From Galbibacter pacificus (GTDB lineage Bacteria; Bacteroidota; Bacteroidia; Flavobacteriales; Flavobacteriaceae): DNA of 64,000 nucleotides. The position numbers were made by a program, and so were the translations under genes. The notes beneath the pieces are model-generated. The model was not told the DNA's origin, did not search any database, and saw nothing but the letters and a program-made list of their open reading frames with translations. Shown here one piece after another: positions 1 through 64,000 of this stretch (positions are counted from its first letter, which is position 1; every line of letters begins with the position of its first letter). The stretch is taken from contig NZ_JAQSVC010000007.1 in assembly GCF_029603165.1 (NCBI RefSeq), forward strand, positions 186,001 to 250,000, written 5' to 3'.

Positions 1-36
1 CGCTACAACCGAAAAAAATAAACCTGGGTTCAACAA

Positions 37-66
37 AAAACCGCACTGAATTTTCAATGCGGTTTT
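37..66 (-). terminator. Terminator of the groS-groL operon
   Basis: Arms AAAACCGCA (37-45) and TGCGGTTTT (58-66) pair perfectly, with an inner TGAA/TTCA extension. Read on the minus strand the stem is followed by a T-rich run (complement of 31-40). It lies 27 bases beyond the groL stop codon, so it is a plausible intrinsic terminator. Confidence 0.8.
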
Positions 67-92
67 AGAAAGTTTTACGGAAAGTATGATTT

Positions 93-1769
<1,677 letters not shown>

Positions 1770-1819
1770 TTAACTTGTTATTAAATTTTTGTTTTAAGTT
1801 TTTGTAGCGAATTGCAAGC

Positions 1820-2098
1820 TTAAACAATTGCAAGGATATCGCTTTCACGCATAATTAGGTAGTCTGTACCTTCAAGCTTTAGTTCGGTACCTGCGTATTT
1901 CCCGTATAAAACAGTATCGCCAACTTTTACAGTTACTTTTTCGTCTTTAGTACCTGGGCCTACTGCTACCACGGTTCCCTTTTGAGGTTTCTCTTTGGCG
2001 TTGTCTGGGATAATAATTCCTGAAGCCGTTTTAGTTTCAGCTGCTAAGGGTTCTATAAGAACTCTGTCTGCAAGTGGTTTAATGTTTAACTTCGACAT
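1820..2098 (-). CDS. groS: Co-chaperonin GroES (10 kDa)
   Basis: This is the lid of the GroEL chamber. It has 92 residues, the usual length. Seen: the N-terminal [12 protein letters not shown] strand, the mobile-loop region around [19 protein letters not shown], and the C-terminal [13 protein letters not shown]. It is first in the groS-groL operon. The 180 bases upstream (2099-2283) hold no perfect TANNTTTG box on the minus strand and no CIRCE inverted repeat; there are only TGACA half-sites near 2175 and 2263. How heat induction works here cannot be read from the sequence. Confidence 0.99.
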
Positions 2099-2283
2099 AT
2101 TTTTTAATATTTGATTAATTAATTTTAAAATTTACTTTCAAGTATGAGGCAGAAATTATGCCATTGAAAGGAAACTGACAATTTTACTCACTTAAGTGTA
2201 TATGGTTGCATATTTTGTCGTATACGGTAGGGAAGGAAGCCATTTTTAGGGCTTTTATGACTGGTGACAGTTATTTGGACAAC

Positions 2284-2320
2284 AAAAAATGCCAGCTTAG
2301 TGACAAGCTGGCATTTTTTT
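2284..2320 (-). terminator. Strong terminator after secG
   Basis: Perfect 15-bp arms at 2284-2298 and 2305-2319 (core ATGCCAGCTT/AAGCTGGCAT) enclose the loop AGTGAC. Runs of A and T on the two sides make it work on either strand. It lies 17 bases beyond the secG stop and separates that operon from groS. Confidence 0.9.
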
Positions 2321-2336
2321 ATATGGTATTATAGTT

Positions 2337-2702
2337 TTATTGTGCTTCTGTAGTGTCTGAAGTGGTGTTGGCTGGTGCTTGTTGTTCAGCAGCAGGCAAC
2401 GTTGTGTTTGGTGCCGTATTTTCAACATCGCTGTTTTCTAGCAATTTTGAGTCGGACGTATTGTTGTTTGACATTAATGTAATGTTTGACAGCAAGATTA
2501 AAGCTACCAAAACAGTTGCCAAAGTCCAGGTGCTTTTGTCCAAGAAGTCTCCTGTTTTTTTTACACCGCCAACTATTTGGCTCCCGCCACCTCCAAAAGA
2601 AGAAGACAGCCCGCCTCCTTTAGGGTTTTGCACCATAATCACTAAAACTAACAAAAAGGCTACTATTATAATTAGCACCAAAAAAATTGAAAATGTACTC
2701 AT
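2337..2702 (-). CDS. secG: Preprotein translocase subunit SecG
   Basis: This is the small membrane subunit of the SecYEG channel. Of 121 residues, one hydrophobic helix covers about 3-23 (IFLVLIIIVAFLLVLVIMVQ) and a second about 57-77. Between them is the family loop QNPKGGGLSSSFGGGGSQIVGG. The C-terminal 40 residues are a low-complexity Asn/Thr/Ala tail, as often seen in Bacteroidota. It is last in the operon miaB, sigma-54 activator, lptE, TPR-like gene, secG, and overlaps no neighbour (7-base gap to the preceding gene). It is followed directly by a strong terminator. Confidence 0.96.
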   Translation of the reverse strand: MSTFSIFLVLIIIVAFLLVLVIMVQNPKGGGLSSSFGGGGSQIVGGVKKTGDFLDKSTWTLATVLVALILLSNITLMSNNNTSDSKLLENSDVENTAPNTTLPAAEQQAPANTTSDTTEAQ

Positions 2703-2709
2703 TTCTATA

Positions 2710-3594
2710 TCAATTACTTTCTTTTAATTTCTTTATTGCATTAATTTGGTCTGCAAAGAAACCACTTTTTTCCGGATATTTCAAACTTAAAATTTTATAT
2801 GCCTGAATTGCTTTTTTATACTTCTTTTGTTCCAGGTATACCCGGGCCAAAGTTTCGGTCATAAGTTCGCTTTTTTCAACCATGTTCCCTTTGGCTAGGT
2901 TTACTTTGCTTATTTTATCGCTAACCGGGGGTATTTTTGGGTTATTTTCTATAAATTTATCAATAAGTTTTAATTTTCCTTCAATGGAAGATTTTTTTTC
3001 TTTTTTTGTTTCCAGCGTTTTCTCTTGAGCCTGTTCGTTTCTATTTACGGGTTTGGCTGTAGAGGAAAGCTGCATCCATTCTGTGAATGAATGTGTTTCG
3101 GAGCGGTCAAATTCCAAGGGTTTCCCTAATTGTAGGTTGTTATGGTTCTTCTCCGGCTCCTCTTCATCATCAATTTGCCCGTCTTCTTTTTTTGGCTGAA
3201 ACAATTCGGGATCCATTACGGCATGGGCATTTACCTCATTAAAGTCAAAAGATGTTTTGTTGTTCCTTATAATGAGTTCTTCGGCATCTACGTTTATGGC
3301 ATACAATTCTTCATTGGCCGTTTGCAGGGTTATTTTTTTGGCAATGGCATGCTGGTTAAATTCCTTTGACGTGATGTATTCAAAAAGTATGGAACGGTCG
3401 GTGGTATATGCGGCGGTAGATTTTAGCGCTGCATTGTATTTAAAACTTTCCCCGTCTTTTAGCGCTTTTAGGTAAATGGTGCGTACCGCCTGAAAATAAG
3501 GGTACTCCTCGATAATCTTTTTAAGGGAATCGACATGTTCCTGTGAAATATTTTCAGGTTTTTGTAATAGATGAGAAAAATCAGATACATTCAT
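2710..3594 (-). CDS. TPR-like protein of the lptE-secG operon, function unknown
   Basis: A 294-residue soluble protein with no signal peptide. The last 50 residues (about 240-290) look like tetratricopeptide helices: ETLARVYLEQKKYKKAIQAY followed by KYPEKSGFFADQI. The middle (about 125-215) is charged and probably disordered. The position between lptE and secG, with a 3-base gap to lptE, recurs in flavobacterial genomes as far as I know, so it may serve envelope biogenesis, but no activity can be assigned. The N-terminus MNVSDFSHLLQKPENIS looks like a normal start. Confidence 0.85.
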   Translation of the reverse strand: MNVSDFSHLLQKPENISQEHVDSLKKIIEEYPYFQAVRTIYLKALKDGESFKYNAALKSTAAYTTDRSILFEYITSKEFNQHAIAKKITLQTANEELYAINVDAEELIIRNNKTSFDFNEVNAHAVMDPELFQPKKEDGQIDDEEEPEKNHNNLQLGKPLEFDRSETHSFTEWMQLSSTAKPVNRNEQAQEKTLETKKEKKSSIEGKLKLIDKFIENNPKIPPVSDKISKVNLAKGNMVEKSELMTETLARVYLEQKKYKKAIQAYKILSLKYPEKSGFFADQINAIKKLKESN

Positions 3595-3597
3595 GCA

Positions 3598-4089
3598 TTA
3601 CCAGTTTGCCAGGGTTTCGTTAAAAATGTCTTGCGTAATTCTTTCAAATATTTCTTCGTGCGCCGTTTGTTTTACCGTTACCAATTGTGTCGCTGCCGGA
3701 TAATCGTAAAAGAAGGAGAATTTCCTTTCAAAGTCTTCTTCCGGGTTGTCGGCATTAAAAAAGCGAACATTCACACCAATTGTAAGCCTATTCTGGGCAG
3801 CGGTCTGGTCGGCCGTGGCCGACATGGGGGAGACGCGGTAATCTGTAATTTCGCCTTCATAAATCAAATCGGCGTTCCGGTTTACCAACTGTAAATTGGT
3901 CTGGTTTACAATCAAGTCCTGTAAGGCGTTGGTAAAATCGTAATCCAGTCCCGGCTCCACAATGGGGGCTTCGTTTCTAAAAAAGTTTACCTGAAAGGTT
4001 TCTGCGGTAGTGTTTACCCCTGTAAAAGAGTATGGGCCGCAACCTTGCATTGTTATTATTGCTATAAAAAGTACAAAAATTTTTTTCAT
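3598..4089 (-). CDS. lptE: LPS-assembly lipoprotein LptE
   Basis: LptE plugs the LptD barrel that inserts lipopolysaccharide into the outer leaflet. The 163-residue protein has a lipoprotein signal MKKIFVLFIAIITMQGC, with the lipobox Cys at residue 17, followed by GPYSFTG. The Bacteroidota LptE family carries the GCGxYSFTG signature and a core like the NFFRNEAPIVEPGL segment here. It is expected in the inner leaflet of the outer membrane. It sits 77 bases downstream of the sigma-54 activator gene. LptD is not in this window. Confidence 0.9.
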   Translation of the reverse strand: MKKIFVLFIAIITMQGCGPYSFTGVNTTAETFQVNFFRNEAPIVEPGLDYDFTNALQDLIVNQTNLQLVNRNADLIYEGEITDYRVSPMSATADQTAAQNRLTIGVNVRFFNADNPEEDFERKFSFFYDYPAATQLVTVKQTAHEEIFERITQDIFNETLANW

Positions 4090-4166
4090 GTTACTGAAGC
4101 AGGGTGTTTAATTTTTTTAGTTATCAATTGATAAATTTAATTGGGTTTGCTCTTCGGGATTAATTG

Positions 4167-5438
4167 TTATAAATCATATTGTTTGATTTTCCGGTAAAGT
4201 GTGCGTTCGGAAATTCCCAGTTCGGTAGCTGCCGCTTTTCTTTTCCCTTTATTGCGCTCCAAAGCCTTTTTTATTAATTCTAATTCTTTATCGTGCAGGG
4301 AAAGGGTTTCTTCTTCCTCGATTTCTTCGGCAAAATGGTATTTATCTTCAACAACGGGTGGTTGCGGATTGCTGCTTTTTTGGTGTTCTATTTGAAGGAT
4401 TTCCATGGCATCTTCCTCGTCGGCCTGCTCGTAATCTATTTCGCTTTCGTTTCCGTAGATTTTATTGATGAGCGTTTTGTTTTCCTGTTGCACCTTCTCT
4501 CCGTTATTGCCATCTTTCATTAATTCCAGGGTGAGTTTTTTTAGGTCGTTGAGGTCGCCTTTCATATCAAAAAGGATTTTGTACAAAATTTCCCTTTCAC
4601 TGCTAAAGTCGCTTTCCGATTTCTGGTTTTTTATAACAGCGGGTAGGTTGCTCCCTGCATCGGGCAGGTAACTGCGGAGCGTTTCGTACGTAATGCTCCT
4701 GTTTTGTTCCAGAACGGAAATTTGCTCGGCAATATTGCGTAGCTGACGCACATTTCCGGACCATCTGTATTTGTTTAGCAGTTTAACGGCATCGTCTTCC
4801 AGGCGGATTGTGGGCATTTTGTATTTCTGCGCAAAATCTGAAGCGAATTTCCTGAATAATAAATGAATGTCGTCTTTGCGCTCGCGAAGGGGTGGCAAGT
4901 GTATTTCAACGGTACTTAAACGGTAATATAGGTCTTCGCGAAATTTTTCTTTCTCAATGGCTTCAAACATGTTGATGTTGGTAGCGGCTACAATCCTGAC
5001 ATCTGTTTTTTGAACTTTTGAAGAACCTACTTTTAGGAATTCCCCATTCTCCAAAACCCTGAGCAAACGTACTTGGGTGGTTAACGGAAGCTCGCCCACT
5101 TCGTCTAAAAAAATAGTACCGCCATTGGCTTCTTCAAAATAACCGCTCCGTGTTTGTGTGGCTCCTGTAAACGCCCCTTTTTCGTGCCCGAATAATTCAG
5201 AATCTATGGTTCCTTCGGGAATGGCGCCACAGTTTACGGCAATAAATTTCCCGTGTTTTCTGTGCGATAGGGAATGGATTATTTTGGGCAAAGCCTCTTT
5301 TCCAACCCCACTTTCCCCGGTGATGAGCACCGAAATGTCTGTTGGAGCCACCTGAATGGCCTTTTCGATGGCACGATTTAGTTTGATGTCGTTGCCAATA
5401 ATGCCAAAACGTTGTTTGATAGCCTGGACGCTTTCCAT
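4167..5438 (-). CDS. Sigma-54 dependent transcriptional activator without receiver domain
   Basis: An enhancer-binding protein of 423 residues that begins almost directly with its AAA+ domain. Seen: Walker A GESGVGKE (41-48), the sigma-54 contact loop GAFTGA (88-93), Walker B GGTIFLDE (106-113), and an arginine-finger region near FREDLYYRLS. The C-terminus is a Fis-type helix-turn-helix (LIKKALERNKGKRKAAATEL to ERTLYRKIKQYDL). A 100-residue acidic linker, about 275-375, lies between them. There is no N-terminal receiver, GAF or PAS domain, so how it is signalled is unknown. It lies 30 bases downstream of miaB in a core operon. The family is certain; the targets are not known. Confidence 0.95.
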   Translation of the reverse strand: MESVQAIKQRFGIIGNDIKLNRAIEKAIQVAPTDISVLITGESGVGKEALPKIIHSLSHRKHGKFIAVNCGAIPEGTIDSELFGHEKGAFTGATQTRSGYFEEANGGTIFLDEVGELPLTTQVRLLRVLENGEFLKVGSSKVQKTDVRIVAATNINMFEAIEKEKFREDLYYRLSTVEIHLPPLRERKDDIHLLFRKFASDFAQKYKMPTIRLEDDAVKLLNKYRWSGNVRQLRNIAEQISVLEQNRSITYETLRSYLPDAGSNLPAVIKNQKSESDFSSEREILYKILFDMKGDLNDLKKLTLELMKDGNNGEKVQQENKTLINKIYGNESEIDYEQADEEDAMEILQIEHQKSSNPQPPVVEDKYHFAEEIEEEETLSLHDKELELIKKALERNKGKRKAAATELGISERTLYRKIKQYDL

Positions 5439-5468
5439 GTTTTATCTTGTTTTGTTGAGGATTTCCTG

Positions 5469-6914
5469 TTAATTGTTTTCAGAATATCCAACGGCTTCGC
5501 CAATTAGCGTTGCCGCGGTACATTCGTTTATCTTAACGTTGACAAATTCTCCTATTTTATAGCTTTCTTTTGGGAAAACAACTACAGTATTTTGCGTATT
5601 TCTCCCCATCCAGTGTGCATTAGATTTTTTTGAAGTCCCTTCAATAAGAACTTCTTCTGTTTTGCCTATATGCTGTTGTGTACGGTACAGCGCGTGTTTT
5701 TGCTGAAGATTGATAATTTCTGTCAATCGTCGTTTTTTAACTTCCCCTGGAACGTCATCTTCCATTTTTCTTTCGGCTAAAGTCCCCGGGCGTTCCGAAT
5801 AGGCAAACATAAAGCCGAAATCGTATTTTACATATTCCATCAGCGATAAGGTATCTTGATGGTCTTCTTCTGTTTCGGTAGGGAATCCGGCAATCATATC
5901 CTGTGAAATGGCACAATCGGGAATAATGTTACGGATGTTGTCGATGAGTTCAAAATATTCTTCGCGGGTATGAAGCCTGTTCATTTCCTTTAAAATCCGG
6001 TTGCTGCCGCTTTGCACCGGAAGGTGAATGTATTTACAGATATTGTTGTGTTTCGCCATGGTTTCAATAACGTCCAAAGTCATGTCCTGTGGATTGGAAG
6101 TTGAAAAACGGATGCGCATTTTAGGTTGTGTTTCGGCAACCAATGCCAATAGACCGGAAAAATTTACGGCCGTGGCTTTTTGCATATCGGTAGCCTTGTC
6201 GTAATCTTTTTTAAGCCCGCCTCCATACCATAAATAGCTGTCTACGTTTTGCCCTAAAAGTGTTATTTCTTTAAAGCCCCTGTCCCAAAGATCGTTTACT
6301 TCGTCTAAAATTGATTGCGGGTCGCGGCTTCGTTCTCTTCCTCTAGTAAAAGGCACAACACAAAACGTGCACATATTGTCGCAACCGCGTGTAATGGAAA
6401 CAAAGGCGCTTACGCCGTTGCTGTTTAAACGCACCGGGGCAACGTCGCCATAGGTTTCTTCTTTAGAAAGGATAACGTTTACGGCATTTCTTCCTTCGTC
6501 TATTTCCTGTACTAAATTGGGGAGGTCTTTGTAGGCATCGGGCCCCACGACCATATCTACAATTTTTTCTTCTTCGAGAAACTTGCTTTTTAGCCGTTCT
6601 GCCATACAGCCCAACACGCCAACTTTCATTTTTGGGTTAATGCGCTTTACGGCATTAAATTTCTCCAAGCGCTTGCGGACGGTTTGTTCGGCCTTGTCCC
6701 GAATGGAACATGTGTTTACCAAAACCAAATCGGCTTCTTCCATTTGCTGGGTTGTATTAAACCCTTCTTTGGCAAGAATGGAAGCTACAATTTCGCTATC
6801 TGAAAAATTCATCTGGCAACCGTAACTCTCTATATAAAGTTTGCGGTTGTTTGCCTTGTTTTGTTCTAGGACCAAACTGTTCCCTTGTTGTTTTTCGTCA
6901 ATGATCTTCTCCAT
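5469..6914 (-). CDS. miaB: tRNA-2-methylthio-N6-isopentenyladenosine synthase MiaB
   Basis: A radical-SAM methylthiotransferase that converts i6A37 to ms2i6A37 in tRNAs. Of 481 residues, the N-terminal UPF0004 domain carries the auxiliary-cluster cysteines C33 (YGCQMN), C69 and C103. The radical-SAM motif CxxxCxxC is C178, C182, C185 (GCDNMCTFC), followed by [10 protein letters not shown], which is typical of MiaB rather than MtaB or RimO. A TRAM domain ends the protein (about 410-475). It is first in its operon, with a clear -7 box 28 bases upstream and a palindrome on the -33 region. Confidence 0.97.
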
Positions 6915-6941
6915 TGTATCCTTAAAAAATCAATTTGTGTG

Positions 6942-6980
6942 CAAAGATATGATTAAAATTATTCTAGTGACAAATTGTCA
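6942..6980 (-). promoter_or_regulatory. miaB promoter with 13-bp palindrome
   Basis: On the minus strand TATCTTTG (6949 to 6942) matches the Bacteroidota -7 consensus TANNTTTG exactly. A TTG (-33) lies 21 bases further upstream and is part of the palindrome TGACAAATTGTCA (6968-6980). The miaB start codon is 28 bases from the -7 box. The palindrome overlapping the -33 box suggests a repressor site; its protein is unknown. Confidence 0.65.
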
Positions 6981-7069
6981 GCGTAATTTTAACGCAACTT
7001 TTCAATGAATTCAATTTAAAAAAACGGTCATTTTTATCTGTGTTTTCTTAGTTATATGATGAAAAAACC

Positions 7070-7077
7070 TATTTTTG
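7070..7077 (+). promoter_or_regulatory. -7 promoter box of the 7.1 kb membrane protein gene
   Basis: TATTTTTG matches TANNTTTG exactly and ends 31 bases before the ATG at 7109. No good TTG -33 box was found at the expected distance. Confidence 0.5.
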
Positions 7078-7108
7078 GGCAATAAACCATCAAAAAAAAC
7101 AAACATTA

Positions 7109-7879
7109 ATGAACTTTTCTTCCGTACTATCAAGGATAGAGCGTAACAATCCGCTAGATTTTGGAAATATATTCAGCAAATCAATAGACCTTTTTAAAAA
7201 AACATGGGGTCAAGGCGTGCTTTTGGTTGTAGCAACCATTATTTTAATGATCCCAGCTATGATTATTCTGTATATCCCTATTATTGGGGCGGCCGTTGTG
7301 GGCTCGAACAATCCCGAAATGCAAGCAGGAAATGTTTCTCCCTGGACCATGCTCCCTTTCTTTTTATTGCTAATCCCGGTTATGTTGGTTATGCAAACCG
7401 GCATGCTTGGCTTAATGGCGGGTTATTATAAAATGGTGCACAAAAGGGACATGGATATGGAAACGCCCACGGGTGATATGTTTGTATTTCTTAAGGGTGT
7501 ATATTTAAAAAAATTGTTCACACTTTCTTTTTTTAGTATTGGCATAGCTTTGTTGGCCACTTTGTTGTGTTATTTCCCCGTTATATACGTATCGGTGCCA
7601 TTGGCATTTGTTTCGGTAGTATTTGCTTTTAATCCGGAATTATCCCCGAAGGAAATTATTAAGCTTTGCTTTAAACTGGGCAATAAAAAATGGTTGATTT
7701 CTTTTGGATTGATATTTATAAGTGGCTTTTTGGCTCAGCTGGTCGGGATGCTCCTATGCGGAATAGGTATCTTCTTTACGGCATCGTTTGCATATTTGCC
7801 GGTTTATCAGGTCTACAAAGAAACTGTAGGTTTTGAAGACGAAGACGAAATTGGGCAAATAGGAATCTCCGAGGTTTAA
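7109..7879 (+). CDS. Multi-pass inner-membrane protein, function unknown
   Basis: A 256-residue protein with an N-terminal cytosolic helix (NPLDFGNIFSKSIDLFKKTW). It has four to five hydrophobic segments, at about 35-57, 75-100, 130-175 and 195-230. The layout, an amphipathic stretch followed by paired helices with YKMVHKRDMDMETPTGDMF between them, resembles the DUF975/GtrA-like group of small integral proteins found before topA in flavobacteria, but I do not recognise a named family. The C-terminus is short and acidic. It stands alone between the divergent miaB promoter and topA. Confidence 0.85.
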   Translation: MNFSSVLSRIERNNPLDFGNIFSKSIDLFKKTWGQGVLLVVATIILMIPAMIILYIPIIGAAVVGSNNPEMQAGNVSPWTMLPFFLLLIPVMLVMQTGMLGLMAGYYKMVHKRDMDMETPTGDMFVFLKGVYLKKLFTLSFFSIGIALLATLLCYFPVIYVSVPLAFVSVVFAFNPELSPKEIIKLCFKLGNKKWLISFGLIFISGFLAQLVGMLLCGIGIFFTASFAYLPVYQVYKETVGFEDEDEIGQIGISEV

Positions 7880-8003
7880 CCCTCTTTTGCATGCTTATTT
7901 GTACAGCTTGATTTATTGTAAATAAAAAGCGACATCATAATACATAAGGTGCTATTGACCTCTTTTTAAAGATGTTTTTATGTCCTTTAAAGTGTGCTTT
8001 GTA

Positions 8004-8032
8004 TTGCAAATTAAAAATTCTGTATACTTTTG
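8004..8032 (+). promoter_or_regulatory. topA promoter
   Basis: TTG (8004-8006), an 18-base spacer and TACTTTTG (8025-8032) fit the Bacteroidota -33/-7 pattern. Transcription would start near 8038-8040, about 13 bases before the ATG at 8052. This argues against the longer in-frame reading that begins at 7980, upstream of the promoter. Confidence 0.7.
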
Positions 8033-8051
8033 TACTCTTAAAAAATGGCTT

Positions 8052-10541
8052 ATGGCAAAGAATTTGGTTATCGTTGAGTCTCCTGCTAAAGCGAAAACTA
8101 TCGAGAAATTTCTTGGAAAAGATTATAAGGTAGCTTCGAGTTTTGGGCATATAGCAGACCTTCCTTCAAAAGAATTAGGAGTAGATGTAGAAAAGGATTT
8201 TAAGCCTAAATACATTGTTTCTTCTGATAAGAAATCGGTTGTAAAAAAATTGAAAGACCTTGTTAAAGGTGTTGAAACAGTTTGGCTGGCAAGTGATGAA
8301 GATCGGGAAGGAGAGGCTATTGCATGGCATTTGGCAGAAGAACTTAAATTGGATAAAGACAAAACCAAACGGATTGTTTTCAACTCCATTACCAAAAACG
8401 CTATCCAGAAAGCTATTGAAAACCCCCGCTCCATAGATTACAATCTTGTAAATGCCCAGCAGGCAAGAAGGGTCTTGGATAGGCTGGTGGGTTACGAGCT
8501 GTCTCCCGTTCTCTGGAAAAAAATTAAAACGGGACTTTCGGCAGGGCGCGTACAATCGGTTTCCGTACGCCTTATTGTAGAAAGGGAACGCGAGATAAAA
8601 GAATTTACCCCCGAGGCATCCTTTAGGATTGTCGCCGAGTTTAAAAATGAAGAAGGAAAAACGTTTAAGGCAAGACTTGGCAAAACATTTAAGACAAAGG
8701 AAGAAGCCAAAGCTTTTTTAGACAATAATATAGGTGCCCGCTTTAAAATTGCCGATCTGGATACAAAACCGGCAAAGAAAAGTCCGGCGGCACCGTTTAC
8801 AACATCAACGCTTCAGCAGGAAGCATCAAGGAAACTTTATTTTTCGGTAGCCAAGACCATGAACATGGCCCAGCGTTTGTATGAAGCTGGACTTATAACT
8901 TATATGAGGACCGATAGTGTAAACCTTTCCGGCGAAGCTATTGAAGCGGCTAAAAACGAAATTGTAAAATCATACGGGGAAGAATTTAGTAAACCAAGAA
9001 ATTATTCCAATAAATCCAAAGGGGCGCAAGAGGCTCACGAAGCAATACGCCCAACAGACATGTCACGCCACAGGGTTCAAATAGAGCGCGACCAAGCACG
9101 TTTGTATGAGTTGATATGGAAACGCACACTGGCTTCCCAAATGAGCGATGCCAAATTGGAACGTACCAATGTAAAAATAGAGGCAGATAAGCATGGCGAA
9201 CTTTTTACCGCCAACGGGGAGGTTTTAAAGTTTGAAGGTTTCCTAAAAGTTTATCTGGAAGGTACCGATGAAGAAGATGAAGAACAAGCAGGAATGTTGC
9301 CAGCCCTAAAAGTTGGTGAAAATGTATACGAAAATTACATAACCGCAACCGAACGTTTTACAAGGCCCCCGTACAGGTATACAGAAGCATCATTGGTGAA
9401 AAAATTAGAAGAATTGGGTATTGGGCGTCCATCTACATATGCGCCAACCATTTCTACCATTCAAAATCGTGGATATGTAGATAGAGGTACAATTGATGGA
9501 GAAGAACGCAAGTATCTTCAGTATACATTAGAAAATAGTAAAGTCAAAGAAGAAACGCTTACCGAAAATGTGGGCTCGGATAAAGGGAAATTGGTGCCAA
9601 CGGATATTGGAATGATTGTAAACGACTTCTTGGTAAACCATTTTGCGGGAATTCTTGATTACAACTTTACGGCAAAGGTCGAACAAAGTTTCGATGATAT
9701 TGCTTCTGGGGAAGAAGATTGGACACAAATGATTGAATCGTTTTATAAAGATTTTCACCCCAATGTAATAGATGTGGAAGAAAATGCCGAAAGGGAAAGT
9801 GGAGAGCGCATTTTGGGGAAAGATCCAAGTACCGGTCGCCAGTTGAGCGTGCGTTTAGGGCGTTTTGGGCCAATGGCTCAAATAGGGACCGCCGATGAAG
9901 AAGAAAAGCCAAAGTTTGCAAGTTTATTGCCAGATCAGTCCATAGATACCATTTCTTATGAAGAAGCGTTGGACCTGTTTAAACTTCCGCGCAAGTTAGG
10001 GGTTTACGAAGGCGATGAGGTTGAAGTAAACGTAGGGCGTTTTGGTCCGTATGTGCGCTTTGGAAAGAATTTTGTTTCGCTCGAAAAAGGAGAAGACGTT
10101 TTTGATGTCGATATGGATCGTGCCAAGGAACTTATCTCTCAAAAGAAAAAAGCCGATGCGCCAATTGCAAGCTATAAAGGAAAAGAAGTTACCAAAGGAA
10201 AAGGGCGTTTTGGACCGTTTATAAAATGGGATGGAATGTTTGTCAACGTTAATAAAAAGTATGACTTTGACAACCTTTCCCAACAGGATATCGAGGAACT
10301 TATTGAAGACAAGCTTAAAAAAGAGCGCGAAAAAGTAATTCAGAACTGGGAAGAAGAAGGTATAAGGATAGAAAAAGCCCGTTGGGGGCGTTTTAACCTT
10401 ATTAAAGGGAAAACCAAAATAGAACTTTCCAAAGATACCGACGTAGCAAGCTTAAGTCTGGATCAGGTCAAGGAAATGATCGAGAAAAAGGCCCCGAAGA
10501 AAAAAACGGCAACAAAAAAGAAAGCTAAAACAAAAAAATAA
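8052..10541 (+). CDS. topA: DNA topoisomerase I
   Basis: A type IA topoisomerase that relaxes negative supercoils. Start at 8052 (MAKNLVIVESPAKAKTIEKF), giving 829 residues; the in-frame extension to 7980 precedes the promoter and has no family similarity. Seen: the Toprim domain with E9 and DEDREGE (82-88), and the catalytic Tyr284 in LITYMRTDS. The C-terminal repeats lack zinc fingers: RLGRFGPMAQIG, VNVGRFGPYVRFG and GKGRFGPFIKWDG belong to the short topoisomerase C-terminal repeat family. The tail is lysine-rich (APKKKTATKKKAKTKK). The arginase-like gene begins 5 bases after the stop and is probably cotranscribed. Confidence 0.98.
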   Translation: MAKNLVIVESPAKAKTIEKFLGKDYKVASSFGHIADLPSKELGVDVEKDFKPKYIVSSDKKSVVKKLKDLVKGVETVWLASDEDREGEAIAWHLAEELKLDKDKTKRIVFNSITKNAIQKAIENPRSIDYNLVNAQQARRVLDRLVGYELSPVLWKKIKTGLSAGRVQSVSVRLIVEREREIKEFTPEASFRIVAEFKNEEGKTFKARLGKTFKTKEEAKAFLDNNIGARFKIADLDTKPAKKSPAAPFTTSTLQQEASRKLYFSVAKTMNMAQRLYEAGLITYMRTDSVNLSGEAIEAAKNEIVKSYGEEFSKPRNYSNKSKGAQEAHEAIRPTDMSRHRVQIERDQARLYELIWKRTLASQMSDAKLERTNVKIEADKHGELFTANGEVLKFEGFLKVYLEGTDEEDEEQAGMLPALKVGENVYENYITATERFTRPPYRYTEASLVKKLEELGIGRPSTYAPTISTIQNRGYVDRGTIDGEERKYLQYTLENSKVKEETLTENVGSDKGKLVPTDIGMIVNDFLVNHFAGILDYNFTAKVEQSFDDIASGEEDWTQMIESFYKDFHPNVIDVEENAERESGERILGKDPSTGRQLSVRLGRFGPMAQIGTADEEEKPKFASLLPDQSIDTISYEEALDLFKLPRKLGVYEGDEVEVNVGRFGPYVRFGKNFVSLEKGEDVFDVDMDRAKELISQKKKADAPIASYKGKEVTKGKGRFGPFIKWDGMFVNVNKKYDFDNLSQQDIEELIEDKLKKEREKVIQNWEEEGIRIEKARWGRFNLIKGKTKIELSKDTDVASLSLDQVKEMIEKKAPKKKTATKKKAKTKK

Positions 10542-10546
10542 AATAG

Positions 10547-11704
10547 ATGAATGTCGAATTTTTGTCGCCGGTAAAGAGCATGGTTTTGGCGCATAACGAA
10601 TTATTGCCAAAACAGGCTCTTGGAAGAACAATAAGCATTCATACCGAAAAAGAGGGGTTTCCAGGACTCGAAAATATACAAATAGCCATTATTGGCATTA
10701 ATGAATCCCGAAGCGAACATATAGAAAACAAGGAAGAAGTCGACCTTGCCTCTGTACGGTTGGAATTTTACAAGCTCTTTGCCGGTAACTGGCATGGTAA
10801 AATTGCAGACCTTGGCGATATCCAACCGGGCAACACATTGACCGATACGTATTACGCAGTAAGTTCTATTGTAGCCGATCTACTTAAAAAAAATATTATC
10901 CCGATAATTATTGGCGGAAGTCAGGACCTAACATATGCCGCATACCGCGCATATGATAAAATGGAGCAAATGGTAAACTTGGTTTCCATAGATAGTAAGT
11001 TCGATTTCAGTGCCTCCGATGAGTTGATAACCGAAAGTGCCTATATGAGCAAGATTATAATGGAGCAACCCAATAATTTGTTCAATTTTTCCACGGTAGG
11101 CTATCAAACATATTTTAATGCCCAAGAAGAGATAGACCTCATGGAAAAGCTGTTCTTTGATGCCTATCGCTTGGGCGAAGTTGTAAACGATATTACCATA
11201 GTAGAGCCCGTATTTAGAGATGCCGATTTGGTAAGCCTAGATGTAACGGCCATAAAGGCGGCAGAGCTGGGGCATGCGCCCAGTACCCACCCGAACGGTT
11301 TTGACGGGAGAGAGATATGTGCCATAGCCAGATATGCGGGTATAAGCGACAAAGTAACGGCCTTTGGGGTGTTTAACTATAAAAATACCGTGCAGTGCGC
11401 ACAATTAACCTCACAAATTCTTTGGTATTTTATTGAAGGATACAATTTTAGAAAAAAAGATTACCCTTTTACGTCAATTGCCAATTATGTCAAGTATATC
11501 GTGCCTTTAGACGATATGGATATATGCTTTTTTAAGAGCAATATTTCAGGTAGATGGTGGATAGAAGTGCCACAAATAGAAAATTTGAATAATAAATTAA
11601 AAAGACATACGTTATTACCTTGCACACATAAAGAATATCTCGAAGCCAGCAATGGGGTAGTGCCCGAAAGATGGTGGAAAGCATATAAAAAAATGTTAGT
11701 GTAA
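10547..11704 (+). CDS. Arginase/formiminoglutamase-fold protein, probably without catalytic metal site
   Basis: A 385-residue ureohydrolase-fold protein (arginase, agmatinase, HutG family). The fold landmarks are visible, but the manganese ligands are not. The family GGGH site reads GGSQD (123-127). The DAHxD site reads IDSKFDF (148-154), with the His gone. The third site (usually SxDxDxxDP) reads SLDVTAIKA (230-238). Two of the Asp ligands may remain, but the bridging His and the final Asp are missing, so ureohydrolase activity is unlikely. It sits between topA (5-base gap) and gldK, which suggests a structural or accessory role linked to gliding or type IX secretion; that is inference. Confidence 0.88.
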   Translation: MNVEFLSPVKSMVLAHNELLPKQALGRTISIHTEKEGFPGLENIQIAIIGINESRSEHIENKEEVDLASVRLEFYKLFAGNWHGKIADLGDIQPGNTLTDTYYAVSSIVADLLKKNIIPIIIGGSQDLTYAAYRAYDKMEQMVNLVSIDSKFDFSASDELITESAYMSKIIMEQPNNLFNFSTVGYQTYFNAQEEIDLMEKLFFDAYRLGEVVNDITIVEPVFRDADLVSLDVTAIKAAELGHAPSTHPNGFDGREICAIARYAGISDKVTAFGVFNYKNTVQCAQLTSQILWYFIEGYNFRKKDYPFTSIANYVKYIVPLDDMDICFFKSNISGRWWIEVPQIENLNNKLKRHTLLPCTHKEYLEASNGVVPERWWKAYKKMLV

Positions 11705-11778
11705 TGACCATAGAAATAACACGATATTTTAAATTGACTGTGTTTTATGGGCATTTGACAACAAAAATTAAGAGTTTA

Positions 11779-11809
11779 TTGTTTTTTTGAAATTTATTAA
11801 ATAGGTTTA
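11779..11809 (+). promoter_or_regulatory. Possible gldK promoter
   Basis: TTG (11779-11781), a 20-base spacer and TAGGTTTA (11802-11809), which differs from TANNTTTG at the last base. The gap to the gldK ATG is about 42 bases. The 147-base gap between the arginase-like gene and gldK suggests a separate promoter, but this match is weak. Confidence 0.35.
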
Positions 11810-11851
11810 CCATCTTAAATCTAAGAATGTAATTTAACCTCAATTATGTAT

Positions 11852-13207
11852 ATGAAAAAGCTATTTCTATTAGCATCTGTTACATTAATATTAACCAGCT
11901 GTGGTTCTAATGACAGAGGAGAATTAGTTGGCGTTAGCGGAAAAAAATGGCATCCCGAGAAGCCCTACGGAATGTCGCTTGTCCCGGGAGGTGCCTTCAT
12001 AATGGGTAGGTCTGAAGAAGACATGGCCGATGTTCTCAATGCTCCAACCAAAACCGTAACCGTACGTTCATTCTATATGGACGAGACCGAGATTACAAAT
12101 AGCGAATACCGCCAGTTTGTAGAGTGGGTAAAAGATTCTATTGTTCGTACCAAATTGGCCATTTTGTCCGATGAACTCGGGGAAATCCCCGGAAATGGAG
12201 GGATAGGCGAGTATGCATTTAAAGATGCAGATACAACAGACCTTTCCGAATACGAAAAATACATGCTTTTCAACTATTCCGGAATGGGAGAGACAGGATA
12301 CGAAGGAAGACGCTTGAATAAGGATGTAGACCTTATTTGGGACGTTTCGGAATATCCCGATGAGTACTATACAGAGGTTATGGATACAATGTACATTCCT
12401 GTGGAAGAATCGTACAACGGGCAACGCACCATAGACGTTACAAAATTAAAGTTTCAATACGACTGGATGGATATTCAGGCGGCTGCCAGGGCAAAAGGCG
12501 GTGGAAAACGTAAAGACTTTATCAAGCACGAAGAAGTATTGGTGTATCCAGATACTACTGCATGGATAAAAGATTTTAGCTATTCATACAACGAACCGAT
12601 GCACAACGACTATTTTTGGAGTGAAGCATACAGCGATTATCCAGTAGTTGGTGTTTCCTGGAAACAAGCAAAAGCATTTTGTGCATGGAGGACAAAATAT
12701 AAAAACGATTATCAAAAAGAAAAAGGAGACCAATTTGTAAATCAGTTTAGGTTACCAACAGAAGCCGAATGGGAATATGCAGCCAGAGGAGGAATTGAAT
12801 CTGGAACATATCCTTGGGGTGGGCCTTATATTTTAAATAATAGAGGGTGCTTCATGGCCAACTTCAAGCCGTTAAGGGGCGATTACGCAGCAGATCAATC
12901 GCTTTATACGGTCGAAGCCGACTCATACGACCCCAACGATTATAACTTATATAACATGGCCGGTAACGTTTCTGAATGGACAAACTCTTCATACGACCCC
13001 AATTCGTACGAGTATGTTTCTACAATGAACCCTAATACTTATGATGGTGAAAACAAACGTAAGGTTATTAGAGGTGGATCGTGGAAAGATGTGGCTTACT
13101 TTTTACAAGTAAGTACAAGAGATTATGAATATCAGGATTCTGCTAGGAGCTATATTGGCTTTAGAACAGTTCAAGATTATATGGGTACAGAAGCTACCCA
13201 AAACTAA
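11852..13207 (+). CDS. gldK: Gliding motility/type IX secretion lipoprotein GldK
   Basis: GldK (PorK) is an outer-membrane lipoprotein that forms the periplasmic ring of the type IX secretion system with GldN. Start chosen at 11852 (MKKLFLLASVTLILTSC, lipobox Cys at residue 17); an ATG two codons upstream is also possible. The rest is a formylglycine-generating-enzyme (SUMF1) type fold. Seen: GGAFIMGRSEEDM near the N-terminus, PVVGVSWKQAKAFCAWR in the middle, RLPTEAEWEYAARGG, then NMAGNVSEWTNSSYD and VIRGGSWKDV near the end. GldK is not thought to make formylglycine. It is first of four gld genes in the order conserved in gliding flavobacteria. Confidence 0.97.
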   Translation: MKKLFLLASVTLILTSCGSNDRGELVGVSGKKWHPEKPYGMSLVPGGAFIMGRSEEDMADVLNAPTKTVTVRSFYMDETEITNSEYRQFVEWVKDSIVRTKLAILSDELGEIPGNGGIGEYAFKDADTTDLSEYEKYMLFNYSGMGETGYEGRRLNKDVDLIWDVSEYPDEYYTEVMDTMYIPVEESYNGQRTIDVTKLKFQYDWMDIQAAARAKGGGKRKDFIKHEEVLVYPDTTAWIKDFSYSYNEPMHNDYFWSEAYSDYPVVGVSWKQAKAFCAWRTKYKNDYQKEKGDQFVNQFRLPTEAEWEYAARGGIESGTYPWGGPYILNNRGCFMANFKPLRGDYAADQSLYTVEADSYDPNDYNLYNMAGNVSEWTNSSYDPNSYEYVSTMNPNTYDGENKRKVIRGGSWKDVAYFLQVSTRDYEYQDSARSYIGFRTVQDYMGTEATQN

Positions 13208-13263
13208 ACCTAATCCAAATACTACTTATTAATAACTTAACTTAACTAAAAATTTTTATTACT

Positions 13264-13920
13264 ATGGCACAATCAAAATCGACTAAGAAATTATTTAACA
13301 TGGCCTACGGGCTTGGAGCATCAGTGGTGATTATTGGTGCGTTATTTAAAATTTTACACTGGGAGTTTGGTCCCATTAACGGAGGATTGTTACTGGCTAT
13401 CGGCCTTATTACCGAAGCATTGATATTTGCTATCTCTGCTTTCGAACCTGTAGACGACGACTTAGACTGGACATTGGTTTATCCAGAATTGGCAGGTGGA
13501 TCTGGCATTGCCAGAAAAAAAGATGCATTGGAGATTAAAGAAGCCGAAGGGCAACTTTCTAAGAAATTAGACGATATGCTTAAAGAAGCCAAAATAGATT
13601 CGGCATTAATGTCGAGCCTTGGGGACAGCATCAGGAATTTCGAAGGTGCCGCAAAAAATATTTCCCCTACCGCAGAAGCATTGACTTCAACAAAAAGATA
13701 TAGCGAAGAGCTTTCATTGGCCGCTGCGCAAATGGAATCGTTAAACAGCTTGTATAAAGTTCAATTGGACAGTGCAAACAGGCAGGCCGCTATTCAAGAA
13801 GAAGTAGCTGCAAATGCTGGAAAGCTAAAAGATCAAATGGAGTCTTTAACAACAAACTTGTCTTCGTTAAATGGTGTATATGGCGGAATGCTTTCTGCTA
13901 TGAACAGACCGGCCAATTAA
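13264..13920 (+). CDS. gldL: Gliding motility/type IX secretion motor protein GldL
   Basis: GldL forms, with GldM, the proton-driven motor in the inner membrane. It has 218 residues. Two transmembrane helices are seen at about 12-32 (NMAYGLGASVVIIGALFKIL) and 38-58 (GGLLLAIGLITEALIFAISAF). The segment between them contains the conserved LHWEFGPINGG. The acidic residue in the second helix (Glu in ITEALIF) is the kind known to matter for the motor. The remaining 150 residues form a cytosolic, largely helical tail. A gap of 56 bases separates it from gldK. Confidence 0.97.
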   Translation: MAQSKSTKKLFNMAYGLGASVVIIGALFKILHWEFGPINGGLLLAIGLITEALIFAISAFEPVDDDLDWTLVYPELAGGSGIARKKDALEIKEAEGQLSKKLDDMLKEAKIDSALMSSLGDSIRNFEGAAKNISPTAEALTSTKRYSEELSLAAAQMESLNSLYKVQLDSANRQAAIQEEVAANAGKLKDQMESLTTNLSSLNGVYGGMLSAMNRPAN

Positions 13921-13966
13921 TTGAGTTTTATTGAAATTATAACTAAACATTAAAACCGATTAAGAT

Positions 13967-15568
13967 ATGGCAGCAGGAAATTTATCACCACGTCAAAAGA
14001 TGATTAACCTTATGTATTTGGTTTTCATTGCAATGTTGGCGTTGAATATGAGTAAAGAGGTTTTGTCGGCTTTCGGACTTTTAAACGAGAAGCTTACAAA
14101 CTTTAATAATAAAGCCACTGAACGTAATGCAGCTGCTTTTGCAGATTTAAAATTGAAATCTACAGAGCAACCCGAAAAATACGAAGCATTATTTGGTGAA
14201 GTGGAAAAGATCAAACAGACATCGGGGAGTTTCAACAGTTACCTGGACAGCTTAAAATCTCAAATGGTAGCCAATATAGCCCCCGAAGACCGAAGCGATT
14301 ATGAAGTAATGGACAAATCCGACTTTTTGGATCAGGCATTTTTTCAAGGAGATCGTTATTCCGCAGAAGGACAGAAATTTGTAAACTATATCGATAATTT
14401 TAGAACCAGTACTATTGAAACCATCAATAAAATACCTGATTCTTTAATGAAACCTTCTCAAAAAGCCAGTTTGGTGGGGTCTATAGAAACCCGCTTTTTT
14501 ACCGGCGATGAGAATGGAAAGGTCGAAAACAGAGATGGACGTCCTGTGGAATGGTTAAATTATCATTACGAAGGGTTTCCTTTAGTAGCATCTTTAACCA
14601 AAGTTACTTTGTTGCAATCTGACATTAAGACGACGCAAGACGAAATCTTAAAGGCAATGTTGCAGGGGCAAATGACTTCCGACCTTTCAATGACCAATTA
14701 CACCACCTTGTTGGAGCAACCAAAATCTGCTTACTATCAAGGTGAAAAATTTGACGGGTCCATCGTTCTTGGAAGAAAAGACGCTACCACACGTCCAAAC
14801 GAAGTTAAGTTGAAGCTGGACGGAAGGGACCTAAAGGAAAATGAAGATTACGTAATAGAAGACGGTCGCGTTAAACTTACGGTAAATGCCGGAAGTGCCG
14901 GAGACCATACTATTGAAGGTAATTTGATATTTAAGCAAGAAGGTGAAGAAATCGAGGTGCCCGTTTCGCAAAAATTTGCAACCATTACAAAGCCAAATGC
15001 GGCAGTAATATCGGCAGATAAAATGAACGTGGTATACCGTGGGGTTTCCAACCCGATTACCATATCAATTCCTGGTATTCCCGATAATAAAGTAAGTGCT
15101 TCCGCTTCTGGATTGAAGAAAGTTTCAGGCAGCAAATATGCAATGAACCCGGGAACCGGAAGAACGGTAACCATTTCTGCTAGCGGAACCTTGCCAGATG
15201 GACAACGTGTGTCTTCATCGTCAGAATTTAGGATTAAAGATATTCCACGTCCTTCAGGAACGGTAAGAGGGGAGTACGGCGAAATAAAAATGCCTAGAAA
15301 CAACCTTGAAATATCAACCGTTGGAGCTATGCTGGAAGATTTCGACTTCGACTTAAACTTGGCCATCAGCGGATTCAAATTTAAAGTTCCAGGACAGCCA
15401 ACCGTTCAGGTAAGAGGTAATAAACTGGATGGCCGTGCCAAGTCTGCACTAAAAAGAGCCGGAAGGGGCGAAGCCGTACAGATTTTTGATATTGAAGCTT
15501 ACATTACCAATAACAGGTCGTATAAACTTAAAAAAGTTTCTCCTGTTGTTGTGGAGCTAACAAATTAA
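13967..15568 (+). CDS. gldM: Gliding motility/type IX secretion motor protein GldM
   Basis: GldM is the single-pass partner of GldL whose periplasmic domains span to the GldK/N ring. It has 533 residues. A short cytosolic start (MAAGNLSPRQKMIN) is followed by one transmembrane helix, LMYLVFIAMLALNM, at about residues 15-30. After it come a helical D1 region (30-220) and three beta-domains (D2-D4, about 225-530), including YQGEKFDGSIVLGRKD and RGVSNPITISIPGI. The length and order are as in known GldM proteins. It is separated from gldL by 46 bases and from gldN by 15. Confidence 0.97.
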   Translation: MAAGNLSPRQKMINLMYLVFIAMLALNMSKEVLSAFGLLNEKLTNFNNKATERNAAAFADLKLKSTEQPEKYEALFGEVEKIKQTSGSFNSYLDSLKSQMVANIAPEDRSDYEVMDKSDFLDQAFFQGDRYSAEGQKFVNYIDNFRTSTIETINKIPDSLMKPSQKASLVGSIETRFFTGDENGKVENRDGRPVEWLNYHYEGFPLVASLTKVTLLQSDIKTTQDEILKAMLQGQMTSDLSMTNYTTLLEQPKSAYYQGEKFDGSIVLGRKDATTRPNEVKLKLDGRDLKENEDYVIEDGRVKLTVNAGSAGDHTIEGNLIFKQEGEEIEVPVSQKFATITKPNAAVISADKMNVVYRGVSNPITISIPGIPDNKVSASASGLKKVSGSKYAMNPGTGRTVTISASGTLPDGQRVSSSSEFRIKDIPRPSGTVRGEYGEIKMPRNNLEISTVGAMLEDFDFDLNLAISGFKFKVPGQPTVQVRGNKLDGRAKSALKRAGRGEAVQIFDIEAYITNNRSYKLKKVSPVVVELTN

Positions 15569-15583
15569 TAAAAGATAAATGTT

Positions 15584-16474
15584 ATGAATTGGAAGCGCAT
15601 TTTATTAACTATAACAACAGTTTTAGTTTCTGCTTTAAGTTTTGGCCAGGCAAATTTGCTTAATGCAAAAACGCCGGACGAAGTAGGAGTGAAAACAGAA
15701 GACCAAATCGAGGCCGATAACGATGAGCCTCTACCATATGGATACGTAGACGACAGGGACATTCTCTGGTCTAAAACCGTATGGGAAACAATCGACTTGG
15801 ACGAACGTATTAATTTCCCGTTCTATTATCCTATAGATACCATAGATATCGGGAGCGACCGTAGGTCTTTGTACGATGTTCTTATCAAGAATATTAAAAA
15901 CGGAAACTTACAAGATGTATATGTAGATTCTTATTTTACCGAAAAGCGTAAATTTGGTGATTTAAGTGCTACCTTACAAAAAGTAGATACAACCGATCTT
16001 GGATACGAACAATTAAATGCCGGGGAGCAAGTTTCTGCTGAATACATCAACAGAAGAAACCTTACCGCTGCCGATATCCAAGAATGGCGTATAAAAGGTG
16101 TTTGGTATTTTGATAAGCGTCAAGGAGAACTTAAATACCGTTTGTTGGGGTTGGCTCCGGTAGCACCGGATGTTAACTTTATAGACAGTGAAGATTCTGA
16201 CCTTGTTGAGCTGTTTTGGGTATGGTTTCCTAGTGCCAGAGATATCCTACACGAAGCAAAAGCTTTTAACAACCAAAATTCGGCCAGGCCTATTTCGTTC
16301 GATCAATTGTTGAATGCCAGACGTTTTAACGCGGTAATCTACAAAGAGGAAAACGTACAAGGCGATAGGTCTGTTAAAGATTACATTCCAGATAATGCCA
16401 TGTTCCAACTCTTGGAGTCGCAACGATTAGAAGAGAAAATAAGGGACAAGGAACAGGATATGTGGAGTTACTAA
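15584..16474 (+). CDS. gldN: Gliding motility/type IX secretion protein GldN
   Basis: GldN (PorN) pairs with GldK to build the periplasmic ring of type IX secretion. It has 296 residues, with a signal peptide MNWKRILLTITTVLVSALSF and likely cleavage near GQA. Family features seen: VDDRDILWSKTVWETIDLDE, ERINFPFYYPID, a central IKGVWYFDKRQGELKYR, and LFWVWFPSARDILHEAKAFN. It is last in the gldKLMN cluster and is followed by a strong terminator 40 bases later. Only one gldN is present here; no gldO duplicate was seen. Confidence 0.97.
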   Translation: MNWKRILLTITTVLVSALSFGQANLLNAKTPDEVGVKTEDQIEADNDEPLPYGYVDDRDILWSKTVWETIDLDERINFPFYYPIDTIDIGSDRRSLYDVLIKNIKNGNLQDVYVDSYFTEKRKFGDLSATLQKVDTTDLGYEQLNAGEQVSAEYINRRNLTAADIQEWRIKGVWYFDKRQGELKYRLLGLAPVAPDVNFIDSEDSDLVELFWVWFPSARDILHEAKAFNNQNSARPISFDQLLNARRFNAVIYKEENVQGDRSVKDYIPDNAMFQLLESQRLEEKIRDKEQDMWSY

Positions 16475-16512
16475 ATTTATATTTTGATTCCAATTCAAAA
16501 CAAAATAACATT

Positions 16513-16540
16513 AAAAACCACGCATTGCGTGGTTTTTTCT
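16513..16540 (+). terminator. Terminator of the gldKLMN operon
   Basis: Arms AAAACCACGC (16514-16523) and GCGTGGTTTT (16527-16536) enclose the loop ATT and are followed by more T. The perfect 10-bp stem 40 bases after gldN ends the operon. Confidence 0.9.
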
Positions 16541-16553
16541 TTTTAACAAATGC

Positions 16554-16561
16554 TATTTTTG
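16554..16561 (+). promoter_or_regulatory. -7 box directly before the 16.57 kb oxidoreductase start
   Basis: TATTTTTG matches TANNTTTG and ends only 4 bases before the ATG at 16566. If used, the transcript would be leaderless or nearly so. The expected -33 position falls in the preceding terminator stem and has no TTG. Confidence 0.4.
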
Positions 16562-16565
16562 TACC

Positions 16566-17618
16566 ATGGTAGATTATATAATTGTTGGAATTGGGCTTGG
16601 GGGCATTGCCTTTTGCGAGCAATTAGAAAAAAACAATAAGTCGTTTATAGTTTTTGATGATAATTCCCAGCAATCTTCCAATGTAGCCGGAGGGATGTAT
16701 AACCCTGTTATTTTAAAGCGTTTTACAGAAGTTTGGAAAGCAAAGGAACAATTGGAGCTGTTGGACCGCTTTTACAAAACTATTGAAGAAAAGATTTCAG
16801 AAAAAATAAATTATAAAATTCCGGTTTTAAGAAGGTTTGTATCTGTTGAAGAACAGAACATGTGGTTTGAAGCTTCCGACAAGCCCTCGTTACAGCCTTT
16901 TCTTTCTACCCAACTTGTTAAAAACAACAATAAGTGCATAGATGCTCCTCTTGGTTATGGAGAAGTGCTGCATACCGGAAGGGTAGATACCGATTTATTA
17001 CAGCAGTCTTATACCGAATATTTAAACAATGGGGAGAAACTTCGTAAAGAGCGGTTTGAGTATAGCCTTTTAAAAGCCAATGACGGCTTTTTGGAATACA
17101 AAGACATAATGGCGAGACATATTGTTTTTTGTGAAGGATTTGGCCTGAAAGGCAATCCGTACTTTAATTATTTACCGTTAAATGGGACCAAAGGTGAGCT
17201 GTTGGAAATAGAAGCGCCCGGGTTAAAGTTGGATTTTGTGCTAAAATCTTCCGTATTTATTATTCCGCTAAAAAACGACCTGTATAAAATTGGCGCCACA
17301 TACAAATGGAAGGATAAGTCTAATACGCCTACAGAAGAATCCCGGAAGGAATTGGAGGAAAAGCTTAGAACCTTTTTTAAATGCAATTATAAAGTGGTAA
17401 ACCATGTGGCCGGAATACGCCCAACGGTAACAGACAGGAGGCCATTAATAGGCAGGCATCCAAAGTACAAAAATAGTTATGTGCTGAATGGTCTCGGGAG
17501 CCGTGGCGTTATGATTGCCCCGTATGTAGCCCAAAAATTATTCAATTATATCGAGCGCGGAACATTGCTGGATGCCGAAATTGACATTGCGCGTTTTCAA
17601 AAAAAATGGACAGGGTAA
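16566..17618 (+). CDS. FAD-dependent oxidoreductase (DAO family)
   Basis: A 350-residue D-amino-acid-oxidase-like flavoprotein. The N-terminal dinucleotide-binding motif GIGLGGIAFCEQL begins at about residue 8, so the start is well placed. It is followed by the FAD-ribose strand KSFIVFDDNSQQSSNVAGGM. The C-terminal FAD contact region IRPTVTDRRPLIGRHPKY and the LNGLGSRGVMIAPYVAQKLF motif are the classic DAO ending. The substrate cannot be named: glycine/amine oxidases and MnmC-type oxidases share this fold. It has no transport signal and no operon partner; the next gene is convergent. Confidence 0.9.
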   Translation: MVDYIIVGIGLGGIAFCEQLEKNNKSFIVFDDNSQQSSNVAGGMYNPVILKRFTEVWKAKEQLELLDRFYKTIEEKISEKINYKIPVLRRFVSVEEQNMWFEASDKPSLQPFLSTQLVKNNNKCIDAPLGYGEVLHTGRVDTDLLQQSYTEYLNNGEKLRKERFEYSLLKANDGFLEYKDIMARHIVFCEGFGLKGNPYFNYLPLNGTKGELLEIEAPGLKLDFVLKSSVFIIPLKNDLYKIGATYKWKDKSNTPTEESRKELEEKLRTFFKCNYKVVNHVAGIRPTVTDRRPLIGRHPKYKNSYVLNGLGSRGVMIAPYVAQKLFNYIERGTLLDAEIDIARFQKKWTG

Positions 17619-17669
17619 TCTGGTTGATGTTTTGCGCATAACAATCTCTATTTCCATAAAACCAATCTT

Positions 17670-18071
17670 TTATGCTTGCGAAGCTTGATGTTTTTCTACT
17701 GCTTTGGGATCGTATTTAAAGAAAAAATTAATCCAGATATTTCTGGACAAACGCATAATTATGGGCATAAAAACAACCAAGGTGCCTATAATGGCAAAAA
17801 AAGCGGTTTTTACGCTGGTGCCAATAAAAAGATAAGAAATAACAAAAGCAGCCACCGCAAATGCGGTACCAACACCATAACTTACATACATGGCCCCGTA
17901 AAAAAAGGAAGGTTCTATTTTATATTTCGTACCGCAGTGAGAGCAATGCTCGTTCATATGGATGGTTTCGCCGGGATTGTACATGTTTTTGCTTACATAC
18001 ATGCTTTCTTCTTGGCATTTAGGACAACTTCCTGTTAAAATACTGTATAATTTGCTTCCTTTTTTTAACAT
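17670..18071 (-). CDS. DUF983 family membrane protein
   Basis: A 133-residue protein. Two CxxC pairs near the N-terminus (SCPKCQEE, about 15-18, and CSHCGTKY, about 41-44) form a likely zinc ribbon. They are followed by FFYGAMYVSYGVGTAF, the hallmark stretch of DUF983, and two transmembrane helices at about 58-80 and 85-108. The function is unknown. It is convergent with the FAD oxidoreductase gene and divergent from the ABC-F gene, with only about 65 bases to the latter. Confidence 0.9.
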   Translation of the reverse strand: MLKKGSKLYSILTGSCPKCQEESMYVSKNMYNPGETIHMNEHCSHCGTKYKIEPSFFYGAMYVSYGVGTAFAVAAFVISYLFIGTSVKTAFFAIIGTLVVFMPIIMRLSRNIWINFFFKYDPKAVEKHQASQA

Positions 18072-18135
18072 TTGCAGAAATTTTATGTAAAAATACTATT
18101 TTCTAGTATTGTTTCATGTAACAATTATTGCAAAA

Positions 18136-20049
18136 ATGTTGAACGTCCACAACCTTTCTATCTCTTTTGGGGGAGAATATTTATTTGAAGAAATTGCTTT
18201 TAGGCTAAACGCAGGAGACCGGGTTGGGCTAATTGGGAAAAATGGTGCCGGAAAGTCCACAATGCTCAAGTTGCTATCAAAAGAAATGGAACCCGACAGC
18301 GGCGTGATTTCTAATGATAAAGATGTTAAAATTGGCTTTTTAAAGCAGGATATCGATTTTAAATTGGGGAATACCGTTTTAGAAGAATCGTACCAGGCCT
18401 TTGAAGAAATAAAAACCATGGAGCTTCAGCTGGATAAAATTAATAACCAACTTGCCGAAAGAACGGATTACGAAAGTGAGTCTTACAACCAGCTCATGAT
18501 CGATTTAAGCGACCTAACACACCGCTACGAAATAATGGGCGGTTATAATTACCAAGGAAAAACAGAACGTGTATTATTGGGGCTGGGTTTTAAACGCGAA
18601 GATTTCAATAAGCTTACAGATACTTTTTCGGGTGGGTGGCGTATGCGTATCGAGCTTGCTAAGTTATTGCTTCAAGACAATGATGTGCTTTTGCTGGATG
18701 AGCCCACAAACCATTTGGACATAGAATCCATTATTTGGCTGGAACAGTTTTTAAGGGCCTACGGCGGTGTTGTTGTGATAGTTTCCCACGATAAAATGTT
18801 TTTGGACAATGTTACGAACCGGACGATTGAAATTTCTTTAGGAAAAGCTTATGATTATAGCAAACCTTATTCCGAATATTTGGAACTCCGCTCTGAAATG
18901 CGGGAATTACAGCTAAATGCACAAAAAAATCAGGAAAAGCAAATTCAGCAAACCGAAAAGCTCATTGAAAAATTCCGTGCAAAAGCCTCAAAGGCATCCA
19001 TGGCGCAATCGTTAATTAAAAAACTGGACAAGGTAGAACGGATTGAGGTAGATGAAGAAGACACCGCAGTAATGAAGGTACGCTTCCCAGTATCTATTCA
19101 GCCGGGAAAAGTTGTGGTTGAGGCCGAAGATGTGGGGAAGAATTATGGCAACAAGGAAGTCTTAAAAGGTGTTGACATGCTTATAGAAAGAAATTCCAAA
19201 ACAGCATTTGTAGGCCAAAATGGGCAGGGAAAAACAACGTTGGCAAAAATTATTGTAGATGAGATAAAGCATACCGGAAAATTAAAGCTGGGCCATAATG
19301 TGCAATTGGGGTATTTTGCCCAAAACCAGGCCGAATATCTGGATGGGGAAAAGACCATTCTGGATACCATGTTGGATGAAGCCCGTGACGATAACCGGTC
19401 TAAAGTGCGCGATATGCTGGGCTCCTTTTTATTTAGGGGAGATGATGTTGATAAAAAGGTAAAAGTATTGTCAGGTGGGGAAAGGAACAGATTGGCACTT
19501 TGTAAAATGCTCTTGCATCCGTTTAATGTGTTGGTTATGGACGAACCTACAAACCATTTGGACATTAAATCTAAAAATGTTTTAAAGGAGGCCCTGAAGA
19601 ATTTTGAAGGGACTTTGATTTTGGTTTCGCACGACCGTGATTTCTTGCAGGGTTTAACAGATAGTGTTTATGAGTTTAGGGATAAAAAAATAAAGCAGTT
19701 CCTGGGCGATATTAATTATTACTTGGAACAAAGAAAGGTAGAAGATTTTAGGGAAGTAGAGAAAAAAACAAAAGTTGTAGCCGAAAAGGTTGAGAAAAAA
19801 GAAAAAAAGCTATCTTTTGATGAGCAGAAAGTCTTAAAAACATTGAGCAACAAAATTAGCAAGCTCGAAACCAATATTGCAGATCTTGAAAAAGAAATAG
19901 CGGTTATCGACAAGAAATTGCTTACAAACCATGATGAAATGGTAGCCGAGCCAGGTTTTTTTGAAGCATACAATGCCAAGAAAAAACAATTGGAAACCCA
20001 AACCGAAGAATGGTATTTATTAACCGAAGAACTACAAAGTTTATCCTAA
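18136..20049 (+). CDS. ABC-F family ATPase (ribosome-associated type)
   Basis: A soluble twin-ATPase protein with no membrane domain. Start at 18136 (MLNVHNLSISFGGEYLF), giving 637 residues; the in-frame extension of 9 residues has no family match. Seen: Walker A GKNGAGKST and GQNGQGKTT, signatures FSGGWRMRIELAKLL and LSGGERNRLALCKML, and two LLDEPTNHLDI/VMDEPTNHLDI Walker B segments. Between the cassettes is the arginine- and lysine-rich linker typical of ABC-F proteins, and the C-terminus is a coiled coil (about 545-635). The layout resembles Uup/YheS-type factors that help ribosomes past stalls. Which subfamily it belongs to cannot be settled by eye. Confidence 0.95.
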   Translation: MLNVHNLSISFGGEYLFEEIAFRLNAGDRVGLIGKNGAGKSTMLKLLSKEMEPDSGVISNDKDVKIGFLKQDIDFKLGNTVLEESYQAFEEIKTMELQLDKINNQLAERTDYESESYNQLMIDLSDLTHRYEIMGGYNYQGKTERVLLGLGFKREDFNKLTDTFSGGWRMRIELAKLLLQDNDVLLLDEPTNHLDIESIIWLEQFLRAYGGVVVIVSHDKMFLDNVTNRTIEISLGKAYDYSKPYSEYLELRSEMRELQLNAQKNQEKQIQQTEKLIEKFRAKASKASMAQSLIKKLDKVERIEVDEEDTAVMKVRFPVSIQPGKVVVEAEDVGKNYGNKEVLKGVDMLIERNSKTAFVGQNGQGKTTLAKIIVDEIKHTGKLKLGHNVQLGYFAQNQAEYLDGEKTILDTMLDEARDDNRSKVRDMLGSFLFRGDDVDKKVKVLSGGERNRLALCKMLLHPFNVLVMDEPTNHLDIKSKNVLKEALKNFEGTLILVSHDRDFLQGLTDSVYEFRDKKIKQFLGDINYYLEQRKVEDFREVEKKTKVVAEKVEKKEKKLSFDEQKVLKTLSNKISKLETNIADLEKEIAVIDKKLLTNHDEMVAEPGFFEAYNAKKKQLETQTEEWYLLTEELQSLS

Positions 20050-20326
20050 AAGTGCATTTCATCGAAAAAATATGCATTTAACAGATAATTTAGCTAACTT
20101 GTATGTATATTCGTGGCATAGATCAACTAAGTGTACTATACATTTTTTTTTGAATGTTCCACTTACAATTGTTCCATATTTTAGTTAGTTTGTTTGATTG
20201 ATTTACAGAGTGTTAGTTGGTTACTAACACTCTTTTTTTGTTCGTTGCTTTCGATTTTAATTAAAATACCAAGTTGTTAGGCATGATTTGCAGTGTTTTG
20301 TAATAATTAATTAAGTCTTGAACGGT
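20050..20326. other. Intergenic region after the ABC-F gene
   Basis: It holds a -7-like TATATTCG (20106-20113, one mismatch), a perfect terminator (20207-20240), and no open frame of note. A transcript from about 20120 to 20240 would be a short RNA of roughly 120 bases; the alternative is simply the 3' end of the ABC-F mRNA. Confidence 0.4.
20207..20240 (+). terminator. Terminator after the ABC-F gene
   Basis: AGAGTGTTAGT (20207-20217), loop TGGTT, ACTAACACTCT (20223-20233), then a run of T. A perfect 11-bp stem. Confidence 0.9.
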
Positions 20327-20506
20327 ATGTTTGAACATTTTTTTCAATGTCCGTATTGTTGGGAAGAAATTTCCATGCTCTTGGATCCCTCGGTAAACCA
20401 AACATATGTGGAAGATTGCGAGGTATGTTGCAACCCAATAGAAATTACGGCAAAATTTGAGGAAGGGGAATTAATGGTGTTTAGTGCAGAAAGTATTGAA
20501 CAGTAA
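20327..20506 (+). CDS. CPXCG-motif cysteine-rich protein
   Basis: A small (59-residue) zinc-binding protein. Start chosen at the ATG 20327 (MFEHFFQCPYC); an upstream in-frame TTG at 20318 is less likely. The motif CPYC (about 8-11) and the pair CEVCC (about 34-38) are the expected metal ligands, with EEISMLLDPSV between them. This matches the CPXCG family of small bacterial proteins, whose role is unknown. No promoter was recognised, and no partner gene is adjacent. Confidence 0.85.
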   Translation: MFEHFFQCPYCWEEISMLLDPSVNQTYVEDCEVCCNPIEITAKFEEGELMVFSAESIEQ

Positions 20507-20515
20507 TTAACTTAT

Positions 20516-20634
20516 GCCCAAATATGGGCTTCTAGCCCCGATTGAGCCAATTACCCTGCCCCGTCCGGGAGGAACGGGGCATGTATGGGTGAAAGCGGGC
20601 AAATGCCTTGGCTACAAACCCAGACCTATGGGCT
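20516..20634 (+). ncRNA. Structured RNA element, resembling a repeated flavobacterial RNA (Flavo-1-like)
   Basis: Nested pairing covers almost the whole gap. AGCCAA (20545-20550) pairs with TTGGCT (20608-20613). TTACCC (20551-20556) pairs with GGGTGA (20587-20592). TGCCCCGTCC (20557-20566) pairs with GGAACGGGGCA (20571-20581, one bulged A), closed by the GNRA-type loop GGGA. A small GGC-AAAT-GCC hairpin follows, and outer GCCCA (20516) can pair with TGGGC (20629). The 5' TAGCCCCGAT and 3' GAAAGCGGG recall, from memory, a repeated RNA motif found in many flavobacterial genomes. The structure is seen; the family name is tentative. Confidence 0.5.
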
Positions 20635-20635
20635 C

Positions 20636-21403
20636 CTACTTATTTTTTAAATATTGAATTTCGCTTTTAAGCTCTGTAATGGATTGTTGTATTTGCGAAA
20701 GTGCAATATTGCCTGCATCCCCGTCCAGTTCCATGCTTATTTTACTTTTTACTTCCCATAATTCCTGAATGTCAAAAGTGTTGATGGTAATTGGCGGGTA
20801 TTCGGGGTTTAATGAAATTAAGGATAAGTGCTCGTTGTTGTCGTGCTTTTGTACTTTTTTCACGAGTACGCTGTCGTGCAGGACCACTACGCATATAGCG
20901 TGATTGTTGAGCATGTTTACATTTTCTACCGATTTTCCCAAAACCCATTCTTTGGGGTGCAGACCGGGCAACATACTGTCGCCTTCTACCTGAAAGCCCC
21001 TATAGGTAGCATTTCTGTACTCGGGGAGGGGAAGGGTGAAAGCGGGGAGCTCTTCGTACCAGTCCAGATCCTGAATGTTGTGCGGATAACCCGCGGCGGC
21101 TTTTACATTTACCAAGACAATACCATCGTTGTTTTCGGGGGTGACGGTAAGTATTTTTGGCGCGGTATTGACCGTTGTACTTAATTCTTTTTGGTTGCTT
21201 TTTCCATAGAGCCATAAGGGGTTTACCTTAAACTGTTCCATGAGCTCGACTACAATGCTGCCGGAGATTTTTGATTTGCCCCTTTCGATATCGGCCGTAG
21301 AACTTTTAATGCCGAGGGTTTCTGCAAAGGTTTGCTGGGTAAAATTATATTTTTCCCTTATTTCTTTAAAGCGTGTTACTTCTATAGGAAGTTTAGATTT
21401 CAT
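20636..21403 (-). CDS. HTH/S24 self-cleaving transcriptional repressor (LexA/CI-like)
   Basis: A 255-residue phage-repressor-like regulator. Start at 21403 (MKSKLPIEVTRFKEIREKYN). An XRE helix-turn-helix (about 10-65) is joined to an S24 peptidase domain. The autocleavage bond Ala104-Gly105 (KAAAGY), nucleophile Ser143 (GDSMLPGL) and general-base Lys182 (LVKKV) are all present, so damage-induced self-cleavage is plausible. A predicted coiled tail (QQSITELKSEIQYLKNK) ends the protein. It is divergent from a TIGR03915-type DNA-metabolism gene. Three copies of a GGAA-TAW-TTCC operator lie in the 226-base gap, so it probably represses itself and that gene. Confidence 0.92.
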   Translation of the reverse strand: MKSKLPIEVTRFKEIREKYNFTQQTFAETLGIKSSTADIERGKSKISGSIVVELMEQFKVNPLWLYGKSNQKELSTTVNTAPKILTVTPENNDGIVLVNVKAAAGYPHNIQDLDWYEELPAFTLPLPEYRNATYRGFQVEGDSMLPGLHPKEWVLGKSVENVNMLNNHAICVVVLHDSVLVKKVQKHDNNEHLSLISLNPEYPPITINTFDIQELWEVKSKISMELDGDAGNIALSQIQQSITELKSEIQYLKNK

Positions 21404-21454
21404 GTTTGTATGATGAATTAAATACAATATGCAATGTAAATATATAAAAAATTT

Positions 21455-21467
21455 AGGAATAATTCCT
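21455..21467. promoter_or_regulatory. Operator copy 1 (repressor-proximal)
   Basis: AGGAATAATTCCT, a perfect odd palindrome. It lies 10 bases upstream of a minus-strand -7-like box TATATTTA (21444 to 21437) of the S24 repressor gene, inside the promoter spacer. Confidence 0.75.
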
Positions 21468-21473
21468 TTTTAT

Positions 21474-21494
21474 TGGAATAATTCCATATATTTG
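21474..21494 (+). promoter_or_regulatory. Operator copy 2 abutting a -7 box
   Basis: TGGAATAATTCCA (21474-21486) is a perfect palindrome centred 19 bp from copy 1. It directly abuts TATATTTG (21487-21494), an exact -7 consensus for the rightward gene. Occupancy would block that promoter. Confidence 0.78.
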
Positions 21495-21558
21495 AATCGG
21501 TTATTGGTAATAACATTGGCTAATTTAAAGAAAGATATGAAGAATGCATTATTAAATA

Positions 21559-21573
21559 TTGGAATATTTCCAA
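21559..21573. promoter_or_regulatory. Operator copy 3 in the leader
   Basis: TTGGAA-TAT-TTCCAA with perfect 6-bp arms, about 60 bases downstream of the -7 box and 57 bases before the ATG at 21630. It shares the GGAA-N3-TTCC core with copies 1 and 2. Confidence 0.7.
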
Positions 21574-21629
21574 AAACAGGAGCGTCAATTTTTACCAAGT
21601 TTTTTAAAAGAACTAAAAGAAAAACAACT

Positions 21630-22328
21630 ATGAATACAATTTTAATTTACGATGGCAGTTTTATTGGGTTTTTGTCGGCCGTTTACAAAGTTTTTGATGA
21701 AAACATAAAAGAAGTTTCCATAGTGAAACCCAAGCATTATGTTCCCGATATGTTTTCGGAAACCGTAAACGTATCTTCTTCTGAAATATATTCCAAGCGG
21801 GTCTGGAAATCTTTGGAGGTGAAGCTAACAAAACATGGTGCGAATGAATTGTATAAAGCTTTTTTAAGCGAAATTAAGGGTACGGAAGATGCTTTGTTGA
21901 AATATATTGTGCATGTATATGCTACAGAATCTTTTAGGTATACCGATATGCCCGATGCCAATACACTTCGGGTCTCCCAAGTTGCCAGAATGGTAGACAG
22001 GGAATTGGGGCATATTAAAAATTTTTTGGTTTTTAAAACAACAAGAACCGGTATGGAAGTGGCTACCATAAATTCTAATTTTAATATGTTACCGCTTATC
22101 GGGAATTATTTTAAAAGAAAATACCCCAATAAAAAATGGCTTATTTACGACCAGCGCAGAAACTACGGCCTGTATTTTAATACCAAAGAGATTGACCGCG
22201 TGCACTTGTCCATAGACGACCAATTGAAAGTCTTTGAGGAAAACAATGCAATGTTCTATGTTAATTTACAAAATAAGCCATTTTATGGGCTTGCCAAAAG
22301 CAACAATAAAGCCGAGATAAATTGTTGA
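21630..22328 (+). CDS. TIGR03915-type probable DNA metabolism protein (DUF4130)
   Basis: A 232-residue protein of the family that usually accompanies a radical-SAM protein (TIGR03916) or is fused to a uracil-DNA glycosylase-like domain. Start chosen at 21630 because the family begins MxTILIYDGSFxGFLSAVY; in-frame ATGs at 21429 and 21537 lie upstream, and the operator would then be inside the gene. Seen: IYDGSFIGFLSAVYKVF, then RVSQVARMVDRELGHIKNFL, ATINSNFNMLPLIGNYFKRK, WLIYDQRRNYGLYF. The usual radical-SAM partner is not next to it. Its biochemical role is unknown; base repair or modification is inferred from family context. Confidence 0.82.
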   Translation: MNTILIYDGSFIGFLSAVYKVFDENIKEVSIVKPKHYVPDMFSETVNVSSSEIYSKRVWKSLEVKLTKHGANELYKAFLSEIKGTEDALLKYIVHVYATESFRYTDMPDANTLRVSQVARMVDRELGHIKNFLVFKTTRTGMEVATINSNFNMLPLIGNYFKRKYPNKKWLIYDQRRNYGLYFNTKEIDRVHLSIDDQLKVFEENNAMFYVNLQNKPFYGLAKSNNKAEINC

Positions 22329-23678
22329 TTATACGTTGGGCAATTCCCACCCATTGTGGTAATTGGCCTTTGTAAGTTGGTTGGCGCGGGCATTGTCTTT
22401 AAACTGCTCCTTTGTGGCGTCCCAATATATTTTTTCGCCGGTTTTATAGGCAATATTGCCCATATGTGCATTAATGGCAGCAATACTTCCGGTCTCTATA
22501 CCACAATTTAAATTATTGGTTTCTCCTTTAATGGCATTAACGAAGTTTTGGGCATGGACGTCAAGGGCATTGTTTTTTCCCGGAATAAAATCTACTTTTT
22601 CTGTTCTTGGCACTCTTTTGCCGTCTTGGTCCTGAGTTTCTGGAATTACTTCCCAACCTTGCCTGTTTACTACCAGCGTCCCGTTATTGCCAATAAAGGC
22701 AATCCCTTCGGATTTTCCGTAGTTGCCACCGTCGATTCCTGTGGCATGTTCCCAAAGTAAGTTGAAATTTTCAAATTCGTATACGGTCTGTAAAGTGTCG
22801 GGGGTTTCAGAGGCATTGTTTGGATAGGCAAATTTCCCACCGGATGCAAGAATAGATTTAGGGGCTTTTACGTTCATGGCAAACAAAGCAATATCTATTT
22901 CATGTACGCCCCAATCTGTCATTAAACCACCTGCATAATCCCAGAACCATCTAAAGTTAAAATGAAACCGGTTTTTGTTAAAAGGCCTTTCTGGTGCGGG
23001 TCCAAGCCACATTTTATAATCTACTCCCTTTGGCGGTGCAGAATCGGGAACTACAGGAACTGGTTTCATCCAACCTTGATACGACCAACATTTTACAAGC
23101 CTTATATTTCCCAGTTTGCCCGATTGCACATATTTTATGGCTTCATCATATTGAGAGCCGCTTCGTTGCCATTGACCAACTTGTACTATCCGGCCGTATT
23201 TTTTTGCGGCCTTCACCATTACATTGCATTCCTCGATGCTATTGGCTATTGGTTTTTCTTGGTACACATGCTTTCCTGCTTCGCAAGCATCCACCATATT
23301 TAAACAATGCCAATGATCTGGCGTTCCTATAATAACAGCATCAATATCTTTGTTTTCAAGCATTTTACGGTAATCGGTATATAGTTTTGGAGTTGTATTG
23401 CGCAACTCCTTTACATTGGCGGCCCTTTTATCGAGTACATTTTGGTCGATGTCGGCCAGCGCGATGCAGTTTACCTCCGGGATGTTTAAATGGGCACTCA
23501 TGTCGCTCCAGCCCATCCCGTTACAGCCAATTACGCCAAAGTTTATCTGGTCGTTAGGGCCCACTTTTTGTTGTAGCGCGGTTAATGTGTTTGCAGATAG
23601 GTAATTGGCCATGCCAAGTCCGGTAAGGGCTAAGGATGAATTTTTGATAAATTTTCTTCTGCTGGTATGCTTTGTCAT
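22329..23678 (-). CDS. Tat-exported Gfo/Idh/MocA family oxidoreductase
   Basis: A 449-residue NAD(P)-dependent sugar-type dehydrogenase. The N-terminus TSRRKFIKNSSLALTGLG is a twin-arginine signal, so it probably acts in the periplasm. The Rossmann motif is GVIGCNGMGWSDM (about 48-60), followed by the EKP motif VYQEKPIANSIEECN (about 133-147). The C-terminal substrate domain has FNFRWFWDYAGGLMTDWGVHEID, which supplies the catalytic His region. This architecture is common near sugar-utilisation loci of Bacteroidota. The stop codon lies one base from the stop of the convergent DNA-metabolism gene. Confidence 0.93.
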   Translation of the reverse strand: MTKHTSRRKFIKNSSLALTGLGMANYLSANTLTALQQKVGPNDQINFGVIGCNGMGWSDMSAHLNIPEVNCIALADIDQNVLDKRAANVKELRNTTPKLYTDYRKMLENKDIDAVIIGTPDHWHCLNMVDACEAGKHVYQEKPIANSIEECNVMVKAAKKYGRIVQVGQWQRSGSQYDEAIKYVQSGKLGNIRLVKCWSYQGWMKPVPVVPDSAPPKGVDYKMWLGPAPERPFNKNRFHFNFRWFWDYAGGLMTDWGVHEIDIALFAMNVKAPKSILASGGKFAYPNNASETPDTLQTVYEFENFNLLWEHATGIDGGNYGKSEGIAFIGNNGTLVVNRQGWEVIPETQDQDGKRVPRTEKVDFIPGKNNALDVHAQNFVNAIKGETNNLNCGIETGSIAAINAHMGNIAYKTGEKIYWDATKEQFKDNARANQLTKANYHNGWELPNV

Positions 23679-23722
23679 ATTACAATGTTTTGGTTGGTTT
23701 TACTATATATAACCCCGATAAC

Positions 23723-23773
23723 CAAAGATGGCACGAGCTTATAGGTTTAAATATAAGTAAAATATACTTATAT
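23723..23773 (-). promoter_or_regulatory. Putative promoter and inverted repeat of the Gfo/Idh/MocA gene
   Basis: A minus-strand CATCTTTG (23730 to 23723) differs from TANNTTTG at the first base and lies about 45 bases before the start codon. Upstream, ATATAAGTA (23751-23759) and TACTTATAT (23765-23773) form perfect 9-bp arms around AAATA, which would cover the -33 region. The remaining sequence to 23949 is AT-rich with no open frame. Confidence 0.4.
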
Positions 23774-23949
23774 AAAATAAAAAGAGTTTTATAGTAGCTG
23801 GTTGTTTTTGTAATATTGTTGTAAAAGGGCTGTACTATATTTACAGCAAGTAAACAAGCAAAAAGGTAAATAAGTCTACTATGTATTTTATGAGGTGAAG
23901 CATGATTTGATTTTTTTTGATGATGAATAAACCCTTTTGATTTGATGAT

Positions 23950-24915
23950 TTATGATGAATAACGGTTTTTATACTGAATAGGAGTAAGTCCGGTATATTT
24001 TTTAAAAATGGCCCTAAAAGATTTAGGGTCCGAATAACCTACGCTGAACATAATTTCACTTATATTTTTTTGATTTATCTCTAATAACTTTTTTGCGGCC
24101 TCTACTTTTACACGTTGGTGATATTCAATAACCGTAAAATGAGTTATCCTTTTAAACCGCCTTTGAAAAGTACGACGGGGTAATTTTGTTAGCATACATA
24201 TTTGGTCTAGTGTAATCCCTTGAGTGTAATTTTTTTCAATATATTCTTGAGCTTCCAGCACCTTATCGTCTTTATGGCTTTTGTTGCCATTAAAAATAAA
24301 GAATTGCGATTGGTCGTTTAGGTTTGGTTCCACCTCAAAATATTTTGCCGTATGCAGGGCCACTTCTGGACAGGTAAATTTTTTTACTAAATAAATCAAT
24401 AAATTCCAATAAGTATTGGCGCCACCGCTTGTGTAGATTCCCTGCGTGTCTGTAACCGTTTTATGGTGCTTTAGTTTTACTAGCGGATAACGCTCTCTAA
24501 ATTGGTTTAGTGTTTTCCAGTGGGTGGAGCATTCCTTGCCATTTAAGAGCCCGGTTTCGGCCAAAAGAAAGGCACCCACACAAAGGCTTGCAATATCGGC
24601 ACCGTTTTTATATTGATGCTTTACCCATTTAATGGTTTTTGCGTTTACATTTATGGACGCTTCCATTTTTCCGCTGGTGGGCGGGATTATTATCAAGTCG
24701 AATAATTCTTTTTCCTCAAATGTATGATCTGCCTGAATGGTATAAAGATTGTCGTTTAGACTTATTTCTGGTGTCTCTGCAATTAGCCTGACATCAAAAG
24801 ACGGCGGCTTGCCAATTTCTTTTAAAAATGTATTTACCATTTTAAACATATACCGGGTATTGCCTATGGCCGCAATAATGCTATAATGTGGAACGAGTAC
24901 ACCAACTTTTTTCAT
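23950..24915 (-). CDS. GlxA-like AraC-family transcriptional regulator
   Basis: A 321-residue regulator with an N-terminal DJ-1/PfpI (GATase1-like) domain (about 1-180) and a C-terminal AraC helix-turn-helix (about 220-320). Seen: the elbow Cys in SLCVGAFLLAETGLLNGKECSTHW, then in the DNA-binding part ITLDQICMLTKLPRRTFQRRF and SEIMFSVGYSDPKSFRAIFKKYTGLTPIQYKNRY. Members of this group usually sense small molecules and activate catabolic genes. A candidate operator pair lies upstream. The likeliest targets are itself or the SusCD genes, but this is inference. Confidence 0.92.
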   Translation of the reverse strand: MKKVGVLVPHYSIIAAIGNTRYMFKMVNTFLKEIGKPPSFDVRLIAETPEISLNDNLYTIQADHTFEEKELFDLIIIPPTSGKMEASINVNAKTIKWVKHQYKNGADIASLCVGAFLLAETGLLNGKECSTHWKTLNQFRERYPLVKLKHHKTVTDTQGIYTSGGANTYWNLLIYLVKKFTCPEVALHTAKYFEVEPNLNDQSQFFIFNGNKSHKDDKVLEAQEYIEKNYTQGITLDQICMLTKLPRRTFQRRFKRITHFTVIEYHQRVKVEAAKKLLEINQKNISEIMFSVGYSDPKSFRAIFKKYTGLTPIQYKNRYSS

Positions 24916-24975
24916 GTTGCTAAGGTATTGATAAACAATGGCATAATCAACCCCTTAAAATGTCGTTAGTGCCAA

Positions 24976-24996
24976 TTATGGTTAGAATGACCATAA
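24976..24996. promoter_or_regulatory. Inverted repeat upstream of the GlxA-like regulator
   Basis: TTATGGT (24976-24982), loop TAGAATG, ACCATAA (24990-24996): perfect 7-bp arms, 60 bases before the regulator start at 24915. A candidate autoregulatory site. Confidence 0.4.
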
Positions 24997-25037
24997 AAAA
25001 AGGAGGGTGTTTTTATTAATCAACCCCCCTCCTTTTG
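24996..25037 (-). terminator. Terminator of the phosphodiesterase-SusC-SusD operon
   Basis: AAAAGGAGGG (24998-25007) pairs with CCCTCCTTTT (25027-25036), 21 bases after the SusD stop. On the minus strand the stem is followed by a T-rich run (complement of 24993-25000). Confidence 0.8.
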
Positions 25038-25057
25038 TTTGGAATAAATCAAAAAAT

Positions 25058-26509
25058 TTATTGCAATAACCACATTTCGGCATTTGTATTATCCCCGTTT
25101 GGATATTGGCGTTGAATGGCATCGGTTAAGTTATTTCCATTATTAACGGCTTCATCTGCTGGATACATCCATCGTTTTGGAATTTTAGCGTTGTTTAAAA
25201 TTCCTTCTCCATCGGTGTTAAATTCTGGAAATCCGGTTCTTCTTTGCTCATAAAATATTTGCCACCCAGTATTTAAAAACATTGAAATGTGTTTTTGGGT
25301 TAAAATTGTTTCTATTTCATTTCCTGGTGAAAGCTGAATGTCAGGATTGTTTAAATAGTCGTTAAAATTAGAAATATTATAAAACTCCATAGATGCAGAA
25401 ATGCCATTTTTATAATGAATATCAATATCGGCCGATATCCAATTTCTGGCAACTGCTTCAGCTAAAATAAATTCTAATTCCGCATAGCTTATTAATAAGC
25501 TTGATTCGTTCTCCGGATCTGTAAAATATCGGGGATGAACCCTGGAAGCTTCACCAGCAACAGCCTTGCTTGTGTTATCATTAAGATCTCCACTTCCATA
25601 AAGTCCACCATATGCAGAAAAATCGGTATTTGGTAAATCGGCGGCATTCGGTTTCTTTTCTGCAAATGCGAACAAGCGGGGGTCCTCAAAATTTTGGAGG
25701 CGCTCGACAAAACTTTCTTCCATGTAATAGGCTGTTTGTAAGTCGTTGTTATTTTGCAATGGGTATCTGTTATCCTGTATATTGTAATAATTTAATGCGG
25801 CATTATCTTCATTCGATTCAAAAATAGGGTATTTACCAGGGTTGGTATATACTTCGTTAAATCGGGCAACTATGTTTAATTCATCATTCCCTTCTTTTAT
25901 GGAAAGATTCATTAAAACCCTTAAATAATATGAATTAATGAGCTTTCTCCATTTTAACTTATCGCCATTGTATATAATATCGCCAAGTATGGTTTCTTCA
26001 TTAGTGGCCAGTTCGTTGTTTGCATCCTTTAAGTCATTTAAAACCTTAAGATAAATTGATTTCTGTGTATCATATACTGGAGTATAATTGTTTTCGGTTG
26101 CTTGAATGGCATCAGAATATGGTACATCACCAAACACCTCGGTAAGCGATATAATAAAGTATGAATTGAAAAATTTACCCAAGATTTGATAAACCCCCGA
26201 TTCGGTTCTTTGAGCTTCTTCCATCATTTTGGATACCTGTTTAAGGTTGTCATAATCATCGTACCCGGCACGTTGCCAGTTGTAATACTGGTTTGAATTT
26301 ACCCCATTGGTGTACGTTAAGTAGCGACTTGCCAGAGCGGCAGATAAACTTATATTGTTAAAAGCCTGAATTTCAATATTTGTTAGAAGTAGTTCCGGGC
26401 TTACTTCTGTGGCCCTGTTGGGGTCGTCTTGTAAATCTTCTGTTTTGCTACAACTGTTTATGGTTAAGAAAACGAGAAAGCATATAAAGGATGTTGTTAT
26501 TTTTTTCAT
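25058..26509 (-). CDS. SusD/RagB-family outer-membrane lipoprotein
   Basis: The surface nutrient-binding partner of a SusC channel. It has 483 residues with the lipoprotein signal MKKITTSFICFLVFLTINSC (lipobox Cys 20) followed by SKTEDLQDDPN. The acidic stretch after the Cys is compatible with export to the cell surface. The N-terminal part (NRATEVSPELLLTNIEIQAF, YTNGVNSNQYYNWQ) and the TPR-rich middle resemble the SusD-like_2 group. It follows the SusC gene with a 5-base gap. What it binds cannot be read off, but the phosphodiesterase encoded upstream suggests a phosphate ester. Confidence 0.93.
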   Translation of the reverse strand: MKKITTSFICFLVFLTINSCSKTEDLQDDPNRATEVSPELLLTNIEIQAFNNISLSAALASRYLTYTNGVNSNQYYNWQRAGYDDYDNLKQVSKMMEEAQRTESGVYQILGKFFNSYFIISLTEVFGDVPYSDAIQATENNYTPVYDTQKSIYLKVLNDLKDANNELATNEETILGDIIYNGDKLKWRKLINSYYLRVLMNLSIKEGNDELNIVARFNEVYTNPGKYPIFESNEDNAALNYYNIQDNRYPLQNNNDLQTAYYMEESFVERLQNFEDPRLFAFAEKKPNAADLPNTDFSAYGGLYGSGDLNDNTSKAVAGEASRVHPRYFTDPENESSLLISYAELEFILAEAVARNWISADIDIHYKNGISASMEFYNISNFNDYLNNPDIQLSPGNEIETILTQKHISMFLNTGWQIFYEQRRTGFPEFNTDGEGILNNAKIPKRWMYPADEAVNNGNNLTDAIQRQYPNGDNTNAEMWLLQ

Positions 26510-26514
26510 TTTAA

Positions 26515-29500
26515 TTAAAATTTGGCATTAATATTAAATCCGATACTGCGAGTGGAAGGTGCTTGTAAATTATCTTTTCCAGAATCTGGGTCTACATTTG
26601 GAATGTCTGAAGAAAGCCATAGGTTTCTTCCAACAAACGAAAGGCTCAAGTTGGAAAGAGGCATTTTATCAATAATAGCTTTTCCAAAAGTATAAGTAAG
26701 GGTAACTTCCCTAAGTTTAATAAAGGTCTCTTTGTAGTAATGATAATTTTTATTTTGATTATTGCTGGTTGTTTGCATGTAGTTGATATAGTTTACAGCA
26801 ACATCATTTGGTGCATATTCGCGTGTGTCGTTTACAATGTTTCCATTTACGTCATATTCAACCGAGCCACCAATAACCTTTACGCCCGGGGCAATAAATG
26901 TGCTTTCTCCATTATTGGCATCGTCCCTAAACTGGTTTACAGTGCCCGGGGCTGTACCTCCCCACCACATTTTTTGGTTGGTGGTAGAATACATAAGGCC
27001 ATTGATGCGGCCGTCGAAAAGAAATGATAGATTAAAATTTTTATAGGAAATGTTGTTGGAAATCCCATAAGTCCAATCGGGTTCATCATAGCCTATATAG
27101 CGTTGATATGGGTCGGATACCGGGAAACCATTCTCTAAAATGAGTTCTCCATTTTCATTGGTTTGATAAACATTTGCATAAATTTTGTCGGTACGGTCGC
27201 CTACACGGATAAAACCTTCTGTTTGTTCTTTATTGCCATATATTTCTTCTTGATAACGCCTATACTGACTTAAGTTAATTTGAGTGTTCCATTGAAAATT
27301 TTCATTTTTAATAGGGGAAGCATCTAGTGTAAATTCAATTCCTTTTCGTTTGAATACATCGCCATTTAATAGCAAACTTGTATATCCCGACGTTTCAGAA
27401 AGCGGGCTGTAAATAAGATTGTTGTAGTCCCTTGCTTGATAATAAGCAACATCCAAACCTAATCGGTTTTGAAAAAACCTAATATAGGAACCTATTTCCC
27501 AAGTGTCTGAGGTTTCTGGTTTTAAATTAGGAGACAATAGCGCGCTTCCAAAATAAGCCGAAGGTGTTCCATCCCAACTCGTACCTTTTTCATAGGCTTG
27601 AATATGGCTATATGGATTGTTGGATTGTTTGTCTATTTTTCCTTCGGATACCCGGGACCAAGAGCCCCTTAACTTAGCAAAAGAAGCCCAACTTGGAAGG
27701 TCGAATATGCTTGAGAGCACCACAGAACCTGAAATTGACGGGTAAAAGAAAGAATTATTTCCTTCGGGAAGACTGGATACTTTGTCGTTCCTTCCCGTAA
27801 AAGTAAGATAAAAAGCATTGTAAAACTCAAGATCTACAAAGCCGTAAAAACTATGAATGGTTTCTTTGGTTATGTCATTTTCCCCAAATAGCGTAGCTCC
27901 CGAATTATTGTCAAGATTATAAAAGCCCGGTATGTTTAACCCGTCGGTTGCAGTAGAATGATACGTTGAGTTTCTATAATAATTTGCATAAGCAAACTCG
28001 CCATTTATAGAAATGTCTTCAGTAAGGTCGTTTTCATATTTTATACCAAGCTCACTTGTAATGTCGAAATAATTAGAGTCTTCAACGGTAAAGTTGCCTC
28101 TGGATTTATCTCCATACCCAATATAACTCTTAGGTTCTTTATAAGTTCTGTATAAGCTGTAAATATTTGCCCCGCTACGTCCTTTTAAGCTAAACTCTGG
28201 GGTAATATTATATTCAAAATTAATATTTCCAAAAACATTATCTTTATTATATCCTCTTAAATATTCGAAAGCCTGAAAGTAAGGGTTATTGTAATAAGAA
28301 ACGTTGAAATGCCTTTGCTGATAGCCTTCTTGACCCTCTCTCCAATAATTTTTTAAATCGTTTACATCTACATCTACTCCCGTCCAAAGAATTAAATTAT
28401 AAAGATAGTTTGTTGGCCCATATCCTACTTCGGGAAAATTGTTGGTGTATTGTTTATTATAGGTTAAGGTGGAGTTTACCTTAAAATTATCTGATGGGTT
28501 TATGGATCCACCAACGCTAAAAGATGTGTTTTTTAAATCGGTATTGGGAACAATTCCTTTTTGGTATACATTGGAAAGCGACATCCTATAACTGGCTTTT
28601 TCGCTTCCCCAATCTACACTTATGTTATTGGATTGAATAAGGCCGGTTCTAAAAAAATCGTCGATATTATTTTTGCCTCTACTTATATATGGAATTGGAA
28701 TCAGCTCACCAGTTTGAGGGTCTATAGGGCTATTGTATTGTGTTGTTTCCACATAGCCGCTAGGGGTGGAGGGGTCTAATTGGTCTAGTTTTGGCCCCCA
28801 AATCCAGCCACCGCCTTCGGTACCCGAGCCACTTCCGTCCACATAAGCATATACCCCTTGATTACCGTTTCCGTAGGTAGTCTGTACATCGGGCACCTTA
28901 ATAAAGGAAGGTTGAAACATGGTTGAATTGTTAAAGGAAACAGACATTTTGCCTTTTTTGCCTTTTTTTGTAGTAATCATAATGGCGCCATTTCTTCCTG
29001 CCGAACCATATAATGCAGATGCGGTGGCACCTTTTAACACACTTACGTTTTCGATATCGTCGGTATTTACTTTCCAAATATCGGTTGTCCTGTCTGGAAT
29101 TCCATCAATCACCAGCAAAGGGCTAGCGCCCCGTAAATTGATTTCTGGATTTTGGAATAAATCTGTTGAGTTTTTTACAGTTAAGCCAGCCACCCGGCCC
29201 GAAAGGGAGTTTACAAAATTAGCTTCTTTTGCTTTTTCCAAACTTTCGCCATCAACTTCTTGTACGGCATATCCTAATGCTTTCTTTTCCTTTTTTATGC
29301 CTAATGCAGTAACTACAACTTCATTTAGTTGTTCAGAGTCCTCTTGCATAACTATATTTATAGTGTTTTCCCCATTCAAGGCAATAGTCTGCGTTTTAAA
29401 CCCGATGTACGAAAAAATAATAGAATCGTCGTCTTTAGCTTGAATACTGTAATTTCCGTCAAAATCTGAGACAGTTCCTCCAACGGAATTCTGAATGCTT

Positions 29501-29619
29501 ATGTTTACACCGCCCAAAGGGATGTTGTTTTGGTCTGTTATAGTACCCGAAATTGTGTTTTGCGAAAACCCAATAGCTGTAATTAGTAACAGGATTGAAA
29601 GAATAATTCTTTTTTTCAT
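26515..29619 (-). CDS. SusC/RagA-family TonB-dependent outer-membrane transporter
   Basis: A large outer-membrane channel that works with the adjacent SusD lipoprotein. Start at 29619 (MKKRIILSILLLITAIGFSQ), giving about 1034 residues with a signal peptide; the longer frame to 29655 would overlap the preceding stop codon. Seen: the carboxypeptidase-D-like N-terminal domain (ISGTITDQNNIPLGGVNISI), the TonB-box region NEVVVTALGIKKEKKALGYA, the plug (NLRGASPLLVIDGIPD), then the beta-barrel ending SIGFNINAKF. A gap of 20 bases separates it from the phosphodiesterase gene, so the three genes read as one operon. Confidence 0.96.
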   Translation of the reverse strand: MKKRIILSILLLITAIGFSQNTISGTITDQNNIPLGGVNISIQNSVGGTVSDFDGNYSIQAKDDDSIIFSYIGFKTQTIALNGENTINIVMQEDSEQLNEVVVTALGIKKEKKALGYAVQEVDGESLEKAKEANFVNSLSGRVAGLTVKNSTDLFQNPEINLRGASPLLVIDGIPDRTTDIWKVNTDDIENVSVLKGATASALYGSAGRNGAIMITTKKGKKGKMSVSFNNSTMFQPSFIKVPDVQTTYGNGNQGVYAYVDGSGSGTEGGGWIWGPKLDQLDPSTPSGYVETTQYNSPIDPQTGELIPIPYISRGKNNIDDFFRTGLIQSNNISVDWGSEKASYRMSLSNVYQKGIVPNTDLKNTSFSVGGSINPSDNFKVNSTLTYNKQYTNNFPEVGYGPTNYLYNLILWTGVDVDVNDLKNYWREGQEGYQQRHFNVSYYNNPYFQAFEYLRGYNKDNVFGNINFEYNITPEFSLKGRSGANIYSLYRTYKEPKSYIGYGDKSRGNFTVEDSNYFDITSELGIKYENDLTEDISINGEFAYANYYRNSTYHSTATDGLNIPGFYNLDNNSGATLFGENDITKETIHSFYGFVDLEFYNAFYLTFTGRNDKVSSLPEGNNSFFYPSISGSVVLSSIFDLPSWASFAKLRGSWSRVSEGKIDKQSNNPYSHIQAYEKGTSWDGTPSAYFGSALLSPNLKPETSDTWEIGSYIRFFQNRLGLDVAYYQARDYNNLIYSPLSETSGYTSLLLNGDVFKRKGIEFTLDASPIKNENFQWNTQINLSQYRRYQEEIYGNKEQTEGFIRVGDRTDKIYANVYQTNENGELILENGFPVSDPYQRYIGYDEPDWTYGISNNISYKNFNLSFLFDGRINGLMYSTTNQKMWWGGTAPGTVNQFRDDANNGESTFIAPGVKVIGGSVEYDVNGNIVNDTREYAPNDVAVNYINYMQTTSNNQNKNYHYYKETFIKLREVTLTYTFGKAIIDKMPLSNLSLSFVGRNLWLSSDIPNVDPDSGKDNLQAPSTRSIGFNINAKF

Positions 29620-29639
29620 TGGTTTTTTTAGATTAGTAG

Positions 29640-30875
29640 TTATTTGATTATCCATGTATTGATGCTGTTGTTGTTGGTTTCTAAAACTATTTTGTAGAAT
29701 TTAGAGTCGTTTTTCCCTAACTTTTTGGTGTAATGTTCTTTGCTTAGGTTTACAGTGCCCAATAGCCGGTATTGATCTTTTCCGCCAGTATTAAAATTGT
29801 TGGTTTCAGCGATATATAATTTTCCTTCTGAATTGTTCTGATTAATATTTTTCCAACTTACCTCAAGTTTCCCATCATGTATGTTTGCCTTTAGATTAAT
29901 AGCATTAACAGGATTGATTAATGAAACCCCATCGATTTCATATTGAATGTCTTTATCAACATTTATATCTAGAAAGTCGATCATGGTAGGGAGAATGTCG
30001 ACTATCCCGGGCGTTTCATTATTAAAATATTGATTGGTGTTTTTTATGTTGGTAACAATCCATGTGCTTCTTTCCCTGTCTGTTTGCCCTCCATGGTGCT
30101 TACCGTCTTTGACGGTTCTTCCGTGGTCGGTTGTAACAAGTAACATCCATTCTTCATCGTGGCTGGCCTCGCGTTCTTTAATCGAGTTCCAGATGGAACC
30201 AATAAGTTTGTCTTCAAATTCAATGGCATTGTACAATTGAGGGCTGTCTCCATATTTATGACCTATATCATCTGAAAATTCCAAATAAACCCACGATAGG
30301 TCGGGCCCTTTCTCTTTAATATACCTTGCGGCTTCATGAGCTACTTTTTTGTCGATATCCTTAATATATTTCCGTGCATCGTCATGTGGATAAGCAATGG
30401 TGTCTAATTCAAATCCGTCATAGGCATAATCCAGTTTTATGTAATTTGTTTGCGGAAGGCTGTCGCCAATAAGTTTGGTTCTGTTGTCCAACCAAGTTGA
30501 AAATATGGCAGTTTGTTTATCTGGAAATTGATTTTCAAACAGTCTAAAAATAGTTGGATAGTTATAATTTGGGTTTTTTATGCCATTTCCATATACATTA
30601 TGCTTATTTACCCAAGTACCGGTAAGCAAGCTGTTGTACCCTACAGCCGAAATGGTTGGCGTTTCGGAATAGGTACCTACAAGGCCGCCAACATATGCTT
30701 CAGTAAAACTGCCTTGATTAGAGATATTGTCCAGATTGGGGGTATTAGCCTTTTGTAGCATGTTGAAGGCAATGCCGTCTACAATAATAAAAACAACCTT
30801 TTTTTCTTGAGCAAGAACAGTATTGATCAATACTAAAAAGGTGAGAACCGAGAGTGGTAATTGTTTGATTTTCAT
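29640..30875 (-). CDS. Secreted alkaline phosphatase/nucleotide pyrophosphatase family protein
   Basis: A 411-residue exported phosphoesterase: signal peptide MKIKQLPLSVLTFLVLINTVLA. Type I phosphodiesterase features seen: KKVVFIIVDGIAFNML near the start (first metal-binding Asp), a nucleophile region SETPTISAVGYNSLLTG, DDIGHKYGDSPQ, and LLVTTDHGRTVKDGKHHGGQ (metal-binding Asp-His and His). The C-terminal 90 residues look like a small beta domain. It is first in an operon with SusC and SusD, which suggests outside-in processing of a phosphate-bearing compound such as nucleotides or phospholipid head groups. A palindrome typical of TetR operators covers the promoter region. Confidence 0.9.
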   Translation of the reverse strand: MKIKQLPLSVLTFLVLINTVLAQEKKVVFIIVDGIAFNMLQKANTPNLDNISNQGSFTEAYVGGLVGTYSETPTISAVGYNSLLTGTWVNKHNVYGNGIKNPNYNYPTIFRLFENQFPDKQTAIFSTWLDNRTKLIGDSLPQTNYIKLDYAYDGFELDTIAYPHDDARKYIKDIDKKVAHEAARYIKEKGPDLSWVYLEFSDDIGHKYGDSPQLYNAIEFEDKLIGSIWNSIKEREASHDEEWMLLVTTDHGRTVKDGKHHGGQTDRERSTWIVTNIKNTNQYFNNETPGIVDILPTMIDFLDINVDKDIQYEIDGVSLINPVNAINLKANIHDGKLEVSWKNINQNNSEGKLYIAETNNFNTGGKDQYRLLGTVNLSKEHYTKKLGKNDSKFYKIVLETNNNSINTWIIK

Positions 30876-30904
30876 CTTGACTTGGTTTAAGTTTTTAATT
30901 GGGT

Positions 30905-30949
30905 TAAATGTATTTTATTAAAAAATAAATTGAATGAATGTTCAATTTA
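30905..30949 (-). promoter_or_regulatory. TetR-type operator and promoter of the phosphodiesterase operon
   Basis: TAAATTGAA (30926-30934), spacer TGAATG, TTCAATTTA (30941-30949): perfect 9-bp arms, 24 bp in all. On the minus strand it lies just upstream of TACATTTA (30912 to 30905), a -7 box with one mismatch that lies about 30 bases before the gene. The repeat would cover the -33 region of this operon. It is 69 bases from the -7 box of the divergent TetR gene. Confidence 0.65.
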
Positions 30950-31017
30950 AAAAAATATTATGATAATGTTTAATTATTGTTAAACGTATTCTGTTATCCA
31001 TAAACAAATCAAAGTGT

Positions 31018-31025
31018 TATATTTG
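31018..31025 (+). promoter_or_regulatory. -7 box of the TetR gene
   Basis: TATATTTG is an exact consensus match. It overlaps the first codons of the longest reading frame (GTG at 31014), so the true start must be downstream, at the GTG 31035 or 31041. Confidence 0.65.
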
Positions 31026-31040
31026 TTTAAAACAGTGCGA

Positions 31041-31640
31041 GTGGGAAGAAAAAATTTGACAGATAAAAGACGTAAGGAGATTATCAAATCTTTTTATAAG
31101 GTGGCCAAAAAAATAGGTTTGGAAAATGCTTCAATTGCCAAGGTTGCCGATGAAATGGGTATAAGCAATGGTTTGGTCATGCACTATTTTAAAACGCGAG
31201 ACGATTTATTAATAGGGTTGAATGAATATATACTAGAACGGCATTTGAATATTGTTAGCTCCAAAGAGTTTGGGGAAATCAATTCAGAAGAACGGTTGAT
31301 TAGTTTTATTGAAAGTCTCTTTTCAAGAAAATGGAATCGGTATTTTGACGATGGGGTTTTTTACAGTTGCTATGCTTTGGTTTATAGAAAAAGCGATTTT
31401 AAAATAAGTTTTAAGCGGTACTTAGAATCATTGCATGAGGTTTTAAGATCGAAATTATACGAAGCACGTGAAAATAATGTCATAGCAAATACCGATATCG
31501 AGGAAGCTACCGAAATTATTTTTGCCTTAATTGACGGAGGATATTATTATTTGGGATTATTTAAAGAAGAAGAAACCGCATATAAAAAGCAAGTACAGTT
31601 ATATGTATCGTATGCCATGCAATTATTAAAAGCAGGCTAG
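31041..31640 (+). CDS. TetR-family transcriptional regulator of the phosphodiesterase-SusCD locus
   Basis: A regulator of about 199 residues, counted from the GTG at 31041 (VGRKNLTDKRRKEII); a GTG at 31035 is the alternative, and the frame start at 31014 overlaps the -7 box. The N-terminal helix-turn-helix is visible: ENASIAKVADEMGISNGLVMHYFKTRDDLL. The rest is the variable ligand-binding domain. The style resembles BetI/TetR_C_6 repressors. It is divergent from the phosphodiesterase gene, with a 24-bp palindrome between them. Its stop codon overlaps that of the convergent 82-residue membrane protein within the tetranucleotide CTAG. Confidence 0.9.
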   Translation: MGRKNLTDKRRKEIIKSFYKVAKKIGLENASIAKVADEMGISNGLVMHYFKTRDDLLIGLNEYILERHLNIVSSKEFGEINSEERLISFIESLFSRKWNRYFDDGVFYSCYALVYRKSDFKISFKRYLESLHEVLRSKLYEARENNVIANTDIEEATEIIFALIDGGYYYLGLFKEEETAYKKQVQLYVSYAMQLLKAG

Positions 31641-31885
31641 CCTTTAGACGACAGACTTTTTGTTGATGCGTAGATTGCAATTGCTGCCCAGACTACATTT
31701 ACTAAAACATTGGGGAAATCTGATAAATAATAGGCATTTGCTATCAGGCAAATGGCTCCAATGGCATTTAAGATATGATACGTTTTTTTTCTGGCCGATA
31801 TTTTTTTCATGACCAATAACAAGTATGCAATAATGAATATAATGGCGCCTACCCAGCCTATAATAGTGTAAAGTTCAATGTTCAT
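31637..31885 (-). CDS. Small three-helix membrane protein (CBU_0592-like)
   Basis: An 82-residue protein with three hydrophobic helices, at about 5-27, 36-54 and 57-75. The pattern GWVGAIIFIIAYLLLV, then HILNAIGAICLIANAYYL and NVVWAAIAIYA, resembles the small CBU_0592-type proteins; the role is unknown. It lies 2 bases downstream of the RNA methyltransferase gene and is probably cotranscribed with it. Confidence 0.75.
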   Translation of the reverse strand: MNIELYTIIGWVGAIIFIIAYLLLVMKKISARKKTYHILNAIGAICLIANAYYLSDFPNVLVNVVWAAIAIYASTKSLSSKG

Positions 31886-31887
31886 TT

Positions 31888-32352
31888 TTAATAAATAACG
31901 GTTCCTTTCATTGAGCGGTCATACATAACAATACTACCTGCAACTGCCACGTTCAAGCTATAGGTAGATTTGAATTGAACTAATATATGCGATTTTTTAA
32001 TTGCTTCATTGCTCAAGCCATGATCTTCTGCTCCTAATAAATAGACAGCCCTCCGGGGATGTTGAAAGGTTTCGAGTGGTTTGGCATTTTCGTTAAGTTC
32101 AACTCCAATTAATAATGCACTCTTTGGCAAGTGCCTATAAAAATCTTCAAAAGTGTCGTAATGAAAATAAGGCATGGCGCCTACAGCTTTGTGGGTGTCG
32201 CTTGCTTGTTTATGATAACGGTTGCCAATTGTAAAGATAAAACTTGCACCCATATTTTGGGCAGACCTCCACAATACGCCTAGATTTGCAGGTGTTTTTC
32301 CATTTAGGATTCCAATACCAAAATAGCCTTGTTCTAAGTTGTCTACAACCAT
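31888..32352 (-). CDS. SpoU/TrmH-family RNA 2'-O-methyltransferase
   Basis: A compact (154-residue) SPOUT methyltransferase with no N-terminal RNA-binding extension. Seen: the family start GYFGIGILNGKTPANLGVLWRSA (motif 1), VYLLGAEDHGLSNEAI (motif 2) and VQFKSTYSLNVAVAGSIVMYDR (motif 3, the SAM knot). The size fits TrmL-like tRNA wobble methyltransferases or an uncharacterised group; motif 1 (NGKTPANLGVLWRSAQ) is closer to the latter. The target RNA is not known. Confidence 0.9.
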   Translation of the reverse strand: MVVDNLEQGYFGIGILNGKTPANLGVLWRSAQNMGASFIFTIGNRYHKQASDTHKAVGAMPYFHYDTFEDFYRHLPKSALLIGVELNENAKPLETFQHPRRAVYLLGAEDHGLSNEAIKKSHILVQFKSTYSLNVAVAGSIVMYDRSMKGTVIY

Positions 32353-32451
32353 GAAAATAGATTAATATTTTTTTCAGATGGGCATAAAATTAGGCGTTTT
32401 AATAATGATACTCAAAAAAAGAAATTTGCACTTTTCCATTTTGGTAAAATA

Positions 32452-34029
32452 CTATGGATTGTGAGCTATCTTGAAATAATCAAACATGGCAGGTTTTTCG
32501 GACTTTCCGTATTGAATGAGTCCAGGGCGGGGGCTCCTGTCCCATTGTGGAAGAAAGGCTCCGTTTATGGTTGATTCACCTTCAAGTTTTATGGGTTTCC
32601 AGTTGCCTTCATCCTTCCAATAAAAGTGACATTCATTATTTTTCATGGAAATTTTAAGTTGAAGCATTTTGTAACCTTCAATAGAAACGGTTGATAAGAC
32701 TTTCCGTTCATTGTTTTTTACCTGCCAAGCAATAATATTGTTATCAACAACGCCAAGACCAAGACATTGGTTGGCATCGCCATACACGGTTAGTCCTTTT
32801 AGGCTTTCATTTTTATTGGTGATACCGGCTTCAATGGTGTAGTTTCCATAAAAAGGGCGAACGGTCAGTGCGGTTCCTGCAAGATTTGTTTCTTTGGTCT
32901 GTCCAGATAGCAAAAGTTTGCCATTGTCTATGGTAACATTAGGCACAACGTTTCTAAAATCCCATTGCCAAGATTTATTCAGTTCATTATTGTTAAAATC
33001 GTCGTGAAATCCTGAATCAATATTTTGAACGGAATTGTATGGCGATTCATTTTGTTTAGAAGGGGCTACATTACTTTTTGGTATGGGCCACCCGGTTTTT
33101 TCGTCCCAAACAATTTCGTCTATCAAGCCTTGTCTTCCGGTATAGATGTCACTTTTCTGGCTATAGGCATGGTACATATATACCCATTTCCCTTCTGTAG
33201 TTTTAACCATGGTTCCATGGCCGGGGCACTTCCAGGTATCGTTGGCGGTTAAAATGGGGTTTTTGGTATATTTTTCATATGGGCCCTGAAGTGTTTTCGA
33301 CCTTGCTATCCGCACATCGTAATCGCATTTGCTGCCACAACAAGCTCCTTCAGAATAAAAAAGATAGTAAAAACCATCTTTTTTAACCATATATTGACCT
33401 TCTATTCCCCGTAAATTATCATCCTTTAATATAGTGAATGGGTCGCCAACCAGTTTTAGTCCGTCATTGGAAAGCTTGGTGGCTAATAATTCTATTGGTC
33501 GTTCATCGAGCCCATATGCTTTCCAGCTTATATATAAATTGCCGTTGTCTTCCATTACAAACGGATCGATGGCTTCGCTGCCGTATTCAATTAAAACGCC
33601 ATGGTCTTTAAAGCCATTTTCAATGTTTTTTGTAGTAGCCACACCAATGTAAGAAACGCCATCGCTTTTTCTTCTGGCAACATAATACAAATAAAATGTA
33701 TTGTTATAATAGAATAATTCTGGTGCCCAAAATGAAGACGAAGCCCATATGGGTGTTTTATCGAAAGCATAGGTTGTTTGCGTCCAGTTTACAAGGTCTT
33801 TGGACGTAAATATTGGAAAATGTGGAGCCCATTCTGAGGATGTCCCGATTGCATAATATGTATTGGCGACCCTAATTACAGACGGGTCTGCAAAATCCCC
33901 AGGGATAACCGGATTGACATATAAAGAGGTGTTTTTTGCGAGAATTTCGGTTTGTGACCTACTTTTTTGCTTACAACCCATAAAGGTCGATACAATAAGC
34001 AGGGTTACTAAAAAAGCTGTGTTCTTCAT
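32452..34029 (-). CDS. Glycoside hydrolase family 43 lipoprotein
   Basis: A 525-residue arabinan/xylan-type hydrolase: signal MKNTAFLVTLLIVSTFMGC with lipobox Cys 19. The five-bladed propeller (about 35-320) shows the GH43 catalytic triad. The base Asp is in PGDFADPSVIRVANTYYAIG, the pKa-modulating Asp in SEAIDPFVMEDNGNLYISW, and the acid Glu in RGIEGQYMVKKDGFYYLFY. The C-terminal part (about 345-520) looks like a concanavalin-type accessory domain (FHDDFNNNELNKSWQWDFR). A Cys-rich loop CCGSKC follows the Glu. It lies alone; no other glycoside hydrolase is in the window. Confidence 0.93.
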   Translation of the reverse strand: MKNTAFLVTLLIVSTFMGCKQKSRSQTEILAKNTSLYVNPVIPGDFADPSVIRVANTYYAIGTSSEWAPHFPIFTSKDLVNWTQTTYAFDKTPIWASSSFWAPELFYYNNTFYLYYVARRKSDGVSYIGVATTKNIENGFKDHGVLIEYGSEAIDPFVMEDNGNLYISWKAYGLDERPIELLATKLSNDGLKLVGDPFTILKDDNLRGIEGQYMVKKDGFYYLFYSEGACCGSKCDYDVRIARSKTLQGPYEKYTKNPILTANDTWKCPGHGTMVKTTEGKWVYMYHAYSQKSDIYTGRQGLIDEIVWDEKTGWPIPKSNVAPSKQNESPYNSVQNIDSGFHDDFNNNELNKSWQWDFRNVVPNVTIDNGKLLLSGQTKETNLAGTALTVRPFYGNYTIEAGITNKNESLKGLTVYGDANQCLGLGVVDNNIIAWQVKNNERKVLSTVSIEGYKMLQLKISMKNNECHFYWKDEGNWKPIKLEGESTINGAFLPQWDRSPRPGLIQYGKSEKPAMFDYFKIAHNP

Positions 34030-34120
34030 GCTTGGTCAATGTTTTACGGCCTAAATATAACAAATAATTAATGTCTTTTTTACTTTTATTTTTCATTGTA
34101 GTATTCTTTAAGTTTCATAT

Positions 34121-34150
34121 AAAAAAACCTTTCAAACGAAAGGTTTTTTT
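34121..34150 (-). terminator. Terminator of the aldo/keto reductase gene
   Basis: AAAAAAACCTTTC (34121-34133), loop AAAC, GAAAGGTTTTTTT (34138-34150): perfect 13-bp arms, 56 bases after the reductase stop. Confidence 0.85.
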
Positions 34151-34205
34151 TATGTAAAGGTTGCAATCTCAAGCTATTCCAAAACAGGGAAAGTACTATA
34201 AATAG

Positions 34206-35204
34206 TTACCTTTCTCCAACCCAATGTGGATAAATAGGTTCTTGAAAGCTAACATTATTTAGTCTTTCCATTTGGTTTTTATTTAAGTTCCAGCCAACCG
34301 AATCTAGGTTTGAGATTAATTGTTTTTCATTTCTCGCACCTATAATTACATTATTGACCGTGGGATTTTGAAGCAACCAATTAATTGCAACTTGAGGGAT
34401 GCTTTTTTTGGTTTCCGAAGCAATCTCTTCGAGCACGTCAAGAACATTGTAGAGATGCTCGTCTAATACAGGTGGGGCGCCTACCAAACCACCCGATTTT
34501 ACTCTTCCTTCTGGAAGTGGGCTGTTCCTTTTTATTTTTCCGGTTAGCCTTCCCCAGCCCAATGGGCTCCAGACCATTGTCCCGAGTCCTTGATCCTTTA
34601 TAAGAGGCATTATTTCCTGTTCGTAATCACGGCCTATCAATGAATAATATCCCTGATAGATTACATATTTTTCCAAGTTGTTTTTTTCTGATACCGAGAG
34701 CGACTTCATTAACTGCCATGCAGCAAAATTTGAAGCACCTATATACCTCACCTTGCCACTGGAAACCATTTTGTCCAAGGTATATAGTGTTTCTTCAATG
34801 GGTGTGGACGAATCAAAGCCATGCATAAAATAGACATCTATATAATCTGTGTTCAATCTTTTTAAACTGTCGTCCAGTGCTTTAATGATATGGTAACGCG
34901 ACGAACCCTTTTCATTAGGGCCTTCCCCCATTTGAAAAGAACTTTTTGTAGCTATTAAAACCTGGTCCCTTTTTCCTTTAATGGCTTCTCCTAATATGGC
35001 TTCGGAATCGCCAAGGGAGTAAACATTAGCGGTGTCAAAAAAATTAACACCCCTTTCAAGTGAAATATCGACTAGCCTTGTTGCTTCCTTGACATCGGTT
35101 TCTCCCCACCGTTGAAAGAACTCGTTGGTGCCACCAAATGTTCCTGTTCCTAAACTGAGTATGGGGACTTTTAACCCCGATTTCCCTAAATTTCTGTACT
35201 CCAT
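34206..35204 (-). CDS. Aldo/keto reductase
   Basis: A 332-residue NADPH-dependent oxidoreductase of the YghZ/Kv-beta-like branch. Seen: MEYRNLGKSGLKVPILSLG (typical start), the catalytic Asp and Tyr in VNFFDTANVYSLGDSEAILG, Lys in VLIATKSSF, His in DYIDVYFMHGFD, and the NADP loop IIGARNEKQLISNLDSVGW. The Crp/Fnr gene starts upstream on the same strand. A perfect 20-bp CRP-type palindrome lies 75-94 bases before the start, so it is probably regulated by that protein. Confidence 0.95.
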   Translation of the reverse strand: MEYRNLGKSGLKVPILSLGTGTFGGTNEFFQRWGETDVKEATRLVDISLERGVNFFDTANVYSLGDSEAILGEAIKGKRDQVLIATKSSFQMGEGPNEKGSSRYHIIKALDDSLKRLNTDYIDVYFMHGFDSSTPIEETLYTLDKMVSSGKVRYIGASNFAAWQLMKSLSVSEKNNLEKYVIYQGYYSLIGRDYEQEIMPLIKDQGLGTMVWSPLGWGRLTGKIKRNSPLPEGRVKSGGLVGAPPVLDEHLYNVLDVLEEIASETKKSIPQVAINWLLQNPTVNNVIIGARNEKQLISNLDSVGWNLNKNQMERLNNVSFQEPIYPHWVGER

Positions 35205-35278
35205 TTTCTTTGTCTTTTTTTATTTGATCAAAATTCCAACAAAGCATGGATTGATTAAAGGACAAATGTCACAAATAA

Positions 35279-35298
35279 AATGTGATAATTATCACATT
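35279..35298. promoter_or_regulatory. CRP-like palindromic operator upstream of the aldo/keto reductase
   Basis: AATGTGATAATTATCACATT is a perfect 20-bp palindrome containing TGTGA-N6-TCACA, the exact E. coli CRP half-sites. It overlaps the stop codon of the Crp/Fnr gene and lies 75-94 bases before the reductase start codon. Confidence 0.72.
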
Positions 35299-35863
35299 AT
35301 GCATGAGATAGCCTGCTTAATGTCTCTCTGGAAACGCCCAAGTATGATGCGATCATGGTTTTGGGAATGCGTTGTATCAAATTTGGATATTGCCTTAAAA
35401 AATCCTCGTAGCGATTTTGTGCATTATTACTTATTAAGCATAAAATCCTTCTTTGTAAGGTAATTTGTTCAAGACTTGTTTTTTTGCTGAAGAATTTTTC
35501 CATTTTGGTTAAATCTGCACATAATTTTTCTTTCTCCTGAAAGCTGATGAGGTATGTTTGAGTATCCTCCAGGCACTGTATATTAAGCGTTGCCTTGGCA
35601 TGGGTATGATATGCCTGGGGATCTGAGACCCATGAGTTTTCTGTTCCAAATTGTAAAATATGTTCTTTTCCTTCCTCGCCAATGTGCGAGGACTTTACCA
35701 GTCCATTTATAAGGAAATAGTCATTATGTGCATAATTGCCTTCTTGAATAATAAATTGATGTTTCAAAAAAGATTTTTGGTCAAAATGCGAAAAGACAAA
35801 GTCAAATTCCCGATCAGATAATGCAATCGTTTTTTCTATATGCTGTTTAAGTTGCTGCTTCAT
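35297..35863 (-). CDS. Crp/Fnr-family transcriptional regulator
   Basis: A 188-residue regulator: a cyclic-nucleotide-binding-fold sensor (about 20-115) and a winged helix ending directly after the recognition helix, as is common in Bacteroidota. The recognition helix SRETLSR (178-184) keeps the Arg, Glu and Arg that read TGTGA in E. coli CRP (R180, E181, R185). The cAMP pocket signature RSA is absent (ENSWVSDPQAYHT instead), so the signal is probably not cAMP. It sits directly upstream of the aldo/keto reductase, and the CRP-like palindrome at 35279-35298 overlaps its stop codon. Confidence 0.93.
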   Translation of the reverse strand: MKQQLKQHIEKTIALSDREFDFVFSHFDQKSFLKHQFIIQEGNYAHNDYFLINGLVKSSHIGEEGKEHILQFGTENSWVSDPQAYHTHAKATLNIQCLEDTQTYLISFQEKEKLCADLTKMEKFFSKKTSLEQITLQRRILCLISNNAQNRYEDFLRQYPNLIQRIPKTMIASYLGVSRETLSRLSHA

Positions 35864-35949
35864 TTACTAAATATAAACGATTTTTGAAACACAGGCTTAT
35901 ATTTAATGGCTTTTGCGTGAAGAACTTTATTATATTTACCATGTAAACA

Positions 35950-35977
35950 AAAAACCTCTCTAAGTGGAGAGGTTTTT
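35950..35977 (+). terminator. Orphan terminator hairpin
   Basis: AAAAACCTCTC (35950-35960), loop TAAGTG, GAGAGGTTTTT (35967-35977): perfect 11-bp arms. No coding gene ends nearby on either strand. It may end a short RNA from about 35910, or it may be a leftover. Confidence 0.6.
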
Positions 35978-36181
35978 GCTTTTGTATCCTTGATAAAATG
36001 GTTAAAACAATCATTTTATATATGATTTGAAAAAATTGACCAGCAGATATTCTTTTATCAATAATGATTTTTCATATTCATTTTATAATGAGGTTTTCGA
36101 AATTGATCAACAAAAAAAAGTAACTTTTATCAAATTCGAACCTCTATTTAAAATTATTTGGTCTAAAAGTCTATTTTTATT

Positions 36182-36225
36182 TATCTTTGATACAAAGATA
36201 TTTAGATAATAAGATATTTTGTTAT
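36182..36225 (+). promoter_or_regulatory. MarR promoter and operator region
   Basis: TATCTTTG-ATA-CAAAGATA (36182-36200) is a perfect palindrome whose arms are also exact -7 boxes (TANNTTTG) on both strands. It is followed by a direct repeat AAGATATTT (36195-36203 and 36211-36219) and by TTATC at 36221, which mirrors GATAA at 36205. The MarR start codon follows at 36240. This is a likely autoregulated promoter. Confidence 0.65.
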
Positions 36226-36239
36226 CAAACTAAAAAAAT

Positions 36240-36686
36240 ATGGAGACAACTAAGAACTTCAGCCAAATTAGTCGTGCCTATTCCGACACTTCAATATTAA
36301 TGCATGAGGCCATTGCACGAAAAGTGGGCCTTTCTGGAACAGACCATAAATATCTCGGACTAATAATTGAATATGAAGAGATGACTGCTGGAAAGATAGC
36401 CGAAATAACAGGATTGACAACAGGTTCGGTAACGGGACTGATAGACAGGCTTGAGAAAAAGAAACTTGTACGACGGAAAGCGGATAAAAATGATCGTAGA
36501 AAAGTTTTAATTGTTCCGAACGTCACTAAAATAATGGGACTTCTTCAGCCCATTTTTTCAGATTTACAAAGAAGAACCCAAGAATTGATCGATACATTTT
36601 CTGATGAAGAAATTAATGCCATAATAAGATACTTTCTATCGGCAACTGAAATAATGAAAACCGTAACCATGGATTTAAAAAAGTGA
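36240..36686 (+). CDS. MarR-family transcriptional regulator
   Basis: A 148-residue winged-helix regulator. Seen: EMTAGKIAEITGLTTGSVTGLIDRLEKKKLVRRKADKNDRRKVL, with the wing residues DKNDRRK typical of MarR. The helical ends mediate dimerisation. It is first of four genes on the plus strand (gaps of 4, 19 and 20 bases), followed by two small membrane proteins and an MFS exporter, so it probably represses this efflux operon and itself through the palindrome at 36182. The inducer is unknown. Confidence 0.93.
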   Translation: METTKNFSQISRAYSDTSILMHEAIARKVGLSGTDHKYLGLIIEYEEMTAGKIAEITGLTTGSVTGLIDRLEKKKLVRRKADKNDRRKVLIVPNVTKIMGLLQPIFSDLQRRTQELIDTFSDEEINAIIRYFLSATEIMKTVTMDLKK

Positions 36687-36690
36687 AATA

Positions 36691-37194
36691 ATGAATATTA
36701 CTGAAAGTTACTTGTCAAGAGCTGAGCTTTGGATGCTCATTACTACATTGTTCTATTTTTTAATGAACGGGGCTCAAATTTTTGAAACAGCAGTTTTAGT
36801 ACCTAAATGGACGGCCAACCCACCAGATACATTTGCTCTGTTGGCCAATAAAAATGGCGCAAGTTTAAAGGTTTTTTGGATAATTCTTCATTCCTTGCAC
36901 GAGCTCACTTTTATACTGGCTATTGTTTTTTGCTGGAAATTAATTCCAATTAGAAATGGGTTGTTGATATTTTTTGCCATACATTTTGCTGTAAGGGCTT
37001 GGACACTTTCTTACTTTGCAACTAATATTATTGAGTTTCAAAAAGTGGCCGAAGGCCTAAGTCCAACAGCAGACATGGTAAAACGGGCCAATATGTGGCA
37101 AAGTTTAAACTACATCCGTGTGGCTATTTTTGTAGCCTTATCAATAGGAATGATTCCCTTGTTCTTAAAATTATTAAACATAAAAAACAATTGA
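36691..37194 (+). CDS. Four-helix membrane protein of the MarR operon
   Basis: A 167-residue integral membrane protein. Hydrophobic stretches lie at about 14-32, 60-80, 85-105 and 140-162. The conserved-looking MNGAQIFETAVLVPKWTANPP near the first helix and WTLSYFATNIIEFQ in the third recall DUF1772-like proteins, but the match is by eye only. No catalytic motif is seen. It lies 4 bases after marR and is surely cotranscribed. Confidence 0.75.
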   Translation: MNITESYLSRAELWMLITTLFYFLMNGAQIFETAVLVPKWTANPPDTFALLANKNGASLKVFWIILHSLHELTFILAIVFCWKLIPIRNGLLIFFAIHFAVRAWTLSYFATNIIEFQKVAEGLSPTADMVKRANMWQSLNYIRVAIFVALSIGMIPLFLKLLNIKNN

Positions 37195-37213
37195 AAAAAT
37201 TGCTCCTTATTTA

Positions 37214-37786
37214 ATGCTTGAAAATATGGAAAAGACTCAATTTAAAAAACTGAAAAGGGAATATCAACTTGCCAATAAAAATGGAATTGACTTTATCATA
37301 TCGGCAGGTATTATATGGTTCGGATTTTTCATCATATGGGCCTTGGATTTTAAGGCCTTTCAAAAGGGTATCTGTTCATTTATATGGGGTGCCGCACTTA
37401 CACCGTTAGCCATTGGGATATCAAAAATATTGAAAACGAGATGGAACGTAAAGAAAAACCCTTTGCAATCCTTGGGGCCTTGGTTGCACTTTGCCCAAAT
37501 GATCTATTTTCCAATTCTGATCTTTATCTTATTGAAAAGCCCACAATATTTCATAATGGCTTATGCGGTAATGATTGGGGCTAATCTTTTTCCATATGCA
37601 TGGTTCTATGACGAAATGGGCTATTTTGTTTCTGCCATCTTAATATCTGTAGGAGCGGTAATAATGGCACTAACTGTTCCTGTCGGCAAAATCTATTATA
37701 TACCCCTATTTGCCTTTTTGGTCTTTTTGATCTTTGCAATTAGGGTATATAGGAACTACAAAAAAATTTCTCCTCAACATAATTAG
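37214..37786 (+). CDS. Six-helix membrane protein of the MarR operon
   Basis: A 190-residue protein with about six hydrophobic segments after a charged N-terminus (MEKTQFKKLKREYQLANKNG). GIDFIISAGIIWFGFFIIWAL begins the first helix. I do not recognise a named family. It lies between the four-helix protein and the MFS exporter in the MarR operon. A start at the second Met (37226) is also possible. Confidence 0.75.
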   Translation: MLENMEKTQFKKLKREYQLANKNGIDFIISAGIIWFGFFIIWALDFKAFQKGICSFIWGAALTPLAIGISKILKTRWNVKKNPLQSLGPWLHFAQMIYFPILIFILLKSPQYFIMAYAVMIGANLFPYAWFYDEMGYFVSAILISVGAVIMALTVPVGKIYYIPLFAFLVFLIFAIRVYRNYKKISPQHN

Positions 37787-37806
37787 AAAAAAGCCGCTTA
37801 GTTAAA

Positions 37807-39018
37807 ATGTCACGATCGCACAAATCAACCATACTATTTGTTTTAATTGTAACAGCAATGGACACTGCAGGATTAGGGATTATCTATCCGGTTTTACCAC
37901 AACTCATACAAGATTTAATAAATACAGATGTTAGCAGTGCAGCCACCTATGGAGGATGGCTAACGTTTGCCTATGCGTTGATGCAGTTTGTTTTTGCACC
38001 GGTTTTAGGCAATTTGAGTGATCGGCATGGAAGGCGGATTGTATTATTAATTTCTTTATTGGGCTTCGCTATTGATTGTTTGTTCCTTGCATTTGCTCAG
38101 CATATTATTTGGCTTTTTATTGGTAGGTTTATAGCTGGAATAGCAGGGGCTAGTTATTCTGTAGCTTCTGCTTGCATTGCCGATATTAGCAATGATGAAA
38201 ATAGAACCGAAAATTTTGGCTATATCAATGCTGCATATAGTTCAGGGTTGATAATTGGTCCCGTAATCGGGGGGCTTCTTGGTCAATTTGGAACGCATAT
38301 CCCATTTATCGCAGCTGCTATTTTAAGTTTTGGAAATTTTATTTTCGGTTATTTTATGTTTCCAGAAACATTGGAGAAAAAGGACCGAAGAAAATTTGAA
38401 GTTAAAAGAGCCAACCCATATGGGGCATTCAAGCACTTGAGCAAATTCCCAGCGGTCATAACATTGATTGTTGCAATGTTCTTTGTTGCAATTTCAGGAC
38501 ATAGTATGCCGAGTGTATGGGCGTATTTTACTATTGAAAAATTTGATTGGGATACACGATTAATTGGTTATTCATTAGCGTTTTTAGGAGTGCTTTCAAT
38601 TGTTGTTCAATCTTGGCTGGTAAGGTTATTGGCCAAAAAGTTTGGAGATGCCAAAATGACAATCTTTGGACTGCTATCTTCTATTTGTGGACTTTTACTA
38701 ATTGCTTTTTCCGCAGTAGAGTGGTTACTATTTCCAGCTATGATGATTTATGTAATCGGTAGCGTTCAAAGAACAGGCTTTCAAAGTATTATTACATCAA
38801 ATGTAGCTAAAAACGAACAAGGTGAATTACAGGGGAGTTTAAGCAGCCTTCTCGGTTTATCAACAATTATTGCACCGCCTTTATTAACAATGGCTTTTAC
38901 TTTCTTTACCAAAGATGAAAGTTCAGGACTTTATTTTCCAGGAACTCCCTATTTGATTGCTGTCGGACTAACGGTAATAAGTCTTTTAATAATGATAAAA
39001 AAGTATAGATCTATATAA
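37807..39018 (+). CDS. MFS efflux transporter (TetA-like, TCR/Tet group)
   Basis: A 403-residue, 12-helix major facilitator. Start MSRSHKSTILFVLIVTAMDTAGLGIIYPVLPQLIQDL: the GxGLIxPVLP pattern is that of drug:H+ antiporter-1 exporters. Motif A is GNLSDRHGRRIVLL (about 67-80) and motif C is in helix 5 (YSSGLIIGPVIGGLLG). Closest by eye to class A-like tetracycline/multidrug exporters; the substrate is not known. Last in the MarR-led operon. Confidence 0.93.
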   Translation: MSRSHKSTILFVLIVTAMDTAGLGIIYPVLPQLIQDLINTDVSSAATYGGWLTFAYALMQFVFAPVLGNLSDRHGRRIVLLISLLGFAIDCLFLAFAQHIIWLFIGRFIAGIAGASYSVASACIADISNDENRTENFGYINAAYSSGLIIGPVIGGLLGQFGTHIPFIAAAILSFGNFIFGYFMFPETLEKKDRRKFEVKRANPYGAFKHLSKFPAVITLIVAMFFVAISGHSMPSVWAYFTIEKFDWDTRLIGYSLAFLGVLSIVVQSWLVRLLAKKFGDAKMTIFGLLSSICGLLLIAFSAVEWLLFPAMMIYVIGSVQRTGFQSIITSNVAKNEQGELQGSLSSLLGLSTIIAPPLLTMAFTFFTKDESSGLYFPGTPYLIAVGLTVISLLIMIKKYRSI

Positions 39019-39068
39019 AATAAAAGAAATAATGTTTGGTCAAAACGGAAGTAGGAATTTTTAAAACT

Positions 39069-39301
39069 ATGAATAAATCGATACCTTCATACCAAGAATT
39101 CAGGTTAAATAAAGGATATAAATTGATTATATGTTCTAATTGTTTCCACAACACCTTTAATGCTCAAACCCTACAATTCGTAAGCAATCATGAGTATTTT
39201 ACCGATTTAACCAAAGACCGGAAAAAGAAGCTAAGGATAATGCTAGTTTAATTTTGAAAGAAGCTTTTAATAAAGCTAAGGTTATACAAATGGCTTCTTA
39301 A
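39069..39301 (+). pseudogene. Frameshifted small gene of unknown family
   Basis: From the ATG at 39069 (MNKSIPSYQEFRLNKGYKL, then a single CSNCF pair) the frame runs to a stop at 39249-39251. A second frame over the same DNA continues with EKEAKDNASLILKEAFNKAK and ends VIQMAS (39219-39301). The two parts join near the A-rich run around 39212-39226. A one-base shift there gives a coherent product of about 77 residues. It may be a broken gene, a sequencing error, or programmed. It stands 50 bases after the MFS gene; no function is inferred. Confidence 0.5.
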
Positions 39302-39357
39302 GGTGTTGCTCCACTTGTTAGATACACACCATACGTAATGAACAAAAGACATACATA

Positions 39358-39798
39358 ATGAAACAGTTTTTTAAGGAGTTATTTGAATATAGTCATCATT
39401 TCAACCAAGAGTTGTCAGATATTTTTATAGATAAGCCAGATAAAACATCTGAAAAAGCAGTGAAGCTGTTTAATCATCTTTTGAATGCTCATCAAATTTG
39501 GAACAATAGAATTAATCCTGAACAGCCGACCTTTGGTGTTTGGGAACTTCATGACACGAAAGATTTGAAGAACATAGACAAGATAAACTATGAACAAACC
39601 ATGCAAATACTTGACAAATTTGATTTGAATGGCAATTTAAATTACACAAACACAAAAGGTCAAGTGTTCAACAACAGTATTCAGAACATTTGTTTTCACA
39701 TCATTAACCATTCGACCTATCACAGAGGACAAATTGCTACAGAATTTAAGCTGCACGGAATTGAGCCATTGGTTACAGACTACATTCTTTATAAGTGA
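39358..39798 (+). CDS. DinB/YfiT-family metal-binding protein
   Basis: A 146-residue four-helix protein. The metal-binding His triad is visible: His in KLFNHLLNAHQIW (about 43-50), and the HxxxH pair in CFHIINHSTYHRGQIATEFKLHG (about 117-130). Family members bind nickel or zinc and include thiol transferases (bacillithiol or mycothiol S-transferases), but many have no known substrate. It is isolated between the frameshifted gene and a non-coding stretch. Confidence 0.88.
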   Translation: MKQFFKELFEYSHHFNQELSDIFIDKPDKTSEKAVKLFNHLLNAHQIWNNRINPEQPTFGVWELHDTKDLKNIDKINYEQTMQILDKFDLNGNLNYTNTKGQVFNNSIQNICFHIINHSTYHRGQIATEFKLHGIEPLVTDYILYK

Positions 39799-40429
39799 TA
39801 AACAGACAGCATATAATATATCTATGTTAGATGATATCTATAAAAATGTAGGGAATGCTTTTAAATATTATTTAAAACAGCGAGAAATGACTCACAAATT
39901 TATACGGCATCTTCATCATGACTTTTACTAAACGCCTTAAAAACTTCAATATAAATGCTTTAAAATTTTATTTTTGGGTTTATTAAGGGCCAAGCCTAAG
40001 CAAGTCAAAAACCTTGCAAGATCGATGATTAAAAAGACTTTTGCTGTTATATGACCTTTTTTAAAGAGGGTGTAAACTGAACTCTGTCTGAATAGATTTA
40101 AATTATTAATTTTATTCAGATAGTAATTATGAGCAACAAAGCACAACCAGAGAGAGTTTAATTTACAGACCCAATCAAAGATTAAAGATTGAAGCGTTTA
40201 AAATTACAGTCTTCAATTATTTTTATAGTACTTTTCTTTTTGTACTAGAAGTACCAAACAACTTTAATATGTTCTTTTATAATGTGAGTTAATCGTGAGT
40301 TCCGAAATAGGTAATCCTGATAAACCTTATAAATACTCGGAGTTTCAGAATATTAAAAAGCGTAATAAATTGTACTTGCTAATTTGTATTTTTCATTCAA
40401 TTTTCTATTCTGATTTTAGGTAGCTTTTG
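39799..40429. other. 631-base region with only gene remnants or short frames
   Basis: No convincing gene. It holds a 36-codon frame (39824-39931, ending HLHHDFY), a TCTGAATA/TATTCAGA inverted repeat (40087-40094 and 40113-40120), an 10-codon frame MSNKAQPERV (40129-40161) followed in frame by FTDPIKD after one stop, and a GTG-start 42-codon frame (40295-40423). The stops inside an otherwise readable stretch suggest decayed genes, but no family is recognised. Confidence 0.4.
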
Positions 40430-40816
40430 TTATAAATCTCCGGTAAGAAATTGTGCTTTCCCTTCCCCAAAAGACCAGTCCTCTTTTTTGTTTTCCACCA
40501 CAGAAATAATCAAATCGGTAGGTGGAATACCTATGACTTTAAGTTTTTCACTCATTCTGGCATACATCGCTTGTTTTTGCGCTCTAGTGCGTCCTTGTTG
40601 GGTAATCTGAATAAAAACAATTCTATCGCTTCGGGTATAACCAAGACCTGCATCGAGTATTTTCAGTTGACCGGGTTTATGTTCGTTGATGATCTGAAAA
40701 CGGTCCCGTTTGGGCGCAGCAAATGTTTCCATCATCACTTCTTGAATCACATCGGTGAGTTGGGTTAATTCTTCCTCATTTCGGCCTTCTATAATATCTA
40801 TTTTAACTAATGGCAT
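40430..40816 (-). CDS. Tautomerase-superfamily protein
   Basis: A 128-residue member of the 4-oxalocrotonate tautomerase superfamily. Start MPLVKIDIIEGRNEEELTQL; after Met removal the catalytic amino-terminal Pro is exposed. AAPKRDRFQIINEHKPGQL and IVFIQITQQGRTRAQKQAMY match the longer Tautomerase_2-type members. It lies 11 bases after the nitronate monooxygenase gene and is very probably cotranscribed with it. The pair may handle a nitro- or keto-compound. Regulated from the divergent LysR promoter region. Confidence 0.9.
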   Translation of the reverse strand: MPLVKIDIIEGRNEEELTQLTDVIQEVMMETFAAPKRDRFQIINEHKPGQLKILDAGLGYTRSDRIVFIQITQQGRTRAQKQAMYARMSEKLKVIGIPPTDLIISVVENKKEDWSFGEGKAQFLTGDL

Positions 40817-40827
40817 AAATTTTCGGT

Positions 40828-41910
40828 TTAATTAATTTGTGGTTTAGGTTTGTAATTGTTCACTTCGGAAATTAAATGTTTAAGAATATCAGTTGTGGAG
40901 GTGCCCGAAAATTCTGGCAATACCTGACCGGTCCAAAGACTAAGGAATTCTGTATTTTGATTTGTGTTGGCACTTTTCCGAAGTGCTTTTGTAAGTTTGT
41001 TCTGATAAGGATAGGGCAAGATATTTCCTGAAGCTTCCATTGCCTTAATAAAAGTATTATTGATTCCTCGAGCAGAACGACCTGAAAAACTTTTGGTCAA
41101 TATAAGTTCCTCATCTTTCGCTTCCCGAAGACGCTCCTTAGCAAATTCAGGTAAATTACTTTCTTTTGACCCAAGCAGAAGGCTTCCCACTTGAAAACCC
41201 TGAGCTCCCAAATCTCGGACAGCCAACAGCGTTTTTGCATTATGTATTCCACCAGCATAAATAATCGGAATATTTACTTTCTCATATATTTCTGATAAAA
41301 TGGAAAATCCATCAATTTCAGAATGGTCATCCTCATCAAAACTTCCGCGATGGCCACCAGCTCCCGTTCCTTGAAGACAAATGATATCGATCCCAGATGC
41401 TTCTAGTTCTTTGGCTTCCTTAAAAGACGTACACGTACCAATTAGAATTGTTTTATTTCTCTTTAATTTTTCAATACTCTCCGAATCGAGATTTCCGAAC
41501 GTAAAACTGAAGATCTTCACCTCTTCCTCAATAATAACTTCTATTTGATCGTGGTAATCGGTTAGTTTTATTTCTTCTAGCATAGGAAAATCTACTTCTA
41601 ATTGGTGCTCGCTTGCAAGCTTTTCAAGGAATTTTCGTGTTTCTTTATAATCTTTTCTCAGAGAATCATCAATCTCTGGAAGCTTGTGGACAAAAATATT
41701 AACGGCAAAAGGTTGCTTAGAAATTGCGTTTGTTTTTTGAATCTTCGCTTTACATTCCTCTGCAGGTAAATCACCTAAAGGCAAAGAGCCGAGTGTTTCA
41801 GCCCTCGTTGCAGCCGCTACCATTTGTGGGGTTCCCACGCCAAGCATAGGTGCTTGAATTATAGGATATTTTACATTCAATAATCGCGTAAGCTCATTTC
41901 CCCAGTCCAT
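40828..41910 (-). CDS. Nitronate monooxygenase-type flavoprotein
   Basis: A 360-residue TIM-barrel FMN enzyme (2-nitropropane dioxygenase/NMO family). Seen: the start NVKYPIIQAPMLGVGTPQMV, the His-bearing motif CLQGTGAGGHRGSFDEDDH (about 180-198), the FMN phosphate site PIIYAGGIHNAKTL and GAQGFQVGSLLLGSKES. The usual reaction is oxidation of alkyl nitronates. It is divergent from a LysR gene across a 115-base, highly symmetrical gap. Confidence 0.94.
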   Translation of the reverse strand: MDWGNELTRLLNVKYPIIQAPMLGVGTPQMVAAATRAETLGSLPLGDLPAEECKAKIQKTNAISKQPFAVNIFVHKLPEIDDSLRKDYKETRKFLEKLASEHQLEVDFPMLEEIKLTDYHDQIEVIIEEEVKIFSFTFGNLDSESIEKLKRNKTILIGTCTSFKEAKELEASGIDIICLQGTGAGGHRGSFDEDDHSEIDGFSILSEIYEKVNIPIIYAGGIHNAKTLLAVRDLGAQGFQVGSLLLGSKESNLPEFAKERLREAKDEELILTKSFSGRSARGINNTFIKAMEASGNILPYPYQNKLTKALRKSANTNQNTEFLSLWTGQVLPEFSGTSTTDILKHLISEVNNYKPKPQIN

Positions 41911-41933
41911 TTCAATTCATTTTTTGATTTCTC

Positions 41934-42021
41934 CACTATTTATAACTATTAGTCCAAAATTATAATTAATTTTGAAACACTACAAACGATTAATTATAAT
42001 GAACACTAATCATAAATAGTG
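41934..42021. promoter_or_regulatory. Nested inverted repeats in the LysR/NMO control region
   Basis: Outer arms CACTATTTAT (41934-41943) and ATAAATAGTG (42012-42021) and inner arms ATTATAATTAAT (41959-41970) and ATTAATTATAAT (41989-42000) are each perfect and share nearly the same centre (about 41978). CTATTAG/CTAAT adds partial pairing. The whole gap is close to symmetrical, as expected for sites bound by a LysR tetramer. Confidence 0.7.
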
Positions 42022-42025
42022 ATAA

Positions 42026-42898
42026 ATGAATATTAACGACCTAAATATTTTTATTGCCTCGGCAGAATACGAAAGCTTGACCAAAGCAGCATTATTTTGC
42101 AATACTGTACAATCCAATGTTTCTGCCCGAATCAAATTTTTAGAAAACGAGTTGAACACTAAATTATTTATCCGCAGCACCAGGCAAATTGAACTCACAC
42201 CAGAAGGAACCGATTTTCTGAAAGTCGCGAAGAAAATAACCACATCGTTATCCGATTTTCAACGCTCGGTAAATGGAAAAAACACCAATCCCCAAGGATC
42301 TATTAGAATCGGCTGCATCCAAACCACAGCAGCGTTAAGGGCTCCAGAAGTTTTGAAGAATTTTTCACAAGCATATAGTGAAGTAGGATTTAAACTGAAA
42401 ACAGGAACGACATCGGCTTTAATCAAAGAAGTCCTTTCTTTTAAATTGGACGGCGCATTTGTCAGCGGTGCCATTGCTCATCCTGACCTTGAAGTGTGTC
42501 CTGTTCTTTACGAAAATCTCGTACTTGTATCTTCTCCTACTTTTGAGGATTTCAATAAAAAGAATACGCACAAAACGCTGAAAATAGTGGTTTTCAGTAA
42601 AGGCTGTTCGTATCGTGATCTTTTAGAAGCCGTTCTCAAAGATATGGGCTTCAGTAGAATTAAGTTCATTGAAATAGATACGTTAGAAGGTATTATAAAT
42701 ACCATTGAGAGCGGTATAGGTTTAACGCTTTTGCCACGTGAATTGATCGAAAAACATTATCCCTATCGTAATTTAAAAATCAAAACCCTTCCAGAAAAAA
42801 TATCCCAAGTGCCGACGGTGTTTATAAAGCACAAAGATTTTCCAATGAGTGAAGCGTATTCGCTGTTTTTCAAATCGATTATTAATGGATACAATTGA
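42026..42898 (+). CDS. LysR-family transcriptional regulator
   Basis: A 290-residue regulator. The N-terminal winged helix-turn-helix is clear: NDLNIFIASAEYESLTKAAL, then VSARIKFLENELNTKLFIRS. The effector domain (about 90-290) has the two-lobe periplasmic-binding fold, IRIGCIQTTAALRAPEVL and GIGLTLLPRELIE. It is divergent from the nitronate monooxygenase-tautomerase operon, its likely target. Its start codon follows the outer inverted-repeat arm by 4 bases. Confidence 0.94.
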   Translation: MNINDLNIFIASAEYESLTKAALFCNTVQSNVSARIKFLENELNTKLFIRSTRQIELTPEGTDFLKVAKKITTSLSDFQRSVNGKNTNPQGSIRIGCIQTTAALRAPEVLKNFSQAYSEVGFKLKTGTTSALIKEVLSFKLDGAFVSGAIAHPDLEVCPVLYENLVLVSSPTFEDFNKKNTHKTLKIVVFSKGCSYRDLLEAVLKDMGFSRIKFIEIDTLEGIINTIESGIGLTLLPRELIEKHYPYRNLKIKTLPEKISQVPTVFIKHKDFPMSEAYSLFFKSIINGYN

Positions 42899-43022
42899 GA
42901 TATTTTTTTGTTTAGATTTTTATTTGTGGAAATAAAATCAGAAGCTTTGGAATTATGTCCAAGACTTTTTTAATGAAAGGTTTTTCCCAAAATGTATTGA
43001 GATTGTCAAATATAGAATTAAA

Positions 43023-43054
43023 TGTCACACATTTGAGAAATATTTATATCTTTG
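43023..43054 (+). promoter_or_regulatory. TetR gene promoter with operator
   Basis: TGTCACACATTTGAGA (43023-43038) matches 13 of 16 bases of the palindrome at 43636-43651. It lies 8 bases upstream of the exact -7 box TATCTTTG (43047-43054). The ATG is at 43064. Confidence 0.65.
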
Positions 43055-43063
43055 CCTTAACTT

Positions 43064-43618
43064 ATGGCTGATACAAAAAAACGAATCATAGAATCTGCAA
43101 TCAAGATCTTCAATGAAGACCTATCGGCTCCTTTGCAAAAAGTTGCGGATAATGCAGAAGTGACCAGAAGAACATTACATCGTTACTTTAAAGACCGTAA
43201 TGAACTTGTGGAGGTCTGTAAACAAGCCATCGAGTCAAGTTGTAAAAAAGCAATGATAGCAGCTATTCAGAGTAGCGATGAGCCTATTATCCAGTTAGAA
43301 CGAATGCTTTATGCCGGAATTGATTGCGGGGCAAAATATTCAGTTTTTTATAAACTGCACCAAAGTAAAGATCATAAACATACCCACCAAAATAAGAATT
43401 GTGTGGATTACGATTATATCTATAATCAATTCCAAGGTATTATCATCGAATTACAGAAAAAGGGTAGGGTAAGTCCAGCAATGTCACCTGAATGGATACA
43501 GGTTCTGCATTCAGGGATTATAGAGAGTACAGTCCACGCAAGAGAAACCACAACTAAAAGTTTTAAGGAAATTAAGGAACTCGCCTGGACTTCCTATATA
43601 AAAGCAATAGCAACTTAA
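43064..43618 (+). CDS. TetR-family transcriptional regulator
   Basis: A 184-residue repressor. The DNA-binding N-terminus is visible: KKRIIESAIKIFNEDLSAPL, then KVADNAEVTRRTLHRYFKDRNELV. The C-terminal ligand domain is His/Lys-rich in the middle (HQSKDHKHTHQNKNC), which might bind a metal. It heads an operon with a thioredoxin-reductase-like flavoprotein, a small HMA-fold protein and a methyltransferase. Near-identical operators occur before itself and before the flavoprotein gene. Confidence 0.9.
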   Translation: MADTKKRIIESAIKIFNEDLSAPLQKVADNAEVTRRTLHRYFKDRNELVEVCKQAIESSCKKAMIAAIQSSDEPIIQLERMLYAGIDCGAKYSVFYKLHQSKDHKHTHQNKNCVDYDYIYNQFQGIIIELQKKGRVSPAMSPEWIQVLHSGIIESTVHARETTTKSFKEIKELAWTSYIKAIAT

Positions 43619-43635
43619 AAAAATTTATATCGATA

Positions 43636-43653
43636 TGTCTCATTTTTGAGACA
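43636..43653. promoter_or_regulatory. TetR operator before the flavoprotein gene
   Basis: TGTCTCA-TTTT-TGAGACA, perfect 7-bp arms, 18 bases before the flavoprotein ATG. It shares 13 of 16 bases with the site in the TetR promoter (43023-43038). CATTTTTG inside it (43641-43648) is a one-mismatch -7 box. Confidence 0.7.
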
Positions 43654-43670
43654 ATTTAAATTTAAAAACA

Positions 43671-44576
43671 ATGAGAACTAAAAATTTTGAAGTAATTATC
43701 GTGGGCGGAAGTTATGCGGGTCTTTCTGCAGCAATGGCATTAGGACGTTCCCTGCGAAAAGTGTTGATTATTGATAACGGTCAACCCTGTAATCGGCAGG
43801 CCCCGTATTCGCACAATTTTATTACTCAGGATGGTGTACCTCCTGGGAAAATTGGGGCAAAAGCCAAAGAGCAAGTTCTGAAATACAAGACGGTTGAATT
43901 TGTTACTGACCTTGTAGTTAGTACAGAAAAAACTAAAAAAGGCTTCTCTATTATCACTCAATCAGGTAATGTAGTTACCGCTGACAAACTAATTTTTGCT
44001 ACTGGGGTAAAAGATGTAATTCCTAAAATTCCAGGTCTTTCAGAATGCTGGGGAATTTCGATGATCCATTGTCCTTATTGTCACGGCTACGAAGTTCGAA
44101 ATAAAAAAACAGCTATTATAGCCAATGGTGAGCGTGCATTTCATTTAGCCTCACTGGTAAACAACCTTACGGATAATTTAACCATTCTGACGACCGGCAA
44201 AGCAGATTTCTCATCCGAACAACTGGTTAAGCTGGAATCACATCGGATTTCTATCATTGAAACCGAAGTCTCAGAAATTGAACATCAGGAGGGCCATCTC
44301 CAAAAGGTAATCCTTAAAAACGGAGAAAAACTAGCCTTCGATGTAATTTACGGAGGATTTCCTTATACCCAACACTCTGACATTCCTGTTTCTTTAGGCT
44401 GTGAATTGACAGAGCACGGCCATATCAAGGTCAATGAATTTCAGCAGACAACTATTGAGGGCATTTATGCCTGTGGGGACAATTCGACAATGATGCGTTC
44501 CGTTGCCAATGCGGTTGCCAATGGAAACCTCGCCGGCGCAATGGTGAACGCCGAATTAACCAAAGAACATTTTTAA
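43671..44576 (+). CDS. Thioredoxin-reductase-like flavoprotein, possible dithiol oxidase (GliT/HlmI-like)
   Basis: A 301-residue FAD enzyme. FAD motif GGSYAGLSAAMALGRS (12-27) and a second FAD site GIYACGDNSTMM near the end. The redox motif is CPYCHGYE (134-141), the form known from disulfide-forming oxidases such as GliT and HlmI rather than CATC of thioredoxin reductase. The NADPH motif GxGxxA is replaced by ANGERAFHLA (151-160) and the HRR phosphate-binding motif is absent. This points to an oxygen-using oxidase. It is 52 bases after the TetR gene, whose operator precedes it. Confidence 0.9.
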   Translation: MRTKNFEVIIVGGSYAGLSAAMALGRSLRKVLIIDNGQPCNRQAPYSHNFITQDGVPPGKIGAKAKEQVLKYKTVEFVTDLVVSTEKTKKGFSIITQSGNVVTADKLIFATGVKDVIPKIPGLSECWGISMIHCPYCHGYEVRNKKTAIIANGERAFHLASLVNNLTDNLTILTTGKADFSSEQLVKLESHRISIIETEVSEIEHQEGHLQKVILKNGEKLAFDVIYGGFPYTQHSDIPVSLGCELTEHGHIKVNEFQQTTIEGIYACGDNSTMMRSVANAVANGNLAGAMVNAELTKEHF

Positions 44577-44589
44577 TTAAATTCAGATA

Positions 44590-44835
44590 ATGATTGAAGT
44601 ATTCACCACCAATATCCCAAATCAAATGTCGGGAAACCAAATCATAAAAAGCCTTAAAATGTCTTTTTCAGCATTGCAGATTGATTTTGATATAGAGACA
44701 CCCATCGTAAACTATCCTTGCGATCATAGCATTTTACGTGTTGAAGGAGCTACAATTAATGCACAGGGTATAATTTCTCATTTAAACAACAATGGATATC
44801 TGTGCCACATTTTAGAAGACAAAATATGTAACTAA
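44590..44835 (+). CDS. Small HMA-like fold protein without CxxC
   Basis: An 81-residue protein with the beta-alpha-beta-beta-alpha-beta pattern of heavy-metal-associated domains: IEVFTTNIPNQMSGNQIIKSL, then HSILRVEGATINAQGIISHL, then NNNGYLCHILEDKICN. The CxxC metal motif is missing; three Cys are scattered (in NYPCDHS, GYLCHI, DKICN). It is tightly packed between the flavoprotein (13-base gap) and the methyltransferase (zero gap), so it is part of the same operon. The role is unknown. Confidence 0.75.
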   Translation: MIEVFTTNIPNQMSGNQIIKSLKMSFSALQIDFDIETPIVNYPCDHSILRVEGATINAQGIISHLNNNGYLCHILEDKICN

Positions 44836-45510
44836 ATGAAAGAAAATATGAAAGAATTTTGGGAATCCAACTTTCAGGATAAACAAATAATGTGGGGACT
44901 GCAACCTGCTGATGCCACTTTGGAGGCGAAAGCGTTATTTCAGAAAAACAACATACAAAAAATTCTAATTCCCGGTTTTGGCTACGGTAGAAATGCAAAA
45001 ACCTTTATTGATGATGGATTTGATGTAACGGGTATAGAGATTTCAAAAACTGCTATTGACATAGCTAAAGAACATTTGAAAGGGAACTATAAACTGTATC
45101 ACGGAGCTGTTGGCGAAATGCCTTTTGATCAGGAAAAGTACAAGGGCATTTTTTGCTATGCCTTAATTCATTTATTAGGTAAAAAAGAGCGTGAAAAACT
45201 GATTCAGGATTGCTACGATCAGCTTCAAAATAATGGTATTATGATTTTCATTGCCCTTTCTACAAATGATGCCCGGTACGGAAAAGGCGAGAAAATCAGC
45301 AGGAATACATACCTCACTAAACACGGGGTAGAACTGTTCTTTTACGACTCAAACACATTGGAAAGGGAATTTGGAGCATACGGATTGGTTGAAACTGAAG
45401 AAATAAATGAGCCTGTAAAAAATACAAGCGACAAACCTTCAGAGAAATTTTGGAAAATTATTTGCAAAAAGTTGGATAAACATCCAATGGATATAAAAAA
45501 TATTTTTTAG
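44836..45510 (+). CDS. Class I SAM-dependent methyltransferase
   Basis: A 224-residue Rossmann methyltransferase with the N-terminal FWESNFQDKQIMWGLQPADA, which resembles thiopurine-type and TehB-like enzymes. SAM motif I is ILIPGFGYGRNAKTFIDDG (about 45-63), motif II DVTGIEISKTAIDIA, then FCYALIHLLGKKER. The ATG directly follows the stop of the small HMA-like gene. With a dithiol-oxidase-like flavoprotein in the same operon, S-methylation of a thiol is one reading; the substrate is not known. Confidence 0.88.
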   Translation: MKENMKEFWESNFQDKQIMWGLQPADATLEAKALFQKNNIQKILIPGFGYGRNAKTFIDDGFDVTGIEISKTAIDIAKEHLKGNYKLYHGAVGEMPFDQEKYKGIFCYALIHLLGKKEREKLIQDCYDQLQNNGIMIFIALSTNDARYGKGEKISRNTYLTKHGVELFFYDSNTLEREFGAYGLVETEEINEPVKNTSDKPSEKFWKIICKKLDKHPMDIKNIF

Positions 45511-45565
45511 TAACGTAAAATACTATTTGCTTTTTAGCTATATTTGTAAAATATATTTAACGTTA
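45511..45565 (+). promoter_or_regulatory. hipBA promoter with HipB-type operators
   Basis: TATATTTG (45539-45546), an exact -7 box, is the left part of the palindrome TATATTT-GTA-AAATATA (45539-45555). An outer pair TAACGTAAAATA (45511-45522) and TATTTAACGTTA (45554-45565) is complementary at 11 of 12 positions and flanks it. The hipB start follows directly. Confidence 0.6.
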
Positions 45566-45885
45566 TGTCTAGAAATAGTCTTACACTACTACCAAAGAAC
45601 AAGAAACTTTTACAAGCATTGGGAGAAAATATCAAGTTGGCACGCTTACGCAGAAAACTAACAATGAATCAGGTTTCAGAGCGGGCAGGGATTTCCCGTC
45701 CCACACTTTCTTCCTTAGAGAAAGGAAACCCTGCGGTTTCTTTAGGTATTGTTTTACAAGTTTTAGTAGTATTAGGTCTGGAGAAGGATATATTGCTTTT
45801 GGCCGACGATGATGTACTGGGCAGAAAAATACAGGATGCTGATCTAACCGTAAAGGAACGCGGCCCAAAAAACACCAAGAAATAA
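45565..45885 (+). CDS. hipB: HipB-like antitoxin
   Basis: A 106-residue XRE-type DNA-binding antitoxin. Helix-turn-helix LKLARLRRKLTMNQVSERAGISRPTLSSLEKGN style: NIKLARLRRKLTMNQVSERA, then ISRPTLSSLEKGNPAVSLGI. The C-terminal basic tail (GPKNTKK) is short. Overlaps the hipA start by the TAATG arrangement (the stop's last base is the first of ATG). It would bind HipA and its own promoter. Confidence 0.9.
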   Translation: MSRNSLTLLPKNKKLLQALGENIKLARLRRKLTMNQVSERAGISRPTLSSLEKGNPAVSLGIVLQVLVVLGLEKDILLLADDDVLGRKIQDADLTVKERGPKNTKK

Positions 45886-47147
45886 TGGCATTGGAACGAA
45901 AAGAAATATTTGTATATGCGCATTGGGGTGGAATTGAAATTCCATTCTTAATGGGGAGTTTATATGCTACGCCATCTAGAGGGAAAGAAATATTTTCCTT
46001 TGAATATGATAAAGGATGGTTGCAATCGGATTATGCTCAGATCATAGATCCAGACCTACAATTATTCGAAGGGGCTCAGTACCTCAACAATGAGAAATCC
46101 AATTTCGGTATTTTCCTCGACTCCTCACCAGATCGTTGGGGACGGGTGCTGATGATACGCAAAGAGGCTGCCAAAGCCAGAAAAGAAGATCGACGCGCCA
46201 AAACTTTAATGGAGTCGGATTATCTACTCGGGGTATACGATACTAACCGAATGGGAGGACTTCGTTTTAAAACAGCACAGGATGGTGCTTTTTTAGATGA
46301 TGATGAAGCTATGGCTGCCCCACCTTTTGCTGCGCTTAGAGATCTTGAATTTGCCAGTTTGCAACTAGAGAAAGAAGATGCCCGAGATAATCCGGAATAC
46401 CTAAAATGGCTCAATATGCTAATGGCACCAGGGTCTTCATTGGGAGGTGCAAGACCTAAGGCAAATATACAGGGCAAAGATGGTAGTTTGTGGATTGCTA
46501 AATTTCCAAGCCAAAATGACCAGCAGGATATGGGTGCCTGGGAAATGCTGGCGTATCGACTTGCCATTCAATCCGGAATTGAAATGGCACTATCAAGAGT
46601 CCAAAAATTTTCTCATCACCAATATACCTTTTTGACACAACGTTTTGATAGGAAAATCGATGGTACCCGTATCCATTTTGCCTCTGCAATGACCTTATTG
46701 GGATATACTGACGGAACGGACTATCAAGATGGTGTCAGTTATTTAGAGCTCGTGGAATTTTTAATGCAGAATGGGACTGATGTTGATAATGATCTCAAGA
46801 AGTTATGGAGACGTATTGTGTTTAATGTCTGTATTTCCAATACCGATGACCACCTTCGCAATCACGGATTTCTGTTAACGGATTCTGGTTGGATGCTTTC
46901 ACCTGCCTATGATATCAATCCAACCTCGAACGGTACAGGTTTAAAACTTAATATTTCAGAAAATGACAATGCTTTGGACTTAGACCTAGTACGGGAAGTA
47001 GCTCCTTATTTTCGGTTAAAAGAAAAAGAAGCCAATGCTATTATCAATACAATTGGTCAGAATGTAGCCCAATGGGAACAAATAGCGACGGATCTAGGTA
47101 TTCCAAGAAACGAAATGGAATTAATGAAAAATGCGTTTAAGTATTAA
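45885..47147 (+). CDS. hipA: HipA-family serine/threonine kinase toxin
   Basis: A 420-residue HipA kinase (E. coli HipA has 440). Seen: the N-terminal subdomain 1 (FVYAHWGGIEIPFLMGSLYA), the glycine-rich loop GSSLGGARPKA (183-193), ATP-binding Lys in WIAKFPS, the catalytic NTDDHLRNHGF (319-329), and the metal-binding SPAYDINPT (339-347; Asp343). All core residues of an active kinase appear present. In E. coli, HipA phosphorylates glutamyl-tRNA synthetase; here the target is unknown. Translationally coupled to hipB. Confidence 0.93.
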   Translation: MALERKEIFVYAHWGGIEIPFLMGSLYATPSRGKEIFSFEYDKGWLQSDYAQIIDPDLQLFEGAQYLNNEKSNFGIFLDSSPDRWGRVLMIRKEAAKARKEDRRAKTLMESDYLLGVYDTNRMGGLRFKTAQDGAFLDDDEAMAAPPFAALRDLEFASLQLEKEDARDNPEYLKWLNMLMAPGSSLGGARPKANIQGKDGSLWIAKFPSQNDQQDMGAWEMLAYRLAIQSGIEMALSRVQKFSHHQYTFLTQRFDRKIDGTRIHFASAMTLLGYTDGTDYQDGVSYLELVEFLMQNGTDVDNDLKKLWRRIVFNVCISNTDDHLRNHGFLLTDSGWMLSPAYDINPTSNGTGLKLNISENDNALDLDLVREVAPYFRLKEKEANAIINTIGQNVAQWEQIATDLGIPRNEMELMKNAFKY

Positions 47148-47257
47148 AATAGTTCCTCATTGATATTTCTTGCTACAAAATAATATCATCTGAAATCAAT
47201 AGAAATGTCAAATCGAAAATACTACGATTCTGTACTTATTCTGTACTATGTGAAATA

Positions 47258-47288
47258 AAAAAAGGCTTCACATTTCTGTGAAACCTTA
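47258..47288 (-). terminator. Terminator after the initiator tRNA gene
   Basis: AAAGG-C-TTCACA (47261-47272) and TGTGAA-A-CCTT (47277-47287) pair with one internal mismatch. On the minus strand the stem is followed by a long T run (complement of 47256-47263), 10 bases after the tRNA 3' end. Confidence 0.7.
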
Positions 47289-47298
47289 TCATTGCTAG

Positions 47299-47371
<73 letters not shown>

Positions 47372-47497
47372 ATGTTTGCGAGTGCAAATATACAACACTT
47401 TTATACATCTGCAAGGGTTATACCTATTTTATTTAAAATAATTTTCTTTTTCCTTTTTTTCTTTCGCCAATCCAATGATTTATTTACTTTAGTTTTT

Positions 47498-48865
47498 ATG
47501 GACAAAATTAATGATGTTATCAAATCCCTTATTCCGTATGCCGAATGGACAATGCTTATTTTTGTGATTGGAGGCGGTATATTTTTATTGCTTTACTCCC
47601 GATTTAAACCTTATAGAATGTTTGGCCATGCCATTCAAGTGGTGAGGGGAAAACACGACGACCCAGAAGATCCCGGGCAAATAAGTCATTTACAGGCATT
47701 ATCGTCGGCCGTAGCCGCCACGGTCGGGCTTGGTAATATATCGGGCGTGGCAATAGCTATTTATCAAGGTGGTCCGGGAGTTGTTTTTTGGATGTGGCTC
47801 ACCGCTATCGTGGGGATGGTAATCAAATTTTATTCATGTAGTTTGGCAGTTATGTATAGAACCATAGACAAGAAAGGGGCTATTGAGTCTGGGCCCATGC
47901 ATTATATGACCAAAGGAATTGGTAAAACCGGTAAATCATTGGCTGTTTTCTTCTCTATTGCAGGGCTTATTGGGTTTTTAGGGGTGTTTACGGTAAACCA
48001 GTTTACGCAAACTTTTATGAGTGTGGTAAACCCCGATATAAACATTGCTCCATTAGGCGATTTTAACTGGAAGCTTATTCTGGGGCTTACACTTTCTTTA
48101 CTCACATCATTGGTTATTTTTGGCGGCTTAAAAAAAATTGCCCGCGTTGCAACCGCCATTGTACCCTTTATGGTCGCCCTTTATTTTATTGCGGTTATAT
48201 TTATAATGGCTACTAATGCCGGTGCCATATTTCCTTCGTTTAAATTAATTTTTCAAGAAGCGTTTAATATTGAAACAGCAATAAAAGGAGGTTTTTGGGG
48301 GTTGGTCATTCTTGGGGTGAGAAGGGCCGTTTTTTCTAATGAATCCGGTTTGGGGAGTGCGCCTATGTACCATGGGGAATCCAAAACAAACGAGCCCGTT
48401 CAGGAAGGGCTGGTTGCCATGTTGGGGCCTTTTATAGATACCATAGTAGTTTGTACCTTAACAGCCTTGACTATAATTATTAGCGGTGCTTACCTGGAAG
48501 TAGAAAACAATGGTATAGCTATGACCTTGTTGGCCTTTGAAAAATCCTTGTATGGATATGGAGATATTCTGTTAATGCTTATCGTGGCCGCCTTTGCAAT
48601 GTCCACTTTATTTACATATTCTTATTATGGTACAAAGTGCTTGACTTTTTTGACCAATGTAAAAATTGGAAAGTTTTTTAACGTTTATTACATAGCTACC
48701 ATTACCTTTGCAGCAATTACTTCTGTTGGGGTTGTTATTAATTTAATCGATTTGGCCTATGCTTTAATGTGTATTCCAAATATGATTGCCGTTATTTATC
48801 TGTCCCCCAAGGTAAACGCATCGTTAAAAGGCTATGTAAAAAAGTTAAAAAATGAAGGGTCATAA
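47498..48865 (+). CDS. Alanine or glycine:cation symporter (AGCS family)
   Basis: A 455-residue, roughly 10-helix sodium symporter. Start chosen at 47498 (MDKINDVIKSLIPYAEWTML); the longer frame to 47336 would begin inside the tRNA gene. Seen: the signature SSAVAATVGLGNISGVAIAI (family N-terminal signature), GGLKKIARVATAIVPFM, and RRAVFSNESGLGSAPMYHG. It probably takes up alanine or glycine. The start of era overlaps its last 14 bases. Confidence 0.94.
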   Translation: MDKINDVIKSLIPYAEWTMLIFVIGGGIFLLLYSRFKPYRMFGHAIQVVRGKHDDPEDPGQISHLQALSSAVAATVGLGNISGVAIAIYQGGPGVVFWMWLTAIVGMVIKFYSCSLAVMYRTIDKKGAIESGPMHYMTKGIGKTGKSLAVFFSIAGLIGFLGVFTVNQFTQTFMSVVNPDINIAPLGDFNWKLILGLTLSLLTSLVIFGGLKKIARVATAIVPFMVALYFIAVIFIMATNAGAIFPSFKLIFQEAFNIETAIKGGFWGLVILGVRRAVFSNESGLGSAPMYHGESKTNEPVQEGLVAMLGPFIDTIVVCTLTALTIIISGAYLEVENNGIAMTLLAFEKSLYGYGDILLMLIVAAFAMSTLFTYSYYGTKCLTFLTNVKIGKFFNVYYIATITFAAITSVGVVINLIDLAYALMCIPNMIAVIYLSPKVNASLKGYVKKLKNEGS

Positions 48866-49739
48866 ATCAGGTTTCGTAAATATAATTGGTAATCCAAACG
48901 TTGGAAAATCAACATTGATGAATGCCTTTGTAGGTGAAAAACTTTCCATAATTACCTCCAAAGCACAAACTACCAGACACCGTATCTTCGGAATAGTTAA
49001 TGGTGATGATTTTCAAATTGTTTTTTCGGATACACCCGGGATTATTAAACCCGCTTATGAACTGCAACAATCCATGATGGATTTTGTAAAATCGGCTTTT
49101 GAAGATGCAGATGTACTTGTTTATATGGTCGAAATAGGAGAAAAGGACCTAAAAGATGAAGCCTTTTTTAAAAAAATAACCCATGCTAAAATCCCCGTGT
49201 TGCTTCTGCTAAACAAAATAGATATATCTTCCCAGGAGATATTGGAAGTACAGGTGAAGCAATGGAAAGAAAAAGTTCCAAATGCCGAGATCTATCCTAT
49301 TTCTGCCTTGCAAAACTTTAATATAGATACCGTTTTTAACCGTATATTGGAGTTGCTGCCAGAATCTCAGCCTTTTTATCCAAAGGATCAGTTAACCGAC
49401 AAGCCGGAACGATTTTTTGTAAACGAGACCATTCGTGAGAAAATTTTGCTGAACTATAAAAAAGAGATTCCCTATGCAGTCGAAGTTGAAACCGAAGAGT
49501 TTCTGGAAGACGAAAAAATTATCCGTATACGTTCGGTAATCATGGTAGAGCGGGATACACAAAAAGGCATCATTATTGGCCATAAAGGAGGTGCATTAAA
49601 AAGGGTAGGCATCCAGTCAAGGGCCGACCTGGAAAAATTTTTCGGTAAACAAGTCCATATCGAAATTTATGTAAAGGTAAATAAAAACTGGCGTTCCGAT
49701 CAAAATCAGCTACGGCGTTTCGGATATAACCAGAAATAA
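48852..49739 (+). CDS. era: GTPase Era
   Basis: A 295-residue 16S rRNA-processing GTPase. G1 GNPNVGKST, G3 DTPG, G4 NKID, then the C-terminal KH domain RDTQKGIIIGHKGGALKRVG (about 225-245) that binds the 3' end of 16S rRNA. The ATG overlaps the last 14 bases of the symporter gene, so translation is coupled. Confidence 0.98.
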   Translation: MKGHKSGFVNIIGNPNVGKSTLMNAFVGEKLSIITSKAQTTRHRIFGIVNGDDFQIVFSDTPGIIKPAYELQQSMMDFVKSAFEDADVLVYMVEIGEKDLKDEAFFKKITHAKIPVLLLLNKIDISSQEILEVQVKQWKEKVPNAEIYPISALQNFNIDTVFNRILELLPESQPFYPKDQLTDKPERFFVNETIREKILLNYKKEIPYAVEVETEEFLEDEKIIRIRSVIMVERDTQKGIIIGHKGGALKRVGIQSRADLEKFFGKQVHIEIYVKVNKNWRSDQNQLRRFGYNQK

Positions 49740-49842
49740 CAATTTATTTACTTCATAACGTATTGATAACATAATCTTGCACCTATAATAACACTCACTT
49801 TAAAAGAGAACAGTTTCTTTGGGAAAACATAAAACTAACCAA

Positions 49843-51366
49843 ATGAAACTAAAAAACAGCATTGTTTTTGCCTCAATGGCTATTGTATTTGCCGCTTGTA
49901 CATCAGACGACGACAATAATGGAGGAGAGGAGATTCCGCCATCCACAGATGTAAATTTTTCCTATGTAACAACAATCAATGCAGGCGGGACCACTGAAAT
50001 TTCAGCTTTTGATGCAGAAACCAATAAATTGTTTACCGTAAACCCAGATAATAACGAGGTTATGGTATTCGATCTGTCAAACCCCTCAACACCATCACAA
50101 TTGGGCGCTATAGATGTTAGTGCCATGGGAACACCCAATAGTGTTTCGATAAAAAATGGTCTGCTTGCCGTTGCCGTTGAAGCCTCCAATAAGCAGTCCA
50201 ACGGAAGCGTTATGGTATATAATGCAGTATCTCAGGCGCTTCAAAACAATTATACCGTGGGTGCGCTTCCGGATATGGTTATCTTTTCCCCTGACGGAAA
50301 ATATATAGTAACTGCCGATGAAGGCGAGCCGAGCAGTGATTATTTAAACGATCCCAAAGGGAGTGTGAGCATTATAGAAGTTGCGTCTGGAGCGGTTTTC
50401 ACATTAACTTTCGATGCTTTTGAAGCTCAGGAAAATACTTTAAAAGAAAACGGATTCAGGGTTTTTGGTCCAAATGCAAGCTTGGCACAAGATGTGGAGC
50501 CAGAATATGTGGCCATTTCAGATGATTCCAAAACAGCATGGGTAACGCTTCAGGAAAATAACGGGATTGCAAAAGTAAACCTTGCTTCAAAAGAAATTGA
50601 AGCCATATATCCATTAGGTTTTAAAGACCATTCTTTGGCAGAAAACATGCTGGATGCAAGCGATAAAGACGACATGACCGAACTGAGAAACTGGCCGGTA
50701 TCTGGAATTTACCATCCAGATGCCATTGAATATATAAATGTGGATGGTGTTTCATATATAATTACCGCCAACGAAGGTGATGCCAGGGATTATGATGCTT
50801 TTTCTGAAGAGGAAAGGGTAGAGGACATTACGTTAGACCCGACTGCTTTTCCCGATGCCGAAGTGCTTCAGGCCAAAGAAAATCTGGGACGCCTAAAAAT
50901 AACGAACACAATAGGAGACACAGACATGGATGGCGATTATGATAAATTATATGCTTATGGTGCCCGATCTTTTTCAATTTGGTCTGAAAACGTTAGCCTT
51001 GTGTACGATAGTGGTAGCGACATATCTCAAAAAGTACTGGAATTTACGCCGGGAAGTTTTAATGCAGATGAAGGCGAAGTAGATGGCAGGAGCGACGATA
51101 AAGGGGCAGAGCCCGAAGCTGTTGAGGTATTAAAAGTTGGAGAAAGGGTGGTCCTGTTTGTGGGCTTGGAAAGAAACAGTCAGGTAATGGTTTACGACAT
51201 TACCAATCCAACCGCCCCAGCGTTTATACAAATACTCGAACGGGCAGGAGATATGGCTCCCGAAGGCGTACTCGCCATAGCCGCCAGCGATAGCCCTACA
51301 GAAAAGGAGCTTTTAATAGTTACCCATGAGGATAGTGGGACAATTAGCATCTACGAAAATCAATAA
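49843..51366 (+). CDS. Choice-of-anchor I family lipoprotein, probably surface-exposed
   Basis: A 507-residue protein with a lipoprotein signal: start at 49843 (MKLKNSIVFASMAIVFAAC), Cys then TSDDDNNGGEE. The acidic run after the Cys matches the kind of surface-export signal described for Bacteroidota lipoproteins. The body is a beta-propeller (AFDAETNKLFTVNPDNNEVM, GALPDMVIFSPDGKYIVTAD, VEPEYVAISDDSKTAWVT, and a DTDMDGDYDKL calcium-like loop) of the choice-of-anchor I family, sometimes annotated as alkaline-phosphatase-like. No catalytic site is recognised. A TTG-start reading from 49819 is less likely. Confidence 0.85.
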   Translation: MKLKNSIVFASMAIVFAACTSDDDNNGGEEIPPSTDVNFSYVTTINAGGTTEISAFDAETNKLFTVNPDNNEVMVFDLSNPSTPSQLGAIDVSAMGTPNSVSIKNGLLAVAVEASNKQSNGSVMVYNAVSQALQNNYTVGALPDMVIFSPDGKYIVTADEGEPSSDYLNDPKGSVSIIEVASGAVFTLTFDAFEAQENTLKENGFRVFGPNASLAQDVEPEYVAISDDSKTAWVTLQENNGIAKVNLASKEIEAIYPLGFKDHSLAENMLDASDKDDMTELRNWPVSGIYHPDAIEYINVDGVSYIITANEGDARDYDAFSEEERVEDITLDPTAFPDAEVLQAKENLGRLKITNTIGDTDMDGDYDKLYAYGARSFSIWSENVSLVYDSGSDISQKVLEFTPGSFNADEGEVDGRSDDKGAEPEAVEVLKVGERVVLFVGLERNSQVMVYDITNPTAPAFIQILERAGDMAPEGVLAIAASDSPTEKELLIVTHEDSGTISIYENQ

Positions 51367-51386
51367 AAGTTTAGTTTTAATTCCGT

Positions 51387-51425
51387 AAAAAGGCTGTTCT
51401 GATTTTATTTAGGCAGCCTTTTTTT
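51387..51425 (+). terminator. Terminator after the choice-of-anchor I gene
   Basis: AAAAAGGCTG (51387-51396) pairs with CAGCCTTTTT (51414-51423), followed by more T, 20 bases past the stop. Confidence 0.8.
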
Positions 51426-51501
51426 ATTTCAGTAAAATGGATAAATACAGCTACCAAAAATAAGTTGGCTTAAAAAATATAGTTTAAAGACATTTTTAAC
51501 A

Positions 51502-51534
51502 TTGCATAAAAACTAAAAAATAGAATTACCTTTG
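51502..51534 (+). promoter_or_regulatory. der promoter
   Basis: TACCTTTG (51527-51534) is an exact -7 box, with a TTG 22 bases further upstream (51502-51504). Transcription would begin near 51541, and the ATG is at 51553. The longer frame starting at TTG 51532 overlaps the -7 box and is rejected. Confidence 0.65.
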
Positions 51535-51552
51535 CGCCATAAAAAATTAAGT

Positions 51553-52857
51553 ATGAGTGCAATTGTTGCCATTGTGGGACGGCCAAATGTTGGGAAGTCA
51601 ACTCTTTTTAACCGTATGATTAAAAGAAGGGATGCCATTGTAGATGAAACAAGTGGTGTTACACGTGACCGCCATTATGGTAAATCCGATTGGAATGGCC
51701 GTGAATTTTCACTTATAGACACGGGCGGATATGTTGTTGGCAGCGACGATATTTTTGAAAAAGAAATAGACAAACAGGTAGAATTGGCCATTGATGAAGC
51801 CGATGCCATTATTTTTGTGGTCGATGTTGCAACTGGAGTAACCGGTATGGACGAGGAAGTGGCGCAATTGCTACGCCAAGTAGAAAAGCCCATTTTTTTA
51901 ACCGTAAATAAAGTTGATAATGCATTGCGTGAAGCCGATGCGGTGGAGTTCTATTCTTTAGGGCTCGGAGATTATTACACAATTTCCAGTATAAACGGAA
52001 GCGGAACAGGCGAATTGTTGGATGCCGTGGTGGAAAGCCTCCCTGAGGAAGTTGAGCAGGAAGATACAGAATTACCAAGATTTGCAGTAGTTGGAAGACC
52101 CAACGCCGGAAAATCGTCGTTTATAAATGCGCTTTTAGGTGAAGAACGCTACATTGTTACCGACATAGCTGGAACTACCCGCGATAGTGTAGACACGAAA
52201 TACAACCGATTTGGATTTGAATTTAACCTTGTGGATACCGCTGGAATCAGGAGAAAAGCAAAAGTTAAGGAGGATCTTGAGTTTTATACAGTAATGCGTT
52301 CTGTACGGGCCATAGAGCACAGCGATGTATGTTTGTTGGTTCTCGATGCTACACGTGGATTTGAAGGCCAGGATTTAAATATCTTTTGGTTGGCCGAACG
52401 TAACAAAAAAGGGGTTGTAATTTTGGTGAATAAATGGGACCTGGTCGAAAAAGAAACCAATACCGTAAAACAGTTTGAAGCATACATAAAAAAGCAAATT
52501 GAACCTTTTACAGATGTCCCCGTTATTTTTATTTCAGCATTGACAAAGCAACGGATTTTTAAAGCCATAGAAACCGCTGTAGATGTGTATGCCAATAAAA
52601 CAAAACGCATCAGTACTTCAAAACTAAACGATGTTATGCTTCCTATAATAGAGCATACACCGCCACCAGCTGTTAAGGGAAAATATATTAAAATTAAATT
52701 TTGTACCCAATTGCCAACCCCGATCCCACAATTTGCCTTCTTTGCAAACCTTCCGCAATATGTAAAAGATCCTTACAGAAGGTTTATAGAGAACAAATTG
52801 CGAAGCAATTTTAATTTTAACGGGGTTCCCATTCAGATATATTTTAGAAAAAAGTAA
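51553..52857 (+). CDS. der: Ribosome-assembly GTPase Der (EngA)
   Basis: A 434-residue double GTPase for 50S assembly. Start [17 protein letters not shown]. The first G domain has [13 protein letters not shown] and NKVD; the second has [13 protein letters not shown] and NKWD. The C-terminal KH-like domain ([20 protein letters not shown]) ends the protein. Confidence 0.98.
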
Positions 52858-52941
52858 GCTGGCTGTTAAAATAATATTAAAACGTAATAAATACTCTTAT
52901 TCGTAAAATGTTTTGCCCTATTTTCGGGCAAACTATTACCA

Positions 52942-55701
52942 ATGAGACCAAAACTACTACTCGTTTTAACTTTAATGTTTAGCGGAATTTGCTTTTCGCA
53001 GGAATTTCAAATAACCGGAAGGGTAATTGACGCAACTACCAAAGAACCCATGGAGGCTTCTACCGTATATGCCGAAAGCATTAAAGATAGCACCATGGTC
53101 TCGTATACAATTTCCGACCAGAAAGGTATTTTTGTCTTGGACCTAAAATCATCAGATAAAGCAGTAAACCTTTTTATTACTTATAATGGTTATCAACCGG
53201 TAAAAAAAATAATTCAGCTTGATAAGCAACATATCGCATTGGGCGAGATTCCATTAAATTTATTGGCAGAAGAACTGGAAGGGGTAAGCGTTGTGGGAGA
53301 ACGTGTTCCCATAACTGTTAAAAAAGATACTTTGGAGTTCAATGCAGATTCTTTTAAAACCCGCCCCGATGCCAATGTGGAAGACGTGTTAAAAAAGCTT
53401 CCCGGTGTGGAGATAGATACCGATGGTAAAATTACCGTTAACGGTAAAGAAGTGAACAAGGTTTTGGTAAACGGTCAAGTGTTTTTCAGTTCAGATCCAA
53501 AAGTGGCTACAAAAAGTCTTCCTAAAGAGATAATCGATAAAATTCAAATATCCGATTCTAAAACAAAAACACAAGAATTTACCGGAGATGATGGCGATGG
53601 AGAGACCAAAACTATTAACCTCACCATAAAAAAAGATAAAAACAAGGGGTATCTGGGGAGATTGGCGGCTGGATATGGCACGGATGAGCGATATCAGGTA
53701 AACGGCCTTTTAAATTATTTTAACGACAAGGAAAGGGTGAGCTTTATTGCGAGCTCAAACAACATTAATAATGCAGGGTTCTCTTTTGATGAGATTTACG
53801 ATATGGTAGGTAATACCCGTGGAGGATATTCTTTTGCAAACGATAATGGCCTTATTAATAATTACGGTCGCGGAATTACTACATCTTCTACCGTTGGTGC
53901 AAGTTATGCAAATGCCGAGAAAGATGCCTACGAATTAAGTGCCAATTACTTTTTTGCATATAGCGATTCCTACAACGACCAAAAAACCGCTAGGGAAAAT
54001 ATTTTGCCCGAAGGAAGTTTTTTTACCAATAGCGAATCCCGTTTTGAAGGTTCAACCAATTCAAACAGGGGAGCTGCAAGCCTGGAATTCGATATAGATG
54101 AAACTTTAAGGATTTCCATTGAACCCATTTTAAACGTAAACAGGACCAATTCATTGGATACCAGTGAAACTACATCTACCAATAACGAAGGGGAACTTAC
54201 CAACGCCAATACCAAACAAACCATAGACGATGGTTTGCAGCGCAGTTTTACCAACCGTATCGATGTTTATAAAAAACTTGACACCGTTGGGAAATTTTTT
54301 AGGCTCTCGTTTTCAAACTATAATTTTAAAAACGATGCCGAGACTAATTTTCAATCGAATCGGGAAATATTTGGTGACGACCCTTCAGAAGAATCGGTAA
54401 ACCAAATGACATTTACAGACAATAAAACTGATACATACGAATTTGAAGCCGCATACAGACAACCGTTGGGAAATAAGTTCTTTCTGGACTTTGAGTATCA
54501 ACTGAACAACAATAATTATGAAAATGAAAGTTCGGTATACGATTTTAATGAAGCAACCGCAGATTACGATAGCTTCAACGACGTATTGAGTACCGATTAT
54601 AAATTTAACGAGATCCAACAACAGCCTTCTTTTGGCATTCGCCGGGACGGTGAAAAATGGCGCTGGAGAGTAAATGGCGAATATGTTTTTACCAGTTTGG
54701 AAAATCAGGATTATTTGCAAGAAGGCTCGTTTACCAAAGATTACAAAAACTTGATGTTTAATGCTTCTTCTAGTTATAAATTCAGTCAGAACAAGCGCTT
54801 AAGGGTTAATTACCGATCCAACTTACGGGTGCCTTCGGTTGGGCAATTGCAACCGGTTCCCAATATAAACAATCCGTTAAATATTATTCAAGGAAATCCA
54901 GACCTAAACCTAGCTACCACACATTCACTTAATTTAAATTACAACAATTATAATTTTAGAGAACATACGGGCCTTTTTGTATACGGGGGCGGGGAAATAG
55001 AAGACGATAAGGTGGTAAGCGTAACCACTACCGATGAAAACCTTTTGCGGACAACAACTTTTACCAATATAAGCGGTAATTATAATGCCTATTTGGGCTT
55101 TGGATATTCAAAACAGATTAAAAAAGACAGTACGTTCAATGCTAAAATAAATTTTCATCCCAACCTTAATTACAACAACGATGTTAGTTTTAATAATGGG
55201 ACGAAGCTTATTTCCAAGCGTTTTAGCGTTACGCCAAGAATTAGCACGACCTTAAATTTTAGGGAGATGTTCGAGATAGAGCCCGGCTATAGTATTACAT
55301 TTAATAATACGCAGTACAATACCAATGCCTTTGAAGATGTGAAGTTTGTATCGCATAGAGCTTCGTTACGAACCACTACTTATTGGCCCGAAAATATTGT
55401 ATGGGGTAATGATATAAGTTATACATATAATGGAAATGTGTCTTCTGATTTTGATAAGGACGTTCTCTTTTGGAACATGAGTTTAGGAGTCCAATTGCTA
55501 AAGAAGAAAGCAACCGTTAAAGTATTGGCATACGACCTGTTGAACCAAAACAACAATACAAGTAGGTCTACCGGAGCCGATTATATCCAAGATTATCAAA
55601 GTACAGTGTTAACGCAGTACTTTATGTTGAGTTTTAGCTTTAAGTTCGACAAGTTTGGGGGTAAAAAACCACAAGATAACAGACGTTTTTATAGAATGTA
55701 A
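52942..55701 (+). CDS. Outer-membrane beta-barrel protein, TonB-receptor-like
   Basis: A 919-residue outer-membrane protein with signal peptide MRPKLLLVLTLMFSGICFS. It has an N-terminal carboxypeptidase-D-like domain (ITGRVIDATTKEPMEASTVY), a plug-like region VEDVLKKLPGVEIDTDGKIT and a large barrel (SFKFDKFGGKKPQDNRRFYRM at the end). It belongs to the beta-barrel family of Bacteroidota TonB-receptor-like proteins (OMP_b-brl_3 type). It is not next to a SusD gene, so its substrate is unknown. A TTTGCCC/GGGCAAA hairpin (52912-52932) ends 9 bases before the start codon. Confidence 0.93.
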   Translation: MRPKLLLVLTLMFSGICFSQEFQITGRVIDATTKEPMEASTVYAESIKDSTMVSYTISDQKGIFVLDLKSSDKAVNLFITYNGYQPVKKIIQLDKQHIALGEIPLNLLAEELEGVSVVGERVPITVKKDTLEFNADSFKTRPDANVEDVLKKLPGVEIDTDGKITVNGKEVNKVLVNGQVFFSSDPKVATKSLPKEIIDKIQISDSKTKTQEFTGDDGDGETKTINLTIKKDKNKGYLGRLAAGYGTDERYQVNGLLNYFNDKERVSFIASSNNINNAGFSFDEIYDMVGNTRGGYSFANDNGLINNYGRGITTSSTVGASYANAEKDAYELSANYFFAYSDSYNDQKTARENILPEGSFFTNSESRFEGSTNSNRGAASLEFDIDETLRISIEPILNVNRTNSLDTSETTSTNNEGELTNANTKQTIDDGLQRSFTNRIDVYKKLDTVGKFFRLSFSNYNFKNDAETNFQSNREIFGDDPSEESVNQMTFTDNKTDTYEFEAAYRQPLGNKFFLDFEYQLNNNNYENESSVYDFNEATADYDSFNDVLSTDYKFNEIQQQPSFGIRRDGEKWRWRVNGEYVFTSLENQDYLQEGSFTKDYKNLMFNASSSYKFSQNKRLRVNYRSNLRVPSVGQLQPVPNINNPLNIIQGNPDLNLATTHSLNLNYNNYNFREHTGLFVYGGGEIEDDKVVSVTTTDENLLRTTTFTNISGNYNAYLGFGYSKQIKKDSTFNAKINFHPNLNYNNDVSFNNGTKLISKRFSVTPRISTTLNFREMFEIEPGYSITFNNTQYNTNAFEDVKFVSHRASLRTTTYWPENIVWGNDISYTYNGNVSSDFDKDVLFWNMSLGVQLLKKKATVKVLAYDLLNQNNNTSRSTGADYIQDYQSTVLTQYFMLSFSFKFDKFGGKKPQDNRRFYRM

Positions 55702-55713
55702 ATAAAATAGAAA

Positions 55714-55753
55714 AGCCCGGAGCATTGTTTCCGGGCTATGTTTCTTATTTTTT
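55714..55753 (+). terminator. Terminator after the beta-barrel gene
   Basis: AGCCCGGA (55714-55721), loop of 8, TCCGGGCT (55730-55737), then a T-rich stretch to 55753, 12 bases past the stop. Confidence 0.7.
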
Positions 55754-55755
55754 AA

Positions 55756-55790
55756 ATTATCAATTATCAATTATCAATTATCAATTATCA
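55756..55790. repeat. Heptanucleotide tandem repeat, five ATTATCA units
   Basis: Five perfect copies of ATTATCA, directly followed by ACTACCA, which carries the stop codon of the minus-strand TPM gene (55792-55794). Read on the minus strand the unit is TGATAAT, so stop codons recur in shifting frames just after the gene end. Confidence 0.9.
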
Positions 55791-55791
55791 A

Positions 55792-56601
55792 CTACCAACT
55801 GCCACCGGCACCTCCGCCACTAAAGCCTCCGCCACCGAAACCACCACCAAAGCCTCCGCCACCGAAACCGCCGCCAGATGAACCTCCGCCAAAGCTTCCG
55901 CCACCACGGCCAAGATTGCTTAGAATAATCATGTCCAATAAATCTATTCCCCCGCCGCGTCTTCCGCGATTTCCACCACCGCGACCACCACGGCCTCGGG
56001 AAAGGATAATGGCAATAATGATAAAAACAATAATTATTAAGAAAAACTTACCGTTACTGTTAGAAGAGTTCCCTTTTCGCTTTTGCGGCGTACCTTTATA
56101 AGTACCGTTAAACAGGTCTATTATGGCATCAGTGCCTTTGTCCAGGCCGACATAATAATCACCTTTTTTAAATTCTGGAATAATTATATTTCGTATAATT
56201 TCCCCATTTATACCGGCCGTAAGCTTTTGTTCCAGCCCATAACCCGGCGAAATCCATATTTTACGTTCTTGTTCGGCTAAAAGTATAAATACACCGTTGT
56301 CTTCCTTAGCCTGGCCAACCCCCCATTTGTGCGCCCATTTTGGTGCTAGCATGCCAATGTTTTCGCCATTAATGGTGGGAACGGTTGCAATTACAATTTG
56401 CGTACTGGTAGTGTCTGCATAATTAATCAGCTTTTGTTCTAAAGCTGTTTTTTGCGAAGCAGCTAAAATATTTGCATAATCATAAACACTTGTCTCTTCG
56501 GCTGGTTTTTCTGGAATATCGAATTGTGCGTATACCGATGAGGTGAAAATACATCCGAAGAAAAATAAAAATAGGGTAAAAGTTTTTTTTAATATCAACA
56601 T
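55792..56601 (-). CDS. TPM-domain membrane protein (YgcG-like)
   Basis: A protein of about 269 residues: start at 56601 (MLILKKTFTLFLFFFGCIFT) with a signal peptide. TPM domain (about 25-160: DYANILAASQKTALEQKLIN, VPTINGENIGMLAPKWAHKW, RKIWISPGYGLEQKLTAG), then a transmembrane helix (FFLIIIVFIIIAIILS) and a long Gly/Ser-rich tail ending AGGSW. TPM proteins often act as membrane-bound assembly or protease-like factors. It lies 1 base from a second TPM gene; a frame extending to 56646 overlaps that gene and is not preferred. Confidence 0.92.
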   Translation of the reverse strand: MLILKKTFTLFLFFFGCIFTSSVYAQFDIPEKPAEETSVYDYANILAASQKTALEQKLINYADTTSTQIVIATVPTINGENIGMLAPKWAHKWGVGQAKEDNGVFILLAEQERKIWISPGYGLEQKLTAGINGEIIRNIIIPEFKKGDYYVGLDKGTDAIIDLFNGTYKGTPQKRKGNSSNSNGKFFLIIIVFIIIAIILSRGRGGRGGGNRGRRGGGIDLLDMIILSNLGRGGGSFGGGSSGGGFGGGGFGGGFGGGGFSGGGAGGSW

Positions 56602-56602
56602 A

Positions 56603-57046
56603 TTAGCTTTTGGAAATTTGGTCTGGAAGTTCGTTAATGTCGTCATGTTGCCAAGGAAAGTGTTCTTGCAGTTCTTTTCCGGCTTTTAGAATGCCTTCTA
56701 CAAGTCCCTCTTTAAACCGTTTGTTCTTAAAGTGCCCTTGAATAATGTCTTTGGTACTATTCCAGAAATCGTCGGGGACTGCCTTGTCAATTCCTTTGTC
56801 GCCATAAATGGCAAAATTTTTGTCTTTAATGGCAACGTAAATCAAGACTCCGTTTTCGTCTTTGGTATTGTCCATTTTAAGCAAATGAAAAACTTCCGCG
56901 GCCCGTTTAAGGGGCGCTGTGTTACTGGATTTTTCTATATGTACCCGGATTTCACCGGAGGTTTCTTTTTCAGCTTGGCGAATAGCTTCTACTATTTCTT
57001 GCTCTTCATCGGCGGTTAAAAAGGCTTCTATTTTAGATGGTGCCAT
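56603..57046 (-). CDS. Second TPM-domain protein (soluble)
   Basis: About 147 residues from 57046 (MAPSKIEAFLTADEEQEIVE), no signal peptide. TPM core ETSGEIRVHIEKSS, DENGVLIYVAIKDKNFAIYG, IDKAVPDDFWNSTKDIIQGH. Lies between lemA and the exported TPM protein in the same order seen in many Bacteroidota (lemA, TPM, TPM). The hairpin at 57078-57108 separates it from lemA. Confidence 0.9.
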   Translation of the reverse strand: MAPSKIEAFLTADEEQEIVEAIRQAEKETSGEIRVHIEKSSNTAPLKRAAEVFHLLKMDNTKDENGVLIYVAIKDKNFAIYGDKGIDKAVPDDFWNSTKDIIQGHFKNKRFKEGLVEGILKAGKELQEHFPWQHDDINELPDQISKS

Positions 57047-57077
57047 GCCAGTAATTTTAGGTTGTATCTGTAAATTA

Positions 57078-57108
57078 AAAAGGTGCTTGATATATGCAAG
57101 CACCTTTT
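57078..57108 (-). terminator. Hairpin between lemA and the TPM genes
   Basis: AAAAGGTGCTTG (57078-57089), loop, CAAGCACCTTTT (57097-57108): perfect 12-bp arms with T runs on both sides. No -7 box was seen for the TPM genes, so partial read-through is likely. Confidence 0.8.
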
Positions 57109-57114
57109 GTGTTT

Positions 57115-57723
57115 TTATTTTTCGTCGTTAAAGTCAAATTGAACGTCCACTGGTTTTTCGGCGCCTGCTTCGGCATCGAAATATGGTTTTCCTTCAAACC
57201 CGAACCAACCGGCCAGGATAGAATTCGGAAATGTTTTTACGTGGTTGTTGTATGGTTTTATGGCTTCGTTATAGCGGACCCTTGCCGTTTGGATTGAGTT
57301 TTCCGTACTTGTAAGCTCGTCCTGTAATTTTAAAAAGTTCTGGTTTGCCTTTAGCTCTGGATAGCGTTCTACTGTTACCAATAAACGGCTCAAGGCACTG
57401 CTCAACCCACCTTGAACTTGGTTAAACTGCTCCAATTGTTCGGGCGTTATGTTTTCTGGGTTGATGTTTACCGAAGTAGCTTTGGCACGGGCCTCGATAA
57501 CATCGGTAAGTGTATTTCTTTCAAAATCGGCGGCACCTTTTACGGTATTTACCAGATTGCCAATAAGGTCATTTCTGCGTTGGTAAGATGTTTGAACATT
57601 TCCCCATGCTTCAGAAACGTTCTCATTAAGTCGTATAGCTTCGTTATTAAAACCAACGGCCCAATTGTATATTCCAAAGGCAATAATGGCCAGCACAATT
57701 AAACCAATAATCCATTTTTTCAT
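57115..57723 (-). CDS. lemA: LemA family protein
   Basis: A 202-residue membrane-anchored helical protein: N-terminal transmembrane helix (WIIGLIVLAIIAFGIYNWAV), then VSEAWGNVQTSYQRRNDLIG and VTVERYPELKANQNFLKLQD, which are strong LemA signatures, then RVRYNEAIKPYNNHVKTFPN. Function unknown; in this clade it is always near TPM-domain genes. Confidence 0.95.
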   Translation of the reverse strand: MKKWIIGLIVLAIIAFGIYNWAVGFNNEAIRLNENVSEAWGNVQTSYQRRNDLIGNLVNTVKGAADFERNTLTDVIEARAKATSVNINPENITPEQLEQFNQVQGGLSSALSRLLVTVERYPELKANQNFLKLQDELTSTENSIQTARVRYNEAIKPYNNHVKTFPNSILAGWFGFEGKPYFDAEAGAEKPVDVQFDFNDEK

Positions 57724-57828
57724 TTGTTGTAATTTTTTAATTAGTTAATTTTTAAGTTGAAAGGCTTGTTGACCCTTTTAAAATTTTGAGTCAAAATTCA
57801 GCAATAAAAATGAGATATAGAAATAAAT

Positions 57829-58158
57829 TTATAACTGATCTTTAATTTTTGCGAGTTCCGCCTTGACTCCTTCCAATTTACGAATTATCTCATAATTGGA
57901 GAGGGTTTTTTGTTTTTGTTCTTTTAAGTGAAGTTTTGCACCGTCTAACGTAAAGCCGCGTTCTTTTACAAGATGATAAATAAGCCCGAGGTTTTTTACA
58001 TCTTCTTGGGTAAACTTTCTATTTCCCTTTGCATTTTTCTTGGGTTTTAGAACGTCAAATTCTTTGTCCCAAAAACGAATCAGGGAGGTGTTTACGTCAA
58101 AGGCCTTGGCAACCTCGCCAATGCTGTAATATAATTTTTCGGGAAGGTTTATATGCAT
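57829..58158 (-). CDS. MerR-family transcriptional regulator
   Basis: A 109-residue regulator made of little more than the MerR helix-turn-helix (YYSIGEVAKAFDVNTSLIRF to NRKFTQEDVKNLGLIYHLVK) and a coiled tail. No effector domain. The start codon overlaps the stop of the M23 peptidase gene by one base (ATGCATTA region at 58155-58160), so the two are translated together. Confidence 0.92.
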   Translation of the reverse strand: MHINLPEKLYYSIGEVAKAFDVNTSLIRFWDKEFDVLKPKKNAKGNRKFTQEDVKNLGLIYHLVKERGFTLDGAKLHLKEQKQKTLSNYEIIRKLEGVKAELAKIKDQL

Positions 58159-59135
58159 TAGTCAAGTGATTGGTTTTCTTGTGATGCAGCATGTAGCAAC
58201 GCTTCGTATTCTTCAGCAGATAACGACCCGTAATAGAAGTTAATAGGATTTATTCTGTTGCCGTCCTTCCATACTTCATAATGGCAATGTGGTGCTTGCG
58301 ATCTTCCGGTACTGCCCACAAACCCAATGAGGTCTCCACGTTTTACTTTTTGTCCTTTTCTAACATTGTATTTGCTCAGGTGGGCATACAGGCTCATGTA
58401 CCCAAAACCATGATCGATCCTAATGTGCTCCCCAAACCCGGACGACTTGTTGTCGGCACGGATTACCACGCCGTCTCCGGTTGCGTATATTGGGGTTCCC
58501 CGAGGGGCGGTAAAATCCATTCCATAATGCATTTTTCGCACTTTTGTAAATGGGTCGGAGCGCCACCCGTAACCAGAGGCCATTCTGGTAAGGTCTTCAT
58601 TGCTTACGGGCTGGATGGCCGGAATTGCGGCCAGTAATTTTTCTTTCTCCTTTGCCAGTTCTGTAATTTCATCTAAAGATTTAGATTGGATTACCAACCG
58701 TTTTTGAAGTATCTCAAGTTTCTTTGTAACATCTACAATAAGTTCGGAGTTGTTAAACCCTTCCAGGCTCTTGTACCGGTTTACACCGCCAAACCCGGCA
58801 GTACGTTGTTCTTTGGGAATCGGGCTGGCTTCAAAATAAAGGCGGTAAATATTATTGTCGCGGTCTTCTATATTTGCCAGGACATCTTCCATTTGTGTCA
58901 TTTTTTTATTCAACAACTCAAATTGAAATTCATAATTTTTTAATTCCCGGGCCTGCGAAAGTTCTTTTGGAGTATTGATTAAATTGGTGTTCAAGAGGAT
59001 CAACAAACAAATTCCCCCGAATAAAAAAGCAGCCAGTACAAATAAGCTAATATTAATGACCCTTTTACCCTTTTTTGGTTCAATCCTCCTATAGGATAAT
59101 GTTTCAGAATCGTAATAATATTTTACCTTCGCCAT
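58158..59135 (-). CDS. M23-family peptidase (LytM/EnvC-like), membrane-anchored
   Basis: A 325-residue cell-wall peptidase. N-terminal transmembrane helix at about 28-52 (VINISLFVLAAFLFGGICLL), a coiled-coil stalk (about 60-180), then the zinc domain. Metal ligands: HYGMDFTAPRG (His, Asp) and HCHYEVWKDG (HxH), with SLYAHLSK between. Cleaves peptidoglycan cross-links or activates amidases. Upstream minus-strand -7 box TATATTTG (59203 to 59196). Confidence 0.94.
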   Translation of the reverse strand: MAKVKYYYDSETLSYRRIEPKKGKRVINISLFVLAAFLFGGICLLILLNTNLINTPKELSQARELKNYEFQFELLNKKMTQMEDVLANIEDRDNNIYRLYFEASPIPKEQRTAGFGGVNRYKSLEGFNNSELIVDVTKKLEILQKRLVIQSKSLDEITELAKEKEKLLAAIPAIQPVSNEDLTRMASGYGWRSDPFTKVRKMHYGMDFTAPRGTPIYATGDGVVIRADNKSSGFGEHIRIDHGFGYMSLYAHLSKYNVRKGQKVKRGDLIGFVGSTGRSQAPHCHYEVWKDGNRINPINFYYGSLSAEEYEALLHAASQENQSLD

Positions 59136-59195
59136 TAGTTTAAAAGTTCTATTTTTGCCAGAAGAATGTTATACACTCTAAACTGCGTAACGAGC

Positions 59196-59203
59196 AAATA
59201 TAT
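59196..59203 (-). promoter_or_regulatory. -7 box of the M23 peptidase-MerR operon
   Basis: CAAATATA on the plus strand reads TATATTTG on the minus, an exact match, 60 bases before the peptidase start codon. Confidence 0.55.
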
Positions 59204-59253
59204 AAATTGTTTTTTCAGTGAGTGTAATTTTTAGAAAAAGTTAAGATTTTATG

Positions 59254-61869
59254 ATGAAATCCAGAGAGATAAGGAAGCAGTTTTTAGATTTTTTTAATGA
59301 TAAAGGACATGCCATTGTGCCGTCTGCCCCAATGGTAATAAAAGACGATCCTACACTAATGTTTACCAATGCCGGGATGAATCAATTTAAAGAATTCTTC
59401 CTTGGCAATAAAGCCCCAAAAAACAACCGTGTTACAGATACTCAAAAATGTTTGCGCGTAAGCGGCAAGCATAATGATTTGGAAGAAGTGGGCAAGGACA
59501 CCTATCACCATACTATGTTCGAGATGCTCGGGAACTGGAGTTTTGGCGATTACTTTAAAAAAGACGCTATTGCCTGGGCTTGGGAATTATTGACCAAAAT
59601 ATATAAAATAGATAAAGACATTCTTTACGTAACTGTTTTTGAAGGTGCCGATGCCGAAGGGCTTCCCGTAGATCAGGAAGCTTACGATCTTTGGAAAGCC
59701 ATTGTACCGGAAGACCGTATTATCCTTGGAAACAAAAATGATAATTTTTGGGAAATGGGCGATCAAGGCCCATGCGGACCTTCGTCCGAAATTCATGTAG
59801 ACATCCGGTCGGAAGAAGAAAAAGCCAAAACCCCTGGAAAAGATTTGGTAAATCAAGACCATCCGCAGGTTGTAGAAATATGGAACCTGGTTTTTATGGA
59901 GTTTAACCGCAAAGCAGATGGTTCGCTTGAAAAATTACCGGCCCAGCATGTTGATACGGGAATGGGGTTTGAACGTTTGTGCATGGTGCTTCAGGATAAA
60001 AAAAGTAATTACGACACAGATGTTTTTACACCGCTTATCAGGGAAATAGAAACCATTACCAATGCTAAATACAATAAAGAGGAAGAAATAAATATTGCCA
60101 TTCGGGTAATAGCCGATCATGTTAGGGCGGTATCTTTTGCCATTGCCGACGGGCAATTGCCCAGCAATACCGGGGCTGGGTACGTAATCCGAAGGATTTT
60201 GCGACGCGCAATCCGCTACGGATTTACGTTCTTAAACCAAAAAGAACCTTTTATCTATAAATTGGTCGATACGCTTATCAAGCAAATGCACGAATTTTTC
60301 CCCGAATTGAAAAAAGAAAAAAATATTATCGTCAACGTTATAAAAGAAGAAGAAAGCTCTTTTTTAAGGACCTTGGCCCAAGGCTTGGTGCTGCTTGACA
60401 ATATTATAAGCACAAATGACGGAAAAATTATTTCGGGGGCCAAAGCTTTTGAGTTGTACGATACCTATGGTTTCCCGATAGACTTAACGGCATTGATCCT
60501 TGAGGAAAAAGGGTATGGGCTGGACGAAGAAGGGTTTTTGGAAGAATTAGAAAAACAGAAAAACCGCTCTAGGGCCGCTACAAAAGTCGAAACCGGAGAC
60601 TGGGAAGTCTTGATAGACGATCCAATTGAAGAATTTGTGGGGTACGATACTTTGGAAACCCAAGTACGCTTAACACGTTACCGTAAAGTAGCTAGTAAAA
60701 AAGAAGGGGAAATGTATCAATTGGTATTCAACATCACCCCTTTTTATGCCGAAGGTGGTGGACAGGTTGGAGATAAAGGCTATTTGGAATCTCCCAACGG
60801 AGATGTTGTTTACATTATAGACACCAAAAAGGAGAACAACCTGATAATCCATTTATCCAAAAATCTTCCCAAAAACCTAAACGATACTTTTAAGGCGGTT
60901 GTAGATACCAAACAGCGCAACCGTACCGCAGCAAACCATACGGCAACGCATTTATTGCATCAGGCGTTGCGTAGTGTTTTAGGTTCCCATGTTGAGCAAA
61001 AAGGAAGCATGGTGCACAGCGGGTATTTGCGTTTTGACTTCTCTCATTTCAGTAAGGTTACCGCAGAAGAATTAACACAGGTTGAAGATTTTGTAAATGC
61101 CCGTATCCGGGAACAATTGCCATTGCAGGAAAATAGGGCGACACCATTTCAAGAGGCGGTCAACCAAGGAGCAATGGCGTTGTTTGGTGAAAAATACGGC
61201 GATTTGGTGCGTACCGTTAAATTTGGTGAAAGCATAGAACTGTGCGGGGGAACACATGTAAAAAATACAGGAGACATATGGCATTTTATCATTACTGGGG
61301 AAAGTGCCGTTGCCGCAGGGGTAAGGCGTATAGAAGCCATTACTTTTGATGCTGCCAAAGAGTATTTTGCCAACCAAACAGATGCCTATAATCAAGTAAA
61401 GGCAGTGCTTAAAAGCAATGCTACAGATCCCGTAAAGGCCATAACGGCGCTTCAGGACGAAAATATAGCCTTGAAAAAACAAGTGGAACAGCTTTTAAAG
61501 GATAAAGCAAAAGGACTTAAGACTGAATTGAAAGCAATGCTTGAAGATGTTAACGGGGTTAAGTTCTTGGCCACAAAAGTTGCATTAGATCAAGGAAGCA
61601 TAAAAGACCTTGCCTTTGAAATGGGCAATGAATACAATAATCTGTATTTGCTTTTTGCTTCTGAAAACGATGGTAAAGTCATGCTTACCTGTTACGTTTC
61701 CAAAGAAATGGTGAAAGAAAAAAACCTAAATGCAGGTCAAATTGTAAGGGAGTTGGGCAAACTAATTCAAGGCGGCGGCGGCGGACAGCCATTTTTTGCT
61801 ACAGCAGGTGGGAGAAATCCAGAAGGTATCCCCGAAGCATTAAAAAAGGCTAAAGATTATATTTTATAA
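59254..61869 (+). CDS. alaS: Alanyl-tRNA synthetase
   Basis: An 871-residue class II synthetase. Start [20 protein letters not shown] (a second ATG directly upstream at 59251 is possible). Seen: class II motifs with [15 protein letters not shown] and [20 protein letters not shown], editing-site HTATHLLH (about 570) and CGGTHV (about 665), then a C-Ala domain ending [14 protein letters not shown]. Divergent from the M23 peptidase gene. Confidence 0.99.
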
Positions 61870-61929
61870 GAATACTTTTTGAAAAGTTTCAGGCCGGTTT
61901 ATTAAATGTTTTAATTTGAAGGAAGATAG

Positions 61930-62877
61930 ATGAAACTACAAACACAAATACCTTTAAAAGTAGCAGAAAATACCATAGATTACAATTCTAAAGTGTTTTT
62001 AATGGGTTCGTGTTTTGTGGAGAACATAGGAGAAAAACTTCAATATTTTAAGTTTCAAAACCTTGTAAATCCGTTTGGGATTATATTTCATCCCGTGGCT
62101 ATGGAGCATTTGCTGGACCGTGTGGTAAAGGAGAGGTTTTTTACCGTTGATGACATTTTTTATTTAAATGAGCGTTGGCAATGCTTTGAGGTACATTCCG
62201 AGATGGGAAATAGCTCAAAAGAAGCCTTTTTAGACCACTTGAACACTTCCTTGGAAGCTTTGAAGGCTTTCTTGCAGGAAGCATCGCATGTTGTTATCAC
62301 CTTGGGGACGGCCTGGGGCTATCGCCATATGGAACAAGGAAAAATTGTTGCCAATTGCCATAAAGTCCCTCAAAAATGTTTTCAGAAAGAGTTAATGGAA
62401 GTAAATGCGCTTAGTCTCTCATTAAAACGGACAACATCACTTTTGCTATCGTTAAACCCGGAGATTGAAATCATTTTCACGGTATCGCCGGTACGCCATA
62501 TTAAAGATGGATTTGTAGAGAACCAGTTGAGCAAAGCACATTTAATAGCAGCCGTACACCAAATAATAACTGGTGAAAAAAGGTTGCATTGTTTCCCTTC
62601 CTATGAAATTATGATGGACGAGCTCCGCGATTACCGTTTTTATGCCGAAGATATGCTTCATCCCAATGAAACAGCCGTAAAATATATCTGGAAAAAGTTT
62701 CAGGATGTTTGGATCGACCATGAAAGTTTGCCTATAATGAAAGAGGTGGAAAAAGTGCAAAATGGGTTGCAGCACCGACCTTTTAACCGGGAAAGTGAAG
62801 AATATAAGAAGTTTCAATTAAAACTTCAGCAGAAAATTGTGTACCTTTCAAGTACATATCCTCATATTCAATTTTAA
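61930..62877 (+). CDS. GSCFA-domain protein
   Basis: A 315-residue protein named for its motif, here MGSCFVENIGEKL (about 25-37), then FQNLVNPFGIIFHPVAMEHL. This domain has an SGNH-hydrolase-like fold and is common in Bacteroidota and Proteobacteria; the role is unclear. FYAEDMLHPNETAVKYIWKK near the C-terminus could supply the His of an esterase-like triad. 60 bases after alaS, followed after 4 bases by the DUF4230 gene. Confidence 0.9.
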   Translation: MKLQTQIPLKVAENTIDYNSKVFLMGSCFVENIGEKLQYFKFQNLVNPFGIIFHPVAMEHLLDRVVKERFFTVDDIFYLNERWQCFEVHSEMGNSSKEAFLDHLNTSLEALKAFLQEASHVVITLGTAWGYRHMEQGKIVANCHKVPQKCFQKELMEVNALSLSLKRTTSLLLSLNPEIEIIFTVSPVRHIKDGFVENQLSKAHLIAAVHQIITGEKRLHCFPSYEIMMDELRDYRFYAEDMLHPNETAVKYIWKKFQDVWIDHESLPIMKEVEKVQNGLQHRPFNRESEEYKKFQLKLQQKIVYLSSTYPHIQF

Positions 62878-62881
62878 TAAT

Positions 62882-63499
62882 ATGCGAAAGGTCCTTTTTG
62901 GCATTATCATCACACTTTTAATTCTATGGGTTTATCAACTGTATAAACGGTACGACGAGCGTTCGGAATATTTAAGGGAGAGTACGGCATTGATTCAGCA
63001 GGAAATAAAAAATGTAAGGAAGTTGGTCGTTACCGAAGGGCATTTTTCGCAGGTTTTTAATTACAAGCAGTCAGAAAAAATATTTGCCAACTTATTGACC
63101 ACCGAAAAAAAGGCCTTGGTTGTTGTGAATGCCGATGTAACCATAGCCTACGATTTAAGCAAAATAACCTTTGATGTTGATGAAGCCAATAAAACACTGT
63201 ATATAACCGGAATTCCCGAGCCCGAGATTAAAATTTCGCCCGACCTGAAATATTACGATATTTCCAGCGATTATTTAAATCCTTTTAATGCCAACGATTT
63301 TAACAAGATAAAAGCGCAGGTAAATCAGGCGGTTTCAAAAAAAATAAACGAATCCGGTTTGAAGGAAAATGCCGAAAACCGATTGATTAGCGAGTTGTCC
63401 CGCTTTTATGTGCTTACCAATTCCTTGGGATGGAAACTTGTATACAACAAGCAGACCATTACTGATGGAAATACATTGGAAACCCTAAATTTCAATTAA
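62882..63499 (+). CDS. DUF4230 family protein
   Basis: About 205 residues from 62882 (MRKVLFGIIITLLILWVYQL), a single N-terminal membrane anchor. The core EIKNVRKLVVTEGHFSQVFN, then KKALVVVNADVTIAYDLSKI and PEPEIKISPDLKYYDISSDY are family hallmarks. Function unknown. Only 4 bases separate it from GSCFA, so they form a pair. Confidence 0.9.
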   Translation: MRKVLFGIIITLLILWVYQLYKRYDERSEYLRESTALIQQEIKNVRKLVVTEGHFSQVFNYKQSEKIFANLLTTEKKALVVVNADVTIAYDLSKITFDVDEANKTLYITGIPEPEIKISPDLKYYDISSDYLNPFNANDFNKIKAQVNQAVSKKINESGLKENAENRLISELSRFYVLTNSLGWKLVYNKQTITDGNTLETLNFN

Positions 63500-63568
63500 A
63501 AAGATTGTAATATTGATGCTTATTTTTTTTTGCAGGGAAGGTCTTATATTATATATTGTATTAAGGTT

Positions 63569-64000
63569 TTAGCCCTTGCCAATTTGGTCTTTTACCCAAT
63601 TTAAAAATTCGTTTTTAAAATTGTTTTGGCTCCATTGTTGGTTTTTGGCAACATTCTCTTTTTTCTCTACAACAGCGTTGTTTTGCGTTTTTTGGTAATG
63701 GATGGTATAGGTGCCATTGGTATTATTGCTCCAATACGTTTCTTTCATTTTAATGGTCCCATTTTCTCCAATTGTTACAATCCTTACGCTGTAATTATTA
63801 TTCCCTGTTTGGGCAGTGTATATAGCGGCTTTATGGTCTTTGTCTATTAATATATGTGGCGCCATTGAAGGTCCTGTAAAGGCGAGATTTTTTATAAAAC
63901 TTTTCTTGAGCGGGTCGTATAGGTATACATCATACGTAGCGTTGCGGTTTAAATCGTAACCTTCGGGGAAGCTCAAATCGGTATATCCGTCAAAATTAAT
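63569..64000 (-). CDS. Partial gene, XAC2610-like C-terminal half
   Basis: The last 143 codons of a gene whose start lies beyond the window; the frame stays open to the edge (INFDGYTDLSFPEGYDLNRN). NFDGYxDLxxPEGYDLNxNATYDVYLYDPLKKSF is the signature of XAC2610-type repeat proteins, usually exported. The C-terminus is NFKNEFLNWVKDQIGKG. Convergent with the DUF4230 gene. No further function is inferred. Confidence 0.7.
   Translation of the reverse strand: MNFDGYTDLSFPEGYDLNRNATYDVYLYDPLKKSFIKNLAFTGPSMAPHILIDKDHKAAIYTAQTGNNNYSVRIVTIGENGTIKMKETYWSNNTNGTYTIHYQKTQNNAVVEKKENVAKNQQWSQNNFKNEFLNWVKDQIGKG

Follow-up and report, generated by a model that had tools for sequence, protein, structure and literature searches.

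The window, i.e., the whole stretch of 64,000 nucleotides that was analysed, holds a divergent pair of genes encoding a LexA-type repressor and an orphan TIGR03915/DUF4130 protein, the latter lacking its radical-SAM partner TIGR03916. We consider it fairly probable that this locus is the lexA corner of the Bacteroidetes SOS regulon and that its DUF4130 protein is an SOS-induced, partner-independent, degenerate RecJ/Cdc45-like protein. The observations behind this explanation are the operators, the gene architecture, the co-occurrence of the two families, residue conservation, selection and a predicted fold.

The lexA-DUF4130 locus

The features of the locus are the following.

20636..21403, minus strand: S24-family repressor with a CI-type HTH, 255 aa, matching the non-canonical LexA of the GGA-N5-TCC group (Pfam, residues, copy number)
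21456..21466, no strand: operator 1, GGAATAATTCC, exact match
21475..21485, no strand: operator 2, GGAATAATTCC, exact match, abutting the rightward -7 box
21487..21494, plus strand: rightward-promoter -7 box TATATTTG, exact match, one base after operator 2
21537..21629, plus strand: probable 31-codon N-terminal extension of the DUF4130 gene (open frame), with operator 3 in codons 9-12
21561..21571, no strand: operator 3, GGAATATTTCC, exact match
21630..22328, plus strand: orphan TIGR03915/DUF4130 protein, 232 aa core, without the canonical C-terminal tail (TIGR03915 135 bits, DUF4130 71.4 bits)

An earlier note on this DNA had proposed an SOS-type S24 repressor with Ala104-Gly105, Ser143 and Lys182 beside a TIGR03915 gene, and both identifications held. 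The repressor matches Pfam Peptidase_S24 (E 2.2e-13), HTH_19 (E 4.9e-9) and HTH_3 (E 4.1e-8), and the bond and both residues are present at these positions, with the same motifs in 12 of 12 aligned rows; its neighbour exceeds the TIGR03915 cut-off of 112.25 bits, the match covering 1-197 of 243 profile positions. Control of this gene through a multi-site operator, which had also been suggested, is supported. By profile match and alignment, the C-terminal tail (profile 198-243, HVPKRYWKYLxEK) is absent from the window protein.

The DUF4130 gene starts at 21537 or 21630 and ends at 22328. From the ATG at 21537 the frame is open in all seven genus members, the other two frames being stopped in all seven, and the extension measures 87 or 93 nt (29-31 codons) across the genus; L120, L123 and L141, three orphans from the genera closest to this one, do not have it. 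Because substitutions at its three codon positions (98, 94, 115) are just slightly more frequent at the third, coding is likely rather than proven. The third site, previously placed in a leader, is exact, but it probably lies within coding sequence.

Elsewhere in the window, two consecutive ORFs (13967-16474) resemble the gliding/secretion genes gldM and gldN.

Operators and promoter

The three copies of GGAA-N3-TTCC noticed earlier in the divergent spacer are exact at 21456, 21475 and 21561. In the window, GGAANNNTTCC occurs five times against a shuffle mean of 1.90 (sd 1.42; five were reached by 2 of 100 shuffles), and three of these five copies fall inside 116 bp; GGA-N5-TCC occurs 14 times, and when sites are placed uniformly at random, 0.3% of trials contain a triple within 116 bp. 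The Bacteroidetes -7 box has the consensus TAnnTTTG. That copy 2 abuts an exact -7 box was confirmed, the composite GGA-N5-TCC-N-TAnnTTTG (21475-21494) occurring once in the window with a shuffle mean of 0.01. This operator/-7 module points toward DUF4130 in 39 of the 41 orphan loci (spacer one base in 37, none in 2; L142 and L146 are without it), no further copy was found in 330 kb of the same loci, and it also stands upstream of the radical-SAM gene PA0069 (6/6) and of dinB-dnaE (5/5 loci looked at). For the leftward promoter proposed at copy 1, no exact -7 box adjoins an operator toward LexA in any of the 41 orphan loci; a near match, TATATTTA, is apparent by eye.

Site centres in the genus of the window are stepped by 19 bp (operators 1 and 2) and then by 84-86 bp (operators 2 and 3) in seven of seven genomes, compared with steps of 22-23 and 18 bp in 27 of 34 orphan loci outside the genus. 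The longer step corresponds to about eight helical turns, which would suit looping.

The repressor and its regulon

The repressor is single copy in its own genome and 72-80% identical to the copies in six other genus genomes; to two more distant S24 homologs, in G003 and G006, its identity is 23%. It matches, as a homolog by sequence, the published Bacteroidetes non-canonical LexA of the GGA-N5-TCC group, since it combines an S24 peptidase and a CI-type HTH with the Ala-Gly scissile bond and the Ser-Lys dyad, and since GGA-N5-TCC occurs upstream of further SOS genes as well as in the control region of the repressor itself. According to the passages available from Sanchez-Osuna et al. 2021 (PMC8565304), EMSA and mutagenesis established the motif for a LexA homolog, and that regulator and other predicted targets, but not recA, were mitomycin-induced; binding and induction are thus published there, and cleavage was inferred from conserved residues.

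A search of the genome for further GGAATAWTTCC, as had been recommended, returned 12 sites outside the locus. Nine lie inside ORFs of at least 90 aa and were set aside as targets; the remaining three are in L009 (PA0069), L010 and L003. At the PA0069 start codon (G000:C15:351605-352726; L009, L209) there is a second operator pair with a 19-bp step, its second operator overlapping the codon, and the encoded radical-SAM protein (P0003) scores 467.6 bits against a cut-off of 360. The same 19-bp-step pair precedes PA0069 in all six genus genomes that have the gene, own genome included; the seventh, G001, gave no PA0069 match at E 1e-40. In G004 and G001, operator pairs stepped by 19 and 22 bp also stand upstream of a Y-family polymerase gene, after which comes a dnaE-type ORF; the names dinB and dnaE are based partly on reading of the N-termini.

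As a side observation, a single GGAAATATTCC (L010 site 1501) is located about 90 bp before a secreted-protein-like ORF of the own genome, either a possible target or chance. The second Y-family polymerase was rejected as a target, its loci in five of the seven genus genomes (L080-L084) being without CTAA-N5-TTAG and GGA-N5-TCC, save one GGAAAGCTTCC in L080.

In 43 family genomes LexA occurs without a TIGR03915 match, and in the 40 lexA neighbourhoods fetched from them no DUF4130 match was found. The divergent neighbours of lexA there, as read from translations, are dinB-dnaE (L178, L192, L193), an SRAP-like ORF (L191), uvrA (L187, L189, L194, and L185, the last without a site) or unrelated small ORFs. 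The earlier note had regarded the switch as dedicated, i.e., as a repressor serving a single repair gene, and the tight divergent linkage in seven of seven genus genomes and the three-site operator would agree with this. However, conserved operator pairs before PA0069 (6/6) and dinB-dnaE (two genus genomes), together with the other lexA neighbours, indicate that the switch is not dedicated, and the repressor is a single-copy homolog of what PMC8565304, in the passages available, describes as a regulon-wide SOS repressor; the dedicated reading is already contradicted by this sequence evidence and is very improbable.

Absence of the radical-SAM partner

The claim that the radical-SAM partner is missing next door was not only borne out but extends to the whole genome (4.04 Mb, 21 contigs, rated 100% complete), in which TIGR03916 has no match, and a partner located elsewhere in it was accordingly rejected. 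A sample of 60 genomes, with the own one among them, contained TIGR03915 in 19 cases and TIGR03916 in 12; in 397 family genomes, again with the own one, the numbers were 138 and 101, respectively. The absence of the radical-SAM gene was judged on draft genomes, most of them 99-100% complete and a few below 90%. The best TIGR03915 match reaches at least 249 bits in 101 genomes, and these coincide exactly with the 101 genomes that have TIGR03916. The remaining TIGR03915 genomes, 37 in number and all without TIGR03916, comprise 36 with diverged orphans (tail lost or eroded) and G160, whose only match is a tail fragment and which was excluded from the orphan counts. Orphan scores form a gradient between 218 and 75 bits. 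The profile alignment extends, in eroded form, to position 243 in G032 and G259, and it ends between 212 and 237 in several others. Both the partnered pair and an orphan are present in G004 and, in the first sample, G006; no GGA-N5-TCC was found in the 500 bp before their partnered rSAM-DUF4130 operons (L044, L045), though the LexA-linked orphan is kept.

Tail-only fragments of partnered-type DUF4130, with no radical-SAM gene nearby, were seen in L148 (G400) and L147 (G160) and are apparently decayed remnants.

LexA is divergently adjacent to DUF4130 in 37 of 37 orphan loci (that of G004 included). Among the 101 partnered loci, 58 show this arrangement, 16 are unlinked and 27 have no LexA of this kind; the difference has p 7e-8, or 1e-3 when the genomes lacking this LexA are excluded, with kinship not corrected. 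In those 27 genomes no LexA homolog passed E 1e-40, so linkage is undefined there. With four further genus members, the divergent arrangement was found in all 41 orphan loci fetched. In the relatives examined, a DUF4130 protein without partner thus survives only beside lexA, which suggests a DNA-damage job of its own.

The orphan state arose or changed more than once. Four changes were counted on the DUF4130 tree, five on a core-only tree in which long branches join among the most diverged orphans (three of the five forced by supported branches), and five on the LexA tree, which holds only 6 partnered rows of 58 linked loci; the DUF4130 trees contain the 43 partnered sequences that were fetched. 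Partnered and orphan species occur within one genus in g19, g69 and g167, and the own genus g1 (Galbibacter/Joostella, with Robertkochia as the next orphan relatives) also has partnered copies. Flanking genes agree between partnered and orphan loci (L151/L120, L149/L127, L149/L043, L150/L129, L046/L043), and the fetched stretches of G017 and G024 are collinear, with 89% identity for LexA, 88% for the next gene and 54% for DUF4130. No remnant of the radical-SAM gene was found in 40 orphan loci. The trees are silent on direction; since the tail is eroded to different degrees, with G032 and G259 still aligning over it, loss of the partner is favoured over gain. An alternative for some lineages, shown to be possible by the double carriers G004 and G006, is descent from an ancient lexA-DUF4130 paralog.

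Conservation and selection

Seventy alignment columns are at least 95% conserved in the 43 partnered sequences; 23 of them stay at least 80% conserved in the 41 orphans (among them Y7, D8, G13, F42, S80, P155, W170, D174 and R177), and 47 do not (among them H127, R128, M129, R134, D150, R164, D167, Q168 and tail columns), so that the reduced residue set tracks with the partner. This bears on the possibility that the co-regulated PA0069 protein has replaced TIGR03916 as the radical-SAM enzyme of DUF4130 in this genus. PA0069 carries the 19-bp operator pair and the same -7 module in six of six genus genomes that have it, an arrangement by which the two proteins would be made together; however, Galbibacter marinus (G001) keeps the orphan with no PA0069 match at E 1e-40, and the rSAM-tracking tail and basic motif are lost or eroded in the orphans (PA0069 was sought within the genus). 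Such a swap of partners seems improbable to us.

The dN/dS of orphan DUF4130 is 0.09-0.15 (6 of 11 pairs with measurable dS), compared with 0.02-0.06 for LexA (7 of 11 pairs) and 0.02-0.05 for partnered DUF4130 (2 of 8 pairs), all rough values because most dS are near saturation; in the five pairs measurable for both, the orphan value is 2.5-8 fold above that of LexA. On this sequence evidence orphan DUF4130 is under relaxed purifying selection. It might accordingly be a passenger, a decaying leftover of rSAM loss that persists through the overlap of its promoter with the lexA control region, and with this would agree the elevated dN/dS, the graded scores, the finding of orphans only where a promoter is shared with lexA, and the 40 lexA neighbourhoods without DUF4130. 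We consider this rather unlikely, for reading frames of at least 205 aa are kept in 41 of 41 loci, the dN/dS is still 0.09-0.15, and between the window and G. orientalis (G005), its nearest relative, pN is not higher for DUF4130 (0.126) than for LexA (0.131). Furthermore, the module toward DUF4130 is kept in 39 of 41 loci, and G400 has an intact lexA-linked orphan but only a tail fragment of the partnered-type copy, which lies away from lexA.

Predicted fold

AlphaFold models are closest to DHH/DHHA1 proteins (RecJ, Cdc45; orphan model pLDDT 89.7), where we interpret the replisome chains among the fold matches as Cdc45; the Foldseek list also holds unrelated entries, e.g., GDP-fucose synthase (E 0.026). 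No DHH motif occurs in the 232 residues, to which Pfam assigns only DUF4130 and a weak EABR match, and no sequence-level match to DHH proteins was obtained by HMMER (first 25 of 45 families), PDB sequence search or hhalign to a single E. coli RecJ. The link to DHH proteins is one of predicted fold only.

Proposed explanation

From the above we infer binding, cleavage and induction through LexA, a change toward loss rather than gain of the radical-SAM gene, and a biochemical role. LexA dimers would bind the intergenic GGA-N5-TCC sites, the operator fused to the -7 box blocking the rightward promoter and the remaining operators strengthening repression and providing autoregulation. Upon damage, RecA on single-stranded DNA would trigger LexA self-cleavage at Ala104-Gly105, and DUF4130 would then be made along with new LexA, the PA0069 radical-SAM protein and, in some relatives, the dinB-dnaE operon. 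Originally, DUF4130 would have been encoded in a lexA / rSAM-DUF4130 locus as partner of TIGR03916, a radical-SAM protein. Repeated loss of the rSAM gene presumably left DUF4130 at lexA with its core residues kept, and the rSAM-tracking tail and basic motif were shed or eroded. The kept core would be a compact, probably non-hydrolytic DHH-DHHA1 (RecJ/Cdc45-like) protein that works without the rSAM protein and binds nucleotides or single strands at damaged forks. A bolder version, which we put forward tentatively as somewhat doubtful, is that DUF4130 is a bacterial Cdc45-like degenerate RecJ fold that repeatedly became an independent SOS effector by shedding the rSAM protein, and that it is kept only beside lexA since its dosage must follow the repressor (e.g., for feedback on LexA cleavage or RecA filaments).

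Both the regulator and the TIGR03915 family have been described before. In the literature searched, no description was found of a recurrent lexA-bound partnerless DUF4130 with eroded residues and a RecJ-like predicted fold, and nothing matched on the Galbibacter SOS response or on UdgX with radical SAM. The family carries no annotation beyond "putative DNA repair protein". Its orphans are a natural experiment that separates partner-dependent from partner-independent residues, and its candidate fold suggests chemistry or strand binding of the RecJ/Cdc45 type. An SOS promoter architecture is defined by the fusion of an operator with the Bacteroidetes -7 box, and the recurring lexA-DUF4130 pair suggests an unnamed SOS function.

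Comparison with known systems

With the DHH/DHHA1 superfamily (RecJ, Cdc45, NrnA, PAP phosphatase) the protein may share a fold, the resemblance being predicted over residues 1-206; unlike its members, it has no DHH motif, and the RecJ stretch to which it was matched is longer by about 130 residues. TIGR03915 proteins can be fused to UDG-like domains. The window protein resembles the TIGR03915/TIGR03916 pair in a DUF4130 core above the TIGR03915 cut-off and in its SOS context, and differs from it in the missing TIGR03916 of its genome, the N-terminal extension seen in this genus, and the canonical tail and R128, M129, R134, D150, D167 and Q168, which are lost or reduced among orphans. A link between DUF4130, UDG and SplB is reported in the part of PMC3765255 that was available.

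The published LexA regulon (PMC8565304) includes a two-gene COG1573-COG4277 operon; the passages available mention neither a DUF4130 without its partner nor a -7 box register, a term search for the -7 box giving nothing, and, unlike that regulon, the two Y-family polymerase genes of the window genome are without a site. Common to both, as far as those passages extend, are the S24 domain, the CI-type HTH (PF01381), the Ala-Gly bond, the Ser-Lys dyad, GGA-N5-TCC in the own control region, and SplB-type radical-SAM and dinB/dnaE targets.
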